Origin: a virus
Virus record (IMG/VR): IMGVR_UViG_3300029922_000075
Location: 1-59,610 of that record
DNA length: 59,610 bases
Direction: 5' to 3' (one strand)
This document shows, one piece after another, positions 1 to 59,610 of this stretch. The translations under genes were made by a program, and so were the position numbers. Below the pieces are notes generated by a model. It saw only the letters and a program-made list of their open reading frames with translations, searched no databases and was not told the DNA's origin. The stretch's first letter is position 1; every line of letters begins with the position of its first letter.

Positions 1-63
1 GTAATCTTGCTTATTAGTATTATCCTTAAGATCTGGAGAATACCCTACTATGTAGGGTATCAT
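1..63 (-). CDS. Partial ORF at window edge
   Basis: An ATG at 63-61 opens a frame that runs out of the window after 21 codons, starting MIPYIVGYSP. It lies 7 bases after the stop of the next gene upstream on the same strand, as elsewhere in this packed block. The first codons also form a short hairpin (ATACCCTAC pairs with GTAGGGTAT). Too little is present to assign a function. Confidence 0.5.
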   Translation of the reverse strand, partial: MIPYIVGYSPDLKDNTNKQDY

Positions 64-70
64 ATCTCCA

Positions 71-271
71 TCAATCAGTGCTAGTAGTGCCATCTAAGTC
101 CTCCACTTCTATATCCCTATCTGCTACTGGAGTAAAATGGTGTTCTAAAGCTTCCTGATATCCTTCCCAACTGCTAACACCAGCACTCATTAGAGCATAT
201 AGTCTAGCTTCAGATATAAGTAACTGCTTCATTCTCTTCTTAGTAGTAACTAAAGTATTACTCTCCAGCAT
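71..271 (-). CDS. Small hypothetical protein (66 aa)
   Basis: An unrecognised protein with a basic, helical first half and an acidic C-terminus (DIEVEDLDG). Its start overlaps the end of the preceding nuclease-like gene by 14 bases, so translation is probably coupled. No membrane segment or metal-binding motif is visible. Confidence 0.6.
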   Translation of the reverse strand: MLESNTLVTTKKRMKQLLISEARLYALMSAGVSSWEGYQEALEHHFTPVADRDIEVEDLDGTTSTD

Positions 272-671
272 ATCTTTCTTTTAGTACTCTAGACAATTGA
301 TTCTCTAAATCCTTTATCCTCTTCACCATAGAAAAGAATAAATCAGCCTTACTAATTGCGTATTCTCCAGTCTTAATAAAGTTCTTCTTAGACTTTCTTG
401 TTTGCCTATGAAGAATAACATCAGCTTTATTAACTGGATCTGCAAAGAAAGTTTGATAGTTAAAAGTACTTGCTGTAGTCTTGCACTGAATGTCAAACGG
501 TAATCTTCCATTCTCCCTCTCATTTGAGTTCATAATATCAACCTTAGCAGCATCCAGGTTTCTGTTCTCTGCTCTTGTGCTAACCACATGTGGAAAGCCT
601 ATCTCCTTCAACCTCTTTATTACCTCAAGTTCCCAATTACTTCCAGCAGTTTTATTCCTAGTCCCTGCCAT
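258..671 (-). CDS. PD-(D/E)XK nuclease / resolvase-like protein
   Basis: The 137-residue protein opens with a KTAGSNWELEVIKRL segment, which fits the first helix and glutamate of Holliday-junction-resolvase-type nucleases. An acidic residue follows near residue 45 (KVDIM) and then FDIQCKTTA near residue 60-66, matching the D...(E/Q)xK core. This suggests a DNA nuclease acting in recombination, replication clean-up or DNA maturation. The C-terminal 40 residues form a charged coiled coil. It overlaps the coiled-coil gene upstream by 14 bases and sits in the replication block. The fold call is from motif reading only; the exact activity is inferred. Confidence 0.55.
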   Translation of the reverse strand: MAGTRNKTAGSNWELEVIKRLKEIGFPHVVSTRAENRNLDAAKVDIMNSNERENGRLPFDIQCKTTASTFNYQTFFADPVNKADVILHRQTRKSKKNFIKTGEYAISKADLFFSMVKRIKDLENQLSRVLKERYAGE

Positions 672-1011
672 TGGCTATATCATTAAAACGTTCTTTAGTA
701 GTTCCTGGATTAACTAAACCAAGATCTTTCCTACAATCACACTTCTTCTTTTCTTTCTCCATAAAATACATCTGCTCATTATGCTGAGCCATTCTATCTA
801 ACTTTTCATTTTCTTTCCTGAGAGTCTCAATCTGAGCCTTCTGCATTTCTACTATATGATTAAGGTCATCCATCCTGTCACTATTAGACATCTTCCTTAA
901 AGAATTTAATTCCTCTAGGCATTCAGAAATAGTAGCTCTTTGATCATTAGGAATGCTTATAGTAGCACTCCTTCCATATCTATCAACGAAGGTAATTAAT
1001 GTGTTCTCCAT
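658..1011 (-). CDS. Coiled-coil protein with CDC motif (117 aa)
   Basis: A short beta-like N-terminus (TLITFVDRYGRSATISI) is followed by a long heptad-rich helix at about residues 30-85 and a KKKCDCRKD segment. It ends with TAG and overlaps both neighbours slightly. The coiled coil suggests a scaffold or multimeric partner protein, but I recognise no family. Confidence 0.6.
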   Translation of the reverse strand: MENTLITFVDRYGRSATISIPNDQRATISECLEELNSLRKMSNSDRMDDLNHIVEMQKAQIETLRKENEKLDRMAQHNEQMYFMEKEKKKCDCRKDLGLVNPGTTKERFNDIANGRD

Positions 1012-1205
1012 ACTAAACCATCAGTTTTTTCATCGAACTTTTTACCAAAGATACTTTCAAACACCTTTAGATTATACTTTTCATGTAACCTCCAAGGAAG
1101 TTTCATGTGTCTACGGAAGTTATCTTCCTTAGCGCTTAATCCAAGCTGTCCACTAACTCCACTATATCCAATATTGCTTGGTATACTACCTGTATATGTT
1201 TCCAT
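996..1205 (-). CDS. Small hypothetical protein (69 aa)
   Basis: An unrecognised protein with a Gly/Ser-rich start and a basic helical second half (RRHMKLPWRLHEKY). It overlaps the next gene by 16 bases and abuts the previous one by a single shared base (the ATG and TAA share a position), which supports it as a real gene. Confidence 0.55.
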   Translation of the reverse strand: METYTGSIPSNIGYSGVSGQLGLSAKEDNFRRHMKLPWRLHEKYNLKVFESIFGKKFDEKTDGLVWRTH

Positions 1206-1612
1206 TAGCTTTCTACTTTTGTTATTGAATGTACTCTATAATATATCCTATGGTATAATTCTGAAGCAGTACCATCTTTTTTTATCTTTAAAAAAGAGTA
1301 GTTAAAGTTATTATATGGACTATTACCTCTAGTAACATATAACTTAGGATCATTATAAGTAATCTTATGTATGATAACTTCTACAGGAGATACAAGATCT
1401 GGTTTACTATCATTATAAGATTTATTTTCTATAACACTAACCTTATCACCTACTTTAAAAGATGCATAATTAAGAACTATTTCTTTTTTTATATCCTCTT
1501 CTTCCTTCTGTAAAGTATAAATAGTTTCTTTAGCATAAGCAATAGCTTGCTGCTTCATAGATAATAAAGTAATTAACTGATCAAAAGTAGGTTTCTCTTT
1601 TATCTTATCCAT
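1205..1612 (-). CDS. Hypothetical protein with SH3-like segment (135 aa)
   Basis: An N-terminal coiled coil (about residues 10-48) is followed by FKVGDKVSVIENKSY, a beta-rich opening typical of small SH3/KOW-like barrels. Several genes in this phage (14431, 14732, 18987, 21462) begin or continue with the same KxGDKV-type strand, so it may belong to a family of small barrel proteins. Function unknown. It touches both neighbours by one-base overlaps. Confidence 0.55.
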   Translation of the reverse strand: MDKIKEKPTFDQLITLLSMKQQAIAYAKETIYTLQKEEEDIKKEIVLNYASFKVGDKVSVIENKSYNDSKPDLVSPVEVIIHKITYNDPKLYVTRGNSPYNNFNYSFLKIKKDGTASELYHRIYYRVHSITKVES

Positions 1613-2034
1613 TATTTTTCTCTTGTTAATAAAAAGTGAGTTGCATTATGTCTTTCAAGATAACTCTTAGCCTCTTCATAATCCCATAGTGTAGTTGTAT
1701 AAGGTTTCGGTCTTTTAAAGAAGTCATTAATGTCTTCCAGAGAATACTCTCCAGCATGGAAGTAATAACTATAGGCGTTAAAAAGTGTCTCTAGCCATTT
1801 AGGTGGAGCTACTACACAGTTAATACAGTTCTTTTCCTTAGAATTTTCTTTAAACCAATCTTTACTTACTCTTTCTTTTAGAGATTCAGGTGCTTTTACT
1901 TTAGCTTTTTCTAAATAAGGATAACTAAAACCTATTCCGCTATTCCTATCTATCTGTACCCTACCACTTTCAAAAGCAGTTATAGTATTACCAAATGCCT
2001 TTAGTACTATACTACTATCATCTTTCTGTTCCAT
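1612..2034 (-). CDS. Hypothetical protein (140 aa)
   Basis: A soluble protein of mixed composition with a CINC pair near residue 70 and an acidic middle. No family is recognised. It shares one base with each neighbour, consistent with coupled translation inside the early operon. Confidence 0.6.
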   Translation of the reverse strand: MEQKDDSSIVLKAFGNTITAFESGRVQIDRNSGIGFSYPYLEKAKVKAPESLKERVSKDWFKENSKEKNCINCVVAPPKWLETLFNAYSYYFHAGEYSLEDINDFFKRPKPYTTTLWDYEEAKSYLERHNATHFLLTREK

Positions 2035-2240
2035 TATACTTCTGTATTTGTTTCTGGTTCTACTTCACCCTCTTGATGAAAAAGCATTAGCATTTCATCC
2101 CAATCTCCAGGTCCTAGTTTATTAGGATATAATTTAGGAAAGACTTTATGACTTTTTATCCAAAAATCATGAAAGGCAGCTAACCTTAAATTTTCACTTT
2201 TTATAAATTCTCCTAAAGTTAATTCTTCTCCTATTATCAT
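2034..2240 (-). CDS. Small hypothetical protein (68 aa)
   Basis: A compact Trp-rich protein (FHDFWIKSHK, GPGDWDEML) with an acidic tail. It overlaps the nucleotide-metabolism gene upstream by 4 bases (ATGA). No family is recognised. The context suggests an accessory role in nucleotide metabolism, but that is only positional. Confidence 0.55.
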   Translation of the reverse strand: MIIGEELTLGEFIKSENLRLAAFHDFWIKSHKVFPKLYPNKLGPGDWDEMLMLFHQEGEVEPETNTEV

Positions 2241-3082
2241 ATTACTGGTAGATCTTTTAAACTGTTAATTTTCTTATATCCAACGTTGAATCTTTCATTA
2301 TATGGCTGACTTTGTAAAAATGTACATATACCAGCATTATTGCACTCAACAAAGTTAGACATATTATCATCAACATAAATGTCTATATTAGCATCTTTTA
2401 GTACTTGTACTTTACTTCCTTCTAATGGGACTGTATAAACAGGAGCAGCAGGAAAGCCATAATTATGTAGCCACTGCTCAGTAACTTCTGTAGATACAGG
2501 CCTACTAGTAAAATAACCACTTATCTCAAATGGTATTTCTTTAGGATCTATTAGAGGCTTTAACCCTAAATAGAAGTTATCTAAGGTACCAGCTTCTTTC
2601 ATCTGCTTAAACCTATCACCTATAAACCTATCAAAAGTCCAAGCTGTAGGATATTCAGGCAAGTTCCACTCCTTAACCCAGGCAGTAGCAAAATCAGCAA
2701 GAACACCATCAATATCTACTCCTACTTTAGGAAGGTTAAGATATGTATGTCTTCTATCATCAAATTCTGGAGCTATTTTATAGTAGGATACTAAAGCCAT
2801 AGCATTCCATGCCATATGGCTAGCATGAAGTAATAAGGTCTCAGGATCAAAGTCTACACCTTTCTCAAACTCAGCTATATGTCTTTTCAATGAAGCTAGA
2901 ACACTACTCCAGGACATACCTTTCTCCCAATTTCTGGGAGCATATTTCTCAGCACCTTTAGTAAAAACTTTAGCTAATTGTTCAATGGCATAAGGCTCAA
3001 GTAAATCATAGCGCAATTTACCTTGATTATATCTTAAACCTTCTTTTGCGTTTACTGCTTCTTTATTAACTTGATCAGACAT
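2237..3082 (-). CDS. Fused dATP/dGTP diphosphohydrolase-like and 5'-deoxynucleotidase-like protein
   Basis: Residues about 12-110 (LRYNQGKLRYDLLEP, KGAEKYAPRNWEKG, HASHMAWNAMAL) match the phage DUF5664 / dATP-dGTP diphosphohydrolase N-terminal family, all-alpha enzymes that convert dNTP to dNMP. Residues about 118-281 form a HAD phosphatase: VGVDIDGVLADF is motif I, YFTSRP motif II, and DIYVDDNMSNF the acidic motif IV, as in 5'(3')-deoxyribonucleotidases. One chain could therefore take dNTP to dNMP to deoxynucleoside. It overlaps the MazG-like gene by 8 bases, so the two pool-cleaning enzymes are co-expressed. Family assignments are by motif; substrate specificity is inferred. Confidence 0.75.
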   Translation of the reverse strand: MSDQVNKEAVNAKEGLRYNQGKLRYDLLEPYAIEQLAKVFTKGAEKYAPRNWEKGMSWSSVLASLKRHIAEFEKGVDFDPETLLLHASHMAWNAMALVSYYKIAPEFDDRRHTYLNLPKVGVDIDGVLADFATAWVKEWNLPEYPTAWTFDRFIGDRFKQMKEAGTLDNFYLGLKPLIDPKEIPFEISGYFTSRPVSTEVTEQWLHNYGFPAAPVYTVPLEGSKVQVLKDANIDIYVDDNMSNFVECNNAGICTFLQSQPYNERFNVGYKKINSLKDLPVI

Positions 3083-3671
3083 TCTTCATAGCTTTTTGTT
3101 CACCTTCTAAATCCCTTTCAGCCCTTAATTGGTAATTAATGGCAGTAGTTAACTCATCGTTAGTATATCTATCTGGATACCTAATCTTAAGCTTAGCTAT
3201 ATTCATATCAAGTATTTTAGATAAATCATAGTTATACCTACCTAAGTAAAATACCATACCTTCTACCGCTCCTCTTATAGAGGTAGAAAGCATAAGTGTA
3301 TCTTCACTAAGCATATCTGATATATGGACAAACATTAACCGGCTTAAGTGTTTAATAGATTCATTAGTATTGAACTTAAGATTTACTACTTGAGAAAACC
3401 TTATATACCTCTCTATATCTACAGATGCCTTCTCTAGCCTCATAAGATTAACCAAGTACCAAAAGAAGTCTCCAATCTCTTCCATATGATGCAAAGGATC
3501 TACTTGGTGTCCAAATAACTCCTTCTTATGTATATCTACTAACTCACCTAGTTCTGTAATTAAACCAGATACTAAATGTACTGTATTTCTTCTTTGCTTA
3601 ATTGATAGTTCATCTATCTCCAAATCTGGAAATGATCTACTAGCTTCCACTTTATACTCTTCCCAAGTCAT
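3075..3671 (-). CDS. MazG-like nucleoside triphosphate pyrophosphohydrolase
   Basis: The segment GLITELGELVDIHKKELFG...HHMEEIGDFFWYLVNL carries the ExxE...ExxD metal-binding signature of all-alpha NTP pyrophosphohydrolases at about residues 36-75. Such enzymes hydrolyse (d)NTPs to monophosphate and pyrophosphate. The rest (to residue 198) is a helical extension, longer than minimal MazG domains. It overlaps the fused dNTP hydrolase downstream and the membrane protein upstream, so it is probably part of a nucleotide-pool module. Confidence 0.75.
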   Translation of the reverse strand: MTWEEYKVEASRSFPDLEIDELSIKQRRNTVHLVSGLITELGELVDIHKKELFGHQVDPLHHMEEIGDFFWYLVNLMRLEKASVDIERYIRFSQVVNLKFNTNESIKHLSRLMFVHISDMLSEDTLMLSTSIRGAVEGMVFYLGRYNYDLSKILDMNIAKLKIRYPDRYTNDELTTAINYQLRAERDLEGEQKAMKNV

Positions 3672-3939
3672 TCTTAGCTTTGTAAAATTTAGTGTAATAA
3701 ATTAGCTGTCCTAGCCAAATAGAGTTTAGTAAACACATTACTATTCCTCCAGTGAAGCTAAGCCATAATAGTAAGTTAGAGTAGAAAAATATATTCCAAA
3801 AACCCCAAGAAGTGAATAATACTATAGGAAATATACTTACTCCAGCTACCTTCTTTTGCTTATAAAGATCCCTTATATGTAAGCCTATAGATAGTCCACC
3901 TATAAACTCAAATAATCCATTTATTATATCTGGTGTCAT
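3652..3939 (-). CDS. Small three-helix membrane protein, SemiSWEET-like
   Basis: Three hydrophobic helices are visible at about residues 8-22, 35-55 and 58-80, joined by a basic loop (RDLYKQKKVAGVSIFPI). Size and topology fit the half-transporters of the SemiSWEET/PQ-loop group, and similar proteins are often annotated in phages. The diagnostic PQ pair is not clear, so transport of a sugar is not supported. Its start overlaps the ligase-like gene by 4 bases (ATGA). Confidence 0.45.
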   Translation of the reverse strand: MTPDIINGLFEFIGGLSIGLHIRDLYKQKKVAGVSIFPIVLFTSWGFWNIFFYSNLLLWLSFTGGIVMCLLNSIWLGQLIYYTKFYKAKNDLGRV

Positions 3940-4130
3940 TTAACTAGAGACTTAGGCATTTCATCACCAGGTTTAATCCAACGAGTTCTAGAACCAACAG
4001 TCATAATAGTGCCTGTTTTATCAATATCTATACACCCATTAGTTTCATCAATTTTTTCAGTGATTATCATCTCCCTGGATAATCTTCCCATCTTTGGGAA
4101 CTCAACAAACTTCTTTATTTCCTCATCCAT
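3936..4130 (-). CDS. Truncated RNA-ligase-like nucleotidyltransferase fragment (64 aa)
   Basis: The middle, SREMIITEKIDETNGCIDI followed by VGSRTRWIKPGDE, matches the N-terminal core of phage RNA ligases, in which the lysine of the ITEK(I/L)DGTN motif becomes adenylated and SRxRWI follows. Family members are usually above 200 residues; this one stops soon after the second motif, and the conserved glycine of KxDG is replaced by Glu. It is preceded by the ung terminator and overlaps the membrane gene downstream. It may be a remnant or a mini-domain with another role. Confidence 0.5.
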   Translation of the reverse strand: MDEEIKKFVEFPKMGRLSREMIITEKIDETNGCIDIDKTGTIMTVGSRTRWIKPGDEMPKSLVK

Positions 4131-4145
4131 TATTTTAGATAAAAT

Positions 4146-4178
4146 AAAAAGCAGGTAGGGCCTTTAACACCTACCTGC
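4146..4178 (-). terminator. Rho-independent terminator after ung
   Basis: On the minus strand GCAGGTAG (4178-4171) pairs with CTACCTGC (4158-4151) across a 12-base loop, and is followed directly by TTTTT. It lies 10 bases after the ung stop codon and before the ligase-like gene, so it should end the ung transcript. Confidence 0.8.
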
Positions 4179-4188
4179 TAGCTAAAAA

Positions 4189-4914
4189 CTATTCTTCCCA
4201 ATTTATTTTTGAACCTAACTCATTTTTGAGTATAGATTGATTTATCAAATTAAAAACTCCACTTCCACGAAATAATCTTTGTCCACCATAAGTATCAGCA
4301 GCAGGATGAAGTCCTGTTATAATATCATTACCAGGTTCTACAAATTTTATGAAAGCTTTTGCAACTGCCCCAAGAAATACATATATCATTGGCTTCTTTA
4401 CTGAGGAAATTGTCTTTATCAATTCCTGCATAAAAAGAGTCCATAATGTTCTATGACTTCCAGGCCTATTTAGCTCAACAGTTAAAGCGCTATTTAATAA
4501 TAACACTCCTTGCTTCTCCAAGTGAAGAAGATCGCTATTAGCTATAAAATTATACTCATTAAAGTTAGGTACACTTTCCTGAAGTTCTTCCATTATTATC
4601 ATTAGTGATGGAGACATAGGATAGTTACCTTTGATTTTATTAGCAAATGCTACACCGGTAGCCACTCCTTTTTGATGATAAGGATCCTGCCCAAGGATTA
4701 CCACTCTACAATCATCAAAAGTACAATACTTAAATGCATTAAAAGCCTGACCTAAATCAGGTGTAAACTCATCTCCAGCATCTTTAGCATTAGCTAACTT
4801 AACTAATACTTCATCTAATATCGGAGACTTAAACAATGGGGTCAAAACTGGTACCCAAGACTCATGAACTACCTTCTTTAAAAACTCTACTTTTTGATCA
4901 GTTTCTATCACCAT
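4189..4914 (-). CDS. ung: Uracil-DNA glycosylase, family 1
   Basis: This 241-residue enzyme removes uracil from DNA. Residues 75-80 are GQDPYH, the family-1 water-activating loop, followed by GVATGVAFAN. LLLNSALTVE is the Asn-containing uracil pocket. The usual C-terminal HPSPLSA loop is replaced by GLHPAADTYGGQRLF, keeping the catalytic His-Pro but losing the Ser-Pro, which is unusual. The gene ends in TAG and is followed by a strong hairpin terminator. It lies beside nucleotide-pool enzymes, as expected if the phage keeps uracil out of its DNA. Confidence 0.85.
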   Translation of the reverse strand: MVIETDQKVEFLKKVVHESWVPVLTPLFKSPILDEVLVKLANAKDAGDEFTPDLGQAFNAFKYCTFDDCRVVILGQDPYHQKGVATGVAFANKIKGNYPMSPSLMIIMEELQESVPNFNEYNFIANSDLLHLEKQGVLLLNSALTVELNRPGSHRTLWTLFMQELIKTISSVKKPMIYVFLGAVAKAFIKFVEPGNDIITGLHPAADTYGGQRLFRGSGVFNLINQSILKNELGSKINWEE

Positions 4915-4920
4915 CTTTAC

Positions 4921-5184
4921 TTACCACTTACCTAACCTTTTCTGCTCCCTATAGAAAGCTGCTGCTTGTATAGGATTATCCCTAGTAACTGCATGATAAT
5001 ACTTAAAGAAGTAGAATAAATTGGAATACATTCTTCCTCCTTCAGTATTATAATCTATAGTAGGCTTCATAGATCTAGCTTCCTCTTTTAGAAAGTCTAC
5101 ATCTCTTATGAACTCCATTACCTGCCTCTGGAATCTAGAGAGTCTATTTCTCCTCTGATAACTAATTACTAAAGCTGTCGTCAT
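4921..5184 (-). CDS. Small basic hypothetical protein (87 aa)
   Basis: An Arg/Lys- and aromatic-rich helical protein (RRNRLSRFQRQVMEFIRDV, FYFFKYYHAV) lying 6 bases upstream of ung. Its start lies inside the end of a 48-residue gene. No family is recognised; nucleic-acid binding is possible from charge alone. Confidence 0.55.
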   Translation of the reverse strand: MTTALVISYQRRNRLSRFQRQVMEFIRDVDFLKEEARSMKPTIDYNTEGGRMYSNLFYFFKYYHAVTRDNPIQAAAFYREQKRLGKW

Positions 5185-5308
5185 CTATATTTATAGTGTC
5201 TAATTTCTTTTCACAAAGATCAATAATATCATACAAAGCTAGCTCATACTCGTCATTATCTAATCCTGCTAAAAGTACTCTAAGTTTTTGTATTACCTCT
5301 TCTCTCAT
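5162..5308 (-). CDS. Small acidic protein (48 aa)
   Basis: An ATG at 5308-5306 opens 48 codons (MREEVIQKLRVLLAGLDNDE...) ending in TAG at 5164-5162. Its start overlaps the phosphoesterase stop as ATGA, and its end overlaps the start of the next gene, the pattern of coupled genes in this operon. Function unknown. Confidence 0.6.
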   Translation of the reverse strand: MREEVIQKLRVLLAGLDNDEYELALYDIIDLCEKKLDTINIDDDSFSN

Positions 5309-5997
5309 AAAGGCATTGGTACTACTATTGGAAGCTGTCCACTATTAAGAACTACTCCACATGAAAGAATAAACTTCTTAGCAAAATTCCTTGCATATGC
5401 AAGTGCATAGGCTTTTTCATCAATACCACAACCTACTTGCATACCAAAGATTCTATCTATATTAGACACATTCCACATAATAGAGCTAGCAGTATGTAAA
5501 TGGCCTTGAACAGTGCTTATACGCCTATTTAAAGCCTTATTAAAGGCTGCTTTCTCTCCACTACTTCCTGTACCATGCAAATATAGAACATGATCTTTAA
5601 CATGCTCCATTTGAAAATTCCAACCTGGAGTTTCAAATACATCACTATAATTCCTCATCCAGATCTTAGAAATGCCACCAGTAAACATCTTACGGGTTAC
5701 TATCTCATCATGATTACCTATGCAAACATTAGCTATTGGAAAGGCCTTATACCACTTCTTTAGTCTCCTAATTGCATTCTCTAACTCTTGTCCAGCACCT
5801 AATCCATCAGGATCAGTTTCATGATAACTACTATAGTGATTATCAACAACATCACCTATTAGGATTACATTACCACACCGGTATTCTCTTTGCTGCTCTA
5901 TGCAAAATTCAAGATAACCTTCCCTAGAGAATGGCTCATGAATATCACCAACTATCAATGTATTACTTGGATCAAACTTCACTGTCTTTTGACTCAT
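5305..5997 (-). CDS. Calcineurin-like metallophosphoesterase
   Basis: The order of metal-binding motifs is complete: VGDIHEPF (about residue 17), LIGDVVDNH (about 46), CIGNHDE (about 92), LHGTG (about 138) and QGHLHT (about 158). Such enzymes hydrolyse phosphomonoesters or phosphodiesters of nucleotides or nucleic acids using two metal ions. At 230 residues it is of usual length. It overlaps the primase gene by 26 bases, so a role in replication or end processing is plausible but inferred. Confidence 0.8.
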   Translation of the reverse strand: MSQKTVKFDPSNTLIVGDIHEPFSREGYLEFCIEQQREYRCGNVILIGDVVDNHYSSYHETDPDGLGAGQELENAIRRLKKWYKAFPIANVCIGNHDEIVTRKMFTGGISKIWMRNYSDVFETPGWNFQMEHVKDHVLYLHGTGSSGEKAAFNKALNRRISTVQGHLHTASSIMWNVSNIDRIFGMQVGCGIDEKAYALAYARNFAKKFILSCGVVLNSGQLPIVVPMPL

Positions 5998-6985
5998 CTT
6001 TTATTTTTAGTCCCCAGTCATTCATTATATCTACTAAGGCCTGTCTTCCATTTAATTTATAAAAATCACTAGGATCCTTTGGTCCTCCTTCTGGAAGCCA
6101 GATAGAAGATAAATTATGCTGTTCAACTAATTTCTTAGCTGCCTTTATTCCTGGTACATCATTGTTATAGAAAACAAGAATGTTATCATATCTTTGTTCA
6201 AGCTTATTAATTTCCTCAGTAGAGATATTAGCCCCCTCACCGTTTAAAGCAATAGCATTATAACCAAGCGCTTCTAAAGTCATTACATCTTTCATAGAGG
6301 ATGTAATTATAAGTAGAGTACCTTTATAATTAAGTTGGTCAAATCCTTGGATCTGTCCACTTAGCATATTAGTTCTAAACTTATCAGGCTTATTAGCAAA
6401 AGGCCTATAGATCTTATATACACCTTTCCCAAAGGAATAGGCATACATAGGATCACTAAGTGAATATCTATGTACAAAGCCATCACCTATCCATAGAGAT
6501 GTAGCATGAGATACCTCATACCTCTTAAGTATCTTATCAGTAATTCCAAACTGGTTCCAGTAGTCTAGATCAAACTGAGTAAAATCTTCATGCATAACAT
6601 CAAAGTGAGTAACTATCTTTTTCTCTTTTTCCATTCTATTTATTTTTGGCCTTTCTATTCTAGGAATTGGTTGGTAATCTAATATATATCCATCATCTAA
6701 ACCTACTCTAAAGTCACTATTAACCACTCTAAGAGTGTCATAGAAATCTTTAGTTCCTAATCTCAACTGAGCTATATTAAAACAATCACCACCAAAATCT
6801 CTATGTGCTTTATCAGAAAAGTATAGTTTCCCATTCTTTTCATAATAGAATACACACCCAGGAGTCTTATCTTGTCTAAGAGGATTTCTATATTTTTCCT
6901 TGACATTAACCGGAAAACCTAAGTACCTTTCAAAGATCTCTTCCTGAGATATAAAGTTTAATAGGTTTTCTTTGGTTAATCTCAT
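5972..6985 (-). CDS. DnaG-type primase with TOPRIM domain
   Basis: The N-terminal half resembles primase leaders (NFISQEEIFERYLGFP, NPLRQDKTPGCVFYY, FGGDCFNIAQ) but lacks the usual zinc-binding cysteines, except one in the ...FGGDCF segment. The TOPRIM core follows: LLIITSSMKDVMTLEALGYNAIAL, then ILVFYNNDVPGIKAAK (the usual DxD appears as NNDVPG) and KDPSDFY. It should make RNA primers for the replication fork together with the DnaB-like helicase at 10957. Length 337, close to other single-domain phage primases. Confidence 0.75.
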   Translation of the reverse strand: MRLTKENLLNFISQEEIFERYLGFPVNVKEKYRNPLRQDKTPGCVFYYEKNGKLYFSDKAHRDFGGDCFNIAQLRLGTKDFYDTLRVVNSDFRVGLDDGYILDYQPIPRIERPKINRMEKEKKIVTHFDVMHEDFTQFDLDYWNQFGITDKILKRYEVSHATSLWIGDGFVHRYSLSDPMYAYSFGKGVYKIYRPFANKPDKFRTNMLSGQIQGFDQLNYKGTLLIITSSMKDVMTLEALGYNAIALNGEGANISTEEINKLEQRYDNILVFYNNDVPGIKAAKKLVEQHNLSSIWLPEGGPKDPSDFYKLNGRQALVDIMNDWGLKIKDESKDSEV

Positions 6986-7006
6986 GTAAAGAAAGTTATA
7001 GTTATC

Positions 7007-7207
7007 TTAACTAAATAGTAAGTGTGATATTGCAACCATAATAGCTAAAAATGCTATAATAGTAATTGGACCCCATATAGGTATAAATACTATCAACCAA
7101 CTCCAGGCTATAACATTAAATACTTTTAATAATATAAACAATATTGTAAGCAATAACGTCCAAGGAGCACTAAACTCTACTACAACTGTATTTTTATCTT
7201 TACTCAG
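7007..7207 (-). CDS. Small membrane protein with probable CTG start (about 66 aa)
   Basis: A frame between a TAA and the TAA at 7009-7007 encodes SKDKNTVVVEFSAPW followed by two strong hydrophobic segments rich in Leu, Ile, Val and Trp. No ATG, GTG or TTG is available; the CTG at 7207-7205, overlapping the lipoprotein stop, is the likely start. The clean two-helix pattern argues for a real gene. Function unknown. Confidence 0.5.
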   Translation of the reverse strand: MSKDKNTVVVEFSAPWTLLLTILFILLKVFNVIAWSWLIVFIPIWGPITIIAFLAIMVAISHLLFS

Positions 7208-7464
7208 TACTTCTTAAATTTAACTGTATCACCAACATGAAACTTATTCACGGTATCTCTAAAATAAAATGTATTACCACTAGATATGTTCTGATAATCA
7301 TATGATACTATACTATCCTGTGGATAAGGATCTGCAATATCAGTGATTATAAAAGTATTATCTAATCCTAGTAACTCATTTTTAGATGAACAAGCTCCAA
7401 TAATTAGTGATACTCCTGCTGCAAAGGTTAATGCTAATACCAGGGCAAGAAATTTGTTATTCAT
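7204..7464 (-). CDS. Putative lipoprotein (86 aa)
   Basis: The N-terminus MNNKFLALVLALTFAAGVSLIIGACSS is a lipoprotein signal peptide with an IGAC lipobox, so Cys25 would be lipidated after cleavage. The mature part has beta-like repeats (TFIITDIADPYPQDSIV, TFYFRDTVNKFHVGDTVKF). It would sit in an envelope membrane of the infected cell, possibly for superinfection exclusion, which is inference. It follows a terminator and so probably has its own promoter. Confidence 0.6.
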   Translation of the reverse strand: MNNKFLALVLALTFAAGVSLIIGACSSKNELLGLDNTFIITDIADPYPQDSIVSYDYQNISSGNTFYFRDTVNKFHVGDTVKFKKY

Positions 7465-7484
7465 AATACTAATTTTAAGATGAA

Positions 7485-7520
7485 ATAAAAAATACTAGAA
7501 GGGCTATTAACCCCTCTAGT
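7485..7520 (-). terminator. Rho-independent terminator
   Basis: ACTAGAGGGG (7520-7511) pairs with CCCTTCTAGT (7503-7494) on the minus strand, followed by ATTTTTTATTT. It lies just after the 271-residue gene that ends at 7539 and before the lipoprotein gene. Confidence 0.8.
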
Positions 7521-7538
7521 ACCATGAAAAACCAATTA

Positions 7539-8354
7539 TTAGATTCCAGAAAGCAGATTAGCAACACCTTGTTTATTAGATGTAGTACTAGTTGCTTTTG
7601 TAGTCTGTGTATCACTAGCTGCTGCTAATGTATCATACTTCTGTAAAGTAAAAGAGTTTTGGTAATCAGAGTTCCAGGCATAACCCTTTAACTGCTCTTT
7701 CAATTTATTTATGTAAGTGCTTCCTCCACGAAGAATTACTTTACCATAAACATCTTGATATAGCTTACCATCTGTAGATTTTACTCCCAGTAGAACACGT
7801 ACTTTATTATTAGCAAATGTCTTTACAACATTATCTAATTCTTCCAGCTTACCACCAATCAAATCAGATATTGGAGTGTCTAATTTAATCTCACTATCAG
7901 CTTTAGTAGTGTCTATATTAGACAAAGCTACCAACAGCTCATACAAAGACTCCTCACCTTTATAAGAAGGCCTAAATGGGGGTTTAAACCATTTGTAGTC
8001 TTTAGCTCCATCAGCTGTAAAATCCTCAGCAGCTTTAGCCCAGGCAGTCTTACCTGTATTATTAATGAACTGAGTTTTGATATTATCCTTATCTGTCCTG
8101 ATGTCATTTTCCAGGAAAATAGAAAGTTTAGTAACAATATCAAGCTCTTTACTCTTCAACCAAACATCTAACCGTATAGTAGCTATATTACTATCGGATT
8201 TGCTAATACCCTCATAAATAGGCTCTTTAACATTATCCCTACCTAGTAATTTACCTAATTCTTCTTGAGAAGGATTAATAGCTACTACATTCATATCTGC
8301 CAACCCTGTATAAAGTTGACGTTCACTTAACTGCGCTTGTTGACCTTTAACCAT
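7539..8354 (-). CDS. Putative single-stranded DNA-binding or replication protein (271 aa)
   Basis: The middle (NNTGKTAWAKAAEDF, then WFKPPFRPSYKGEESLYELL) resembles a phage replication-associated family that I recall being labelled ssDNA-binding. The C-terminus after about residue 240 is Ser/Thr/Ala/Gln-rich and flexible. A strong terminator follows, as for abundant proteins. It heads toward the ATPase and helicase genes. The binding role is inferred; what is seen is a soluble, non-enzymatic-looking protein in the replication block. Confidence 0.4.
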   Translation of the reverse strand: MVKGQQAQLSERQLYTGLADMNVVAINPSQEELGKLLGRDNVKEPIYEGISKSDSNIATIRLDVWLKSKELDIVTKLSIFLENDIRTDKDNIKTQFINNTGKTAWAKAAEDFTADGAKDYKWFKPPFRPSYKGEESLYELLVALSNIDTTKADSEIKLDTPISDLIGGKLEELDNVVKTFANNKVRVLLGVKSTDGKLYQDVYGKVILRGGSTYINKLKEQLKGYAWNSDYQNSFTLQKYDTLAAASDTQTTKATSTTSNKQGVANLLSGI

Positions 8355-8372
8355 TTTGTATTTTCGTAATTA

Positions 8373-8945
8373 TTACTGAACTGTAACCATTTCATTTTCA
8401 CCTGTATTCACACTAACTGGAACACCATCCACTTTATGCTCATTATCATTAGTATGTAGCATAGAAATAGCTGGAACCTCTTTAATAAGATAAAATGTAC
8501 CTTGTTCTGCATATTCTTTAGGAACTGCATCACCGGTATAAGCTATTATCTCTAAGTCAGACTCAGTGGTTGGATCAAGATTAAAATCTTTTATCAACGC
8601 ATTATATAGGGCCTTATTAGCAAAACTGTAACTAGTTCTACCAACAGGAAATCTTTCAGTGTCAAATTCTCCATTATTTACAAATAAGAATCTCATACCA
8701 TTATCAGTAATAGCGGTAGAAATTGTTTCATTTGAATAAGTAACAGGGAGATCATCTCCACTAGCAACTACTTCACGATTTAGCATCATAGTAGTATAAG
8801 CTAGGTCATTAAATTCAATCATTCTCCTACTCATTATACCTCCTTCAGGTTTAAGAGTAATAATCATCTTCCCAGGGTATTTCTCTGGGGAACTCTCTAC
8901 TACTGATTTCACAGTAGTTCCAAAACTAAATCCTTTTATGCTCAT
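8373..8945 (-). CDS. Hypothetical protein (190 aa)
   Basis: A soluble, beta-rich-looking protein (GMRFLFVNNGEFDTERFPVG, EQGTFYLIKEVPAISML) with an acidic C-terminus. It overlaps the ATPase gene upstream by 4 bases and lies 18 bases before the DNA-binding candidate, so it is probably part of the same replication or recombination complex. I do not recognise it. Confidence 0.6.
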   Translation of the reverse strand: MSIKGFSFGTTVKSVVESSPEKYPGKMIITLKPEGGIMSRRMIEFNDLAYTTMMLNREVVASGDDLPVTYSNETISTAITDNGMRFLFVNNGEFDTERFPVGRTSYSFANKALYNALIKDFNLDPTTESDLEIIAYTGDAVPKEYAEQGTFYLIKEVPAISMLHTNDNEHKVDGVPVSVNTGENEMVTVQ

Positions 8946-9625
8946 TGTTTTTCGTACTCTTGTATTCTGTTAATAATTGCTTGGTAATCATTTGGTATTT
9001 CAGCTTTATCCCACATTTCCATAGGGCTTCTGGCAGTGTTAAAGCCATTATTCTGAGTATCCAAACTATAAATGTTTCCTGTTGGGCCTGATACTACTTT
9101 AGTATAATATGTATGGATTACATTTCCATTAATATTAAACTTAGTAGCCATCTTACCTAATACTTTCTTCCTCTCCCTAGTAGAAGTACCACTCTTGAAC
9201 TCTTCTAACTGCCAAAGCATAAGGATATAGAAAGGCTCACCATTCTTAAGCGCTTTAGCACCCATTTGAATAATGATAGCTTCTAGCTCCTCATAGCTTT
9301 TAGGAACAATTAAATTCTTACCTGCTACATACTTACTTTTAGCTCCTGGATAAGATAAAGGCTTTCCATCAACATTTGCATAGATAGTTTCATCAGGATT
9401 AAGAGTCCTTGTTCCTACTGTTTTACCAGTACCTTCCCTTCCTAAAACATCAATAATTTCACCTCCAGTAGGATATACAGCATCTTTAGCTACATTTACT
9501 AGATGCAAAATCTCTGCACCATAATCACGCCATTCATCATAATCTGCTTTCTTACCAGAGAATAGCAGATCAGTATACAAGTTATCTTGTAACTGATTAA
9601 CTGTGTCAATAACTAAAACTTTCAT
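8942..9625 (-). CDS. P-loop ATPase with shuffled motif order
   Basis: Walker A is clear at residues 62-69 (GREGTGKT), followed by NVDGKPLSYPGAKSKY and, near the C-terminus, KKVLGKMATKF and SLDTQNNGFNTARSP, all as in a common phage AAA/Sak4-like ATPase family. In that family the Walker B strand lies after Walker A; here the only such strand (KVLVIDTVNQL) is at the very N-terminus, before Walker A, and the next strand (EPFYILMLW) has no acid. The chain looks circularly permuted or segment-swapped. Such ATPases act in annealing or recombination with an SSB. Confidence 0.65.
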   Translation of the reverse strand: MKVLVIDTVNQLQDNLYTDLLFSGKKADYDEWRDYGAEILHLVNVAKDAVYPTGGEIIDVLGREGTGKTVGTRTLNPDETIYANVDGKPLSYPGAKSKYVAGKNLIVPKSYEELEAIIIQMGAKALKNGEPFYILMLWQLEEFKSGTSTRERKKVLGKMATKFNINGNVIHTYYTKVVSGPTGNIYSLDTQNNGFNTARSPMEMWDKAEIPNDYQAIINRIQEYEKQ

Positions 9626-9807
9626 TCTATACTTTCTGCTATTTTACTTACCTTACTATAAAGTCTAGTAAGTTTAGCAAGTGTTAAATCTATAACTATG
9701 TCATAACTAAGAACTTTATTCTCAATTATACCTTTTTGTATAAAAGCTATATACTCTAGTATACCTATGTAACTTTTTACTGTCTCAGCAACCTCTTCTT
9801 TTGTCAT
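9622..9807 (-). CDS. Small helical protein (61 aa)
   Basis: An unrecognised all-helical peptide (SYIGILEYIAFIQKGIIENK). It overlaps both neighbours by 4 bases (ATGA), so it is very probably translated. Function unknown. Confidence 0.6.
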   Translation of the reverse strand: MTKEEVAETVKSYIGILEYIAFIQKGIIENKVLSYDIVIDLTLAKLTRLYSKVSKIAESIE

Positions 9808-9992
9808 ATCTGTGTTTCAAGTTCCTTTAAGAAGTTTTTAATTCTTTTCTGATTATTACCTACAATCTCAAATGCTCTTTTAGAAGCAAATGCAGGTCTA
9901 AGGTTTAATCCAAGTTCCTCAAAGTCCTTACCTAACTCTGTAAGAAGTTCCTTAGCATTCTGTTGTGTATTCACTAAATCTTTTGTGCTCAT
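9804..9992 (-). CDS. Small coiled-coil protein (62 aa)
   Basis: An unrecognised helical protein (TQQNAKELLTELGKDFEELGLNL, RIKNFLKELETQI) with ATGA-type overlaps on both sides. Function unknown. Confidence 0.6.
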   Translation of the reverse strand: MSTKDLVNTQQNAKELLTELGKDFEELGLNLRPAFASKRAFEIVGNNQKRIKNFLKELETQI

Positions 9993-10558
9993 TTTATTAG
10001 AGTTAGAACCTTTGGTAAAATAATAGCCTTTTGTGGAGCATAGGTTTCCCCATTTTCATAATACCATGCAGTACTACCAAGAACCTCTGTAGCTAATGCA
10101 GCCTGTGCTAGTGGAGAAAGAATAGAACTATGAGATAAATAAGCTCTAAGCTCACCTTCAAAACTAAAATCAGAATTAGCTACAGCATGACCAAAATAGT
10201 CATGTACTGCTCTAAACTTTAGATTATTTTCCTTAAGATAAGGATGTGGTTTTCCACCAGTATATACACGTAAATGCTTATTAACATTAATGTCATGCAG
10301 CATTACTATAGAACTGCCATACTCACCATTGTCAGAGTACTCTATATCAACTAAAGACTCAAGTATCATGTAATGAATATTTGTCTCATTTATAAGAGCA
10401 TCATAACACTTAGAAACAAGATTATTATAAGCAGTTATACTATTAGTATAATGCCTATAGTCCCATACTATCCTATCCTCCTCATCATTCATGTAATGGA
10501 ATACTTCTATGCTTTGTAGCCTATCAAAAGTTCTTGCTAACTGTTCTATATAAGTCAT
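9989..10558 (-). CDS. Phage protein with HDYFGH putative metal site (189 aa)
   Basis: The C-terminal half reads KFRAVHDYFGHAVA, FEGELRAYLSH, SPLAQAALATEVLGSTAWYY. This His/Asp/Glu-rich block recurs in phage proteins and looks like a metal-binding or hydrolase core, but I know of no confirmed activity. The N-terminal half is helical and aromatic. It overlaps its neighbours by 3-4 bases inside the replication operon. Confidence 0.6.
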   Translation of the reverse strand: MTYIEQLARTFDRLQSIEVFHYMNDEEDRIVWDYRHYTNSITAYNNLVSKCYDALINETNIHYMILESLVDIEYSDNGEYGSSIVMLHDINVNKHLRVYTGGKPHPYLKENNLKFRAVHDYFGHAVANSDFSFEGELRAYLSHSSILSPLAQAALATEVLGSTAWYYENGETYAPQKAIILPKVLTLIK

Positions 10559-10725
10559 TATTCCTTATTTAGCTTTTCAATGAACCTTCCTATCTTCTGC
10601 TTATTGGCCTCAATAGCGTCATAGACTTCTTCTTCTATTTGTGGATAAAGATCATTTAAGTCATCTACTATCTCTTTTAAGAAAGAAATGACTTCTTCTT
10701 TTAGCTTTTGTTCTTCAGTTTGCAT
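10558..10725 (-). CDS. Small acidic helical protein (55 aa)
   Basis: ATG at 10725-10723, stop TAA at 10560-10558. The peptide (MQTEEQKLKEEVISFLKEI...) is a charged coiled coil. Its stop overlaps the ATG of the next gene by one base. Function unknown. Confidence 0.6.
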   Translation of the reverse strand: MQTEEQKLKEEVISFLKEIVDDLNDLYPQIEEEVYDAIEANKQKIGRFIEKLNKE

Positions 10726-10727
10726 AG

Positions 10728-10957
10728 TTATATAGTTTTTTTAAAGATTCCAAACTCATCATAGTCTATGTTATAGCCCCTACCCCAAATAATATTTTTA
10801 TACTCTTCATCAGCCTTACTAAATTCTAAGTATACTTTAGGTTCTTGAATAAGACCCCTAAAGAATCCCCCACCTTTATAACAGGACCCTTAGACTCAAT
10901 AATATCTCTCATTTTGCCTAATTCATCATCAGACATCTCAAATTGTTTTCTTTCCAT
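10728..10957 (-). pseudogene. Small gene with a one-base frameshift in a G run
   Basis: From the ATG at 10957-10955 the frame reads MERKQFEMSDDELGKM...GPVIKV and then goes out of frame at a run of five G (CCCCC at 10867-10871 on the plus strand). Inserting one G restores a 76-residue protein continuing GGFFRGLIQEPKVYLEFSK and ending ...FKKTI at 10728. It overlaps the helicase stop. It may be a true inactivation, a sequencing error or a -1 recoding site. The restored protein is soluble and unrecognised. Confidence 0.6.
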
Positions 10958-12150
10958 TAATCAAATAAATAAGGTGAATAATCTTCTCCTATTTCTTTAG
11001 CAGTAGGAAGCTCAATAAAATGTCCATTCTCTCCAATAAAGTTGTAGCCATAAGCAACATCATCCACACCATAGCTATTCTTAAGGATAGTAACTGATCT
11101 AAACCGGTTTTCCCCTTTAGGAGTTACAAACCTGTCAATCTTATATCCCATATGAGCAAAGTCTTTCAACTTATAAGGATTAAATAATCCCATAGCTACA
11201 TCACAATCCTCATACATATTACCACTACCTTTAAAATCACTTGGTAAAGGACTTAAATCAGTCTTAGTCCTCCTTATAGTATCTTCAAGGCCCCTATTAA
11301 ACTGAGAGATATTTAAGGGTGACATCCAATAGGTATCTCTAAGGATCCTACCATATTCACTATGCTTATCTAGATTTTCCTTCTCTGTAAAAACTTTATT
11401 ATCTCTCCTCTCTTTCTTTAGATTACCAACGTGATCAGTAACTAATTCCACTATTCTATCTTCACTAGAGGGCACATAAAGCTCTGAGTAAGGTGTAAGC
11501 TCATATCTCTTACCATAAGCTTCTACAGTGACAATAAAGACCTTATTACCAGTACTGTCTAATCTATAAATATCATCAGAGAAGTAAATCTTATCACCTT
11601 TGGTAGACTCTACATATTCACCGGCAACCGCTTTAAAGTAAGTTCCTGTAGCCCAAGCATACTTCACTGCATGATTATAGATACCAGTAGGGTTTTCTGG
11701 CCCAGAGATTATCTCCACCACATCTTCCATCTCCTCAAAGTAGTTCCTATAGGTCTTAACAAGATCATAGGTCTCCTGGCTCATTTTGCTCTTTCTGTGC
11801 CATCCTAATACTAATGCTACATCTACTATAAGTCCTTTATCCACAAAAATTCTCTCAGTAATCCATTTAGCTATCTTATAGGATTTGCTTCTTTCCATAC
11901 TTCGGTAAATAATCTTAAGCTTTATATTGCTAGTTTCTTTATTAGCAATATACCATGCATAAGGACTAAGTACATAAGCCTGATCAACAAAGCTAGTCTT
12001 ACCTGTACCACTCATTCCACCAACAAGAGTATACATCTTCTGCCCAATGGAAAGAATATCATCTAGCTTATTAAAGCCAGTAGGTATCCTAACTGCCTCT
12101 CCCCTATAACCTTTATCTATCTCAACTAAAGCCTCGTCAAATAAACTCAT
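10957..12150 (-). CDS. DnaB-like replicative helicase
   Basis: A RecA-fold helicase of 397 residues. The linker IPTGFNKLDDIL precedes Walker A (GGMSGTGKTS, residues 44-53), as in the C-terminal domain of DnaB. Later segments include ISQFNRGLEDTIRR...LPSDFKGSGNMYEDCDVAMGLFNP, the DnaB-type QLNR/GSG-sensor region. The DnaA/DnaG-interacting N-terminal domain is absent, and a beta-rich insert (about residues 165-245) is present. It would unwind DNA at the fork with the primase at 5972. The stop overlaps a frameshifted small gene. Confidence 0.8.
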   Translation of the reverse strand: MSLFDEALVEIDKGYRGEAVRIPTGFNKLDDILSIGQKMYTLVGGMSGTGKTSFVDQAYVLSPYAWYIANKETSNIKLKIIYRSMERSKSYKIAKWITERIFVDKGLIVDVALVLGWHRKSKMSQETYDLVKTYRNYFEEMEDVVEIISGPENPTGIYNHAVKYAWATGTYFKAVAGEYVESTKGDKIYFSDDIYRLDSTGNKVFIVTVEAYGKRYELTPYSELYVPSSEDRIVELVTDHVGNLKKERRDNKVFTEKENLDKHSEYGRILRDTYWMSPLNISQFNRGLEDTIRRTKTDLSPLPSDFKGSGNMYEDCDVAMGLFNPYKLKDFAHMGYKIDRFVTPKGENRFRSVTILKNSYGVDDVAYGYNFIGENGHFIELPTAKEIGEDYSPYLFD

Positions 12151-12221
12151 TTTTTAATTCTAGAGTATATTAGTAAACAAAGCACTATTAAATATGCAAT
12201 AGTAAAAGTAGTATAGCTCAT
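12147..12221 (-). CDS. Single-helix membrane peptide (24 aa)
   Basis: ATG at 12221-12219 opens MSYTTFTIAYLIVLCLLIYS then RIKK and TGA. Both ends overlap neighbours as ATGA, the exact coupling used by real genes here. It is a single transmembrane helix with a basic tail, unrecognised. Confidence 0.5.
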   Translation of the reverse strand: MSYTTFTIAYLIVLCLLIYSRIKK

Positions 12222-12736
12222 AAGTAAGTTCTATTAGTTGTTGGTGTGAAATCATTATTATCTCCTTCCTCTATAGCTTCACAATACTGTGATAATAGTG
12301 ACTGATTATCTTTAGTTATAAAGTAATCTGCTTGTGGAAAATAAAGATAATTAGTTCTACTAAACTGCTCTAAGGCAGCTTTTGTAGCTTTCATTATAGT
12401 ATCTTTTCCATACTTGTACTTAGATACAAACTTTTGCATCTTTTCTCTACAGGCTTGTTTATCCCCTCTATAAGCTCTGTAGGTATTAGGATTCTTTCCC
12501 TCTGGGAAGAGCATTCTCCATTCATCTACCCAATCCTTTACAGATTGAGATTGTTCTACCTCTTCAATAACTGCTCCTCCCATAACTGCTATAAACTTGT
12601 CTCTATCACCTTTGGTGTTAACACCAGGAATAATAAGACCGGCATTTTGTAATACTTTATACTCTGATGGCACTAATCTTAGCAGTAATCTACTATTTTC
12701 AGCATCATATTCTGCACTATCAACTTGAAAAATCAT
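12218..12736 (-). CDS. Putative replication accessory protein (172 aa)
   Basis: Lies between the DnaB-like and SF2 helicase genes. It has a beta-rich start (VDSAEYDAENSRLLLRLVP) and a basic, aromatic helical C-terminal half (WVDEWRMLFPEG, REKMQKFVSKYKYGKDTI, NYLYFPQADYF). This composition fits a loader or DNA-binding partner, but there is no recognisable family. Overlaps of 4 bases on both sides with micro-genes. Confidence 0.5.
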   Translation of the reverse strand: MIFQVDSAEYDAENSRLLLRLVPSEYKVLQNAGLIIPGVNTKGDRDKFIAVMGGAVIEEVEQSQSVKDWVDEWRMLFPEGKNPNTYRAYRGDKQACREKMQKFVSKYKYGKDTIMKATKAALEQFSRTNYLYFPQADYFITKDNQSLLSQYCEAIEEGDNNDFTPTTNRTYL

Positions 12737-12819
12737 AAGAATCTTGGTACTTTAAAGCCATTATCAACATCAGCTAACATAACTACTGGATCAAATAATT
12801 CTTTTGATATTGTGGTCAT
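12733..12819 (-). CDS. Micro-protein between helicase genes (28 aa)
   Basis: ATG at 12819-12817 gives MTTISKELFDPVVMLADVDN then GFKVPRFL and TGA. Start and stop both overlap neighbours as ATGA. Soluble and unrecognised. Confidence 0.45.
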   Translation of the reverse strand: MTTISKELFDPVVMLADVDNGFKVPRFL

Positions 12820-13931
12820 AATAAATCATTATAAAGATATGAGATTAAACTAGGATCAATATTCCTTAACGTAGACTCTAACCATTGCTTCTCAATAGTA
12901 TCCACAAAGCAGAAGATATAAATGTCTGCTATCTTTCCTTCTTCCCATCTAATAACTCTACCTAATCTTTGAATAAGGTCTCTCTCAGTCATAAAGTAGG
13001 ACATCACTATCATAGCGTTAAGGTTAGTTAAGTTAACACCCTGCTTAAGCATTTTAAAGCTACCAAGATCATTAATATCTCCTTTCTGAAACATGTCAAA
13101 GAATAACTTATTAGCTATTTTTCTTTCCTTAGAAAAACCTTTTTGGCTATATATTGCATGAGGAGTTACTTCAGTTAATGCCTTTATAGAATTAGAAAAA
13201 GTTAGAACTCTCTTGTTTGCATCTAATAATAAAGACCTTAACTTTTGAGCGCTTTTTACCCTAGTAGGAAGTCCAAACATAAAAGCTTGAGTTTGCCTGT
13301 GCAGAAACTTATCATTGTGATTATTAAGCTCTGCCTCTTTAGCTCTATGTTCAAACTGTTTATATCTTAGCTTATTTTCTTCACTTTCAGAAGATATAAG
13401 GCATTCAATAATATTAATCTTAAATGGGCTAACAATACCGTCAGCTACGGCCTGATTAATATTATAGGTAAAGATAAGCGGTATGTCAAACTGAGCTAGA
13501 AAGTTCTGATGAGTTCTATTTACAGTGGCGCTTAAAGCCATTACTCTACCAAAGCTATTATGCAAGTAAATCTTTGAATACTCTTCTGACAAAGTTCCAT
13601 GAACCTCATCTGAAATATAGTAGTCAAAGTACTTATCTCTCCATTTATGTGCAGATTGAATAGTAGCTAAAGTAACATTATAATCTTCAATATCTACTCC
13701 CCACTTCTCAAACTCTAGCTTCCAGCTATTAAGTATAAATAAATCAGGAGCAGTAATAAGCACTGAAGTACCAGGTGTAGTATCTCTCATTATAAGAGAT
13801 AACAAGGCTACTCTAGTCTTACCTACACCAGTAGCTATTTGAAGTAACCCTCTACCACCAGCTACAAGCCAAGCATTATATGCCTGGTCTTGTATCTCTT
13901 TTTGCTTTTGTTCTTTCTCCTGAATAGTCAT
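12816..13931 (-). CDS. SF2 DNA helicase (UvsW/DEAD-like)
   Basis: Walker A is ATGVGKT (residues 33-39), Walker B DEVHG (about 109), motif III LSATV (about 134), and motif VI DLIQRLGRVIRWEEG (about 333). ITAPDLFILNSW and MLKQGVNLTNLNAMIV are the Ia and V regions. At 371 residues it is a compact two-domain helicase like UvsW, which unwinds branched recombination and replication intermediates. It is cotranscribed with the replicative helicase. Confidence 0.8.
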   Translation of the reverse strand: MTIQEKEQKQKEIQDQAYNAWLVAGGRGLLQIATGVGKTRVALLSLIMRDTTPGTSVLITAPDLFILNSWKLEFEKWGVDIEDYNVTLATIQSAHKWRDKYFDYYISDEVHGTLSEEYSKIYLHNSFGRVMALSATVNRTHQNFLAQFDIPLIFTYNINQAVADGIVSPFKINIIECLISSESEENKLRYKQFEHRAKEAELNNHNDKFLHRQTQAFMFGLPTRVKSAQKLRSLLLDANKRVLTFSNSIKALTEVTPHAIYSQKGFSKERKIANKLFFDMFQKGDINDLGSFKMLKQGVNLTNLNAMIVMSYFMTERDLIQRLGRVIRWEEGKIADIYIFCFVDTIEKQWLESTLRNIDPSLISYLYNDLL

Positions 13932-13942
13932 GGTAGTGGATT

Positions 13943-14434
13943 TTAAAGATTTAATTTTTTAAGATAACGCACAATAGAGTACATATCCTTATAGAATTGC
14001 TTTTTCTTTTTTGGATCAGTGGAGTATTGCTGTATATCTCTATCTACTACTAAATTTACTTTTTTTTCTGGATATTTAAGATGATTGTAAAAGTAGTCTA
14101 CAGCTATAGTTATATTACCTCTTCTTAGACAATCTAGAGCATTTAGCTTAAACATAGTAGACTGTAAAAAGTAAGGTTCGTAAAATGCTGCGTTATTATT
14201 AATATATACTCCTAAGTTCATAGCCATAACACTGCCACCTAGACACACTTCACAGATAGCTTCTGGCTTACTTTCACAATATCCAGGATTAATAGGAGCA
14301 TGTACAACTTCCATATTTACACAATATAAAGGATTCTTTTCTACTAGTTTTAAATCGGCTAAAGCTAACCGTAAAGTCTCCCACAGTTTATTTGGAAGTG
14401 TCTTTCTTACTTTCTTTTTTGTTAGTGTTTTCAT
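13943..14434 (-). CDS. Hypothetical cysteine-containing protein (163 aa)
   Basis: The basic start (MKTLTKKKVRKTLPNKLWET) is followed by a middle with scattered Cys (NPLYCVN, GYCESKPEAICEVCLGGSV) that could bind a metal, and a basic C-terminus. No family recognised. It overlaps the next gene by 4 bases. Confidence 0.55.
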   Translation of the reverse strand: MKTLTKKKVRKTLPNKLWETLRLALADLKLVEKNPLYCVNMEVVHAPINPGYCESKPEAICEVCLGGSVMAMNLGVYINNNAAFYEPYFLQSTMFKLNALDCLRRGNITIAVDYFYNHLKYPEKKVNLVVDRDIQQYSTDPKKKKQFYKDMYSIVRYLKKLNL

Positions 14435-14727
14435 ACAGGTTGTAGTTTAGGTTCAGTAATTTCTTCAATAATACGAGCTACCATTTGCTCTTCCTCTTCA
14501 TTAAGATATTCTTCCAGTAAAGCAAATTTTGCTTCATTCCAAACGTATATCCAGCCATTCTGCACCTTCGGTATCTCATTTAATATTAGACAAATTGGAT
14601 GTAGAATAGAGTACCCTTTAACTGTATAAGTTAAATTCTTTATCGGCTTAATAAATGGCTTCTCACCTACTTCTTGTTCCCACTTATTAGTGATACAAAC
14701 TATTTTATCTCCTATATTAAATTTCAT
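14431..14727 (-). CDS. Hypothetical SH3-like protein (98 aa)
   Basis: Begins MKFNIGDKIVCITNKWEQEV, a KxGDK(I/V) barrel opening also seen in neighbouring genes, and ends in an acidic helix. Unrecognised. It is separated by 4 bases from a similarly built gene upstream, so the pair may be diverged duplicates. Confidence 0.55.
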   Translation of the reverse strand: MKFNIGDKIVCITNKWEQEVGEKPFIKPIKNLTYTVKGYSILHPICLILNEIPKVQNGWIYVWNEAKFALLEEYLNEEEEQMVARIIEEITEPKLQPV

Positions 14728-14731
14728 TTTA

Positions 14732-14968
14732 TTAAGGAGTTACAACTTTTACATTAACAGCTTCAAAACAATCTACATCCCAGGTATTCTCTTTTTCATC
14801 CCTACCTAAAGGAAAGCCTTCTAAAGAGATATAGTCACCATAAATATTCTTTACTTTGTACACCTTTCCTTCATTAGGAAATGTACTTTTATCTATCATA
14901 AGTTTACCATTATCATACCAGGTATCACTTACAGATTTTACTTCTTGTCCAATTTGGAAATTATTCAT
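14732..14968 (-). CDS. Hypothetical SH3-like protein (78 aa)
   Basis: MNNFQIGQEVKSVSDTWYDN...EGKVYKVKNIYGDYISLEGFP has the strand pattern of a small SH3-like barrel and resembles the next gene (14431). An A/T-rich leader (AAAATTAAAAACT) precedes the ATG. Function unknown. Confidence 0.55.
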   Translation of the reverse strand: MNNFQIGQEVKSVSDTWYDNGKLMIDKSTFPNEGKVYKVKNIYGDYISLEGFPLGRDEKENTWDVDCFEAVNVKVVTP

Positions 14969-14973
14969 AGTTT

Positions 14974-15279
14974 TTAATTTTTAGGGTTTTCTTTGAAAGA
15001 CCTTTTTGGCCCATAAGTATTACATACTGCACATCTATACTCCTCATCAACTTCTGATATGCCTGGAGTAAAGATAATAGAAGAGTTACCACCAGAATAA
15101 GTATGGTTACACAGCATCTTAATTTCGTACAGTTCTCTATTCTTACTACTAAGAATTTCTGTTAAGTCCATTAACTTTTTCCTACTGCTCTCTATTTGAG
15201 ATCTAAGTTTATAGACGAGTTTCTCTTTTGCAAAATACGGGTTCATATAAATAGTTTTATTTTGACCAATAATCATCAA
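14974..15279 (-). CDS. Putative small zinc-binding protein (101 aa)
   Basis: The N-terminal half is a basic coiled coil (LRSQIESSRKKLMDLTEIL). The C-terminal half has CNH and YRCAVCNTYG, a Cys/His and CxxC set that could hold one zinc ion. The first part overlaps the end of the DNA polymerase gene by 23 bases. Function unknown. Confidence 0.55.
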   Translation of the reverse strand: MMIIGQNKTIYMNPYFAKEKLVYKLRSQIESSRKKLMDLTEILSSKNRELYEIKMLCNHTYSGGNSSIIFTPGISEVDEEYRCAVCNTYGPKRSFKENPKN

Positions 15280-17203
15280 TAGTAGTATCAGCCTTTAATA
15301 GGCCAGAAGGAAGTATAACTTTAGCGGCATCTTCCATTATTTCAGTTAACTTAATACTCCATTCTTCTGCAAAATCTTCTCTTGCAGCAGTATCTTGAGC
15401 ATCATGAACAGCTAATAGCTGTAATACCGGTAACTTATTATCCTTGATATATCTTCTGGTATTCACTAAAGCTAATTTAACCATATCAGCTGAGCTTCCC
15501 TGTATAGGCTGATTTTTGGAAGCTCTCTCAATAGAACCCATATCAGTACTACTAGTAAGATCACCTTTCCAGTACTCAAATAGCCTTATTCTTTCATAAG
15601 GAGCAAAGGTTCTTATATACCCATTTGTCTTTCCAAAGTTACCTAAAGTGCTCAGAAAACTTTCAATAGAGGAAAAAGTCTTAAAGTACTCGGAAATAAT
15701 TTCCCTAGCCTCTATAATAGAAATATTCTCCCTCCTTGCTAATCCTTCAGCACCTAACCCATAAGCTAACCCATAGTTAAGAGTCTTAATCTTCTGTCTT
15801 TGAGATTTATGACCTTTGCACTTACACTTAAATTGCTGAGGAGCACCTTTTTCATCTAGCTTATAATAAGCACAGTTCTCATCAGCAGCGTTTTTCCACT
15901 TATCCTTAAATACTAACTGAGCACATACACTATGTAAATCCTTACCCTCTCTTAGACATTTATTAAATATCTCATCTCCACTCTTAACTGCAATAATACA
16001 TAGCTCCTGAGAACTATAATCACTACTTACCCACTTATATCCTTTAGGTGGTAGAAAGCAATTTCTATACATACCACCAACATCTTCCTTAACTGGAATT
16101 TGTTGCATATTTGGAGTCTTACTACCACTTCTACCAGTCTCTTTAATTTGTAATAAGCTAGTATGCACTTTACCATCGGCCCAAACATTCTTAAGCCATT
16201 TCTTACCAAAGGTAGTTATATAAGAGTACTTCTCTTTATATTCACCAAACCTCTTTACAAGCTCATGCTTATCAGAGTTATTAGTGTAGAAGTCCTTATT
16301 AACCTTAACAGTAGCTTTAAGTCCAGGAATAATCTTCATTATCTCAAGAACCTGTTTATTGCTACCCCAATTCACTTTTACCTTAGCATCTTCCTCAACT
16401 GTAGAGAATATATCTAGCTGATACCTTGTCTGATAAGCTAAATTCTTAAATATAGGATCACTATAGAATATCTCATTTAAACTTGCCTCTGCCTTATCTA
16501 TCAGAGGTTTAGCTTTTGCTTCACATGCTAACCAAGCTTGTTTATCTACAGTAATACCACTGTACTCCATATCACCATACACTAAAACAACCTCATTTTC
16601 TAGCTCCACTACATTTCTAAGACCAGCACCATCTACAAGTTCTTCCTGCTTTTCTTTAAGCTGAATAAGCTTATCTATATCACCAGCACCATATTTTATC
16701 TGATCTACAGTAAAAGGCTGTGTTCTAAGTCCTATAAACGATCTTCTTACCTCTTTGGATATATCTACCCCTAGATGTCTCCTAAGCTGTGCAGCGAGAG
16801 AAAACTGCATTCCTTTGCCTGTTTTCTTATCATACTTCTTTCTACCGGTATATAGTACCTCATCAGTTATCTGAGTATCCCAAATATACTCCAGATCAAT
16901 CTTACATTTACTCTTAATAAATTTATAGTCAAAGACACCATTTGATAGTATCTTGAGAATTTCACGGGATTCTAGTACAGGTCTTAGAAGTTCTAAGTTT
17001 TGTACTCGGCAATCAATTATAAATTGGTTCTCTTTATCACCTATCTGAAACATCAGTAGATTATCATAGAGAAAATTTAAACCTGAAGTTTCTGTATCTA
17101 GTCCAAGTACTTTCTTACTATTACAGTAAGCTAAGCATTCTTGAATTGTAGACAACTTAAAGTCTTCAGTGTTGAACAACTGATTACCTATGTAATAGAT
17201 CAA
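15257..17203 (-). CDS. Family A DNA polymerase with 3'-5' exonuclease domain
   Basis: An exonuclease domain comes first (KVLGLDTETSGLNF as Exo I). The polymerase follows with motif A SDYSSQELCIIAV, motif B RQKIKTLNYGLAYGLG and motif C AVHDAQDTAA (the usual HDE reads HDAQD). It is the replicative polymerase. I choose the TTG at 17203-17201 (product begins IYYIGNQLFNTEDF, 648 residues) because the frame upstream runs through a terminator hairpin with low-complexity FYFYFKFKF codons. An A/T-rich leader precedes it. Confidence 0.85.
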   Translation of the reverse strand: MIYYIGNQLFNTEDFKLSTIQECLAYCNSKKVLGLDTETSGLNFLYDNLLMFQIGDKENQFIIDCRVQNLELLRPVLESREILKILSNGVFDYKFIKSKCKIDLEYIWDTQITDEVLYTGRKKYDKKTGKGMQFSLAAQLRRHLGVDISKEVRRSFIGLRTQPFTVDQIKYGAGDIDKLIQLKEKQEELVDGAGLRNVVELENEVVLVYGDMEYSGITVDKQAWLACEAKAKPLIDKAEASLNEIFYSDPIFKNLAYQTRYQLDIFSTVEEDAKVKVNWGSNKQVLEIMKIIPGLKATVKVNKDFYTNNSDKHELVKRFGEYKEKYSYITTFGKKWLKNVWADGKVHTSLLQIKETGRSGSKTPNMQQIPVKEDVGGMYRNCFLPPKGYKWVSSDYSSQELCIIAVKSGDEIFNKCLREGKDLHSVCAQLVFKDKWKNAADENCAYYKLDEKGAPQQFKCKCKGHKSQRQKIKTLNYGLAYGLGAEGLARRENISIIEAREIISEYFKTFSSIESFLSTLGNFGKTNGYIRTFAPYERIRLFEYWKGDLTSSTDMGSIERASKNQPIQGSSADMVKLALVNTRRYIKDNKLPVLQLLAVHDAQDTAAREDFAEEWSIKLTEIMEDAAKVILPSGLLKADTTIDDYWSK

Positions 17204-17225
17204 CCTTTCAAATTTAAATTTAAAA

Positions 17226-17264
17226 TAAAAATAAAAAGTAGGGCCAATTTTACTTGACCCTACT
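17226..17264 (-). terminator. Rho-independent terminator before polA
   Basis: AGTAGGG (17264-17258) pairs with CCCTACT (17243-17237) on the minus strand, followed by TTTTATTTTTATTTT. It ends transcription from the 184-residue gene at 17297-17851 and shows that the polymerase start must lie below it. Confidence 0.75.
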
Positions 17265-17296
17265 TCAATTATGATTAAAAACAATAGTACTCTTAC

Positions 17297-17851
17297 TTAG
17301 GCATCCATCTCCTCATCAGCTAATATCTGGTCTCTTCTTGCCTCACTTCCAAAATCTTCCTCTTCTCCAGGAAAAGCCTTCTCTTTCTGACCACGATATA
17401 CTTCACCCCACTGGGTTTCTACATTATCTACATGCCTACTCCAATCACTACTTTCATCAGTCTCAAGGTATTCTAATTTACCGTTTGTATGCTGATAAGC
17501 ATGTTTGAATGCAGCTTGTTCTGCCTCATCCCTGGTATCATAGTTACTTGCACTTTCATTTAGCATCTCACCTTTAAAGAAAATCTGCCAACCAAAGGTT
17601 AGCTTATTATCAATGTAATCCGGTGTAACAGATACTATAATACCCAAGGAGTCAAAGTAAGCATACAAGACATTCTGGTTTACTTTAGTCTGCTCATCAT
17701 TATCAAGCACAAGAGTATCACCACTGGCATATAATGTTGTATAGAATATAGCAACAGCAAATGCCATCAAAAGCTTATAACCTCTTGTTTTAAGGCTTAC
17801 AGCAAACAACTGTTCCCAACTTTTGTTGGTTAATATTTCATTTGGTTTCAA
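17297..17851 (-). CDS. Hypothetical protein with TTG start (184 aa)
   Basis: The start is TTG at 17851-17849 (no in-frame ATG nearby), preceded by an AAAACTAAAAACT leader. One hydrophobic stretch (LLMAFAVAIFYTTLYA) may be a core helix or a membrane helix. The C-terminal third is acidic and disordered (EEDFGSEARRDQILADEEMDA). A terminator follows, so it is probably well expressed. Unrecognised. Confidence 0.6.
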   Translation of the reverse strand: MKPNEILTNKSWEQLFAVSLKTRGYKLLMAFAVAIFYTTLYASGDTLVLDNDEQTKVNQNVLYAYFDSLGIIVSVTPDYIDNKLTFGWQIFFKGEMLNESASNYDTRDEAEQAAFKHAYQHTNGKLEYLETDESSDWSRHVDNVETQWGEVYRGQKEKAFPGEEEDFGSEARRDQILADEEMDA

Positions 17852-17873
17852 AGTTTTTAGTTTTAAAAGGTTA

Positions 17874-18443
17874 TCAATAGCTACTTAGAAAGTACTCACC
17901 TTTCATAATAGAAGATTCATTTAAAAGACAGTTCCTATGTAATAGAACTGCTGTAGGAGTAACCAATACTTCAGAGTCATCTATTTGTATTGGTGCTATT
18001 GGCACTATGCTACTTTGCATTTTAGCAGCAGGAATTACTTGATAGCTTGTTTTACCATCCCTCATAGAGAAGTAAGCGAAATTTCTCAAATGCCTCTGCT
18101 CAAGCTTATTAGGAGCACCTTGCCAGTGAGAGAGAACAAAGTTCCCTTTTAGGTTATACTCTCTTATTATAGGACCAAAATTAAAATCTAGATAGAAGCC
18201 CTCAAGTCCATCATAAGTAACACGAAAGTGATACTTAGAGATCTTCTTAATCCTTCTATTATGTTCTTCTTTTACTATTGGTCCCACAAACGTTTTTCCA
18301 AAGTTACTGAGTAACTCTGCTTTTAACTTAGAAAGTTTGTTATTGAGATCTACTAAACTAAGACTCAAAAGCCTTCTCTCCTTTTTATCAGAGATAAGCT
18401 TTTGAGTTTCATTTAGTTGATCTATCAGATCTTGCTCTTTCAT
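17874..18443 (-). CDS. Hypothetical protein with N-terminal coiled coil (189 aa)
   Basis: Residues 1-45 form a coiled coil (LIDQLNETQKLISDKKERRL). A beta-rich domain follows (KYHFRVTYDGLEGFYLDFN, VLVTPTAVLLHRNCLL). No family recognised. It is closely spaced with the acidic HH protein upstream. Confidence 0.6.
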   Translation of the reverse strand: MKEQDLIDQLNETQKLISDKKERRLLSLSLVDLNNKLSKLKAELLSNFGKTFVGPIVKEEHNRRIKKISKYHFRVTYDGLEGFYLDFNFGPIIREYNLKGNFVLSHWQGAPNKLEQRHLRNFAYFSMRDGKTSYQVIPAAKMQSSIVPIAPIQIDDSEVLVTPTAVLLHRNCLLNESSIMKGEYFLSSY

Positions 18444-18449
18444 TAGAGC

Positions 18450-18956
18450 TTATTCAGTTTCAGCGCCACAGCCTACTTCTGACTCACATTTAGACCTGTT
18501 ATCATCATCATCATCATCGTCTGCTATATCTGTGCAGCAGTCTTTACCTCTGTTACCACCAGATTCAGTTTCACTTGTTGCTTCTTCCAGGCTTTCAAGA
18601 AAGGCCTTTACAGTAGCTTCAGAGTCACCACTTCCAGTGATACCATGACACTGATCTGCATCAGGTGTGTGATGGATAAATTTGCCGTAAAATACTTTAT
18701 TCCAGGCCTTATAAGCCTTTGTACTCAATACCATTGCATGCCATACAGCATCTACCTCTTTTGAAGGTACAGGCAATGATTCCTCAGAAGTTGCAGCTTT
18801 AGCCAGGAACTTCAAAGTTTGTTGGATATAACCATCCAGGGTTTCAGTATCAGCTTCACTGTTACTCAATCCTAATTCTTTTCTTACCCTTTTGTCAAGT
18901 GAAGGAAAAGTAGCTCTCAATTGTGCAACTGTTGCAATTTTGTTTTTGGTTTCCAT
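18450..18956 (-). CDS. GRDP-like domain protein with poly-Asp tail (168 aa)
   Basis: Residues about 64-98 (EVDAVWHAMVLSTKAYKAW...GKFIHHTP) match a conserved segment of glycine-rich-domain / DUF1399-type proteins, where a WH...HH pattern is typical. The C-terminal 50 residues are disordered, with seven consecutive Asp and several Cys. The function of this domain is unknown. The base composition is slightly richer in GC than its neighbours, which may indicate transfer. Confidence 0.5.
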   Translation of the reverse strand: METKNKIATVAQLRATFPSLDKRVRKELGLSNSEADTETLDGYIQQTLKFLAKAATSEESLPVPSKEVDAVWHAMVLSTKAYKAWNKVFYGKFIHHTPDADQCHGITGSGDSEATVKAFLESLEEATSETESGGNRGKDCCTDIADDDDDDDNRSKCESEVGCGAETE

Positions 18957-18986
18957 GTTGGAAAGTTGTTTAGTGAAATAACTGGT

Positions 18987-19400
18987 TTAAAAAATAAAAT
19001 CACCTTCATTAGGTAAACTAGCTAAAGTGTCTGGATCCATATCTCCATCTTCATCTTCAAGCATATTTATCTTATTTCTGGTGTTATAATCATAAGTAGC
19101 CACTATACTTTTGTTGTTTTTACTTATAGGTACTACTAACTTCCTAATACCTCTTAGAGCCTTTAATCCTATTCTATCTCCAGTTGTGAATTTAACTATC
19201 CACATCTCATAAGAATAAATAGGCCTTAGTTCTCCAGGAAGCATATCTTCATCAGTACTTAAATAGAAAGTAAGGCCCTCTCTCTTCTTTTCTATAAGCT
19301 CTGCCTCTCCTTGGTAGTCTTTAAGGTCTTTGTAGTTAGTATAGATCTCTACTATCATTCCAGCTTTAAGCTTGTCTTTCTTCATAGCTTCTGGATACAA
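18987..19400 (-). CDS. Hypothetical SH3-like protein (137 aa)
   Basis: Starts MYPEAMKKDKLKAGMIVEIYTNYKD, with a barrel-like LKAGMIVEI strand; the real start may be the second Met. The end is acidic (EDEDGDMDPDTLASLPNEG). It overlaps the nitroreductase-like gene by 19 bases. Unrecognised. Confidence 0.5.
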   Translation of the reverse strand: MYPEAMKKDKLKAGMIVEIYTNYKDLKDYQGEAELIEKKREGLTFYLSTDEDMLPGELRPIYSYEMWIVKFTTGDRIGLKALRGIRKLVVPISKNNKSIVATYDYNTRNKINMLEDEDGDMDPDTLASLPNEGDFIF

Positions 19401-20017
19401 AATTCTGATTGTAGTTTTCTTACTTTTACTACTTTACAGAAAGGATCATTATCTACATCTCTTACCCCTACTGGAAGTAATACTATACTTTTAAGACCTT
19501 TCTTATTTAGACCAAGAACTTCATCTAACTGAAAGGAATTAAACCCTTCCATAGGACAGCTATCAACCTCTTCTACTGCACAAGCAACTATCATTGCTCC
19601 AAGTAATAGATAAACCTGATTAGTTATCCAGCAAGGTATATCAGTACCTGATTTATAGGATAACGTTCTTAAGATTGATTGCCGGTAAGCTTCTAAGCTT
19701 TCTATACTGACATCCCTATCACTAGCAACTTGCTTAATATAGGTATCAATATATTCACTATCTACTTCGGATTTAGCACAAAGAACAATAAGATGAGAGC
19801 AATTAATCAATTGAGATTGGTTATATGCTACTGGTAAGAGTTTGGAAATAGTTTCTTTGTCTTCAATCAAAAGTAAGCAGTAAGGTTGTAAACCCATACT
19901 ACTAGGAGTTAGCCTTGCAGCTTCAATAATCCTTGCAATCTTTTCTTCAGGAATGACTTCACCTGTAAATTTCTTACAGGCATAGCGCCATTTCATTTGG
20001 TCTATGAGATCAGGCAT
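19382..20017 (-). CDS. Nitroreductase-family flavoprotein
   Basis: MKWRYACKKFTGEVIPEEKIARII and AARLTPSSMGLQPYCLLLIED are the family N-terminal FMN-binding signature (R-R-S/A-x-R-x-F and PSSxGLQPY). The middle NQVYLLLGAMIVACAVEEVDSCPMEGF matches the region that completes the active site in NfsB/NfnB-like enzymes, which reduce nitro groups or quinones with NAD(P)H. Length 211 is usual. A phage-encoded flavin oxidoreductase is uncommon; its role, for example redox support during infection, is unknown. It lies alone after a terminator. Confidence 0.8.
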   Translation of the reverse strand: MPDLIDQMKWRYACKKFTGEVIPEEKIARIIEAARLTPSSMGLQPYCLLLIEDKETISKLLPVAYNQSQLINCSHLIVLCAKSEVDSEYIDTYIKQVASDRDVSIESLEAYRQSILRTLSYKSGTDIPCWITNQVYLLLGAMIVACAVEEVDSCPMEGFNSFQLDEVLGLNKKGLKSIVLLPVGVRDVDNDPFCKVVKVRKLQSEFCIQKL

Positions 20018-20049
20018 AATAGTTTTTGATTTGGTAAAAATAGTGGCTT

Positions 20050-20073
20050 AAGAGAGTCTTACGGGCCTCTCTT
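20050..20073 (-). terminator. Hairpin terminator candidate
   Basis: AAGAGAG (20073-20067) pairs with CTCTCTT (20056-20050) on the minus strand over a 10-base loop, followed by a weak AAGCCACTATTTTT tail. It lies between the 215-residue gene and the nitroreductase gene. Confidence 0.5.
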
Positions 20074-20122
20074 TAGCACACATTAGTTCAAGAGCAAGAT
20101 CTTAGCTCAGGTTAGTAACTAC

Positions 20123-20770
20123 TTACAAAGTGGCTTTTCTTGCTGTTTCAATAGCACCTACTTTCTTAGGGGCTTCACCACCAAGAACGTTAGTTGCTAA
20201 AGTTTGAGCTACAGTTTGACCAGCTTTAGGTGTTAAACCTAAATCAGCCAAAATATTAGCTTTCTTGCCAGTAATAAGAGGCAGAGGATTATGTCCTACT
20301 ACACGTAATACTTCCTTTCCTTCAGAAATATTATTGTCTGTAGAACCATCAGCACCTATGCCTGTTGTATTACCTGCAACATAGCCAAATACTGCTTCAA
20401 AGATTTCTCCTTGTGCAGCTATCCAGGCCGGCCTTTCAGCATTCCTTGGTTTAACAAAGCTGGCAGATAATGAAGATCCTGAAAGAATCTTATTATAGTC
20501 AGCTTTTGCTGCTGCTTCAGGATCCATAATCAAGCTTTTCAGCTGAGCTATAACCCTGTCATATTGGCCCCTGGTCATGGCATTAATACCTACTAACCAG
20601 GTATCCGGTTGGTTATTTCCTCTTTCTGCTATCAGGGTAGGACTACTTGTAGCCTTTACCTGATATTTTCCAGGAAGATCAATAATCAATTTTGAGCCTA
20701 CAATAAGTAGCGCAGCTTCCAGAGTAAGTACCTGTGGTACTCCTGGATTTAATCCTTTGTCAACTTTCAT
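20123..20770 (-). CDS. Hypothetical Ala/Gly-rich protein (215 aa)
   Basis: A soluble protein with LEAALLIVGSKLIIDLPGKYQVKA and a repetitive Ala/Gly/Thr C-terminus (GQTVAQTLATNVLGGEAPKK). Hairpins bracket it, suggesting a separate, abundant transcript. No family is recognised; a DNA-binding or structural role would be a guess. Confidence 0.55.
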   Translation of the reverse strand: MKVDKGLNPGVPQVLTLEAALLIVGSKLIIDLPGKYQVKATSSPTLIAERGNNQPDTWLVGINAMTRGQYDRVIAQLKSLIMDPEAAAKADYNKILSGSSLSASFVKPRNAERPAWIAAQGEIFEAVFGYVAGNTTGIGADGSTDNNISEGKEVLRVVGHNPLPLITGKKANILADLGLTPKAGQTVAQTLATNVLGGEAPKKVGAIETARKATL

Positions 20771-20851
20771 GATATTTGTTTTTAGCTTTTTAAGGCATTT
20801 ATTAATTTGTGACTACTATATTATAAGGGTGTTCGTCTTCTCCCTTTACTA

Positions 20852-21190
20852 CTAATTGGCCATTAGTAAGTTATATTCCTGCTCAAGTACATTAAAAGGT
20901 GTACTTTCATAGGAATCAAATCTCAAATCAATAGGCTTCCCACCTAAGATTGTAGAGACCATATCTCGAATGAATTTACCAAACTCTTTTGGACGATTTT
21001 TAAACTGTCCAAATACTAAACTTGTGATAGGTATTACTTGATAAGCTTTCTTATCCTTATCAGCGGCAATAGCTCTCATAGCCTTTCTTGTAATCTTCTC
21101 TCCACCTTCCCCATCAGGAACTACTTCATATCTTTCAAAGTTTATCCCAGATACAGGATAAAATATCTTAACTTCACCTATATAATGCAT
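20852..21190 (-). CDS. Hypothetical protein (112 aa)
   Basis: Beta-rich start (GEVKIFYPVSGINFERYEVVP), then a basic helix. Its stop is TAG followed in frame by TAG and TAA. A hairpin (AAGGG/CCCTT) lies in the gap below, at about 20836-20858. Unrecognised. Confidence 0.55.
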   Translation of the reverse strand: MHYIGEVKIFYPVSGINFERYEVVPDGEGGEKITRKAMRAIAADKDKKAYQVIPITSLVFGQFKNRPKEFGKFIRDMVSTILGGKPIDLRFDSYESTPFNVLEQEYNLLMAN

Positions 21191-21202
21191 TTTCTTAATT
21201 TA

Positions 21203-21272
21203 CAAAAAAAAGAAGACTAGCAGCCTCCAGTCATCACTTGGATAAGGAATACTCACAAACCCACTGCTAGTC
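21203..21272 (-). terminator. Long-loop hairpin with T run (terminator or structured RNA)
   Basis: GACTAGCAG (21272-21264) pairs perfectly with CTGCTAGTC (21223-21215) around a 40-base loop, followed by TTCTTTTTTTT. It sits 14 bases after the stop of the 110-residue gene. The large loop is unlike a simple terminator and resembles the other long-stem elements of this genome. Confidence 0.65.
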
Positions 21273-21286
21273 TCTTGATCAATGAG

Positions 21287-21619
21287 TTATTCTTCGTCAG
21301 GAAATAATTCCTCTTCCAGATCTTCAAGTAGAGCAAAACCACGCTGATAGTTTTCAATTTCTACTTGTAAATTTACTATTGCAGAAGGATTCAAATCTTT
21401 TTCGCTCTTCAATCTTTCAAGCTCCTGCTCCTTTTGAGAGATAGTTCTTGCAGTTTCAAGCTTATCTGCTTGTAATGATAGCCTTCCGCTTTCCACTTGA
21501 AATGGAATGTCCTTTAGGCTTTTGTCCTCTTTTGATTGTGAAATTCTTTCTTTGTAAGTTAATGGAAGTAGTACTTCCAATACTAAACCTTTGTTGTTCT
21601 TCTTGTTTGGAGTAGCCAT
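21287..21619 (-). CDS. Coiled-coil protein (110 aa)
   Basis: Basic start (MATPNKKNNKGLVLEVLLPL) followed by a long charged coiled coil and acidic end (LEDLEEELFPDEE). Its first 52 codons overlap the end of the 268-residue gene in another frame. The clean heptads and the terminator right after its stop favour this as real. Function unknown. Confidence 0.55.
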   Translation of the reverse strand: MATPNKKNNKGLVLEVLLPLTYKERISQSKEDKSLKDIPFQVESGRLSLQADKLETARTISQKEQELERLKSEKDLNPSAIVNLQVEIENYQRGFALLEDLEEELFPDEE

Positions 21620-22268
21620 TTGTATTTACTGTCTTATTTAGTTGTGAAATTAATCTTAAATTACTTAAATAAACCCATACTGAACCTCTACTTACACCAG
21701 TTACCAAGGCCTGTTTAGAAAAATTGTCAATTGTACTTACTGTACCTTCTTCTCCTTCACAATATAATACTGATGATAGAATCTTAACCTTATCTCCAAT
21801 TTTAAACTCTGTAGTCTGTTCTGTTATAAGCTTAGACATTAAGGAAGAATAAGGATTTGCCGGTGGTGGTGCTGTAGACTTTATAGATAGTAGATCAACT
21901 GAAGTCTTTAAAAAATAATTTTCTATACCAGCATCAAAGACAATAAATACACCTGACTCATTATTTTCATATGATCTTTGTACAGTACCTATAAGACCTA
22001 TATACCCTTTAGCAGGAGTAGAGTCATTAACTATAACTCTGTCACCATTAGAGAATCTATAGTATTGAGTACCATGATAAGTATAGTTATACTCATCGGT
22101 TTTAACTCTAGTACTAAGTATACCATTACTCAACTCTATAACTATTTCTTTCTCAGAAGGATAAACCTTCTTGATAATACTGGTGTTAGTTTTAGCTGTG
22201 GAGTTAATTAAATCATCCACCTGTATCTCTGGCCAATGAAGCTTTTCACCATTTTTCTTTATCCTCAT
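21462..22268 (-). CDS. Protein with two SH3/KOW-like repeats (268 aa)
   Basis: Two similar segments are visible: YRFSNGDRVIVNDSTPAKGY (about residue 70) and TEFKIGDKVKILSSVLYCEG (about residue 155), each a barrel opening followed by GLIGTVQ or GTVSTID, as in KOW/SH3-like domains. The last 50 residues are basic and low in complexity and overlap the next gene for 158 bases in another frame. It overlaps the 40-residue gene upstream by 4 bases. Possibly nucleic-acid binding; this is inferred. Confidence 0.55.
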   Translation of the reverse strand: MRIKKNGEKLHWPEIQVDDLINSTAKTNTSIIKKVYPSEKEIVIELSNGILSTRVKTDEYNYTYHGTQYYRFSNGDRVIVNDSTPAKGYIGLIGTVQRSYENNESGVFIVFDAGIENYFLKTSVDLLSIKSTAPPPANPYSSLMSKLITEQTTEFKIGDKVKILSSVLYCEGEEGTVSTIDNFSKQALVTGVSRGSVWVYLSNLRLISQLNKTVNTNGYSKQEEQQRFSIGSTTSINLQRKNFTIKRGQKPKGHSISSGKRKAIITSR

Positions 22269-22387
22269 ATATCCTCCTCTTCTGATAAGTTAAAGTAATC
22301 TTCATCTTCTTCCCTTATAGTTGGTGGTGGAACATATATATCTCCATCTTCATCAAACTCAATATCTTGTACAAAGAAGTTCGGCAT
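22265..22387 (-). CDS. Small acidic protein (40 aa)
   Basis: ATG at 22387-22385, TGA at 22267-22265 overlapping the next ATG. The peptide MPNFFVQDIEFDEDGDIYVP is followed by an acidic tail rich in Glu and Asp. Unrecognised. Confidence 0.55.
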   Translation of the reverse strand: MPNFFVQDIEFDEDGDIYVPPPTIREEDEDYFNLSEEEDI

Positions 22388-22444
22388 AGCATTTAGTTTA
22401 ATAGGTTATAGATAATTGTACCATAGCATTAGCCAGTTAAGTTT

Positions 22445-22486
22445 CCAAGGTAGACTACGTGGAAGTTCTATGATTGCTACCTTTGG
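22445..22486 (-). ncRNA. Stem-loop overlapping the tmRNA 3' end
   Basis: CCAAAGGTAG (22486-22477) pairs with CTACCTTGG (22453-22445) with one bulged A, around a 23-base loop. The stem begins within the last bases of the tmRNA acceptor strand, so folding this hairpin and folding the mature tmRNA are partly exclusive. It could be a 3' processing or transcription-end signal. Confidence 0.5.
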
Positions 22487-22836
22487 ACCATATGGGACTC
22501 GAACCCATGTCCTGTAATATTAGTGAATACATCTTTAATTTTCTTACACTACAAGTTTAATGCAAGAGCACTTATTAGTTTTTACAGAAAACCGGTAAAC
22601 TGTGGAATCCTCTTCCTGATAGATTTTTCTAAACCTACTAAAATAGAAAGTACTATTAAACTAAAGCTTCTTCCAGAACTTCAGAGTTTGCATTTACTAA
22701 TGCTTCATTCAAAGCATTATCAATTGCGCTAGAGATTGATGTTTTGTCAATTCAAGTTGTGAATCTATTTTAAGACTATGACTCAAAGTCTACTTGAGAT
22801 ATATTTCTATTTACCCAGTCAATTCCTGCATGGCCC
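22484..22836 (-). ncRNA. ssrA: Transfer-messenger RNA (tmRNA)
   Basis: The 5' strand GGGCCAT (22836-22830) pairs with 3' ATGGTCC (22491-22485), giving a G3-U70 wobble, the alanine identity pair, and discriminator A at 22484. The T arm is ATGGG-TTCGAGT-CCCAT (22508-22492). After the 5' acceptor strand comes GAATTGACTGGG, like the conserved tmRNA D-loop region. The reading frame starts at GCA (22691-22689) and encodes ANSEVLEEALV followed by TAA TAG (22658-22653). Stem P2 is seen as GAAATATATC with GATGTATTC. tmRNA rescues stalled ribosomes and tags proteins. CCA is not encoded. The tag ends ALV, not ALAA. Confidence 0.9.
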
Positions 22837-22843
22837 AAGCAGA

Positions 22844-23143
22844 TTAAATAAATTCATCCATTTTAGTAATGAACTTATTCACAGAATTAAGTTGACCAGA
22901 AAGAGCTTCTTCCTGCCTAATCAACTGTTGTATGTGAGATTGAAGTAGTAAAGAACTATCAGCTATCTGCTGTTTGGTTTTCACTGCATCATCTTTTGCT
23001 TTCTTAAAGAATCCTAGAGTATCTTCATGCTTCTTAGCAAGAGACTCTAGCTCCTTTACTATAGCATGTTCAGTGCCTAATGCTTGTGATACTAGTGTAT
23101 GACCAATAATCCTTAGAAAAAATCTTTTTATTGCTTGCAACAT
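22844..23143 (-). CDS. Coiled-coil protein with amphipathic N-terminus (99 aa)
   Basis: The N-terminus MLQAIKRFFLRIIGHTLVS is a basic amphipathic or membrane-touching helix; the rest is a long coiled coil. Its stop lies 7 bases before the tmRNA 5' end. It shares one base with the membrane-protein gene upstream. A membrane-associated role is inferred. Confidence 0.55.
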   Translation of the reverse strand: MLQAIKRFFLRIIGHTLVSQALGTEHAIVKELESLAKKHEDTLGFFKKAKDDAVKTKQQIADSSLLLQSHIQQLIRQEEALSGQLNSVNKFITKMDEFI

Positions 23144-23340
23144 TAATCGTTTTTTAACTTTGTAAATTTACCATTTTTATCCCTTTTTAAGGGAAGAGTA
23201 ATACCATCTTCCTTACGGACTTCTAAAGGTTTTGAGTTAATAACCCCATTAACCAGTATAAGTAGTATTCCACACATAATAACTATGTATAGTCCTAATA
23301 AAGGAAGATTAGACGTTAATACTATCTGTAGCAGGAGCAT
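23143..23340 (-). CDS. Single-helix membrane protein (65 aa)
   Basis: A hydrophobic helix (LPLLGLYIVIMCGILLILVN) is followed by a basic soluble tail (LPLKRDKNGKFTKLKND). It overlaps the 232-residue gene by 32 bases, so a later start at Met22 is possible. Unrecognised. Confidence 0.5.
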   Translation of the reverse strand: MLLLQIVLTSNLPLLGLYIVIMCGILLILVNGVINSKPLEVRKEDGITLPLKRDKNGKFTKLKND

Positions 23341-24007
23341 ATTTTCGTATGATTAAAAGTGAATTAAGAACACAATTTTTTAATAAATCATAATAATCAT
23401 TAACCCACTTTACACTATTTCTCTCCTCTTCTGTTAACTCACTGTTAGCAGCCTTATAACTAAGACCTACTAGAGAGTTTTTTTGAAGTTCAGATATATA
23501 GTGAATAACCCCTTTGGTGCCATCCTTACTAAAAACACTCTTTAGTCTACGGTAATGGTTAATAGAATGTTGTTGAGGTTTCCTTCTGGCCCAAATAGTA
23601 TCTTTTGATACAATCTCTTCCTTTATCTTAAGAACTTTTGCTTCAAAGTCTACTTTCTCTTTCACATAGTTAGCCTTCTCTTCCTCAGTTGCATTTTCCT
23701 TTAGGCCAGGAAAGGCCATTGTCAATAAAGGATTAATAGAGTTTAGGTCTACTTCAGTACTGATAAGCGCTCTTGATCCACCACTTAACTTAGTCTTTTT
23801 ATCAGTCAAGAAAAGCATTCTATGGTGAACAACATACTCATTAGTCTGCGGTCCAAAGCTAGTTATTTCTTTAGCCAGAAGCCGTAAATAAGCTACCTGT
23901 ATAGACTTTGTACCAGCCTTTTTACCCTTACTAAGGATAACATTCATATACCCCAGATTTTCATTTACTGGTGCTACAATCAACTCTCTCTTTGCTAAGT
24001 TTACCAT
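23309..24007 (-). CDS. Hypothetical protein (232 aa)
   Basis: A basic, mostly helical protein (KKAGTKSIQVAYLRLLAKEI, IWARRKPQQHSINHYRRLK) with an acidic insert around residue 110. It is followed by small membrane and coiled-coil genes. No family recognised. Confidence 0.6.
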   Translation of the reverse strand: MVNLAKRELIVAPVNENLGYMNVILSKGKKAGTKSIQVAYLRLLAKEITSFGPQTNEYVVHHRMLFLTDKKTKLSGGSRALISTEVDLNSINPLLTMAFPGLKENATEEEKANYVKEKVDFEAKVLKIKEEIVSKDTIWARRKPQQHSINHYRRLKSVFSKDGTKGVIHYISELQKNSLVGLSYKAANSELTEEERNSVKWVNDYYDLLKNCVLNSLLIIRKYAPATDSINV

Positions 24008-24244
24008 TTATTCTTTTGTACTTTGATCAATGAAATCTTTCCCTTCAATGTTATCACCAAGAGTTAATATTGAGGTGCCACTATTAACAGCATTTATAGC
24101 TCTTATCTCTTCCTCAGTAATTATACCATTGGTGAAACCATTTACTAGGTCTTCAGGCCCAATATATAAAACCCTTTCTGAGTCTATATCCTTTGGATCC
24201 CTACTAACATTTACTTTATGTCCTGTTATAGTAGTTATGTACAT
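24008..24244 (-). CDS. Small hypothetical protein (78 aa)
   Basis: MYITTITGHKVNVSRDPKDI followed by an acidic body. It abuts the next gene without a gap. Unrecognised. The space upstream (24245-24305) leads into the tRNA-like RNA at 24306-24404. Confidence 0.6.
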   Translation of the reverse strand: MYITTITGHKVNVSRDPKDIDSERVLYIGPEDLVNGFTNGIITEEEIRAINAVNSGTSILTLGDNIEGKDFIDQSTKE

Positions 24245-24305
24245 TATGTTTAGTTGGAAATATATCCAGACTGCTTTATTAGCTGTCTAACACCACTCAC
24301 TTTAG

Positions 24306-24404
24306 TGAGGGATAAGGTACTCGAAACCTAAATGTAGTTTGCTGATACTCTTCTTTACAGAAGAGAAATACATTATGACCATCCTCAATCCAGTCATATC
24401 CCTC
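24306..24404 (-). ncRNA. tRNA-like cloverleaf RNA (possible Y-like RNA or non-canonical tRNA-Tyr)
   Basis: GAGGGAT (24404-24398) pairs with ATCCCTC (24313-24307). Inside lie a D-like hairpin (ATGAC...GTCAT), an anticodon-like hairpin (CTCTTC-TGTAAA-GAAGAG) containing CTGTAAA as in tRNA-Tyr(GUA), and a T-like arm (AGGT-TTCGAGT-ACCT). It is too long (99 bases), the anticodon loop has 6 or 8 bases rather than 7, and an extra 9 bases follow the D arm, so a working tRNA is doubtful. It starts 4 bases after the stop of the DUF2828/TROVE-like gene, and could be its RNA partner, since bacterial Y RNAs contain tRNA-like parts. Confidence 0.5.
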
Positions 24405-24407
24405 AGA

Positions 24408-25100
24408 TCATGCTTTCAAATCCCGAAGGAAAGGAAGGTATTTTATTTCTTCAAACGTCCTTATCTTTCCACTTTCTGAAATAGAAAGACAAGTATTAGT
24501 AGGTATGAAGTTGTTTATATTAGCAGCAGTTTTAAATCTTCTGTACTGAAGCTCATCCCACTCTAGGTATGAAATCAAACCTCTAGCCCAGGTATTTAAC
24601 CTTATGTGCCTTTTATTTTTAATGTTAGAGCGACTTCTTATCTTTGGAAGATATTTTGCCAGTAAATGTACATTCATATGATTCTCCAAAATGGAGCTTC
24701 TCACAAGAGGATACACAATACTAGTATCACTATAGTGATATAAGCCAGTATTTGCACTATCATACCATAGATCTTTCCAGCTACCTATACAGGGAACCAT
24801 CCATAAACTATCAGCATTAACACTATAGTGCATTTTCTGTAGCCATTTTAAAGCAAGAATAAATTCATGCTTTCTACCTAAACCTTCTTGTAGTTCAGTA
24901 TGTTTATATGGCCCTTCACTATTTCTATCTATAGCACGTAGGTAGAATATTAATCTTAATGTACCCAATGGATCCTGCTGCCAGGAAACATTAAGCATAC
25001 TAGTAAATTCATAGGGATCTATAATAGTATGTCCCTGTACTATTTTTCTGACATATAGGAGAATATCATCTCCTGCTAATGTGATAGTGGCTGCTTGCAT
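24408..25100 (-). CDS. DUF2828/TROVE-like protein (230 aa)
   Basis: Segments fit the N-terminal helical-repeat module of DUF2828, a relative of the Ro60 TROVE domain: TLRLIFYLRAIDRN, LALKWLQKMH, PCIGSWKDLWYDS (family Gx(W)xDL), HLLAKYLPKIRSRS and ELQYRRFKT (family KWLP...YRK). Ro60-type proteins are ring-shaped RNA-binding proteins that hold Y RNAs and misfolded RNAs. Family members continue into a von Willebrand A domain, which is absent here, so this is a half-length version. A tRNA-like RNA follows immediately. The call is by motif and needs a profile search. Confidence 0.5.
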   Translation of the reverse strand: MQAATITLAGDDILLYVRKIVQGHTIIDPYEFTSMLNVSWQQDPLGTLRLIFYLRAIDRNSEGPYKHTELQEGLGRKHEFILALKWLQKMHYSVNADSLWMVPCIGSWKDLWYDSANTGLYHYSDTSIVYPLVRSSILENHMNVHLLAKYLPKIRSRSNIKNKRHIRLNTWARGLISYLEWDELQYRRFKTAANINNFIPTNTCLSISESGKIRTFEEIKYLPFLRDLKA

Positions 25101-25121
25101 CTAAAGCTAATTAGAGGATTA

Positions 25122-25167
25122 GAAAAAAGAGAAAATATATGTACCCTAGTCAGAGAGGCTAGGGTAC
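25122..25167 (-). terminator. Rho-independent terminator
   Basis: GTACCCTAG (25167-25159) pairs perfectly with CTAGGGTAC (25149-25141) over 9 bases, followed by ATATATTTTCTCTTTTTT. It lies 63 bases after the stop of the 156-residue gene. Confidence 0.85.
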
Positions 25168-25230
25168 ACACTCAATTAAAGGCATTAATTATTAATTTTG
25201 CTCAGCCTCCGCTTCAAAATCTTCTTCTCT

Positions 25231-25701
25231 CTACTTATTATCTTTCTCATTACTATCTACAGGTGCAGATTTAAGATGAGTAAGTAGATCCAGGAACTTA
25301 TCCACAGTCTTACTAGTATGATCTCTTTGCTGATCTGTAGCAGAATCATCATCTCCAAATTTATTCAATAAAACAAGCAGCTTGGTAGTTGGATCATTCT
25401 TAATACCGATCACTATCTGTCCACCAATCCACAAAGCAATGATAGCTTTTGCAGGATTTGTTTTAAAGTTATTGTACAGATCAATAATCATTTCAATTTG
25501 GCTACCTTTTACAAAATGCTTAGTTACTATAGTACCTATAGCATCTATATCTTCCTTAGTAATACCAACACTTTTTTCAAAGTCATTGTTCTTAGTATTA
25601 CTAAAAATGATTTTAGCTGGTAATATATCAAGCTCTACACCTTCTAAAGCAGCTAATTTAGCCTTAACTTTAGGATGGATTTCTTTGATGATCTTTTTCA
25701 A
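25231..25701 (-). CDS. Hypothetical protein with TTG start (156 aa)
   Basis: The only start that fits is TTG (25701-25699), with ACTAAAAACTC just upstream. A basic first part and one hydrophobic helix (AKAIIALWIGGQIVIGI, about residues 88-104) are followed by an acidic tail. The stop is TAG; a further 12 acidic codons (REEDFEAEAEQN) follow in frame before TAA, so it may once have been longer. A terminator follows. Unrecognised. Confidence 0.6.
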   Translation of the reverse strand: MKKIIKEIHPKVKAKLAALEGVELDILPAKIIFSNTKNNDFEKSVGITKEDIDAIGTIVTKHFVKGSQIEMIIDLYNNFKTNPAKAIIALWIGGQIVIGIKNDPTTKLLVLLNKFGDDDSATDQQRDHTSKTVDKFLDLLTHLKSAPVDSNEKDNK

Positions 25702-25732
25702 GAGTTTTTAGTTTAATGGTTAGAAAAGGAAA

Positions 25733-25837
25733 TAAAAAAGTAGGAATCCTAGAATGAGATATACCCTCCTAAGTATAGTGGCAGTTACTTAAAACTTCGC
25801 TAATACTTTTCTGTGATATACAAGATCCTAGGAGTCC
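25733..25837 (-). ncRNA. Long-stem structured element with T run
   Basis: On the minus strand GGACTCCTAGGAT (25837-25825) pairs with ATTCTAGGATTCC (25755-25743), 12 of 13 positions, enclosing 69 bases with inner pairing (AAGTAT...ATACTT), and is followed by TACTTTTTTATTT. It fills most of the gap between two genes. It may be an unusual terminator or a small RNA ended by its own T run. Confidence 0.6.
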
Positions 25838-25848
25838 AGGAAACTTTA

Positions 25849-26052
25849 CTAATGAACTACTTGTAACATCCTTCTAGGAGCTACAGAGTCATTAGTATTC
25901 AATATACGTACATTAGAGCCTGTAACCGGCTTTCTTGTATTTTTTGCTCTAGCTATTTTCTGATTAGCTCTACTATTGTATGGGATATGTTTTACCTCAT
26001 CAATACTGTCTAATCTAAATAACTTAGTTAAATAAAGTTGTAATTTTTTCAT
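25849..26052 (-). CDS. Small basic protein (67 aa)
   Basis: I start it at the ATG 26052-26050 (MKKLQLYLTKLFRL) because AAAACTCACA lies just upstream, the motif found before several other starts; an in-frame ATG 7 codons earlier would read through that motif. The second half is basic and disordered (RANQKIARAKNTRKPVTGS). It ends TAG TAA. Unrecognised. Confidence 0.55.
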   Translation of the reverse strand: MKKLQLYLTKLFRLDSIDEVKHIPYNSRANQKIARAKNTRKPVTGSNVRILNTNDSVAPRRMLQVVH

Positions 26053-26076
26053 GTTGTGAGTTTTATGAGACAAAGA

Positions 26077-26142
26077 GGAGAGAATCTAGAATTTTAGCAC
26101 TAACAGCAAACTTTAGAGCTATAAGAAAGCTAGACCCTCTCC
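26077..26142 (-). ncRNA. Long-stem structured element abutting a stop codon
   Basis: GGAGAGGGTCTAG (26142-26130) pairs with CTAGATTCTCTCC (26089-26077), 13 pairs with two G-U, around a 40-base loop with inner pairing. It begins one base after the TAG of the membrane gene and lies 24 bases before the next start codon, so it separates the two genes like a terminator or processing site. Confidence 0.6.
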
Positions 26143-26457
26143 CTATTCTTCTAATTTTAGAAAGGAATATAGCTCTCCTACCATAGGACCTGCACCAATA
26201 GCCTTTGTAGCTTCCACAAGGAAGATAGCAATGAAGTGAGGAATATATGGTTGTACTTCAGCTAAGTGAGTAACTGCTATACCTACCATAAGTAAACTTG
26301 AACCTATTGTTAGGCGCTTTATTTTCTTTTTGTTGGTTCTATGGTGTATTAAATCCTCTTCCTTAACTAACCAAGCATCTACACTATTAAAAATAGAGTG
26401 AACGTTGAGCACTATAAGAAGTATAACATAAATGGCTATATTAGCAAGTCTCCTCAT
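26143..26457 (-). CDS. Membrane protein with two to three helices (104 aa)
   Basis: Hydrophobic segments at about 5-25 (IAIYVILLIVLNV), 50-64 (LTIGSSLLMVGIAV) and 74-90 (PHFIAIFLVEATKAIG), with a basic loop between. No family recognised. The stop touches a long RNA stem. Confidence 0.6.
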   Translation of the reverse strand: MRRLANIAIYVILLIVLNVHSIFNSVDAWLVKEEDLIHHRTNKKKIKRLTIGSSLLMVGIAVTHLAEVQPYIPHFIAIFLVEATKAIGAGPMVGELYSFLKLEE

Positions 26458-26490
26458 GGCAAATAAATTTAGGTTGGTTATGGTAATGCG

Positions 26491-26772
26491 CTAATTTTTA
26501 CTTATAGCATCTTCTCTATTTTGTGCTACTCTTTCATCGTATTCCTTAGTCATGTAGCCATGTGTAGATCCTGTAAAGTATATAGCAAGGTTATACTGAC
26601 CCTGAGATATACTTCCATTATCTCTCATAGACTTAAATGCTTCAAGTCTACAAATAGCACATATATCCCTCTTTGAGTTAAGTAAAACCAGTACCTCTTG
26701 TGCTTCTTTTTTATCAAGTTCTAATATTTCTATTAGCCTATCAAAAATACTACCTTCATGTTTATCTTTCAT
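26491..26772 (-). CDS. Small protein, possible paralogue of the next gene (93 aa)
   Basis: Helical protein with CAIC near residue 39 and NGSISQGQYNLAIYFTGSTHGYM. The order of elements (LDKKEAQ..., then GxIxxxQxxxA) resembles the 86-residue gene just upstream, suggesting an old tandem duplication. It ends in TAG with an open in-frame gap to the next ATG. Unrecognised. Confidence 0.55.
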   Translation of the reverse strand: MKDKHEGSIFDRLIEILELDKKEAQEVLVLLNSKRDICAICRLEAFKSMRDNGSISQGQYNLAIYFTGSTHGYMTKEYDERVAQNREDAISKN

Positions 26773-26789
26773 AGTGATTGGGGTTTTAA

Positions 26790-27050
26790 CTAATTAAAAC
26801 TTGGTTCTGACTCTTCTTCTTTCTCAGTACCAAATATTACTCCTAAACCTATAAGCATGGTTGCAAAAGCAAATTGCTTATCTGTTATAGCACCGGTAGA
26901 AAGCCTTATCCTGAATATTTTTATTAATTCAGGTGCACTTACTCCATCAAAAGAGAGATCAGTATCAAAGTCATTGTATATTACTTGCAGTTGCTCTTTA
27001 TCAGTTGCAAATGCTTCTGCAAGAATGCTCATTGAGTTCTCGTTTATCAT
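26790..27050 (-). CDS. Small protein, possible paralogue of its neighbour (86 aa)
   Basis: Acidic helical protein with TDKEQLQVIYNDFD and STGAITDKQFAFATMLIGLG, matching the layout of the gene at 26491. It overlaps the next upstream gene by 4 bases. Unrecognised. Confidence 0.55.
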   Translation of the reverse strand: MINENSMSILAEAFATDKEQLQVIYNDFDTDLSFDGVSAPELIKIFRIRLSTGAITDKQFAFATMLIGLGVIFGTEKEEESEPSFN

Positions 27051-27283
27051 ACTTGATCTTCATTTATACGCAATGGAATTTCAGCAATACGGTTTCTTAG
27101 GTAATTCATTATCTCCTTGCTAGGGATACCACCTATATATACCACTCTACTTCCCTCTAACTTTGATATAGTATCAGATATAAGGGAATTACTTAAATGC
27201 TCACTAAGCTCTTCAGAGCTTATAACATTCTTAACAGAGTCCAAGTATTGTTGGAAACCCTGTACAGTTCTTTCTATTTTCAT
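27047..27283 (-). CDS. Small hypothetical protein (78 aa)
   Basis: Helical first half (FQQYLDSVKNVISSEELSEH) then a beta-helix unit (GSRVVYIGGIPSKEIMNYL). ATGA overlaps on both sides. Unrecognised. Confidence 0.55.
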   Translation of the reverse strand: MKIERTVQGFQQYLDSVKNVISSEELSEHLSNSLISDTISKLEGSRVVYIGGIPSKEIMNYLRNRIAEIPLRINEDQV

Positions 27284-27537
27284 AGCTTGTTTGGATAAAA
27301 TGGTGGGTTATTAATATTGCCGTTTTTGGCTTGTACTCTATCTGTAGCTTGTTGAAAACCTACTCCAAGATTAAACATACTTTCAGCTATTTCAGCATTA
27401 GTAGATCCACTTGCAGTAATATTAACAAGAACAGTATTAGCTGTAGTATTACTATCACTAGTAATCACTACTGCTCCTCCTGCTGTCTGCATCCATATTC
27501 TTGCTACAGCTGTAATTATTAGTTTTTGAAAGTTCAT
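27280..27537 (-). CDS. Small Ser/Thr-rich protein (85 aa)
   Basis: The start MNFQKLIITAVARIWMQTAG is weakly hydrophobic; the middle (SDSNTTANTVLVNITASGST) is Ser/Thr/Asn-rich, and the end is disordered. Unrecognised. It lies 5 bases after the phosphoribosyltransferase-like gene. Confidence 0.5.
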   Translation of the reverse strand: MNFQKLIITAVARIWMQTAGGAVVITSDSNTTANTVLVNITASGSTNAEIAESMFNLGVGFQQATDRVQAKNGNINNPPFYPNKL

Positions 27538-27542
27538 ACTTT

Positions 27543-28151
27543 TTATTTATATCCACAGACCATATACTTAGGTTTAAAGTGTATAGGTTCATATCCATTA
27601 GATTGTCTACACACACATACACAATCTATATCTTTTCTACTCCCGTTATTATTAGAATAGATAAAATTCATAGTTGCACCTGAAGCTATAAAATCATCAA
27701 CAATCACATTAATAGAGGACTTATCAGGAGTAACCTCTGTACCCTCATCATTATGGCTACTTTCTCCATCCTTATATACATAGCAGATTTGTACTCTATC
27801 TCTTAACCTTAAAGCAAACATAGTAGCTATAATAGCTCCTGAAGATCCTGTACATAGAAGATTAATTTTTCTTCCTTCAAACTCCCTGATAAATAAAAAT
27901 GCATTTATAAGAGCATCAGCACATTTTATATCATTAAGTATATTTCTTCCCACTGGGTAACCAAAGTTATACATTTCCCCTATTGTAATGTAAGTAGTCT
28001 CATCTGGAGCAAGTGTTATTGAATCCTTCATTATAGCTTCTGCTAAAGGATTAGTTATTCCTTGCTCTAAAGTAAACATTTCCTTAGCCAATGTTATAGG
28101 AAAGCTTTCACTTCCTATACCTGGTTGTAGTGCTGTATTTTCTGTTTCCAT
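27543..28151 (-). CDS. Phosphoribosyltransferase-like protein
   Basis: NVIVDDFIASGATMNF at residues 148-163 is the PRPP-binding signature of type I phosphoribosyltransferases (two acids followed by a small SGAT loop). INLLCTGSSGAIIATMFALRL (about 96-116) is the pyrophosphate loop. Such enzymes make or salvage nucleotides from PRPP and a base. Length 202 is usual. The hood region is not clear, so the base is unknown. A host-type promoter motif lies upstream. Confidence 0.7.
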   Translation of the reverse strand: METENTALQPGIGSESFPITLAKEMFTLEQGITNPLAEAIMKDSITLAPDETTYITIGEMYNFGYPVGRNILNDIKCADALINAFLFIREFEGRKINLLCTGSSGAIIATMFALRLRDRVQICYVYKDGESSHNDEGTEVTPDKSSINVIVDDFIASGATMNFIYSNNNGSRKDIDCVCVCRQSNGYEPIHFKPKYMVCGYK

Positions 28152-28152
28152 A

Positions 28153-28257
28153 TTACCAAGTCAGTAAGAACCAAAGACATGCTACAAATATACAAATTTC
28201 AATTACCTCACCAATAGTTATAATTGGTTCTTTAGGCGCTTCTGGCTGTGTTATCAT
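28153..28257 (-). CDS. Single-helix membrane peptide (34 aa)
   Basis: ATG at 28257-28255, TAA at 28155-28153. MITQPEAPKEPIITIGEVIE is followed by a hydrophobic helix (ICIFVACLWFLLTW). It fits exactly between two genes, but the candidate promoter for the gene below lies within it. Unrecognised. Confidence 0.45.
   Translation of the reverse strand: MITQPEAPKEPIITIGEVIEICIFVACLWFLLTW
28185..28214 (-). promoter_or_regulatory. Candidate Bacteroidota-type promoter
   Basis: On the minus strand TTG (28214-28212), a 19-base spacer and TATATTTG (28192-28185) match the host -33/-7 consensus (TTTG, then TAnnTTTG). The start point would fall about 25 bases before the phosphoribosyltransferase-like ATG. 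Seen by eye only. Confidence 0.45.
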
Positions 28258-28259
28258 GT

Positions 28260-28550
28260 TTACCAATTTAGTTTTTCCATTAGAAAAGTAAAAGGATGTA
28301 CAGGAATAAAATCCTGGTCAAAGCTGAAAATAAAGTCCTGAGCAGTACGATCTAAGTGATAATCTTTTTTACTTTTAAGAAAAAGCATTTTCTTAGTAAC
28401 TAGATTAACAGTAGTTCCACCTACACTAACATAGACAACATTCTTAATTTGTCTTTTGATAGCTAAAGCTATAGGACACGTAGTAGGACTTGATTTAGTA
28501 CCATTAAGAATGTCTTCTTGAGTTACTTCTATTTCTAATATCTTGTTCAC
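28260..28550 (-). CDS. Small phage protein of the CP(I/V)AxA type (96 aa)
   Basis: GTG start overlapping the previous TGA. TTCPIALAIKRQIKNVVYVSVGG resembles a widespread small phage family (a Cys-Pro-Ile-Ala-x-Ala segment then a basic helix and beta strands). The gene at 33966 (NCALAIAVKNAGMTPIYVGA) looks like a paralogue. Function unknown. Confidence 0.55.
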   Translation of the reverse strand: MNKILEIEVTQEDILNGTKSSPTTCPIALAIKRQIKNVVYVSVGGTTVNLVTKKMLFLKSKKDYHLDRTAQDFIFSFDQDFIPVHPFTFLMEKLNW

Positions 28551-28669
28551 GGTTTCATTTTTCCAGGTTTAGTAAATGCTAGAGCTTTGCTTGTTGCAGC
28601 TGAATGCTCATAATCTTTGATCCTTCCATTTAATCTTGCAATCGACTTACGTAATTTTCTAATTTTCAT
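28547..28669 (-). CDS. Small basic protein (40 aa)
   Basis: ATG at 28669-28667, TGA at 28549-28547 overlapping the next GTG. MKIRKLRKSIARLNGRIKDY is strongly basic, so RNA or DNA binding is possible. Its start lies 2 bases after the 3' end of the tRNA, so one transcript may carry both. Confidence 0.5.
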   Translation of the reverse strand: MKIRKLRKSIARLNGRIKDYEHSAATSKALAFTKPGKMKP

Positions 28670-28671
28670 AG

Positions 28672-28767
28672 GTACCTATCTAGGACTTGAACCTAGGACC
28701 CCTGGACTATCTTTTCTTCGCTAGCAAATATTCAGATCCAGTGCTCTACCAACTGAGCTAATAGGCA
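28672..28767 (-). tRNA. tRNA with a 30-base anticodon loop (insert of about 23 bases)
   Basis: All four arms are canonical: acceptor TGCCTAT/ATAGGTA, D arm GCTC-AGTTGGTA-GAGC, anticodon stem CTGGA/TCCAG, variable GGGTC, T arm CTAGG-TTCAAGT-CCTAG. The anticodon loop (28736-28707) has 30 bases instead of 7, so about 23 bases are inserted exactly there. The anticodon cannot be read with certainty; the loop starts TCTGAA and ends ATAG. It may be an intron, an inactivating insertion, or a tRNA mimic. CCA is not encoded. Confidence 0.7.
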
Positions 28768-28801
28768 CATTTAATATAAGCAATGATAAGGCTACTCTGC
28801 G

Positions 28802-28932
28802 GTTAGTGAAACCAAAATGCCAATTAAAGAAACACTAACAACGCTTTATTAGACCACACTCATCACTGCCTGGAACTTAATAGTAGGCTCTGATCCCTAA
28901 ACCAGAATTGAGCAGTTCTAATGCACCTACTA
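28802..28932. ncRNA. Gene-free stretch with two closed-stem elements
   Basis: The gap between the tRNA and the 61-residue gene holds no convincing ORF. It contains GTTAGTG (28802-28808) pairing with CACTAAC (28833-28839), and TAGTAGG (28881-28887) pairing with CCTACTA (28926-28932), both perfect over 7 bases. The strand of transcription is unknown, probably minus like the genes around it. Confidence 0.4.
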
Positions 28933-28974
28933 ATTACTTAGCCTATGCTTCATTAAGCACAATGGGTAAGTATA

Positions 28975-29160
28975 TTATAAATTTTCTTCAATCCATTTAT
29001 CAAATTCAGACTCTAAGAAAGAAATATATCCTTTGGTTAATAAAGGTTTAAATATTTTTATTATTTCCTCTTTTGTCCAGCTATCCTTAATAGGATGAAT
29101 TGTAATAGTATTATCTTTTGGATTTACACGAGGTTTAAACTTTCTTTTTTCTGTTTCCAT
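28975..29160 (-). CDS. Small phage protein (61 aa)
   Basis: METEKRKFKPRVNPKDNTIT...FDKWIEENL. The NPKDNTITIHPIKDSWTKEE segment and the DKWIEENL end look like a small conserved protein seen in Bacteroidota mobile elements, function unknown. Its start lies inside the end of the endonuclease gene (37-base overlap). Confidence 0.6.
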   Translation of the reverse strand: METEKRKFKPRVNPKDNTITIHPIKDSWTKEEIIKIFKPLLTKGYISFLESEFDKWIEENL

Positions 29161-29804
29161 AGTTTTCTTTGTTTAGCAATAGTAGCTATACAAATGCGTA
29201 ATTCTGAACCTATCTGTTTTACAGAAGCTTTATTACTAAACATTTGATATAGTTTTATAATTTTATCTGGACTTACAGACGAAGATTTTTTAGTTTTCTG
29301 TAATATACCTAAATGTTTCCAAGTTCTACCCTCTTTAATATATTGAATTGTAGATTTTGAAACATTAAATTTTTCTCCTATTTGCTTAGTTCCATAACCT
29401 CCTACCAACAAGTCTCTAATTTCTAAAACTTGTTCTTCAGATAACTTATTAGTAAATCTTCCTCTTCTAATTAATGAGTGTAAGTCTCTTGTTGCTTTTG
29501 AAGCAATAAATCCAGAAGCACCTTCGCCACCATCTGTTAGATTTACTAAGTTAAATCCCCAAGCTCTAATTTGAGCAATCCAATATTGTTCTAAACTAGC
29601 CCAATCTTCACTATCTGTCTCGTCAATTACTTCTATTAAAGGTACAAGATTTTTATTTCTTAAAGACTTAATCCAATTACTACAATGAGTCCCAGGATTA
29701 CTTCTTAAATGATTCTTATATCTTTCTTTTAGATTTATAGTTTTACCTACATATCTAATCTGATTTGTAATTGGATCAGTAAGCGTATAAATATATGTTG
29801 TCAT
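29124..29804 (-). CDS. GIY-YIG homing endonuclease
   Basis: YIYTLTDPITNQIRYVGKT at the N-terminus is the GIY-YIG signature; RYKNHLRS supplies the catalytic Arg region, and EQYWIAQIRAWG the later conserved helix. Residues about 105-165 carry helix-turn-helix repeats (LSEEQVLEIRDLL, TKQIGEKFNVSKSTIQYIKEG) of the NUMOD type for DNA recognition. It is a free-standing mobile endonuclease, probably an invader. It lies about 360 bases from the tRNA with the enlarged anticodon loop, a possible though unproven link. Confidence 0.8.
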   Translation of the reverse strand: MTTYIYTLTDPITNQIRYVGKTINLKERYKNHLRSNPGTHCSNWIKSLRNKNLVPLIEVIDETDSEDWASLEQYWIAQIRAWGFNLVNLTDGGEGASGFIASKATRDLHSLIRRGRFTNKLSEEQVLEIRDLLVGGYGTKQIGEKFNVSKSTIQYIKEGRTWKHLGILQKTKKSSSVSPDKIIKLYQMFSNKASVKQIGSELRICIATIAKQRKLWKQKKESLNLV

Positions 29805-29813
29805 TCTACAAAA

Positions 29814-30347
29814 TTACTCAAAAATTTCTTCATATTCTACTAAAACTTTCTTTATTTGTGAACCACGATTATACTCTTCAATATACTTTTGTATAAATTG
29901 AGTAGAAGGTTGGGGAAGATATTTTACTTCTGAAATATAATCAAAAGCTGTCTTTTTACTATTTTCAACAGATATTTTTAAAGAAGTATCAGTTGTAGCT
30001 ATTATTTTATAAAACTTTTCTCCTTTTCTATTATCAGAGTTGATATTATCTCTAAGAATAATGTTATCAAAAGCTCTCATAATCCAATCACCTTCTTTAA
30101 TCTCTTCATCACTAAGAAAGTAAAGATGTTGAGGAATAACATCTTCTAATACACATGGTATAATTTTATCTGTTTCATTCTTTATTGCTAAAAAGTTATA
30201 CAATTTTGTACCTCTTTCTCCTGCTCTATTACCTAAATATAATCCCCCTAATTTGTGAAGTAATAGAATTTTAATATTAAATGCTTTTTCATCAGTAGCA
30301 AGCATAACTACTTCAATTTCTTTTTGTGTACTATTCCTGTTATTCAT
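29814..30347 (-). CDS. Conserved phage protein of unknown function (177 aa)
   Basis: EIEVVMLATDEKAFNIKILL, then PCVLEDVIPQHLYFLSDEEI, and SEVKYLPQPSTQFIQKYIEE. This layout (VML opening, a beta domain, and a PQPSxxFIxKYxxxYN end) is one I recall from Bacteroidota phages and mobile elements. Function unknown. A CACAAACTAAACT leader precedes the ATG. Confidence 0.6.
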   Translation of the reverse strand: MNNRNSTQKEIEVVMLATDEKAFNIKILLLHKLGGLYLGNRAGERGTKLYNFLAIKNETDKIIPCVLEDVIPQHLYFLSDEEIKEGDWIMRAFDNIILRDNINSDNRKGEKFYKIIATTDTSLKISVENSKKTAFDYISEVKYLPQPSTQFIQKYIEEYNRGSQIKKVLVEYEEIFE

Positions 30348-30371
30348 AGATATTTAGTTTAGTTTGTGAAA

Positions 30372-30512
30372 TTATTTTTTAATGGCTGTATTAATATCAG
30401 CTAGAAGTTGATATTTTATTTCTCTTCTATCTGTACTCATTATATCAGGTTCAGCTTCTAATATATATTTTAAAGCTTTTAAAATTAATGTCTGACTATT
30501 AAGTGCTTAGAA
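30372..30512 (-). pseudogene. 3' part of a small gene split by the cassette
   Basis: The frame reads ALNSQTLILKALKYILEAE and on to TAIKK and TAA at 30374-30372, with no start codon of its own. The start (ATG GAA GAA, 32731-32723) with its CTCACAAAACT leader lies on the far side of the 2.2 kb insertion. Joined across the target duplication it reads MEEF, a TAA, then ALNSQT, so a stop also arose or was present. The intact product would have had about 49 codons. Confidence 0.6.
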
Positions 30513-30520
30513 TTCTTCCA

Positions 30521-30544
30521 GGCGACAATGAACAAGATGGGATA
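30521..30544 (+). repeat. Left terminal inverted repeat
   Basis: GGCGACAATGAAC AAGAT GGGATA; the first 13 and last 6 bases are identical to the right end read on the other strand, with 2 of the 5 middle bases matching. Confidence 0.85.
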
Positions 30545-30588
30545 AGGTAATATTATAATGTTATTATGGCAGTCTTGGGGTTGACTGT

Positions 30589-30717
30589 CTATTTCTTTTC
30601 GTCCTTTTTATCTGACTTTGGTTTTGGTGCTTTTGCTAATATTTTGGTTATATCAGCATAGCTACCTTTTACCGCCAGTTTAGGCTCGTACTTCTTCTTT
30701 TCTTTTTCCTTTTTCAT
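30589..30717 (-). CDS. Small basic protein of the cassette (42 aa)
   Basis: ATG at 30717-30715 overlaps the PIN gene stop as ATGA; the end is TAG at 30591-30589. MKKEKEKKKYEPKLAVKGSY then ADITKILAKAPKPK and a Lys-rich end. It is the third gene of the cassette operon. It could be a small regulator or antitoxin-like partner; no evidence beyond position and charge. Confidence 0.6.
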   Translation of the reverse strand: MKKEKEKKKYEPKLAVKGSYADITKILAKAPKPKSDKKDEKK

Positions 30718-31235
30718 TGGTTAGGTAATTCATTTTGCGGCAATACTTCAACAATAGGTGCTGGTTGTAAAATAGGCACATTTACTGGTGCAACCACATA
30801 TTTTTTTACGGGAATTATGACTCCGTCTAAATGGTCAAAATCTCCGTCTAAAGTAAGAAGTGTAGAGCCGGTTACAAATGCTGTGGCTGCAATCCACAAA
30901 TCATTTTTTCCCATTGTTACCGACCTTCCTAATCTTAATTCCGGTAATCGGTTTTGACTAAAAGCATCAATTCTTAGATAGGCATTAATCAAATCCTCAT
31001 CATCGTGTTCTATATTAATAATAGGGTAAGTTCTTAACAGCGCTCTTAACGGCTCCATCTTTCTTGCACCCCACGCATTTTTACTACCCAATGCTAATAT
31101 TTCTCCCTTTGTAACAACCGATATTATAGATTGATTTTCATTATTAAGCAAATCATTTTCTTGCTCAATAGTCTCATATATATTCGTCCCTCGAATATTT
31201 GCCATTAGTACACAAGTATCTAAAACATACCTCAT
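30714..31235 (-). CDS. PIN-domain ribonuclease (VapC-like)
   Basis: The PIN acidic set is present: Asp6 in YVLDTCVLM, Glu45 in TKGEILAL, Asp112 in GKNDLWIAATA, and Asp130/132 in TLDGDFDHL. PIN domains are Mg-dependent RNases, often toxins cutting tRNA or rRNA. The last 30 residues are Pro-rich and flexible. At 173 residues it is a little longer than typical VapC. It overlaps the 328-residue gene and the 42-residue gene by 4 bases each, so the three are one operon; a toxin-antitoxin or defence role is inferred. Confidence 0.8.
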   Translation of the reverse strand: MRYVLDTCVLMANIRGTNIYETIEQENDLLNNENQSIISVVTKGEILALGSKNAWGARKMEPLRALLRTYPIINIEHDDEDLINAYLRIDAFSQNRLPELRLGRSVTMGKNDLWIAATAFVTGSTLLTLDGDFDHLDGVIIPVKKYVVAPVNVPILQPAPIVEVLPQNELPNQ

Positions 31236-32218
31236 TTACGTAGCATTTCGAGTAGTTCATTAAAATCTTCATCCCCAGGCCATTTATTAAAGGAGTTCTG
31301 CAATGGATTTATTTGGTGCTTCTTTTGAGTTTGATGCGTGAGTTGTTCTTCTGCTGTCCTCGAAATATGTTTTTTAGAAAAATATTCATCTCCTGCTTGT
31401 GGGACAAATACTTTTTCAATTTCTACTATAAAACTCTTATCTGCCCTATAATGTTTTTTCCCAAATATAGTTACCCCTTTTCCCCAAAAACGTGCCATAT
31501 AATCTCTATCCACCGTATCAGCCAAATAACCATCAATCCTACCAGTTTCTGAAATAATACCTACCTTAAACTTGCTGTATTGTAAATTTTCAACAAGCCC
31601 ATTTATAATTATTGCTTCCGGGTCGGGGATGTCTTCTTCAATAACAGTTATTCTCTTAACAATCTTTTTGTCTAATTGAAGCGGTTCGATAGAAGATTGA
31701 TTTTTAAAAATAAAGGTTTCTTTATCGGACAAAAATGCCCTATTGAAATCTTTTAATGATTTTAGCAATGGCTTGTCAATATTGGACGAGGCTTCATTAT
31801 TTAATACTCCACGAAATACCTCAACAAAAAGAGAAATTGGTGTGTGATTTCTTAGAGATGCCATTTGTTCGCTACCAAATAGGTCTAATTGATATTGGTT
31901 CATTGTTTGACTAAAAGGGGAACACGTAAAATCTAAAGCTGTACACAATAGCTTTGTTTGCTTTTCGTGAATACCTCGTATATTTATTTGGAGGCTTTTT
32001 TCTAAAGAAAATGTTTTGCGTCCTTTTGTGCTGCCAACACCCCGTAACCGTAACAGAAAAGCACCCTCCGATATTTTTAGAATACTTTCTGCAATGGTAA
32101 TAAGCCGCTTAATACTTACCTGCCCAATGGGTTCACTTCCCCTTTCTATTATTAGTTCATATTGGGGATTATCTATCAACATTGACGTATCGTTTATTGT
32201 AGTGCTTATGTCTTTCAT
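31232..32218 (-). CDS. Partner protein of the PIN nuclease (328 aa)
   Basis: First gene of the cassette operon. It is not a VapB-type small antitoxin: 328 residues, with a mixed N-terminal part (LIIERGSEPIGQVSIKRLIT, FLLRLRGVGSTKGRKTF), a central helical part, and a beta-rich C-terminal region (VGIISETGRIDGYLADTVDR, KGVTIFGKKHYRADKSF). I recognise no family. Coupling to the PIN gene by ATGA suggests that it controls or guides the nuclease. Confidence 0.65.
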   Translation of the reverse strand: MKDISTTINDTSMLIDNPQYELIIERGSEPIGQVSIKRLITIAESILKISEGAFLLRLRGVGSTKGRKTFSLEKSLQINIRGIHEKQTKLLCTALDFTCSPFSQTMNQYQLDLFGSEQMASLRNHTPISLFVEVFRGVLNNEASSNIDKPLLKSLKDFNRAFLSDKETFIFKNQSSIEPLQLDKKIVKRITVIEEDIPDPEAIIINGLVENLQYSKFKVGIISETGRIDGYLADTVDRDYMARFWGKGVTIFGKKHYRADKSFIVEIEKVFVPQAGDEYFSKKHISRTAEEQLTHQTQKKHQINPLQNSFNKWPGDEDFNELLEMLRK

Positions 32219-32221
32219 TTG

Positions 32222-32386
32222 GCTATTTTTGAAAATAAAACCTATCTTTGTAAGTGTTTAGGGCTTACTGAATGTTGTGTGCCACGCAATCCAAAATATC
32301 CTTCTGCCCGTGAAGTTGAATTATTGGAAGAGTACAAAAAAGCTAATAAGAAATTACCAAAGTGTAATGAAGTAATGCCTTCTTAG
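32222..32386 (+). pseudogene. Plus-strand 3' gene fragment inside the cassette
   Basis: A plus-strand frame reads AIFENKTYLCKCLGLTECCV then PRNPKYPSAREVELLEEYKK and ends TAG at 32386. Codon use looks coding, with a Cys-rich and a charged helical part, but there is no start codon because the 328-residue gene replaces the 5' part. It is probably the end of a host gene caught in the cassette. No family recognised. Confidence 0.45.
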
Positions 32387-32628
32387 CTTTCAAAAATATC
32401 ACAAGCCCCGCCAACAAATGTACCCCCACCATTTTTAATACCGTCTTTGCCAAATAATATTTCTCTATTCCCGAAAGGTAATGAAGCACCAAATATTATT
32501 AGCTTATATGGGCTATCAATACTCTTTTCGTTCACCATGAATTGAAAAGTTAATCCGCTTGCATCGCCTATGATAGTTTGCTCTGCTATAATTAAATTAG
32601 GGGGAACTGGTTCGATATTCTTATTCAT
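32383..32628 (-). CDS. Hypothetical protein of the cassette (81 aa)
   Basis: I start at the internal Met (MNKNIEPVPPNLIIAEQTII); the longer frame to 32715 would start inside the terminal inverted repeat and has a basic, unlikely leader. The C-terminus is Gly-rich (KNGGGTFVGGACDIFES). Unrecognised. It overlaps the end of the plus-strand fragment by 4 bases. Confidence 0.5.
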   Translation of the reverse strand: MNKNIEPVPPNLIIAEQTIIGDASGLTFQFMVNEKSIDSPYKLIIFGASLPFGNREILFGKDGIKNGGGTFVGGACDIFES

Positions 32629-32698
32629 ACCATTTCCTTTAGTCAACTGGTTACACAATCTATGCCAAATTGACCTAAAACGCTTTAATATTTTTCTA

Positions 32699-32722
32699 TA
32701 TCCCAAGTAGTTCATTGTCGCC
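32699..32722 (-). repeat. Right terminal inverted repeat
   Basis: Read on the minus strand it is GGCGACAATGAAC TACTT GGGATA, the inverse partner of 30521-30544, followed on the plus strand by the second TTCTTCCA copy. Confidence 0.85.
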
Positions 32723-32760
32723 TTCTTCCATATGATTAAGAATTTAGTTTTGTGAGTTAA

Positions 32761-32841
32761 TTATTTAGAATATCTGTCTCTTATTACTAATATATTTATT
32801 ATAAGACAGGCTATTAATGAAAGAATTAATGTAATTATCAT
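32761..32841 (-). CDS. Single-helix membrane peptide (26 aa)
   Basis: ATG at 32841-32839 with CACAAAACT directly upstream, as before other phage starts. MIITLILSLIACLIINILVI then RDRYSK and TAA. One transmembrane helix, unrecognised. Its stop precedes the leader of the gene that the cassette interrupts. Confidence 0.5.
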   Translation of the reverse strand: MIITLILSLIACLIINILVIRDRYSK

Positions 32842-33156
32842 AGTTTTGTGACTTAAAGCAGTTAGTACAAGAACAAGAGAGTTTGAACTACTATTTCTTC
32901 CTTACACTTTAAATATTTTAGTATCCTACTTTAGGTATATATGCTATCTCTTAGAGATAACATTGGCTTTATGGCCTCTTGTAGCTAGCTCACCCATTCT
33001 TAAGGAGCACCTCTCTAGTCTAATTTTCCGTCATTAGCTAGTGTGAGATTTATTTAGTTCAAGTTAGATACACTGAGTGTTATACAAGTCTTTTATATAG
33101 CTATTGCTAGCCCAGATTAACACTTAAACTCTGGGACTTTACATAGTAAATCGCAT
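32842..33156. other. Gene-free stretch with paired segments
   Basis: No ORF is convincing. ACAAGAG (32873-32879) pairs with CTCTTGT (32976-32982) and encloses the hairpin TATCTC-TTA-GAGATA (32945-32959). Further on ACACT/AGTGT and CCAGA/TCTGG form local stems. It looks like a structured RNA leader or small RNAs, in keeping with the array further right. Confidence 0.4.
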
Positions 33157-33588
33157 TTAAGCTACTTGGTATTCTTTTGTTGTTTTAAAGTCATGATCTA
33201 AGTCATATATCTCTTCATCCTTAACAATAATATCTGTACCTGCTTTGTATATAGTGAAGTCACTAGCTACAGATCTTTTACTTCTGCTAGGATAAGAATG
33301 AGGTAGAACTAAAGATCTTACTTCATTTCTGGTAGCATTTTGCATTACATAAGTATAATCAAAGAAGTGCTCAACATCATAAAGAGGTTCTCTGTTAAAG
33401 TTAATTATTTTATTCCAGGAGACACTCTTACTTTGATACAGAATAACTACCATACACCAATCAAAAGCTGCTAACCAGCAATAAATTAGTAATGGTATAT
33501 TAGCAGTAAGCCATAAAGTAATAGCAGTTGCAATGATGAGAATTAGAACTATACCTAGTATAGCTCTAATAGCAGTTTTAATTTTCAT
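33157..33588 (-). CDS. Membrane protein with two helices (143 aa)
   Basis: I choose the ATG at 33588-33586 (MKIKTAIRAILGIVLILIIA) because AAAAACTCCAC lies directly upstream. Two helices (about 8-28 and 32-50) are followed by a soluble, charged tail (RKRSVASDFTIYKAG region, ends KTTKEYQVA). Unrecognised. Confidence 0.6.
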   Translation of the reverse strand: MKIKTAIRAILGIVLILIIATAITLWLTANIPLLIYCWLAAFDWCMVVILYQSKSVSWNKIINFNREPLYDVEHFFDYTYVMQNATRNEVRSLVLPHSYPSRSKRSVASDFTIYKAGTDIIVKDEEIYDLDHDFKTTKEYQVA

Positions 33589-33659
33589 GTGGAGTTTTTG
33601 TGGTTTTGGATATGTACAGAAAAATAGAAAATATGAACACATAGCAATTATATGTCCAA

Positions 33660-33947
33660 TTAATACCGGTATCTTAAAAGCACTTCTCTAGGACAATCTA
33701 CAAGTTTTTTGATATTAAACTCAGTGCCTACTTTCTGTCCATTGCTTTCTATAGAAGATACGCTATCTTCCATAAAACCTACGTAGATAGCCCAATCTTC
33801 TGCACCGCCTATCTTTAGTATCCACTTAAGATTTTTTCCTTTATGTTCATCAGAGATATATACTCCTTCTGGAGAATTAAATAAAGTACCTACGTGAATA
33901 GTTTGCTGTGGACTATCTTTAAGTTGTTGTAGTGTTAGATGATACAT
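33660..33947 (-). CDS. Small hypothetical protein (95 aa)
   Basis: Beta-rich soluble protein (HVGTLFNSPEGVYISDEHKG, LKWILKIGGAEDWAIYVG). ATAAAACTGAACC precedes the ATG. Unrecognised. Confidence 0.6.
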   Translation of the reverse strand: MYHLTLQQLKDSPQQTIHVGTLFNSPEGVYISDEHKGKNLKWILKIGGAEDWAIYVGFMEDSVSSIESNGQKVGTEFNIKKLVDCPREVLLRYRY

Positions 33948-33965
33948 AGGTTCAGTTTTATGAAA

Positions 33966-34286
33966 TTATTTAATATCTTCTCTGCTTTCGTAGTACTTAA
34001 CTTTAAGAGAGGTTCTTTTATCTGTACAGAAGGTATGTATATCGTCTGCTATATATCCTTCATAAGACTTATCTACATAATATATTTTACCTAAGCCGTC
34101 ATCTGTAGCAACTTCAAAATAGCTAGCTCCTACATAGATAGGTGTCATTCCTGCATTCTTAACCGCTATAGCTAAAGCGCAGTTCTTACTATCGGAATAA
34201 TCTATCTCTTCACCTTTCTTCTTATGTAATGTTAGTACTAGCTTATCAATATACTTCTGAGTTACTTCTGTTTTATAGCGCTTCAT
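33966..34286 (-). CDS. Small phage protein, paralogue of 28260 (106 aa)
   Basis: NCALAIAVKNAGMTPIYVGA matches the CPIALAIKRQIKNVVYVSV segment of the gene at 28260, and both open with an ExTQ-type strand. AAAACCAACTATC precedes the ATG. It belongs to a widespread small phage family of unknown function. Confidence 0.6.
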   Translation of the reverse strand: MKRYKTEVTQKYIDKLVLTLHKKKGEEIDYSDSKNCALAIAVKNAGMTPIYVGASYFEVATDDGLGKIYYVDKSYEGYIADDIHTFCTDKRTSLKVKYYESREDIK

Positions 34287-34316
34287 GATAGTTGGTTTTG
34301 TTTAATTTAGTAATTA

Positions 34317-34403
34317 TTAGCTTATGTTAGTAATAACAATAAGCAATAAGATTGCTGCTATGAATACATAAGGCAGCATTTGATTGAAGTGTTTCCTAGT
34401 CAT
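34317..34403 (-). CDS. Single-helix membrane peptide (28 aa)
   Basis: ATG at 34403-34401, TAA at 34319-34317. MTRKHFNQMLPYVFIAAILL then LIVITNIS: short basic start and one transmembrane helix. Unrecognised. Confidence 0.5.
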   Translation of the reverse strand: MTRKHFNQMLPYVFIAAILLLIVITNIS

Positions 34404-34408
34404 GGTGA

Positions 34409-34594
34409 TTAGTTTATGCAAAAATAAGTTTTACTGATATTAATATCAAGATACTTATTACTTAGAATAGCTAACGTATCTTCATCCCAACAGATATACT
34501 GTCCAAATTTTAGCTGAGGAGCAATATAGATAAAGTCGGGAATACATTCCCTCATATCTTGTACTAACCTGGCAAGATCTTTGTAAGCTTTCAT
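34409..34594 (-). CDS. Small hypothetical protein (61 aa)
   Basis: MKAYKDLARLVQDMRECIPD with a helical start and a Cys near the end. The ATG has ACAAAACTCACAGAC directly upstream, the clearest copy of the start-proximal motif. Unrecognised. Confidence 0.55.
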   Translation of the reverse strand: MKAYKDLARLVQDMRECIPDFIYIAPQLKFGQYICWDEDTLAILSNKYLDINISKTYFCIN

Positions 34595-34625
34595 GTCTGT
34601 GAGTTTTGTAATAATGAATAAAATA

Positions 34626-34682
34626 TCCTGCCATAACTAGAAAACTTAATAGCTCATAAGTCCTCAAAGTGGTATAGCAGGA
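34626..34682 (-). ncRNA. Closed-stem element
   Basis: TCCTGC (34682-34677) pairs with GCAGGA (34631-34626), extended by TATA/TATG, around a 45-base loop with ACTT/AAGT inside, followed by TATTTTATT. It lies between two genes and could be a long-loop terminator or small RNA. Confidence 0.5.
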
Positions 34683-34716
34683 AGTGTATAGGTAAGCTAT
34701 TGATCCCTATTCACCT

Positions 34717-34812
34717 TTATTGATAAGACATTACAATAAATATAAACCAAACTGTTAGCACTAATGCTACACAGCTAAAGATTATTATAAATGTAATATC
34801 ATCTTCCAGCAT
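34717..34812 (-). CDS. Single-helix membrane peptide (31 aa)
   Basis: ATG at 34812-34810 inside the end of the 46-residue gene; MLEDDITFIIIFSCVALVLT then VWFIFIVMSYQ and TAA. One clear transmembrane helix. Unrecognised. Confidence 0.5.
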   Translation of the reverse strand: MLEDDITFIIIFSCVALVLTVWFIFIVMSYQ

Positions 34813-34939
34813 GCATTACTATATATGCTTTAGCACTATCTGGTACCTTATTAGCATACTGACCAATGTCTTCAACATTGATCTTTACTTGATTACCCTT
34901 TACTGTTACTATGATGAACTTTGGTTGTGCTTCTTGCAC
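34799..34939 (-). CDS. Small protein with GTG start (46 aa)
   Basis: GTG at 34939-34937, TGA at 34801-34799. MQEAQPKFIIVTVKGNQVKI then NVEDIGQYANKVPDSAKAYI. A soluble beta-rich mini-protein, unrecognised. No gene is seen from 34940 to 35262. Confidence 0.5.
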   Translation of the reverse strand: MQEAQPKFIIVTVKGNQVKINVEDIGQYANKVPDSAKAYIVMHAGR

Positions 34940-35084
34940 TGTTATTAGTTATTGGTTAGAAAATGAAAACTACTTCAGTGAATATAAATACTGCTCTTTA
35001 TCAATGAGTTTAATACGGATAATTTCAAACTTAGTCAACAAATCGGTTTAAAAAAAGCTGAATTTCTATATTTATCCTATAAAT

Positions 35085-35164
35085 CTCTCATACTATATAT
35101 TAGGTATTGTTTATCACGAATCCTAATCTTACCAATAGCCTATTACTAGGATATAGTTTGAGAG
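35085..35164. ncRNA. Closed-stem element (12 of 13 pairs)
   Basis: CTCTCATACTATA (35085-35097) pairs with TATAGTTTGAGAG (35152-35164) with one mismatch, enclosing 54 bases with GGTATTG/CAATA pairing. No ORF covers it. Confidence 0.55.
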
Positions 35165-35262
35165 CTTAATATATAATAACAGGACTTCACCTATTTGTAG
35201 CTGCGTTGTTAATTATATATCAATAAGGTATCAAAAGGTAATTAATAGTGTTTATGTACCCC

Positions 35263-35438
35263 AACTCACACTCCAACTCCCACTCCAACTTCCACTCCCA
35301 CTCCCACTCTTACTCCCACTCACACTCCCACTCTTACTCCCACTCACACTCCCACTCCCACTCCAACTCCAACTCCAACTCCCACTCCCACTCCAACTCC
35401 AACTCACACTCCCACTCCAACTCCCACTCCCACTCCCA
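35263..35438 (+). repeat. Hexanucleotide microsatellite, units of the form (A/C/T)ACTC(C/A/T)
   Basis: About 29 tandem hexamers, mostly CACTCC, AACTCC and TACTCC. Variation is almost confined to the first and last base of each unit. A larger unit (CACTCT TACTCC CACTCA CACTCC) occurs twice. In one plus-strand frame it would encode alternating His/Asn/Tyr and Ser, in a minus frame Gly/Trp/Ser/Val repeats; neither has a credible start context, so I treat it as non-coding. It is strongly purine/pyrimidine-skewed and stands out from the AT-rich surroundings. Confidence 0.9.
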
Positions 35439-35478
35439 ATTTGCCCTCTTTTATAATGCGAATGTGGTCTTATTGCAT

Positions 35479-35754
35479 TCATAGTATAGTTTTAAAAGAT
35501 TTACCAAAAGACTCAATAGCAGAGTTTTGGATATACCATTCATCTGCAAATTTCTGTGCATCTTTGAATTTTGGATCAGAAAAAGTTCCTGTTTCAAATA
35601 CTTGATAAACTTTTTCAAGTTTAATACAAGTTGCGTTTACTCCTACTAATTTTCCATAGTAAAAGTAATTAAAGCAAAATATTAGGACTTGTTCTCCTAT
35701 TAGAGCTTCTAATCCTTCTCCTGATACTTCTGTAACTGTTTGTAATACTTTCAT
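35479..35754 (-). CDS. Small hypothetical protein (91 aa)
   Basis: [20 protein letters not shown] with a beta-rich middle ([20 protein letters not shown]... region). CCAACAAAACT precedes the ATG. It is the last gene before the 1.7 kb gene-free stretch. Unrecognised. Confidence 0.55.
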
Positions 35755-35853
35755 AGTTTTGTTGGTTTTATGTGTTAGAATAAAAAAGGTACTAAAGAGA
35801 AGTAGAAGCTTACCATTGCTATAGTCTACTTTTTCCGGATTTTGATATAAACT

Positions 35854-35952
35854 CTTTAGTATAATAAGATAGGATTAGTGATGAGTATCATCTAAAACCT
35901 CGCAATATAGTGTATGCAAACACACTTATTTCCAGTCTACTAATACTAAAAG
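35854..35952. ncRNA. Array element 1
   Basis: CTTTAGTAT (35854-35862) pairs with ATACTAAAAG (35943-35952) with one bulged A, enclosing 80 bases. Confidence 0.45.
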
Positions 35953-36066
35953 GAAGTACTATAATGAGTCATTATTTATAGCTATTAAATAATGTTAATA
36001 GTTAGTCTTTTCTAAATGTTTCATTAGGTTTTTACTAACTAACCTCACTAAAGTACTAAAAGTTAT

Positions 36067-36159
36067 TTTCTTACTTCTATAGATATTGTTAGGAGTTATT
36101 GCTTTACCTAAATTATATTCTATTTTTCTCAATATTCTATTGCTAGAAGAAGTAAGAAA
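36067..36159. ncRNA. Array element 2 (12 bp stem)
   Basis: TTTCTTACTTCT (36067-36078) pairs perfectly with AGAAGTAAGAAA (36148-36159). Inside, AGATATTG pairs with CAATATTCT and TTAGG with CCTAA, making a nested, branched fold. Confidence 0.6.
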
Positions 36160-36175
36160 GTTTTAATAAAATAGA

Positions 36176-36296
36176 TAATGATAGGTGAAAGTATAATACA
36201 GAACTATCCACATTCTGCTGGTACTTTTACTCTACTAATGTAGACACCAGATATTCCTTAACAGTTTAGACCCTGTCATAGAATTTTCTATCATTA
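36176..36296. ncRNA. Array element 3 (9 bp stem)
   Basis: TAATGATAG (36176-36184) pairs perfectly with CTATCATTA (36288-36296); an inner hairpin CTAC-TAAT-GTAG is visible. Confidence 0.5.
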
Positions 36297-36373
36297 CCTG
36301 TTAGGATTAAGGTCTTCAAATGAAAGTAAGAAGATTGTCTTAGTTTAAGTCATAACGCTCCTAACTATAAGGA

Positions 36374-36439
36374 GACTTCTAGTATAAATTTAAGGACATT
36401 ACTCAGAGATTTTTGACCCCTATAACCTTACTAGAAGTC
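36374..36439. ncRNA. Array element 4 (10 bp stem)
   Basis: GACTTCTAGT (36374-36383) pairs perfectly with ACTAGAAGTC (36430-36439); AAGG and CCTT can extend the fold inside. Confidence 0.55.
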
Positions 36440-36610
36440 ATATAATAAAAGTAAATGGTTGTTGAGTTACCAACTTAGCTGGAACATATAAATATTACTA
36501 TTTAAAGTCCATTACTACAGATACTAATACCCTCTATATCTGTTCAAAGGGCTAAAAATATATCTTTAATGCTACTCTAATTCCATTGGCCGCATAACTC
36601 TGAAGAATGA

Positions 36611-36739
36611 GTTAATCCCTTGTTACCTCTGGTAATTCGCATTAAGGATATAATAAGTAATAATATAAGAAGTTATATCTTTCGATTAACTATTCTCTTC
36701 CTCTGAAGAATCAAACTTTATCTTCATGCAGGGATTAAC
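36611..36739. ncRNA. Array element 5 (9 bp stem)
   Basis: GTTAATCCC (36611-36619) pairs perfectly with GGGATTAAC (36731-36739). An inner hairpin GATATAA...TTATATC is present. Confidence 0.5.
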
Positions 36740-36851
36740 CTAACTCTCTACTAAATAGAGCTTCAGAATACATCTTCAAATAGTTTTACATGAACACCCC
36801 TGATTCAAGTCTGGCCTAGGCTGCATCATAACTTATATTATTAATAAAGTA

Positions 36852-36939
36852 AGTAGTAGTGCTGATAAGGCTAAAATAAGTGCATACGGATAAGATTAGA
36901 CTTATCTATCTAAAATACTTATCACTTATTCCTACTACT
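36852..36939. ncRNA. Array element 6
   Basis: AGTAGTAG (36852-36859) pairs with CTACTACT (36932-36939), continued by ATAAG/CTTAT inside. Confidence 0.45.
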
Positions 36940-36983
36940 ATAATATGAACTAAAGAGTTAAGTTTAAATACCTTGATTAGAAG

Positions 36984-37046
36984 ATGTGTAGATCAGGACT
37001 AGATTACTGGTATACCTGACATTCTGTTACTCTAGTAACTACACAT
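36984..37046. ncRNA. Array element 7 (three-way junction)
   Basis: Closing stem ATGTGTAG (36984-36991) with CTACACAT (37039-37046). Inside are two hairpins, TCAGG/CCTGA (36993-37019) and GTTAC-TCTA-GTAAC (37026-37039). The 63-base unit is almost fully paired. Confidence 0.6.
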
Positions 37047-37094
37047 ATAACTAAATAGTAGTCTGCTGACTATATCAGATTGCTAATAATAATT

Positions 37095-37153
37095 GTAAAT
37101 AGTACAGGCTAATAAAGCCTATGTGTCCTCTTTTATGGAGTTATCCTATTTAC
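37095..37153. ncRNA. Array element 8 (three-way junction)
   Basis: Closing stem GTAAATAG (37095-37102) with CTATTTAC (37146-37153). Inside are hairpins AGGCT-AATAA-AGCCT (37106-37120) and CTC...GAG. Same layout as element 7 with a different sequence. Confidence 0.55.
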
Positions 37154-37321
37154 TACTCTGACTATTGGCTTACAGCCAGAGTTCACATTGCCAATAACTT
37201 AATCTGAAGTAAGAATAACTCATAGTGAACTAAGTTCTTGAACCGGTGTTTATTAGACCTCCGGTTATTCTAACCAACTTTCATGGGTATGAGTATCTTC
37301 CTAACATGTAAGTTTATCTGA

Positions 37322-37410
37322 AGTAACTAATAATAGCTAATAGGTTCATTTTATTAGTTAAGCATATGAGTATTACCTCATTTGACCCTTCGCATCTACT
37401 ATTAGTTACT
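37322..37410. ncRNA. Array element 9 (11 bp stem)
   Basis: AGTAACTAATA (37322-37332) pairs perfectly with TATTAGTTACT (37400-37410). Inside lie CTAATA/TATTAG (37337-37357) and ATGAG/CTCAT (37366-37381), again a closed stem with two hairpins. Confidence 0.6.
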
Positions 37411-37431
37411 AAAGATATATGATGTTATTGG

Positions 37432-37659
37432 TTAGATTAAGCTTTTTTGCTGCTCTTTTTTAAGTTCAGTATATATTATGGTATACCAGTCTTTAGCTGT
37501 ATCATCTCCTACTAACATGTACCACTTATTACTGATTTCAACAACAGCAATCTGGTGTTCTTTACCTAAGCCTTTATTTATGAAATCTGCTAATTCCATA
37601 GCTTGATCCAGTGTAGTTTGCATACTCATCCAGATAATGTTAAATTTAATAGTTTTCAT
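37432..37659 (-). CDS. Small hypothetical protein (75 aa)
   Basis: MKTIKFNIIWMSMQTTLDQA...ELADFINKGLGKEHQIAVVE has an alternating helix-strand pattern. AAAAACTCACAAATA lies directly before the ATG. Unrecognised. Confidence 0.55.
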   Translation of the reverse strand: MKTIKFNIIWMSMQTTLDQAMELADFINKGLGKEHQIAVVEISNKWYMLVGDDTAKDWYTIIYTELKKEQQKSLI

Positions 37660-37692
37660 TATTTGTGAGTTTTTACTATGAATTGATGAATT

Positions 37693-37992
37693 TTATATCT
37701 GTAGCTTTGCTATTTCTACATCTAAACGATCTATCCTTATCTGTATAGATTGAGTTAGATCTTTTTTTGTAAAAGTAAATCCTGGCACATTAGCAATATA
37801 ACCTTCTCCAAACCAATATTCCTTATATGGAGCCATTGTTTTAAATACTGTGGATATGTACAAACATAGTCCTATATCCATATAAGCTTTGAATAAAGCA
37901 TCATTAAATCTATTATAAGAAGACTTCTTATGCTTCTCAAGCATATCATTGTATGCTTTCCTAGTCTTTCTGAGTATTTGAAGTTTTGTCAT
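37693..37992 (-). CDS. Small basic protein (99 aa)
   Basis: MTKLQILRKTRKAYNDMLEK, basic and helical, with an aromatic middle (YKEYWFGEGYIANVPGFTF). TTAAAACCCCTCACC precedes the ATG. Its overall layout resembles small phage helical proteins; function unknown. Confidence 0.55.
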   Translation of the reverse strand: MTKLQILRKTRKAYNDMLEKHKKSSYNRFNDALFKAYMDIGLCLYISTVFKTMAPYKEYWFGEGYIANVPGFTFTKKDLTQSIQIRIDRLDVEIAKLQI

Positions 37993-38123
37993 GGTGAGGG
38001 GTTTTAACTATAATGTATGTAGACCTATTCTTGTTTTGTGTTTGAGCTTTTAGAGGAATAAGGGGAATATATGCCTGGAACCCTTACCACCACTCACTTA
38101 CAGTTTATTATTTCAAGTAAAAT

Positions 38124-38312
38124 TTAGTCTAGATAATTAACTCCAGATCTTCTTTCTACACTATTCATTCTTCCAGTAAGTACAAACACTTCAGCTTTAA
38201 GATCTCCTATCTTATCCTCAAGAGAATCAATAGTAGCTCTAAGCTCAGCTATCTCTTCAGATAATCTTTGCTCCATACTCTTCTTCATCTCTTCTTCAAA
38301 TGGATCTTGCAT
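38124..38312 (-). CDS. Small coiled-coil protein (62 aa)
   Basis: MQDPFEEEMKKSMEQRLSEE then a regular heptad coiled coil (ELRATIDSLEDKIGDLKAEV). Unrecognised. Confidence 0.5.
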   Translation of the reverse strand: MQDPFEEEMKKSMEQRLSEEIAELRATIDSLEDKIGDLKAEVFVLTGRMNSVERRSGVNYLD

Positions 38313-38347
38313 ATCTAAAGCTTTAAATGTTAAATAAATAATAAGTT

Positions 38348-38392
38348 ACTGGAGTCTTATATACTAATCTGTAAACAGTTAGTTGCTCCAGT
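38348..38392. ncRNA. Array element 10
   Basis: ACTGGAG (38348-38354) pairs perfectly with CTCCAGT (38386-38392); CTG-TAAA-CAG lies inside. Confidence 0.45.
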
Positions 38393-38398
38393 GGTTGG

Positions 38399-38468
38399 TG
38401 AACTATAGAGCATTCGCTGCTCATACTTACTTGTGCATAGTTTACTTTATGCTCAAAAAGATAGTTCA
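38399..38468. ncRNA. Array element 11 (three-way junction)
   Basis: TGAACTAT (38399-38406) pairs with ATAGTTCA (38461-38468). Inside are GAGC/GCTC (38408-38422) and GCATA/TATGC (38435-38452), the same layout as elements 7-9. Confidence 0.55.
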
Positions 38469-38589
38469 TATTATACTTGACAGATTCTTTATTGTCATTT
38501 AGTTCCTTCTGCCAAAGCTAACTATAATGGTGAGTGTTAATGAAGATCTACTCAAGTACTAATACTTATGCATTAGCAGTTAAACAAGA

Positions 38590-38647
38590 GCTACTAGGAA
38601 TCTAAATAGAGGTGCATGTACCTTGAACCTATTTATATCCTAGTAGC
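38590..38647. ncRNA. Array element 12 (10 bp stem)
   Basis: GCTACTAGGA (38590-38599) pairs perfectly with TCCTAGTAGC (38638-38647). Inside, AAATAG/CTATTT and AGGT/ACCT nest in one arm. Confidence 0.6.
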
Positions 38648-38689
38648 AGAAGTTTAATGTTATTGTACTGAAGAGGGATAAGAGCAGCT

Positions 38690-38735
38690 ATTACTATCTT
38701 GAGGTTGGCTGTCCTCGACTTCTGGATATAGTAAT
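38690..38735. ncRNA. Array element 13
   Basis: ATTACTAT (38690-38697) pairs perfectly with ATAGTAAT (38728-38735), with GAGG/CCTC inside. Confidence 0.45.
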
Positions 38736-38931
38736 CACAACCAGCCTTGTGCTGTACTCTGCTCCATATACTTTATTTTACATTTAAAGCTTGTCAGGTT
38801 TCAAGATATAGATTAAAGCTACTGCAAGTGCTAACATGGAGTCTTTATCTGTCAAGTAGTATTCGTCAATACTCACCCCTTCACAGAGAATCTATGCTTA
38901 TGATAGGATATTCTTTTGCATCAATCAGTTA

Positions 38932-39062
38932 GATGTGTAGCTAAGATACAAGAACTATCAATTAACCCTTGCAGTAGCCCTAAGACTTTGTTTTATAACT
39001 ATAAGGTAACATTCGTTGTACGTCATTTAGAGAGATGCCAATTAACTATATGTATACACATC
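38932..39062. ncRNA. Array element 14
   Basis: GATGTGTA (38932-38939) pairs perfectly with TACACATC (39055-39062), enclosing 115 bases. Confidence 0.4.
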
Positions 39063-39119
39063 CCTCTGCATCAATAACCAGTAATGGATATTCCTGGCTA
39101 GGACCAAATAAGAAGTGAA

Positions 39120-39146
39120 GGGAGCACAGCCTAAGCTGCAACTCCC
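39120..39146 (-). terminator. Hairpin terminator candidate
   Basis: GGGAG (39146-39142) pairs with CTCCC (39124-39120) on the minus strand with further GCAG/CTGT pairing inside, followed by TTCACTTCTTATTT. It lies 11 bases after the 150-residue gene. Confidence 0.55.
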
Positions 39147-39157
39147 TCCAACCACTA

Positions 39158-39610
39158 TTACATTGTTGCTACTAAAGAGCCTTTCAATGAGTTAAGCTTA
39201 CGCATAACTTCCTCTTGGATGGCTTCAATATCAACCCTTAAGCCAATAAGCTTAGGATCATATGCCACTTTAGTAATAGGATTAATACCCTCTTGAGGTA
39301 TGAATGTGCATACTACCGGTAAACCACTACCAGGCAAAGCAGGAATGCCTTGACCAAATACACTGCTCCTATAGCAGAATGGCCTTAACAATTTACCTGC
39401 ACTATCTTTGATAGACAGAACAGTATCTGCTGATTTAGCATTACGCTGGCTACCGTCCTTCTTGGTGTCAAAGGCATTCTCTACCTTAAGTAGCATTACC
39501 TTAACATCGAAGGAATTATCATCTCTGGCAGTGGTAAACATGCTGCCAAAGGTTGTACTAACTGATGATACTTGAGCTACTTCAGTAGCTTCTTTTTTGG
39601 CTGTGACCAT
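39158..39610 (-). CDS. First leftward gene: hypothetical protein (150 aa)
   Basis: A soluble protein with NSFDVKVMLLKVENAFDTKK, then beta-rich segments (FCYRSSVFGQGIPALPGSG, PVVCTFIPQEGI) and an EIQEEVMRKLNSL-like helical end. AAAACTCACAGATC precedes the ATG and a hairpin follows the stop, so it looks like an independently expressed early gene. The beta pattern could fit a small binding protein; no family recognised. Confidence 0.6.
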   Translation of the reverse strand: MVTAKKEATEVAQVSSVSTTFGSMFTTARDDNSFDVKVMLLKVENAFDTKKDGSQRNAKSADTVLSIKDSAGKLLRPFCYRSSVFGQGIPALPGSGLPVVCTFIPQEGINPITKVAYDPKLIGLRVDIEAIQEEVMRKLNSLKGSLVATM

Positions 39611-39640
39611 GATCTGTGAGTTTTACTGATGAACTATAAT

Positions 39641-39703
39641 CCTGGGGATTGTTCACATTCAAAAGTCCAAAGTAGACTTAGAAAGACCCTCATGTACCCC
39701 AGG
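39641..39703. ncRNA. Array element 15 in the divergent leader
   Basis: CCTGGGG (39641-39647) pairs with CCCCAGG (39697-39703), with AAGTC/GACTT (39663-39678) inside. It lies just upstream of the leftward gene at 39158-39610. Confidence 0.5.
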
Positions 39704-40356
39704 CACCAAGAAGACAGCATTAGGTAGGGGGGTAGGTTTGATGCCAGGTACCTATGCCAGTAACAATAAAAGTACCAACACCAGTACTAGTAAGCCCATT
39801 TAATAAAATTTTAAAAAATTTTTTTAACTATAACCTATACCGGCTTTCAAAAGTGCCCTCGCCAACCATAAGCCTATAACCTAATATAGGCCCATTATAA
39901 GCTCATAGCCTTATATAGTCAAGCAATATATTTACCATTCCAGTAGGAAAGTAAACCTGTTACTTTACAAAAAATATTCTTTGAAATCATTCTCATTGAC
40001 TATCAACTACTTACATTATTTAGTACGCTAAAACTATACTTAAAGCTACATGGATCCTTTATTTTGCTTATCTTTGTATCCGTTAGCAGCTTAATAGTTA
40101 CCGGCTTTGAGGGTCCCAGAGGGATAGATAGAAGCCTAGACAGAGGGTTGGCCTAGTCAAATAGACATTATGGTGTTGTCCCCTCTAGCTAACAAAAATG
40201 ACTTACAAGAATGAATACTCTGGGGTAGCAGTTAGATTACCGGTGCTACTGGAAGGCTTAAAACGGCAGAGGATAAGTTAGTAAGTTAAAATCGCAATCA
40301 AGTAATTGGTTGTCAAAAGTCACTGAAGTGAGGGGAGATATTGTATAATAGTAACA
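39704..40356. other. Divergent intergenic region between the two arms
   Basis: Genes to the left run leftward and genes to the right run rightward, so promoters for both arms are expected here. Poly-A/T (39795-39825) and a TATCTTTG (-7-like, 40069-40076, no clear -33 box) are visible. AGAGGG (40142-40147) pairs with CCCTCT (40181-40186). Apart from the 27-codon ORF at 40198 I see no gene. Confidence 0.45.
40198..40281 (+). CDS. Possible leader peptide (27 aa)
   Basis: ATG at 40198, TAG at 40279-40281: MTYKNEYSGVAVRLPVLLEG then LKRQRIS. It lies 75 bases upstream of the HTH gene on the same strand. The basic, compact sequence is plausible but there is no independent support. Confidence 0.3.
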   Translation: MTYKNEYSGVAVRLPVLLEGLKRQRIS

Positions 40357-40776
40357 ATGAAGAAACAAATAAATGATCAATTCATATCATCAGAATACGA
40401 ATTTTATAAGTTCTATTTTAATGTAATGAATATCAGAAGGTTAAAGAAGTTTAGGCTAACAGGCCATGAGATTCAGCTAATCTCAATAATCTGTAGTAAG
40501 CCTATGGAGTACTTTCTTGATAAAAAGAAGAGTAAGAATTATCAATCAAAGAATTTTGAGCTAGCTAAAGAACTAAAAGTAACTAGGTCAGCGTTATATA
40601 ATTTAAGATCCTCTATTATAACTAAGGGAATATTAATAGAAGATGAGGATAGCTTACTAAGCTTTCCTAAAGAGATTCAGGTACTTAGGCGGGTAATAAA
40701 GGATAACTTAGCCAAGGATCAGAAGTTTGAGTTTGATTATGTATTTAATTTCACAATAGAAGAACAAGTAAAATGA
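40357..40776 (+). CDS. Helix-turn-helix protein, first late-arm gene (139 aa)
   Basis: FELAKELKVTRSALYNLRSSIITKGIL at about residues 72-98 is a winged-helix or HTH DNA-binding segment; the first part is basic and aromatic. As the first gene of the rightward arm it may regulate late transcription or act in packaging site recognition. No specific family recognised. Stop overlaps the next ATG. Confidence 0.6.
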   Translation: MKKQINDQFISSEYEFYKFYFNVMNIRRLKKFRLTGHEIQLISIICSKPMEYFLDKKKSKNYQSKNFELAKELKVTRSALYNLRSSIITKGILIEDEDSLLSFPKEIQVLRRVIKDNLAKDQKFEFDYVFNFTIEEQVK

Positions 40777-40991
40777 CAAACATAACAACTCTTAAAGATG
40801 ATATAGAGTTGGGTATTAAAGCTTTCGTAGAAGAAAAAGGTAAGCGCCCAACCTATATTGTTCTTGGTAGAGATACTTATTTACTGCTAAAGACAATTCA
40901 TGATATACCACCAGATGAAGAGATACCGGTATATGCAGGATATATGGTTCATATTAAACCAACAGAAGAAAACCTCATAGAGTTTATTTGA
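40773..40991 (+). CDS. Small hypothetical protein (72 aa)
   Basis: Starts MTNITTLKDDIELGIKAFVE; the part PTYIVLGRDTYLLLKTIHDI has a strand-helix pattern common in small phage proteins. ATGA overlap with the HTH gene. Unrecognised. Confidence 0.6.
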   Translation: MTNITTLKDDIELGIKAFVEEKGKRPTYIVLGRDTYLLLKTIHDIPPDEEIPVYAGYMVHIKPTEENLIEFI

Positions 40992-41057
40992 TGGAAGAAC
41001 TTAATTAACAAAGACCTTTAACTATATGTATAGAACATATACCAAAAGCTAAATCGA

Positions 41058-41243
41058 ATGAATAAAAATCTTATAGAACTAAAGACTGACGGGTTATATA
41101 GAGAAGACGGATCTAAAATATCTTTAGTAGAAGCTAGAATTATACTCGCCGGACTAAGGAATAATGATAAAGACGAAGTGCTGAATAAGCTAAATGGAAG
41201 AAATTTACCAGAAGGTAGCAGAGAAGTTAGGGGTACCCATTAA
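41058..41243 (+). CDS. Small hypothetical protein (61 aa)
   Basis: MNKNLIELKTDGLYREDGSK then a charged helix. Its last 50 bases overlap the next gene in another frame, so the extreme C-terminus (EGSREVRGTH) is constrained. Unrecognised. Confidence 0.5.
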   Translation: MNKNLIELKTDGLYREDGSKISLVEARIILAGLRNNDKDEVLNKLNGRNLPEGSREVRGTH

Positions 41244-41505
41244 TATAGTTAAACATTGTATTGACCATAAGTATTGGTGGATAAGAAAGAACTTAGCTGA
41301 AGGTACATATCCTGCAATCCTAGATAATCATTTTGGCACCTTTGGTATAATACCATACAAACTAAAAGGCTTAATAGATTACCCATTAACACGAGCAGTA
41401 GCAAAGAAACAAGATAGCACTAAAGCAATTAATGCATTAGATAAAGCAAAAGAATGGTACAAAGTAGTAGCAACTTATAAACAAAAACGAAAAAGAAAGA
41501 AATGA
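41194..41505 (+). CDS. Small basic protein (103 aa)
   Basis: MEEIYQKVAEKLGVPINIVK...YWWIRKNLAE is helical, followed by a Pro/Gly middle (NHFGTFGIIPYKLKGLIDYP) and a Lys/Arg-rich end (KQKRKRKK). Nucleic-acid or scaffold binding is possible by charge. ATGA overlap with the next gene. Confidence 0.6.
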   Translation: MEEIYQKVAEKLGVPINIVKHCIDHKYWWIRKNLAEGTYPAILDNHFGTFGIIPYKLKGLIDYPLTRAVAKKQDSTKAINALDKAKEWYKVVATYKQKRKRKK

Positions 41506-42119
41506 AAGATGAACCAATAGTAAGTGATATGTCAAAAAGTAATGGTGGCACTCCACTTATTTTAACAAGTAAGGATGGATTTGAGAGGGAACAAGAATCT
41601 CTTAAACTGGCCCAGGAAGAAGTAGAAAAATACAATAGGGAAACTGAGGCAATGTCAGATATACCTGAGCCTATTAAAAATAGGTCTTATGTTAATGGTA
41701 ATATCGTGGTTAAACTTTTTAAAGAGGATCACGCTAGGATAGCAAAAACTGTAACTAACCAGTTAAATAGTGAACCTCTGTTAATTAAAAGCATATCAAA
41801 AATAGCAGTAGATGTACCATCTTCATCTGCATATGGAAGTCATAAGATAGTAGACAATCCACTACCTTATTTATTTGAGGGTGTAGTAGTAGCAATGGAT
41901 CCAAAGATTAATGAGAATAGTAATCTGAGTGCTAAACTAGAAGTAGGTAATATTATTCAAATGATTTCTTTTGATCTTAAAAGTGATCGTTATTATCCAT
42001 TTAAGAATCAACGTGATTTAGTTACTATGGATGATTATAGCTTTAGTAATTATGAAGGCTATGCATTAGTATCAGCATCAATGATAGAATCAATTTCAAC
42101 TAAAAGGTTTATAGGATAA
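41502..42119 (+). CDS. Hypothetical protein with GroES-like C-terminal pattern (205 aa)
   Basis: Disordered acidic first 65 residues, then a beta domain: LFEGVVVAMDPKINENS, KLEVGNIIQMIS and EGYALVSASMIESI. This order (VVAM..., VGNxI..., IxxI) resembles co-chaperonin GroES/gp31 folds, which help fold capsid proteins, but the resemblance is weak and from pattern only. It precedes the envelope and lysis genes. Confidence 0.45.
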   Translation: MKDEPIVSDMSKSNGGTPLILTSKDGFEREQESLKLAQEEVEKYNRETEAMSDIPEPIKNRSYVNGNIVVKLFKEDHARIAKTVTNQLNSEPLLIKSISKIAVDVPSSSAYGSHKIVDNPLPYLFEGVVVAMDPKINENSNLSAKLEVGNIIQMISFDLKSDRYYPFKNQRDLVTMDDYSFSNYEGYALVSASMIESISTKRFIG

Positions 42120-42679
42120 TGAAAAAACTATTCACAGTACTAGCATTATTCTTTTCTTTTGCAGTAGGAGCACAAACTTTATGTAGTCAGTATATGCAGA
42201 AGTATGACTCTACATGGACTACAGAACAGTATAGACTATCACTTAAAGCAAGTACAGTAAGATCCTCAATACCAGCAGTAGGTGTGCCTTCATTTATGAT
42301 AGTAGCTGCACCAGCAGTATCATTAAGTTTCTCAGAATTTGAGGTTTCTAAGAACTCAATAGTTCCAGCAGGGACTCTAGCACCTACTTTAGGGTATGAT
42401 ATAATCTTTGGCACAGGCACAAGAAATGCTAATAACACCTGCACAGTAGATCAAGACTTTAGTATAGGAATAGCAGCTAGTGGTGGAGTAAGCTTAAATG
42501 GTGGTAAAGCCTCCATAGGTACTGCTGTTGTTGGTGGTACATTGGGCTTCAAGCAGTATGGAAAACTATTTGCTGGATATGACATAGCAAATAAGACTCC
42601 GGCATTTGGGGTAGCTTTAAGCATTAGTACTTTCACCTTTACGCAGGGAGATAAGTTCACTTACATACTTAAGTACTAA
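42119..42679 (+). CDS. Exported protein, probable small outer-membrane beta-barrel (186 aa)
   Basis: MKKLFTVLALFFSFAVGAQ is a Sec signal peptide ending in VGAQ, typical of Bacteroidota. The mature part is built of alternating Gly/Ala and hydrophobic residues (SIGIAASGGVSLNGGKASIG, TVVGGTLGFKQYGKLFAGYD-like), and ends in a strand closing with Tyr (FTQGDKFTYILKY), as in beta-barrel proteins. It lies directly before the lysozyme gene (stop TAA overlaps ATG), so roles in lysis (a spanin substitute) or in blocking superinfection are possible; neither is shown. Confidence 0.6.
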   Translation: MKKLFTVLALFFSFAVGAQTLCSQYMQKYDSTWTTEQYRLSLKASTVRSSIPAVGVPSFMIVAAPAVSLSFSEFEVSKNSIVPAGTLAPTLGYDIIFGTGTRNANNTCTVDQDFSIGIAASGGVSLNGGKASIGTAVVGGTLGFKQYGKLFAGYDIANKTPAFGVALSISTFTFTQGDKFTYILKY

Positions 42680-43281
42680 TGACAGATTTCAATATAGCCT
42701 TTCAGCTTACATTAGGTCATGAAGGTGGACTATCAGATAATTCAGTAGATCCAGGAGGATTAACATATAAGGGTATTTCACAGATAAACTTTCCTGGTTG
42801 GGAAGGATGGGATATAGTAGAGGCAGTAATGAAAAACTCTACTATAGAGAATGCTACTAAATACTTAGACACTAGTATTGTTCTACAGTCAAAGGTAAAG
42901 GATTTTTATCTAGCTCACTTCTGGATAGGCACTAATATACAGGCTATACCTACACAAGCTCTCGCTAACACATTATTTGATATAGCAGTTAATAATGGAG
43001 CTAGTACTTCAATTAGTTACTTACAAAAGTCCCTACAGCTTCTAGCTACAATATCTAGTGCTAGTAAAATAAGTATTGATGGAGTACTAGGAAGTAATAC
43101 TTTGTCTGTACTACAGAGCTACTTAGATAGTTATAAAACGCATGTAGGCAGAAGCCCTCTGCTAAATGAGCAGGTTATAATAAAGGTGATACACTACTTT
43201 CAAGTACAGAAGTATGTAGGTATTGTTCAAGCTAATGCAGATGAGGAAGTATTTCTTTATGGGTGGTTAGTTAGAGTATAG
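42679..43281 (+). CDS. Endolysin, GH108 N-acetylmuramidase
   Basis: Starts FNIAFQLTLGHEGGLSDNSVDPGGLTYKGIS: the EGG with catalytic Glu15 and the DPGGLTYKGI segment define glycosyl hydrolase family 108. FYLAHFWIGTNIQAIPTQAL and LFDIAVNNG continue the domain; SIDGVLGSNTL is the C-terminal peptidoglycan-binding-3 part. It cuts the glycan chain for lysis. Length 200 is standard. The stop is TAG. No clear holin is next to it. Confidence 0.85.
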   Translation: MTDFNIAFQLTLGHEGGLSDNSVDPGGLTYKGISQINFPGWEGWDIVEAVMKNSTIENATKYLDTSIVLQSKVKDFYLAHFWIGTNIQAIPTQALANTLFDIAVNNGASTSISYLQKSLQLLATISSASKISIDGVLGSNTLSVLQSYLDSYKTHVGRSPLLNEQVIIKVIHYFQVQKYVGIVQANADEEVFLYGWLVRV

Positions 43282-43311
43282 AATAAGAAGAAGAAAAAAG
43301 TAAATAATAAA

Positions 43312-44352
43312 ATGGAAAGCCAACAAAGAAAAATTGAACAAAGACTTACACACTTCAACAGACCAGATTTTGTTGATGCTCCTCTATATGTGATAGCAGT
43401 AGTATTTAATCCACAAAGATATAAGCGCCGGTGGGAGCTTTATAAGATATTTGAAAGGTATGTATTAGATACCAATGAAGCACACTTGTACACAGTAGAG
43501 TGTACATTTGGGGAAAGATCTAAAGTATATACAGAACAGATAACAGATAAGCATACAGTTATACATGTCCAGACAACTTCTGAATTATGGATAAAGGAAA
43601 ACTTAATAAACATAGGTATACAGCACCTACCAGAAGATTGGAAATATGTAGCATGGGTAGATGCAGATATACAATTTGCCAGGCATGATTGGGCAGGAGA
43701 AACTATCCAACAACTTCAGCATTATGACTTTGTTCAGATGTTCTCTCACTGTCAGGACCTAGATAGTAATAGTGTCCCAATTAATGGTAGAATGTTTGAT
43801 GGTTTTATGTACTCTTACATCAATAACATATCCTTTACCGGTGTACCACCTACTCCAGAGACAGTAGGCTTAAAGAAAATTAACACTTTGTATGGAGCAC
43901 AGACAGGTAAAATTTGGCACCCAGGCTTTGCTTGGGCAGCTAGAAAAGAAGCTATAAACAAAGTAGGTGGACTAATAGATTTTGCAGTAACAGGAGCAGC
44001 AGATAGGCATATGGCTCATGCTCTAGTAGGAGATGCTAGTGGATCTATAGAGGAGGTTACTAACGAAGAATATCGTAAAATGGTTCTTCGTTGGGGTGAT
44101 AACTGTGATAGATATATTAAAAGGAATGTAGGATTTGTACCTGGTTTAGTAAACCACTTCTTTCATGGTAACATACAGAATAGAAGGTACTATGATCGCT
44201 GGAAGATTTTACGTGAAAATGATTATAACCCATTCACTGATATAAAGAAAGATTGGCAAGGACTCTATCAACTTACAACAGAGAAGCCTAATCTAAGAGA
44301 TGGATTACGTGGTTACTTTAGGCAAAGGAATGAGGACCAGCTATCTGACTAA
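43312..44352 (+). CDS. GT-A type glycosyltransferase-like protein (346 aa)
   Basis: An N-terminal Rossmann-like start (PLYVIAVVFNP), WVDADIQF (about residue 117, a DxD-like metal and sugar-nucleotide site) and HPGFAWAARKEAINKVGGLIDF...GAADRHM (acceptor and catalytic part) fit family-2/GT-A glycosyltransferases. It could modify phage or host surface structures. The gene is in the same frame as the lysozyme upstream, separated by a TAG and 10 sense codons. Substrate unknown. Confidence 0.65.
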   Translation: MESQQRKIEQRLTHFNRPDFVDAPLYVIAVVFNPQRYKRRWELYKIFERYVLDTNEAHLYTVECTFGERSKVYTEQITDKHTVIHVQTTSELWIKENLINIGIQHLPEDWKYVAWVDADIQFARHDWAGETIQQLQHYDFVQMFSHCQDLDSNSVPINGRMFDGFMYSYINNISFTGVPPTPETVGLKKINTLYGAQTGKIWHPGFAWAARKEAINKVGGLIDFAVTGAADRHMAHALVGDASGSIEEVTNEEYRKMVLRWGDNCDRYIKRNVGFVPGLVNHFFHGNIQNRRYYDRWKILRENDYNPFTDIKKDWQGLYQLTTEKPNLRDGLRGYFRQRNEDQLSD

Positions 44353-44354
44353 GT

Positions 44355-44729
44355 ATGAGAAGGAAGATATACAAAAGCTCAACAGACTTAGAGATATATA
44401 ATGATATGGTCTCTTTCGTAGTAGGACCTACAATGGCTAAGATAGTTTCTAATTTGGAGCTAGACCCAAAAGTGTATATTGATACAGATGGTGCATCTAC
44501 AACTTATACCAAAGGAGAGGGAGTTCTAATACTCTTCTCAGAGGAGTGCCTATCAGTAGAGTACATAGCACATGAATGTGTACATGCAGCTAACTATGTG
44601 TTAGTTAATACTGGTATAAAGGTATCTACAAACTCTGATGAAGCTCATGCTTTTCTAGTTGGGCATTTAACTGGAAAGATACTTAGTGACTTAACAACAA
44701 AAGGAAAATATAAAATACCAGCAAGATGA
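44355..44729 (+). CDS. HExxH metalloprotease-like protein (124 aa)
   Basis: YIAHECVHAANYV (about residues 77-89) is a zincin HExxH motif, and NSDEAHAFLVGHL shortly after supplies a third ligand candidate. Small phage metalloproteases of this type exist; a role in envelope or capsid processing is possible. It lies between the glycosyltransferase and packaging genes. Stop overlaps the next ATG. Confidence 0.6.
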   Translation: MRRKIYKSSTDLEIYNDMVSFVVGPTMAKIVSNLELDPKVYIDTDGASTTYTKGEGVLILFSEECLSVEYIAHECVHAANYVLVNTGIKVSTNSDEAHAFLVGHLTGKILSDLTTKGKYKIPAR

Positions 44730-45208
44730 CAGAAAAAGAAACATTATACTATTTACTAGGTAAACTAGAGTCTAGTAAAGGTGGACTTACACAAGAAGAA
44801 GTAGATGGACTACTAGATATCATTAGATTAGGATTATCTTTACCTAATAGCGCTAAACTTCCCATAATAGGAACACCTTATACACAACCTATAGGACAAC
44901 CTTATATTCCTTATACTACTCCATCAACTCCTTATAATCCACCTTATATAGTTACTGGAGATATTTCTCATAGAACAGCTATTAATTTATATAGGATGGA
45001 AGAAGGTCAAACTAAAAACACTTTGGAAGATTATACTACTAATCTAAAATCTCCTAATGTATTAGATATATATCATGACGATAAGAAAGATCAAGATGAT
45101 AATCTCATAGGTTGGGCAAGAGTTGCTTTGAAGTCTGTAGAGCAGTGGAAAAATAGAACCTTAGAAAGTACACCTTTTATAGAGAATAAATGTCAATCTT
45201 CACAGTAA
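44726..45208 (+). CDS. Hypothetical protein with Pro/Tyr-rich linker (160 aa)
   Basis: A helical start, then a repetitive stretch (PYTQPIGQPYIPYTTPSTPY) at about residues 50-75 and a charged end. Such linkers join structural modules or bind partners. Position just before the terminase genes suggests packaging or head morphogenesis. It overlaps the next gene by 19 bases. Confidence 0.55.
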   Translation: MTEKETLYYLLGKLESSKGGLTQEEVDGLLDIIRLGLSLPNSAKLPIIGTPYTQPIGQPYIPYTTPSTPYNPPYIVTGDISHRTAINLYRMEEGQTKNTLEDYTTNLKSPNVLDIYHDDKKDQDDNLIGWARVALKSVEQWKNRTLESTPFIENKCQSSQ

Positions 45209-45732
45209 GAGATAATGTACCTCAAATAACTCCTGAAGGATTATTTATTCCAGAGATGAAGCACATCTGGGATGATGATAAGTCTACTAATAAGTCTAAA
45301 GCTACTCAAGTACTAGCTTACATTTATCATATGGCAGACCCTAGATCTGTGTATCATAATATAGCACTAGACACCAGGGAAGAGCAGATTATAAAGGACT
45401 ACATTAAAGATAAAGACTGGGAACCTAACGTTATAGTAGTAGAAGCTATAAAGAAATACAAAGTACTATCTGAAACACCGGCTTCTAGATTATTAGATAT
45501 AGCTAATGACACAGCAGATAAAATGGCTAACTTCCTAAAGAATATGGACTTTGCTGCTGTAGATAAATTAGGTAAGCCTAAATACCCTACTAACATGATA
45601 ATGTCTGCACTAGAGAAGTTACCTAAAGTAGTTAGTGCTATACAGGATCAGACAATAAAGGTTAGGAAGGAACAGCAAACCTCTAATGTTAATGTAAGAG
45701 GTCAGGAGAAATTTAATATGTTTGAGGAATAA
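45190..45732 (+). CDS. Putative packaging protein, small-terminase position (180 aa)
   Basis: It sits directly before TerL, separated by 2 bases, as small terminase subunits often do. The N-terminus (FIPEMKHIWDDDKSTNKSK) is followed by basic helices (REEQIIKDYIKDKDWEPNVI, KLGKPKYPTNMIMSALEKL). No HTH family is recognised, so a TerS-like or crAss-type conserved packaging role is inferred from position alone. Confidence 0.5.
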   Translation: MSIFTVRDNVPQITPEGLFIPEMKHIWDDDKSTNKSKATQVLAYIYHMADPRSVYHNIALDTREEQIIKDYIKDKDWEPNVIVVEAIKKYKVLSETPASRLLDIANDTADKMANFLKNMDFAAVDKLGKPKYPTNMIMSALEKLPKVVSAIQDQTIKVRKEQQTSNVNVRGQEKFNMFEE

Positions 45733-45734
45733 TA

Positions 45735-48065
45735 ATGGTTAGAGAAAAGCTTACATTAGACCCAAGAGTAGCAGTAGTTATAACAGATCCTTTGCAGGGC
45801 TGTCCTATAGATACTATACTATCTAATGAAGCTGTATATGGTAAGATCTCTAGGGCTAGTATGCTAGACCCTATGAGAAATACTGAATGGCAGTATTTAT
45901 TCTTTAATGACTCATCTGTATTTAGTCCTGCATCTAACGCCTTTAAAAAATCAAGAGAAGACAATAGTGGTACTGGAGTGGAGCCTAGTTATACTAGCGC
46001 TATACCAGGCACAATAGAGTATAAAGAGTTTTGGACCAAAGAAAGAGATAGGTGCTTACAAGGATATGAGCCTTATATAGATGGTAAGCCTTGTGGAGTA
46101 AGAATACCAGGAGAGTACTATTTCTATCTTAACTACTGCTTAATAGAGCTAGTAGCTATTAATAAAGATACTGGTGAAGAGATAGGTGAGCCTGACTTTC
46201 CTATCTTTTGCACAATGGATTACTACTGGTTTAAGGAACTAGAAAAAAGGGAAAATCCTAAGAATAGAGAAGATAAGAAAAGCCTTATAGTAGTTAAGGC
46301 TAGAAGAAAGGGTTTCTCTTTTAAGAATGCAGGTGGAGCTATGTGGAAATTTAGCTTCTTTAAAAAATCTAAAGTTATCATTGCCGCAGAGTTAGGTGTT
46401 AAGGCAAAGGACACCTTTGACATGGCAATGGATATGCTTGACTTTCTAAATCAGTATACTGAATTTGGTGGTCCAACAGTAAATAGAGTATCTACTAAAG
46501 ATCATTGCTATGTTAAGGCGGGTAAGGAAGTAGAAGAAAATGGAAAGAAATATGTTAAGGGAAGAAAGTCCGTAATAACAACTGTTACTCTTCACAATAA
46601 CCCAAAAGCAGCTGTAGGTAATGGTACTAGTAGAGTACTATTTGAAGAAGCTGGTCTTATAACCCAACTTAAGCAAGCCTGGGGTTACACTGAACCTACT
46701 CTAAGATCAGGAAAGATATATAAAGGTATTGCAATTATATTTGGTACTGGTGGTGATATGAAGGGAGACTCACAGGACTTCTCTGAAATGTTCTATAATC
46801 CAGAAGCATACCATTTAGCTTCATTTGATAATATTTATGAAGAGACAGAAGTACATAGTAAGTGTGGATATTTTGTAGATGAGATGTGGTTTAGGGAAGG
46901 GGATGAAATGATAGATGGACAGAAAGTATCCTTATTAGATACTAATGGAAATGCTATTAGATGGGCAGCTGAGGTATCTCTTAATCGTGAAAGAGAGGCC
47001 TCTAAGAACAAGGATAGGGCTTCACTGGCACTAGACCTTACTCAGTACTGTAAAACTCCTTCAGAAGCATTCCTTATAGTAGGTGGAAATATATTTGCTT
47101 CTATTCTACCAGAGCTAATAGCTAGGTTAGGTAAACTTAAGTCAGATAGAGCTTATAGGCTCCTGGGAACTAAAGGTACTCTAGTAGAACAGAAAGGATT
47201 AGTAGACTTTCTACCAGATCTTGAAGGTAAGCTTCAGCCTATTGATACTTACCCTATTAAGCCTAATCAAAAGAATAGGGAAGGATGTCTGGTAATATAT
47301 GAACAGCCTAGAGAGATAAGAGGTCAAATTCCTTCTGGAGCATACATTATATCAATGGATACTATTGGTATAGAGGAGTCAGGTGCAGAATCTCTTATTT
47401 GTATAATGGTCCTCAAGACTAAGAAGTACATGTATGAGATAGGCTTTGATGATCTTGTAGCTATATATGTTGGTAGGGCTAAAGAAGATCCAACTACCTT
47501 TGCTAACTTTATAGCATTTAAATTATCTAAGTATTATAACGCTAAAGTAGACTTTGAAAATGATAGGAATGGTGCAGTAGTACAAGAGTTCTTTATAAAG
47601 AATAATGCACTTAGCCGGTTAATGGACTCTCCTAATAGAACAATGGAGAAACACATAACTAATAGTGCTACATCTAAGAGGGTGAAGGGACACTCTATGG
47701 GATCTCCTAAACATGTGGAGATGGGAGAAATATATCTTAAGAGGTGGCTAATGCAGTCTAGAGGTATTAATCCAGATAATGGATTAGAGGAAAGAAACTT
47801 AGACCTGATACCAGACATAGGATTACTACAGGAACTAGTATCCTATAATAGAACAGGTAACTTTGATAGAATTAGGACACTAATGGGTTGTGTAATACAA
47901 CAAGAAGAGGTGTATAATCAATATGCCAGCGAAGAAGATCCTGGTAAAGAAACAGTAATGGATCAGTTTGCCAGGAAGTTCAATGAGTATTATGGTGGAG
48001 ATGATGAATCTCATGCCTCTTATGTTTACAATAAAAATAAATCCAGGTATGATTCACTTACCTAA
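45735..48065 (+). CDS. terL: Terminase large subunit
   Basis: 776 residues. The ATPase has VVKARRKGFSFKNAG (adenine/Walker A region, about residue 186), RVLFEEAG (Walker B plus catalytic Glu, about 300), and AIIFGTGGD (coupling motif, about 335). The C-terminal nuclease follows: IISMDTIGIEESG (about 538) and VDFENDRNGAVVQEFF (about 610). It translocates and cuts DNA into proheads. Length and order are as in crAss-like TerL. Its end overlaps the portal start by 17 bases. Confidence 0.9.
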   Translation: MVREKLTLDPRVAVVITDPLQGCPIDTILSNEAVYGKISRASMLDPMRNTEWQYLFFNDSSVFSPASNAFKKSREDNSGTGVEPSYTSAIPGTIEYKEFWTKERDRCLQGYEPYIDGKPCGVRIPGEYYFYLNYCLIELVAINKDTGEEIGEPDFPIFCTMDYYWFKELEKRENPKNREDKKSLIVVKARRKGFSFKNAGGAMWKFSFFKKSKVIIAAELGVKAKDTFDMAMDMLDFLNQYTEFGGPTVNRVSTKDHCYVKAGKEVEENGKKYVKGRKSVITTVTLHNNPKAAVGNGTSRVLFEEAGLITQLKQAWGYTEPTLRSGKIYKGIAIIFGTGGDMKGDSQDFSEMFYNPEAYHLASFDNIYEETEVHSKCGYFVDEMWFREGDEMIDGQKVSLLDTNGNAIRWAAEVSLNREREASKNKDRASLALDLTQYCKTPSEAFLIVGGNIFASILPELIARLGKLKSDRAYRLLGTKGTLVEQKGLVDFLPDLEGKLQPIDTYPIKPNQKNREGCLVIYEQPREIRGQIPSGAYIISMDTIGIEESGAESLICIMVLKTKKYMYEIGFDDLVAIYVGRAKEDPTTFANFIAFKLSKYYNAKVDFENDRNGAVVQEFFIKNNALSRLMDSPNRTMEKHITNSATSKRVKGHSMGSPKHVEMGEIYLKRWLMQSRGINPDNGLEERNLDLIPDIGLLQELVSYNRTGNFDRIRTLMGCVIQQEEVYNQYASEEDPGKETVMDQFARKFNEYYGGDDESHASYVYNKNKSRYDSLT

Positions 48066-50619
48066 GCAAAGAATATCCTACAGTAAAAAGAATAAAGCCT
48101 GGAGAAAGGACAATATTGACTACCGCTGTTCACAGGCAGATAGTCAATATATAGTTGACTATGCTAGGATGCAAGAAAACTATAACCTGCATAACAATGT
48201 CTTAAACCAGAATGACTATAAAAGATTTGCAGATCCACTAGGAGTAGATGATAAGTTAGGTAGAGACTATGTTCAGGCATTTAATCATACCTATAATAAG
48301 ATTAATGTACTAGTAGGTGAAGAACAGAAGAGGCCCTGGGAGTATAGTGCTATCTCTAGCAGTGAAGATGTTTCTAATGAAGTAATTAGGGATAAGACTA
48401 GGGATATGCAGAGATTAATAGACTTTAATCTACAGAAAGAAGTAGCTAAGAATCAGCAAAAGATACAGTTACAAGTACAACAACAAACTCAAGGTCTTCC
48501 ACCAGATCAGGCTAAGCAGCAGCAAGAAGCTTTAATGCAGGAGCTTCAACAAATGGAACAGAGAATACTTAATCCTGAGCAGATAGCAGCTAAGTATAAA
48601 AACTATAAAGTCTCTCGTGAAACTCTAATGGAAAAACTACTCCGTAGAGCAGAGATAGCATATAAGCTTAGACATAAGAAAAACCAAACTTTCTTTCATG
48701 CTAATGTTAGTGGAGTAGAAGCTATAGAAGTTTCATTAATGAATAATCAGGTTAATGTAGAAGTACTTAACCCATTAGGTTTAGCATATCACAAATCTCC
48801 AGAGGTACAATTTATACAGGATGGAGATTATGTTGTATACCGTAGGAGAATGACTATGAGTGATGTTATGGATCACTATGGTAAGGACATGGAGGAAGAT
48901 GACCTACGTACTTTAGATAGCCAGGTAGGTGGTATATTTGGCCTTGATGCTAAGATGTACTCACAAGGAGGTTGGGATCCTTCTCACTTTGAAAATTTAG
49001 TTTATAGAAGGGGAAGATTCTCTGCCTATGGAATGACAGACTTTCATCACTTAGGACAGTTTGGACAAGAACTTTCTACAGATTTTGACTATCTTAATGT
49101 TTATACTATCTACTGGAAATCCTTCCGTAAGATAGGTTTCTATACTACTATTAATGAGTATGGAGATGAGATTCAACAAGTAGTAGATGAAGCTTTTACA
49201 GTACCTAAATATGCTAAGAATACTAGTTATTCTGATGATGATGGTGAAACACGTTCTAGAAAAGAATGGATTAATGCTGAGGGTATGCCAGAAGCTATTG
49301 AATGGGACTGGATACCTGAAGTATGGCAAGGTACTAGAATTGAGTCTAATATCTATGTAAACATTAGGCCTATTACCTTCCAGTATATGTCTATGGAAGA
49401 TCCTAAGAGGTGTAAACTACCAGTATATGGCGTTGCACATAATGGATATAATGCTCCAATAGTTTCTACTATGGATAGAATGAAGCCTTGGCAAAAGCTT
49501 TATCTAATGGTTATGTCTAAGTGGTTAGAGCTTATAGCTAAGGACCAGGGAGTAATTAATATGTTTAATACTCTCCTGCTGGATCCAAAATTTGATCTTG
49601 ATAAGACTTTGAGGTACATGAGGGATACCGGTGTAATGCCTTATAATCCTCTTGCTAATGCAGAAGGTGCTGAAAGATTAGGTAATACTATGAAGCCTGG
49701 TGAAGCACTTGACTTATCTTCTAAAAGGATAAGCGAGTATACACAGATACTTCAGTTCATTGAAGCTAATATAGGTGAAGCTGCTGGTGTATCTAAACCA
49801 AGAGAGGGACAAACTTCTACCTATTCTAATGTTGGAGATAATAAGCAGGATATAATGCAGTCTTCTCACATAACTGAAGCTATATTCTCCTTACACGATC
49901 TTCTTTGGGAAGATGTACTTAATGGAGTAGTTCAGATGATGCAGTTAAAGTACTCTAGATCTAAATCTAAAACTGAGCGCTTTATATTAGATGAAGATGA
50001 AATCTCTATTTTAGAAATAGGTGAAGGTATATTTGATAACCTGGACTATGATGTACAGATAGCTAATAATGGTAGAGCAGCTCAATCTCTTGAATTTCTT
50101 AAACAGAATGCTGTTCACCTATTACAGAACCAGCAGAATGCACTTAGTATGTTAACTAAGCTTATGACTACTGATAGCCTATCGGAGTTTGGAGTTTACA
50201 TTAAGCAAATAGAAGATGAGATAGGCCAACAGGCACAACAAGCTCAACAAGCTCAACAACAGACTACTCTTCAAGTACAACAGATGAAGAGTGCAGATCT
50301 TCAAAAGGATAGGGATCTTAGAGAAGATCTTGAGACTATGAAGACTAATGCTATGGTCCACGTAGCTGAGATTAATAGCTTCTCTCGTCAGAAAAACCAA
50401 GACTCTAATGACGATGGTATACCAGATCAATTAGAGATAGAAAAACTACGTCAATCTGGAGAAGATACTGAAAGGTATTATAACTTAGAACAAGCTAAGC
50501 TTGATGCTAAGACTTCAAAAGAAGCTGAAGATACTAATACTGAAAGGCAAAAGATAGCTTCTCAAGAAAAAGTAGCTCAGATTAGAGCTTCCTCAATTAA
50601 GAAAAAAACTGGCAAATAA
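48049..50619 (+). CDS. Portal protein
   Basis: I start at the ATG 48049 (MIHLPKQRISYSKKNKAWRK) rather than 47968, since the upstream codons lie within TerL. The 856-residue protein has a Gln-rich coiled coil at about 130-200, a central region (PIVSTMDRMKPWQKLYLMVM, about 480-500) typical of large phage portals, and a long Gln/Lys-rich C-terminal coiled coil (QQAQQAQQAQQQ). Portals form the dodecameric DNA entry ring at the head vertex. Position right after TerL supports the call. Confidence 0.8.
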   Translation: MIHLPKQRISYSKKNKAWRKDNIDYRCSQADSQYIVDYARMQENYNLHNNVLNQNDYKRFADPLGVDDKLGRDYVQAFNHTYNKINVLVGEEQKRPWEYSAISSSEDVSNEVIRDKTRDMQRLIDFNLQKEVAKNQQKIQLQVQQQTQGLPPDQAKQQQEALMQELQQMEQRILNPEQIAAKYKNYKVSRETLMEKLLRRAEIAYKLRHKKNQTFFHANVSGVEAIEVSLMNNQVNVEVLNPLGLAYHKSPEVQFIQDGDYVVYRRRMTMSDVMDHYGKDMEEDDLRTLDSQVGGIFGLDAKMYSQGGWDPSHFENLVYRRGRFSAYGMTDFHHLGQFGQELSTDFDYLNVYTIYWKSFRKIGFYTTINEYGDEIQQVVDEAFTVPKYAKNTSYSDDDGETRSRKEWINAEGMPEAIEWDWIPEVWQGTRIESNIYVNIRPITFQYMSMEDPKRCKLPVYGVAHNGYNAPIVSTMDRMKPWQKLYLMVMSKWLELIAKDQGVINMFNTLLLDPKFDLDKTLRYMRDTGVMPYNPLANAEGAERLGNTMKPGEALDLSSKRISEYTQILQFIEANIGEAAGVSKPREGQTSTYSNVGDNKQDIMQSSHITEAIFSLHDLLWEDVLNGVVQMMQLKYSRSKSKTERFILDEDEISILEIGEGIFDNLDYDVQIANNGRAAQSLEFLKQNAVHLLQNQQNALSMLTKLMTTDSLSEFGVYIKQIEDEIGQQAQQAQQAQQQTTLQVQQMKSADLQKDRDLREDLETMKTNAMVHVAEINSFSRQKNQDSNDDGIPDQLEIEKLRQSGEDTERYYNLEQAKLDAKTSKEAEDTNTERQKIASQEKVAQIRASSIKKKTGK

Positions 50620-50638
50620 CCATATATAAATCATAACT

Positions 50639-50661
50639 GTCCTAGGATTACTATTCTAGGG
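50639..50661 (+). terminator. Weak hairpin after the portal gene
   Basis: CCTAGGA (50641-50647) pairs with TTCTAGG (50654-50660), with one G-T pair, over a 6-base loop, followed by GTAATTAGTTT. It may reduce readthrough into the scaffold and capsid genes, which have a promoter motif just below. Confidence 0.4.
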
Positions 50662-50683
50662 TAATTAGTTTAAAATTTAGTAT

Positions 50684-50691
50684 TAACTTTG
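50684..50691 (+). promoter_or_regulatory. Candidate -7 box before the scaffold/capsid genes
   Basis: TAACTTTG fits the Bacteroidota TAnnTTTG -7 box; the -33 region (around 50660-50670) has no clear TTTG. With a start point near 50698 and the ATG at 50705 the leader would be very short. Extra transcription of capsid genes would make sense. Confidence 0.35.
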
Positions 50692-50704
50692 TAATAGAAA
50701 ATAG

Positions 50705-52027
50705 ATGGAAACAACTAATAAAGTAAACGGTATTAACTTTAGTAATAACCCAGATGGAACCTCTAACTTTCCTACCTTCGATTTTGAAGAATTAACTAGG
50801 AATGCAGTAGAGAAGACACCAGCTGAGATCAAGGCAGAAGAAGAAGCTGCTGCTAAAGGTACTAATAAGAGTAAAGCTACACCAGCAAGTAAGCTTGAAA
50901 ATGCTGTACAGGAAGGTAATAATCAAGACCCAACTAAACAAGGAAATGTAGTACTTGATATAGATATTGATTCAATACTTGCTGGTAAATCAGTATTTAA
51001 GAAAGAAGAAGGAAAAGAAAATAGAGAGGAAGAAGAGGAAGAGGAAGAAAGTGAGGTCCTTACAGAAAAGGAACTTCAGGCAAAGAAAGCAAAAGATCTT
51101 GAGGAAGCAAAGAAAGCTAAACAGGATGAAGGTGCTACTACACCAGAACAGGCTCAGGAAATCTTTCAGACATACATTGATCTTGGTATTCTAAACCTAC
51201 CAGAAGACTTTAAGTTTGATGGTACAGAAGAAGGACTTCAGAAAGCAATAGCCTTAGATAATGAACTGAGGATGGAAGCAGTTACTGAAGACCTTAAGAA
51301 TCAAATAAAGGACCCACGAGTGTTTGAACTCATAGATCATGGAGTTAAAGGTGGACAGTTTGCAGACCTTAATAAACTCTTTGCCATTCAACAAAGAGAG
51401 ATAGACCTGGAGAAGATAGACACTTCTAAAGATGATCAAGCTAAACAGGTTATAGAAAAGCAACTTTCAGCTTCTGGATTATCTAGTAAAAGAATAGCCT
51501 CTACAATAGAAGTTCTTGAAGATAAAGGCGAACTTAAAGATGCAGCTGATGAAGCATTAGCTACTCTTAAAGAGGCTGCTGGAAAGGAAAAGAAAAACGT
51601 ACAAGCTTTTGCAGAAAAGCAGAATAAACAAGCCAAACAGAACCAGGAAAGATATGAACACGAGTTCTTATCTGCTGTAGATGAAGCTGGTTACTTACCT
51701 GCAAAGAAGCAACAGATATTAAATACATTTCAGCCAATTAAGTTTAATGATGGTTCTGAGATGACAAATTACCAGTATAAGTATCAGCTTATCTCATCTA
51801 ATCCAAAGGATTTCCTTAAACTAGTTGAGATTATTTCTGACTATGATCCTAAGAAAGGCTTCTCTACAAAGAGAGAAGGAGATGCAGCTACAACTGTTTC
51901 CTCTAAAAGCCTACTGGATAAGTTAAAGAAGCATGGTACAACAAAGGCTAAAGGTGAAGCAGGTGGTGCTCCAGACAAACAATTATTTGCCCAGAACCCA
52001 CTTAATGGAAGAGTAAAAATATTATAA
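50705..52027 (+). CDS. Scaffold-like protein (440 aa)
   Basis: Charged and mostly helical, with long acidic and Lys-rich disordered stretches (EEEEEEESEVLTEKELQAKK at about 110) and coiled-coil parts. This composition and its position between the portal and the major capsid gene are typical of scaffolding proteins that shape the prohead. No protease is fused. The call is from position and composition. Confidence 0.6.
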   Translation: METTNKVNGINFSNNPDGTSNFPTFDFEELTRNAVEKTPAEIKAEEEAAAKGTNKSKATPASKLENAVQEGNNQDPTKQGNVVLDIDIDSILAGKSVFKKEEGKENREEEEEEEESEVLTEKELQAKKAKDLEEAKKAKQDEGATTPEQAQEIFQTYIDLGILNLPEDFKFDGTEEGLQKAIALDNELRMEAVTEDLKNQIKDPRVFELIDHGVKGGQFADLNKLFAIQQREIDLEKIDTSKDDQAKQVIEKQLSASGLSSKRIASTIEVLEDKGELKDAADEALATLKEAAGKEKKNVQAFAEKQNKQAKQNQERYEHEFLSAVDEAGYLPAKKQQILNTFQPIKFNDGSEMTNYQYKYQLISSNPKDFLKLVEIISDYDPKKGFSTKREGDAATTVSSKSLLDKLKKHGTTKAKGEAGGAPDKQLFAQNPLNGRVKIL

Positions 52028-52046
52028 AAACTAAAAGCACAAATAC

Positions 52047-53570
52047 ATGAATTTCACAATGCAGGGCTTAATGCCTACTACAGTAACAGAAGGTTTAGGG
52101 GGTAGCTCTTTTAATAGCACCCACTTAACTAGAGCCTATGGATTGGACAAACCTCATGATTTGTCTATGAATGCACTTGGTTTAACCCAATTGTTTTCTG
52201 CTACAGACATTTACAATAGTAAACCTCTATTAGGTATGACAGAAGCTAAAGGTAAGAAAACTATCCTTAGCTCTAATCAGTATACCTGGAAACTGTCAGG
52301 CCATAAGAAACAAAAACTGCGTGTAACTGAGGTAGTAGAAACTTCTACTAAGCCAGGCTTAGCACGTCAGGAATTTCAAATAGTACTTGATAAAGGTTGG
52401 TTCCATTATCCAGATGTGCTTATTGGTATGTCTAACTTATATAACTTGGAAGTTGTAGGTAATCCTACTCCAAGGAATGGTGGTAGCTTCTTATACAAAG
52501 TACGCTTACAAACAGATGATACTAGTCTCTTCTTTCCTGTATCTTTAATTCAGGTAGGGCAAGAATTTCGTAAGGTATCTACTTCTGTAGCTGATGAAAT
52601 GAATCAGGATTATGGTACAATGCAGTTTAATTCAATCTTTGAATTGCGTTCTCAAGCAGGTAATGTAGCTGAAAAGTTAGAGTTTACTGATAAGGCTTTG
52701 AGGATTGATAAGAACTCTGGTGATCCAGTTCAAAAACTGAAACAGTGGCGAGTACCTTTCTATGATAATGATGGCAAAGCATATCTGAACTTCATGCCTA
52801 TGGCAGAAGCTGAGATGATGAATCAAATATATGAAGACATTGAGTGGGGTTTGAACTTTGGGCGTAAGTCTACAGTTACAGGTCCACAAGGCTACCTGAA
52901 AAGGACAGGTCCAGGTCTTCGTCAACAATTGGAATACAGTAATGCTCTTTACCATAATGGTAACTTAACACTTACACGTTTGGATGAATGGTTATCTGCT
53001 ATCTATCGTGGTAGGAAAGATGCTACACCTGAATCACGTAAGCTGGTTTTAGCTACCGGTGAAATGGGTGCTAGGATGTTTCATGAGATGGTAGCTACAC
53101 AAGCTTCTGCTTTCTTAACTCTGGATACATTCTTTATCCAAGGTAAGGATCCACGCCATTTGAGCTTTGGTGCTCAGTTTACCAATTACAAAGGTAAGAA
53201 TGGTTTGGATGTTACAGTAATGCTGGATCCTAACAAGGATAATCCAGACTACTGTCCAGAAATGCACCCTATCTATACAGATACCCCAATTGACTCCTGG
53301 AGGATGGATATTTTGGACTTTGGTTCTACTAAAGAACAGACTACCGGTGAAATGGGAGATAACATTTCAATGGTATCTGAAAAGTATGCTGACTACTATT
53401 TCTGTAGCGCTGGTAAATGGGATAAACAAACAGGCTTCCCTATCAATGATGGTGGAATGGGATTAGCAGGTGGTGTAGGCGGTTATGCTTGCTTCATTGA
53501 AAAATCCTTTGGCTTAATGATTAGGGATATTACCCGTTGTGGATTTATTGCATTGAGGTTCGATAACTAA
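52047..53570 (+). CDS. Major capsid protein (HK97-type, crAss-like)
   Basis: 507 residues. The position after the scaffold-like gene, slightly higher GC with codon use unlike its neighbours (TTG, GGT, CGT), and a beta-rich domain body (LLGMTEAKGKKTILSSNQYT, QEFRKVSTSVADEMNQDYGT, EMGARMFHEMVATQASAFLT, KSFGLMIRDITRCGFIALRF) fit crAss-like major capsid proteins of about 500 residues. It would form the icosahedral shell. No N-terminal cleaved delta domain is evident. Confidence 0.8.
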   Translation: MNFTMQGLMPTTVTEGLGGSSFNSTHLTRAYGLDKPHDLSMNALGLTQLFSATDIYNSKPLLGMTEAKGKKTILSSNQYTWKLSGHKKQKLRVTEVVETSTKPGLARQEFQIVLDKGWFHYPDVLIGMSNLYNLEVVGNPTPRNGGSFLYKVRLQTDDTSLFFPVSLIQVGQEFRKVSTSVADEMNQDYGTMQFNSIFELRSQAGNVAEKLEFTDKALRIDKNSGDPVQKLKQWRVPFYDNDGKAYLNFMPMAEAEMMNQIYEDIEWGLNFGRKSTVTGPQGYLKRTGPGLRQQLEYSNALYHNGNLTLTRLDEWLSAIYRGRKDATPESRKLVLATGEMGARMFHEMVATQASAFLTLDTFFIQGKDPRHLSFGAQFTNYKGKNGLDVTVMLDPNKDNPDYCPEMHPIYTDTPIDSWRMDILDFGSTKEQTTGEMGDNISMVSEKYADYYFCSAGKWDKQTGFPINDGGMGLAGGVGGYACFIEKSFGLMIRDITRCGFIALRFDN

Positions 53571-53573
53571 TAT

Positions 53574-53756
53574 ATGACTGAATACATAGTAGTACAAGAT
53601 ACAACTGGAGGTGGGCTGGCTGCTAAAGTAGCAGTACAGCTTGCTGCTAGTTATGTAGTAGTTGGTGGAGTATCAGTTACAGCTACTAGTGTGTTTAATC
53701 CATTAACTGGAGTATATACAAATACAGTAATTTATGCCCAGGCTATGGGCCAGTAA
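53574..53756 (+). CDS. Small DUF1737-like protein (60 aa)
   Basis: TEYIVVQDTTGGGLAAKVAV then AASYVVVGGVSVTAT and VIYAQAMG match the compact DUF1737 pattern (YxVV...L...V...GW/VxxGG...YxQAM). Such small domains occur near phage structural genes; function unknown. It starts 4 bases after the capsid gene. Confidence 0.6.
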   Translation: MTEYIVVQDTTGGGLAAKVAVQLAASYVVVGGVSVTATSVFNPLTGVYTNTVIYAQAMGQ

Positions 53757-53777
53757 ACAAACAAAGAAGAAGAAACA

Positions 53778-54818
53778 ATGAAAGTTATAATTAAACCAGT
53801 ACAGAAAGAACAACCAGCAGTAAACTTTACTCGTGTAACAGATTCTCGTAAAACAGATTATGGTGTACAAGAACAAGTTGTTGCTGAAAAAGAATTAACT
53901 AGGGCACCAGGTACAAAGCAAACTATTTGTGCTAACCCTTCTAGGAGACTAGCAGGAGCATTAAATACAGGTCTAACTGACATGGTAGTTAATATCTATA
54001 AAGATCTAAAAAACTATGCAACCCCAGATTGGGAAAAAATGCTTAAGGGTAAGGAAGAAATCCTACTGCAAACTCTATTAGAGTATAAGCACGGTAAAGC
54101 TATTAACTATTATACTAATCAACCTTTTAGGGGTACAGGTGATAAGTCAGATGTTGATAAAATACCTTTCTTTCAGACAGGTGAAGCTCAATTGTCTTTA
54201 AACGATGGAGCTACTATTCTGGACACTGAGAATCCTCTTGATGAAATCAAATATCATATCTGCTTAGCCAATAACATTGTAGCTAATAACTATAATGAAA
54301 TTACCGGTGAAACACAATATGTTATTACTTCAGAAGAAGAAGAAGGTAAAGAGAAAGCTTCTAAAGGTAAAAAGATTGATAAAGCTATATCACACATTGT
54401 TGATCTGGAAGATAAGAATGATGATACTCTTATCAAGTTCTGTAAAGCAATTGGTGATGAAGTAGCTAAGAAAGGTATGACCAGGCCACAAGCTTATAAT
54501 GATCTATCTGCTTTTGTAAGAAGTACTTCTACCAGGTTAGCTCACTTTGAATCTATCTATAAGATGTATTCAGAGACAGCTACTAGGGCTAGATTTGAAG
54601 CTTTAGCATTCTTACGTGATCTTGAAGATTATGGTATAGTATCAAATAGGGGTTCTAAATATGTATGGTATAAACCTCAAGAAGAAGATGGCAAACAGCC
54701 AGTACCTCTTACCTTTGATAGGAAAGAAGAAATGCTTGACTTCTTGACAGACCCTAAGTTTTCTATCGAGTATGAGGAAATGAAAACACAATTGAAATTT
54801 AAGTCTAGAATGTCATAA
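53778..54818 (+). CDS. Structural protein candidate (346 aa)
   Basis: An N-terminal extended region (MKVIIKPVQKEQPAVNF), an acidic Lys/Glu insert (EEEEGKEKASKGKKIDK) and a helical C-terminal half (RLAHFESIYKMYSETATRAR). It lies between the capsid and connector genes, so it may be a head-completion or accessory capsid protein. No family recognised. Confidence 0.5.
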   Translation: MKVIIKPVQKEQPAVNFTRVTDSRKTDYGVQEQVVAEKELTRAPGTKQTICANPSRRLAGALNTGLTDMVVNIYKDLKNYATPDWEKMLKGKEEILLQTLLEYKHGKAINYYTNQPFRGTGDKSDVDKIPFFQTGEAQLSLNDGATILDTENPLDEIKYHICLANNIVANNYNEITGETQYVITSEEEEGKEKASKGKKIDKAISHIVDLEDKNDDTLIKFCKAIGDEVAKKGMTRPQAYNDLSAFVRSTSTRLAHFESIYKMYSETATRARFEALAFLRDLEDYGIVSNRGSKYVWYKPQEEDGKQPVPLTFDRKEEMLDFLTDPKFSIEYEEMKTQLKFKSRMS

Positions 54819-54820
54819 GA

Positions 54821-55561
54821 ATGAACATAGCCCAAATGCACTACGAGTTTAAGCTTCAACTAGATCAGATTGATAGCTTAGAGTCTGTAGGTCTTAATCC
54901 GGTAGAAATAGATACCTACATACAAAAAGGTATTTCTCTCTGGGTAAAGGATAGATGGGATAATGCTGGCAAAGTAAGAGGCTTTGAAACTGACCAAAAG
55001 AGGACAGATAACCTAAAGAGCTTACACGTACATTCTCCAGCAGTTCAACCAATTCTAGTACCAACTTCAGTAGGTAATGGATACTATGAGTTAAAGCTCT
55101 CCGCTTTACTTTATCCTTACATGTTCTTAACTGCTGCTGATATTAATATACAGAAAGGCACTTGTATAAAGACAGCAATAAGACAAACAGCTTACCACAT
55201 TGATGATAAGAAAGATTACTATAATAAGCCTAGCTTTGCATGGGAAAGAGTATTGACCTCATTTGGTAAATCCTCTAGCTCTACTGATGGTCTTTCTTCA
55301 CTCTTCTTTGATACAGGAAATGATTTTATAATTACCGGTGTAGCTATAGATTATGTAAAGAAGCCCAACATTGTATTCTTTGGTGGATACAATAGTATTA
55401 GTGGGCAGTACCAATCTACAGATCCTCAAGTTAGTTGTGATATAGATCCTGATTATCATGATGAGATAATAAGGTTAGCAGTAAAAGAAGCATATACAGA
55501 CTTACAAAACCAGCAAGCTACTTCTATTAAAGCTAGAGATACTGAAGCTGATAAAAATTAA
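54821..55561 (+). CDS. Head-tail connector / ring protein candidate (246 aa)
   Basis: Starts MNIAQMHYEFKLQLDQIDSL...LNPVEIDTYIQKGISLWVKD, a helical opening like phage adaptor (gp6/gp4-type) proteins that bind the portal ring; VDPQ-like acidic and IIRLAVKEAYTDLQNQQATS at the C-terminus form the closing helix. Position after the capsid genes supports a connector role. Confidence 0.55.
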   Translation: MNIAQMHYEFKLQLDQIDSLESVGLNPVEIDTYIQKGISLWVKDRWDNAGKVRGFETDQKRTDNLKSLHVHSPAVQPILVPTSVGNGYYELKLSALLYPYMFLTAADINIQKGTCIKTAIRQTAYHIDDKKDYYNKPSFAWERVLTSFGKSSSSTDGLSSLFFDTGNDFIITGVAIDYVKKPNIVFFGGYNSISGQYQSTDPQVSCDIDPDYHDEIIRLAVKEAYTDLQNQQATSIKARDTEADKN

Positions 55562-55581
55562 CAAAACACAAAATTTGAACT

Positions 55582-56934
55582 ATGAGTTATTCACAAAACA
55601 AAGTTAGGGTAGAAAAAACCCTGGTGGAAGCTGGCAATATAGTATTACCTGCTGGTGGTACCCCACTAATTAATACTACCTCTGGGGTAGTTGCCCTTGC
55701 TAATGGCCAACTGGCTATTGTGGATGCAAGTGGTAATGGTACTAATACAAGAAATACTTCACTCACTGCTGGAGATACTGTAATAAATAGCCCTATTATA
55801 GCTATCTATCAGGGTACACCTGATAGTGCTCAGTTAGGCTCTTTTTCTACAGCGGGTATGCCATTACCTAATAGGCCTTTTGAAAAGAGCCATGACATTA
55901 TAGGCTCAACAATTACACTGTTTAAGGGTAAGGCTTATGCTTCTCCAACAAGTAATTGTTGGGTAGTTGGTGGTGCTACATCTGGTGGTGGAGCTACTGC
56001 TGTAAATTTGCAGGATAATACCGTTTATGAACTCACTTTGACTACTCACGGTAGGAGAACTGATATTATAAATGGTAGAAATATGGCTGCTATATTTCCA
56101 CAGTATACAACTCCATTCTACACTGCTTTAGGCTACACTGCTCTAAATCAAAGGGATGATTTGATGCAGAATATGGCTTATCAAGTTTTACAGGCATCTA
56201 ATCTTTACCCTAATACACCAGGTGGTAATCAAGAAATAGCAATTGCTATTAATGAACTAGCTACTGGTAATGCACATTCAGTTGTAACCATCTCTGGTTT
56301 GACAGTAGGTACTACATTAGTATTATACACAGGTGTAGATGCAACTATATCCCTGACATTAAATCAAGATCAAGTAACTACCCTTCAATCACTAATTGTA
56401 GCTAATGGTGGTCCAATAGCAAATACAGCTGTAATTGAAACAGTAAATTTGACTACTGCTGGTTTTGGTAATGCAAATGTAGATCGCTTAGCTATATTAG
56501 CTTTGAATGAACAACTTGCGTTCTTTGATAGAATTGCACAGGTTAAACCACGTGTAGTAGTTGGTTTACGTCAAGGCTTTAATCCTAACACTGTATATTT
56601 GGAAGAAGTTTCAGTAGCATTTGAAGGTGAAGGTTTGGCTAGGCAATGGCAGCTTTACTATGATGAGACAGATGATCTACGTAAATATGGTAGTTCTCAA
56701 TACCCTGGAGCTTATGTAATAGATTATCCATCACCTATTGTAGCTAATACTACCTATAACGTGTACATAATCTACCACTTTGATAGGGGTGAATCATCTG
56801 ATGGTGAACAAGCACAATCAGCATTTTTAACAAATGTTCTTATACCTACAGGTGATACTATTTCTAAAGCTTCTTTTGAAGCAGTAATTAATCCCTATGT
56901 TGTATCTCTTAATCTTCAACCGGTAAACCTGTAA
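55582..56934 (+). CDS. Structural protein, beta-rich (450 aa)
   Basis: Long beta-rich protein with Gly/Ala/Thr-rich loops (TTSGVVALANGQLAIVDASG), aromatic strands (QYTTPFYTALGYTALNQRD) and a Val/Arg middle (RVVVGLRQGFNPNTVYLEEV). Codon use like the capsid gene suggests high expression. A virion role (head decoration, ring or tail) is inferred from position; no family recognised. Confidence 0.55.
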   Translation: MSYSQNKVRVEKTLVEAGNIVLPAGGTPLINTTSGVVALANGQLAIVDASGNGTNTRNTSLTAGDTVINSPIIAIYQGTPDSAQLGSFSTAGMPLPNRPFEKSHDIIGSTITLFKGKAYASPTSNCWVVGGATSGGGATAVNLQDNTVYELTLTTHGRRTDIINGRNMAAIFPQYTTPFYTALGYTALNQRDDLMQNMAYQVLQASNLYPNTPGGNQEIAIAINELATGNAHSVVTISGLTVGTTLVLYTGVDATISLTLNQDQVTTLQSLIVANGGPIANTAVIETVNLTTAGFGNANVDRLAILALNEQLAFFDRIAQVKPRVVVGLRQGFNPNTVYLEEVSVAFEGEGLARQWQLYYDETDDLRKYGSSQYPGAYVIDYPSPIVANTTYNVYIIYHFDRGESSDGEQAQSAFLTNVLIPTGDTISKASFEAVINPYVVSLNLQPVNL

Positions 56935-56939
56935 TAAAA

Positions 56940-57320
56940 ATGAGTTTAACATCACATAAAGTCGCAATAGTTACATTAAATGTAGCTACACATCCATCTT
57001 TTAATGGTACAGATTTACCAGCAGGTACATACTCCTTTAATGAAGGAGAATCAATACCAGAAGGTGCAATAATTACTGCTTTACGTAGTGACACTACTAC
57101 TACCTTTGTTTCTGGTACAAGTGTGACACTTAATATTCCTACAGTAGGCGCTATATCAACTGCTGATGTAACAGCAGACTTAGCTGCTGGTCAAGCTAAC
57201 TTAGTACTAGCTGCTTCAGCTACTGCTATAAAAGCAACTGCTCCTGGAGCAATGACCTTTACTACAGTAGGTAATTTTACAGTAGGAGTAGCACGTTTTC
57301 TTGTAGACTATATAATCTAA
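56940..57320 (+). CDS. Small decoration-like virion protein (126 aa)
   Basis: All beta, Ala/Thr-rich: DLPAGTYSFNEGESIPEGAI is like the opening of small head-decoration or fibre-attachment proteins (AGxYxLGxxIPxGAxI). TVGNFTVGVARFLVDYII closes it. Virion role inferred. Confidence 0.5.
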   Translation: MSLTSHKVAIVTLNVATHPSFNGTDLPAGTYSFNEGESIPEGAIITALRSDTTTTFVSGTSVTLNIPTVGAISTADVTADLAAGQANLVLAASATAIKATAPGAMTFTTVGNFTVGVARFLVDYII

Positions 57321-57331
57321 TAAAAGGGAAC

Positions 57332-57781
57332 ATGATTCCACAAAATATATTCATAGATAGTAAAACGCTGGTAAATGGCTTTACGCCTACAGAACCAGGA
57401 ATGGAATCACCATTCAATTTACAGCAATATATACTAGCAGTAGTAGCTGGAGGTGTATTATCTAATAAACCAGCAGTAGCACAATTAACTAATTCTACAA
57501 CAGCAGTTACTTTTAACTCTCCAAATGGAGTTATTACTACACAGGCTGTAACTACTGCTAATGGTGCTCCTACAAACTTTACTCTTAATAATAGTCAGAT
57601 AGTAGCAGGTAGTGTCTTGTTAGTAGCTGTACAATCTTATTCAGGAGTAATAGATACTAATGGTGAACCATCTGTATCTGCTGTAGTTACTGGTGTTGGT
57701 ACAGCTACTATTACAATCAGTAATAATAATAGTACTAATGCATTAGCTGGAACACTGAACATTTTCTTTACAGTAGCTTAA
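57332..57781 (+). CDS. Small beta-rich virion protein (149 aa)
   Basis: N-terminal MIPQNIFIDSKTLVNGFTPT, then Thr/Val/Ala-rich beta strands (AVTFNSPNGVITTQAVTTAN). Probably a fibre or decoration protein like its neighbours. Unrecognised. Confidence 0.5.
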   Translation: MIPQNIFIDSKTLVNGFTPTEPGMESPFNLQQYILAVVAGGVLSNKPAVAQLTNSTTAVTFNSPNGVITTQAVTTANGAPTNFTLNNSQIVAGSVLLVAVQSYSGVIDTNGEPSVSAVVTGVGTATITISNNNSTNALAGTLNIFFTVA

Positions 57782-57791
57782 TAGAAAGTAT

Positions 57792-58133
57792 ATGTATGAA
57801 GGAATAGGTCCAGGCTCTAATTTTACTGCCGGTGTTCTCATTATAGAAGGCAAGCCTTATGATATTTATATTCCCAGGAATATTTATAATAATAGGAATA
57901 CTGCTAAAAATGATTACTCATTAGCAGCAGTACCAAATGGATCACTTAGCCTAAGACAATTTATTGAAAGTATAATTGGAGGGGGAGGTGGTTCCCCCTC
58001 TTCTTATTTTGATACTCTTGGTCTATATATGAATGATGAGGCTGCTAGCGCTGGTGGAGTAACACTTGGTGGCGGTCCTACTGGCTATTATATTAACTCT
58101 GCTACAGGAGCAATAACTAAAAGGCTAATCTAA
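57792..58133 (+). CDS. Small virion protein with Gly-rich linker (113 aa)
   Basis: A beta-rich first half (VLIIEGKPYDIYIPRNIYNN), then a short Gly/Ser linker (IIGGGGGSPSS) and a glycine-rich end (GGVTLGGGPTGYYINSATGA). Stop overlaps the next ATG. Fibre-associated role inferred. Confidence 0.5.
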   Translation: MYEGIGPGSNFTAGVLIIEGKPYDIYIPRNIYNNRNTAKNDYSLAAVPNGSLSLRQFIESIIGGGGGSPSSYFDTLGLYMNDEAASAGGVTLGGGPTGYYINSATGAITKRLI

Positions 58134-59455
58134 TGAAATTATACTACTTAGCATACCTATTAATACTATTTTTATTTAGTACTACTAATGTGGTTGCTCA
58201 GAAAGGAATTGGTCAGTACTTTATTAAGTCTGATACAGTTAATATTTCACTATCTGGTGGAGATAATGGAGCTATAGGAACTCTAGTAATTAATAACACT
58301 TCTCAACAACTATCACAATTAATAGCACAGAAGACTATTACTATATATGGCCCTAAGTTAATTAATCTTAATTCTGATTCTTCATTAACTGTTAAGACAC
58401 AAAATAATATATTCCTAGGGTCTGATAGTATTACTTTAGCTACAGGAGAGGGTGGACAACTAATTATTAATGATGCAGTAGGACCAGGTACTAATGGACA
58501 AGTATTAACTAGTAATGGTACTAATGACAGTTGGCAAGATGCTACTGGTAGTAGTAATTGGACACAATCTGGTTCTAACTTATATCCTACTAATTTATCT
58601 AGTACTATTGGTATTGGAACAGCTAGTCCTATAGCTACACTTGATGTGACTAACCAAAGCACATCACAAGATGCATTTGATATACACTGGGACGGTGATA
58701 CATGGTTCAGAATAAGTAATGATGTTCCCCCTATTATATCATTTGGAGATGTTAGTCAGGACTTTAGTAATGCTAGAGCAATATTTGACAATACTACTAC
58801 ACATACTGCACTAATTGATGGTTATCCTACTATTGCCCTTGCTCCTACTAATGGAAGTGTGAGTATTGGAACAGTTAATCTTTCTCCATTTGGTTACGTA
58901 AATACATTTGTAGATAGTGGGCCAGCCCTTATCTATATAAACCCTGGTGATGGAGTTACTGGCATGGCTGTTTCAACAGAAGTTGGTGCAGCATTTATAC
59001 ACAAATATCCAAATGGAACTGGACTACAGATTGGCTATTTTTATGGTGAAGGAGGTGAAATTGTAATTGGCTCACCGCAAAGAAGTAGTGGAGGAACCGT
59101 AGAAACATGGCAAGATACCGCATCATGGAATTTTATAGATGAAAGATTAAGTGACCAATATGATACTACTTACGTCAGGATGGATAATACTGGAGTACAA
59201 ATGAGTGGTGGAGTAATAGCTTTACAATCTGGTGGTGGTTTAAATGGGAATGTTGGTATTGGAATTGCAACGCCAGATGCAAGCGCAATACTTGATGTTG
59301 AAAGTACTACTCAGGGGATTTTATTCCCACAAATGACTACTGCCGAAAAGAACGCAATAGCAAGCCCTAAAGAGGGATTAGTAGTTTATGATTTAACACT
59401 TCATAAGCTTTGTGTATGGACAGGTTCTACATGGCAAACTATTACAAGTATATAG
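58133..59455 (+). CDS. Fibre-like protein with Sec signal peptide (440 aa)
   Basis: MKLYYLAYLLILFLFSTTNV ending in VVAQ is a signal peptide. The body is beta-rich repeats: GTNGQVLTSNGTNDSWQDA, TIGIGTASPIATLDV, VGIGIATPDASAILDV, then LFPQMTTAEKNAIASPKEGL and LCVWTGSTWQTI, a module very common at the ends of Bacteroidota exported adhesins and fibre proteins. It is placed among virion genes, yet carries an export signal. It may be a host-derived adhesin or a secreted fibre. The stop is TAG. Confidence 0.65.
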   Translation: MKLYYLAYLLILFLFSTTNVVAQKGIGQYFIKSDTVNISLSGGDNGAIGTLVINNTSQQLSQLIAQKTITIYGPKLINLNSDSSLTVKTQNNIFLGSDSITLATGEGGQLIINDAVGPGTNGQVLTSNGTNDSWQDATGSSNWTQSGSNLYPTNLSSTIGIGTASPIATLDVTNQSTSQDAFDIHWDGDTWFRISNDVPPIISFGDVSQDFSNARAIFDNTTTHTALIDGYPTIALAPTNGSVSIGTVNLSPFGYVNTFVDSGPALIYINPGDGVTGMAVSTEVGAAFIHKYPNGTGLQIGYFYGEGGEIVIGSPQRSSGGTVETWQDTASWNFIDERLSDQYDTTYVRMDNTGVQMSGGVIALQSGGGLNGNVGIGIATPDASAILDVESTTQGILFPQMTTAEKNAIASPKEGLVVYDLTLHKLCVWTGSTWQTITSI

Positions 59456-59456
59456 A

Positions 59457-59610
59457 ATGAAATGGATAGTATTAATTTTCATTCTTATAAGTACTACTTG
59501 TTATTCGCAGGTAAAAACTATAACTGATAATAACAACCATAACTGGACAGGAGTTATAACAAGCTTTAGTGGGCAAACAGTTAGGTTTACTAATAATGGA
59601 ACAAAAATAT
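59457..59610 (+). CDS. Exported protein, partial
   Basis: ATG at 59457 opens MKWIVLIFILISTTCYSQ, a Sec signal peptide or lipoprotein leader (ISTTC), then VKTITDNNNHNWTGVITSFS. It runs out of the window after 51 codons. It follows the signal-bearing fibre gene by one base, so the two may form an exported pair. Confidence 0.6.
   Translation, partial: MKWIVLIFILISTTCYSQVKTITDNNNHNWTGVITSFSGQTVRFTNNGTKI

Follow-up and report, generated by a model that had tools for sequence, protein, structure and literature searches.

A complete one-piece tmRNA gene lies on the minus strand of a 59.6-kb IMG/VR virus record (59,610 nucleotides, analyzed over its full length and referred to below as the window), at positions 22484–22836, exact to the base. 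The locus is almost certainly a real tmRNA. In the interpretation favored here, to which a probability of roughly 0.8 is assigned, it encodes a long-tag tmRNA of a crAss-like phage of Bacteroidota, which resumes translation at a GAC codon at nt 89 and would work by trans-translation with host factors. Nucleotide n of the RNA corresponds to window position 22837 minus n. The features of the locus are as follows.

22484–22836, minus strand: one-piece tmRNA gene; mature RNA of ca. 353 nt before CCA addition; full-length match to RF00023, unique in the scan
22830–22836, minus strand: acceptor stem 5' strand GGGCCAT, including G3; 7/7 pairs with 22485–22491, including G3-U70
22818–22829, minus strand: D-loop region GCAGGAATTGAC, with a GGAATTGAC motif identical in Sphingobacteriales tmRNA
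22796–22817, minus strand: P2 helix 5' strand; its distal 9 nt AAUAUAUCU (nt 32–40) pair perfectly with AGAUGUAUU (RF00023 alignment and direct reading)
22760–22791, minus strand: pseudoknot PK1 (nt 46–77), with stem 1 of 5 bp and stem 2 of 6 bp
22659–22748, minus strand: probable tag frame DKTSISSAIDNALNEALVNANSEVLEEALV, 30 codons, resume codon GAC at 22746–22748 (from PK1 spacing, A at −4, and relatives)
22659–22691, minus strand: tag ANSEVLEEALV as originally predicted, from GCA at nt 146; last 11 codons of the probable tag
22653–22658, minus strand: tandem stops TAA TAG closing the tag frame, by direct reading
22492–22508, minus strand: T arm ATGGG TTCGAGT CCCAT, 5/5 pairs
22485–22491, minus strand: acceptor stem 3' strand ATGGTCC, including U70, pairing with the 5' strand
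22484, minus strand: discriminator A; CCA not encoded

The original prediction had placed a tmRNA at these same coordinates, which proved correct to the base, with the gene on the minus strand. Its description of the molecule was largely confirmed: the RNA has a tRNA-like domain with a 7-bp acceptor stem and the G3-U70 pair that is the identity element for alanyl-tRNA synthetase (AlaRS), a D-loop without an anticodon arm, the conserved GGNUUGAC, a T arm with loop TTCGAGT, a long P2 stem, and tandem stops. P2 is perfect over its distal 9 bp and, according to both the sequence and the RF00023 alignment, bulged in its proximal part. PK1 ends 11 nt upstream of the probable resume codon, which has A at −4, and the tag frame, from an inferred start, ends in ...EALV, a hydrophobic C-terminus, followed by a stop. 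RF00023 aligned the downstream pseudoknots PK2–PK4 only at low posterior probability.

A check with Infernal and the Rfam tmRNA model, as had been proposed, gave a full-length but weak match. RF00023 spanned model positions 1–374 at window positions 22483–22836 with a score of 30.2 bits (E = 2.5e-10, local stretch, permissive settings), and the E-value in the genome search was 4.9e-12. This score is below the Rfam gathering threshold of 47, which is a detection cut-off and no property of the molecule; at the curated threshold, no RF00023 match was found in the window. ARAGORN, the other program proposed, called no tmRNA in the window. Since this model gives short tRNA-like matches of up to 22 bits in a Bacteroidota genome, a score of 30.2 bits would not by itself settle the identity of the locus, and a custom structural scan was therefore written. 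A match had to combine an acceptor that begins with GGG and forms seven pairs, U70 and CC, a D-loop of the form GGN(1-3)TTGA, and a T arm, all within 600 nt. The scan gave a single match in the window, also recovered tmRNA loci of other phages and of bacteria, and yielded 0 matches in 2.17 Mb of shuffled sequence, which ruled out chance similarity or a mere tRNA. The RNA moreover folded better than shuffled sequences (z-score −3.5). Other phage tmRNAs also scored below the RF00023 threshold, at 37 bits for L099 and 46 bits for Cellulophaga phage phi14:2.

The low Rfam score is what might be seen if the locus were a decayed tmRNA pseudogene or an SmpB-titrating decoy, for which the tRNA-like-domain-only RNA of mycobacteriophage DS6A provides a precedent (PMC4131195) and an 83-nt RNA of the same type in a crAss-like relative (L098) a second example. 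Retention of a perfect acceptor and T arm, G3-U70, PK1, the resume spacing, an open frame, and tandem stops makes this explanation most improbable. The 83-nt RNA, a possible SmpB decoy that like the RNA of DS6A consists only of the tRNA-like domain of a tmRNA, was observed near a GOLLD giant RNA in this relative (crAss-like contig G015).

L098 579–946, minus strand: GOLLD giant RNA, 171.8 bits, above threshold
L098 1501–1583, minus strand: 83-nt tRNA-like-domain-only RNA

The window itself contains an interrupted tRNA-Phe(GAA) (28672–28767, minus strand; Rfam 51.8 bits), with a 21-nt insertion in the anticodon loop, which ARAGORN detected only when introns were allowed. Possible explanations are a decoy, gene decay, and an unusual intron.

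The position of the resume codon was deduced from PK1. This pseudoknot ends 11 nt upstream of GAC at nt 89 (P = 0.008 vs. shuffles), and in three Sphingobacteriales tmRNAs and the phage tmRNAs L167, L310, and L311, PK1 occurs at nearly the same place, 9–11 nt upstream of the resume codon. In Escherichia coli, the resume codon follows PK1 by 12 nt, the A at −4 is critical, and at −5, C or G can stand in for U but A cannot (PMC2481249). GAC89 of the window is preceded by G at −5 and by A at −4. PK1 thus very probably places the resume codon near nt 85–92, with GAC at 89, rather than at the GCA at nt 146. The tag is therefore likely to be DKTSISSAIDNALNEALVNANSEVLEEALV, 30 amino acids from GAC89.

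The original prediction combined a GCA resume codon with an 11-codon frame encoding ANSEVLEEALV. GCA is the commonest resume codon and here, in GUAAAU-GCA-AAC, has a favorable local context, with U in position −5 and A in position −4; a hairpin of 9 bp is found shortly before it, and PK1 is replaceable in E. coli (PMC2481249). A start at this codon would nevertheless leave PK1 (nt 46–77) 68 nt away, and the best pseudoknot suitably placed for it was not significant (P = 0.16), on which ground it was rejected as the main reading. It would also put the resume codon at nt 146, as compared to nt 74–101 in the other eight phage tmRNAs and nt 95–97 in the host tmRNAs analyzed. A tmRNA with this 11-residue tag is accordingly very unlikely. 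Based on PK1 spacing, the comparison with relatives, and A at −4 of GAC89, ANSEVLEEALV most likely represents only the last 11 of 30 codons. The predicted frame and stop were right, and the start was very probably 19 codons too late; a phage tmRNA with an atypical tag had been correctly recognized, with the sequence named for that tag being most likely just its C-terminal third.

No stop interrupts the tag frame between nt 86 and the tandem stops at nt 179–184, a stretch of 31 codons that reads (I)DKTSISSAIDNALNEALVNANSEVLEEALV. By itself, the length of the open frame was too weak an argument to demonstrate a long tag (P = 0.07 in the window for this frame; combined P = 0.06 over nine phages when any frame counts). 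In another frame, a 12-codon tag, TKHQSLAQLIML, could start from ACA at nt 90. This frame has A at −4 and its UGA stop falls within a hairpin loop, comparable to the canonical P5 hairpin, where the Rfam alignment places it as well. It has, however, A at −5, the base disfavored in E. coli (PMC2481249), and it resembles other phage tags poorly (44 vs. 107). In addition, the tags of L167, phi14:2, and the Flavobacterium FpV phages must be long, as described below. Resumption at ACA90 was consequently considered unlikely. For the 30-residue tag from GAC89, residue order in the N-terminal half was no closer to that of other phage tags than a shuffled order (p = 0.39).

Terminase, portal, and major capsid protein of the window showed tblastn matches over 80–98% of their length to Crassvirales and FpV phages; judged by this sequence similarity, the phage is crAss-like, of the kind infecting Bacteroidota. 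Further tmRNAs were found in whole records of crAss-like contigs, selected by terminase similarity, and then in contigs with a GGGCC...GGAATTGAC pattern; BLAST with the newly found phage tmRNAs led to cultured phages. Every named relative with a tmRNA also encodes a homologous terminase, which matches the window's profile. In one record (L005 1366–6975), a terminase frame of 1869 amino acids seems to be split by approximately three intein-like insertions, with HN motifs at the junctions. The custom scan detected no tmRNA in three large crAss-like relatives (G068, G007, and G083, fetched whole in overlapping pieces), indicating a patchy distribution of the gene in crAss-like phages. No DNA match to the window tmRNA was found in 50,697 phage records, the coding pattern of the tag was not found in IMG/VR, and a search with the 30-residue tag among phages gave one chance-level match only. 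Genes adjoining the tmRNA had no functional matches, and no relatives of the downstream neighbor protein were found.

Related crAss-like phages likewise encode long tags. Read from the canonical resume position, these are DKQISNTTVDAQGVLQMFPTVKLEIAA in L095, GNSLSNTTVEEFISTMVVAEREVAVA in L167, AKRNIVSFEASVAPVRLAIAA in L310, ANTNSVKAEELGSFTFDDALALMGVETAELV in L311, GNTNNSVVSLEDNAQVEANMNMAFSLIREDVAVAA in the FpV phages (RF00023, 58.2 bits), and GNDTDNTQLKANMTVVHNILNGSDALIGSSVQKLAMVA in phi14:2. In all six, the resume codon is preceded by an exact UAA(A/C/U)(C/U) motif, and the tags comprise 21–38 amino acids; the frames of L099 and L312 are also long, but where they start is less certain. For FpV, phi14:2, and L167, the long reading is nearly forced, because both other frames close within 8 codons. 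A simple PK1 finder identified no PK1 in L095, FpV, and phi14:2. DNA of the FpV tmRNA occurs at ≥99% identity in 29 Flavobacterium psychrophilum phage records, and no feature is annotated at this place in any annotated record among those listed. Neither is a tmRNA annotated in phi14:2. The two apparently unannotated genes are located as follows.

L106 1117–1530: one-piece tmRNA of FpV4
L314 1462–1933: one-piece tmRNA of Cellulophaga phi14:2 (ca. 470 nt; ca. 4031–4502 in the phage record)

ARAGORN reported merely the last 11 residues of the phi14:2 tag and the last 19 of the L095 tag. In the Bacteroidota, tmRNA was found in 60 of 61 sampled genomes, and in 48 of the 50 genomes examined for tags, ARAGORN gave a tag of 9–10 amino acids that starts at ca. 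nt 90–103 and ends in AA; the two exceptions look like miscalls. With ca. 30 residues, the tag of the window is thus probably three times as long as these 9–10-residue tags.

The RNA of the window shares several features with the one-piece tmRNA of Sphingobacteriales (RF00023; tag GENNYALAA), namely a GGGCC acceptor with G3-U70, an GGAAUUGAC D-loop, PK1 located 9–11 nt before the resume codon, and a P2 3' segment around UAAGCAUGUA. It differs in a tag of probably 30 rather than 9–10 amino acids, in a tag ending in ALV rather than LAA or MAA, and in an Rfam score of 30 bits as compared to 105–198 bits in Bacteroidota genomes. The tmRNAs of phi14:2 and FpV resemble it in being one-piece, with a long tag from the canonical resume position and small hydrophobic C-terminal residues, but they use GGA as resume codon, end in AMVA and AVAA, respectively, and gave no DNA-level match to the window tmRNA. 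The acidic middle and ALV ending that had been pointed out in the predicted tag are indeed present in the window; the ending is not new, since it has been deposited for mycobacteriophage Blubba, whose Bxz1-kind tmRNA encodes a similarly long and acidic tag, ATDTDATVTDAEIEAFFAEEAAALV, ending in AEEAAALV. Blubba is, however, an actinobacterial phage, its tmRNA is detected by ARAGORN, and no sequence relation to the window was shown. Among crAss-like phages, the Oafivirinae also carry tmRNA, but of a permuted (two-piece) form with tags of 12–13 amino acids (RF04321), which is annotated in three gut crAssphages, cr130_1 (L105), cr7_1 (L316), and cr124_1 (L317). Sampled Bacteroidota genomes contain one-piece tmRNA, in contrast to these three phages, and a separate origin of the permuted form is possible.

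That a few phages carry tmRNA, as had been stated, was an understatement: it has been reported in 402 of 18,146 phage genomes (PMC9004378). Earlier lists comprised Bxz1-like mycobacteriophages, phage G, and the tRNA-like-domain-only RNA of DS6A (PMC4131195); in huge phages, tmRNA is present and SmpB is encoded in some (PMC7162821). Recorded tag lengths range from 8 to 35 amino acids (PMC8012679). No description of long-tag tmRNAs of crAss-like phages was found in the literature searched, which covered few subscription journals. Chryseobacterium phage MA9V-3 has been reported to carry both ssrA and a ClpX gene (PMC13120357), a possible phage-encoded tag-and-degrade pair. In the genomes analyzed here, no ClpX match above threshold was found, with one weak sub-threshold match in cr7_1.

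Anatomy of the RNA, spacing from PK1 to the resume codon, the open frame, kinship of the phage, and recurrence of long tags in its relatives were all obtained by computation; from them, we infer charging, SmpB binding, tagging, and degradation by this RNA. Ordinary trans-translation with host factors is the parsimonious mechanism, because the RNA retains the alanylation identity element, an SmpB-facing D-loop, a frame-setting region, and a stop. During infection, host AlaRS would recognize G3-U70 and charge the tmRNA with alanine, and host SmpB and EF-Tu would bind the charged molecule. Host SmpB would be needed, since a search for an SmpB gene in the window and in eight other carriers or relatives found none. 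The tmRNA would then enter ribosomes stalled on broken mRNA and take over as template from GAC (nt 89) onward, so that alanine and DKTSISSAIDNALNEALVNANSEVLEEALV would be appended to the stalled protein until TAA TAG frees the ribosome. Proteins released in this way would carry a tag that is long, acidic, and hydrophobic at its end and that would probably serve a host protease as a C-terminal degron.

For the phage tmRNA, ribosome rescue is the function with the best support. In E. coli, a correct frame is unnecessary for plaque formation (PMC2481249). The long tag might help a protease to engage, might avoid or replace a host adaptor, or might simply drift, its content being of little importance for rescue. 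A more far-reaching proposal, that long lineage-specific tags of crAss-like phages replace the near-uniform 9–10-residue host degron and send stalled proteins to a different protease or fate under phage control, appears doubtful.

Phage tmRNAs are undercounted at the thresholds of ARAGORN and Rfam, and ARAGORN shortens long tags. Such genes appear to be present but unannotated in two cultured systems, Cellulophaga phi14:2 and the Flavobacterium FpV phages. Bacteroidota hosts use short tags that hardly vary, whereas long and divergent tags are encoded repeatedly by crAss-like phages, a difference suggesting that phage tmRNAs do more than duplicate host ssrA.
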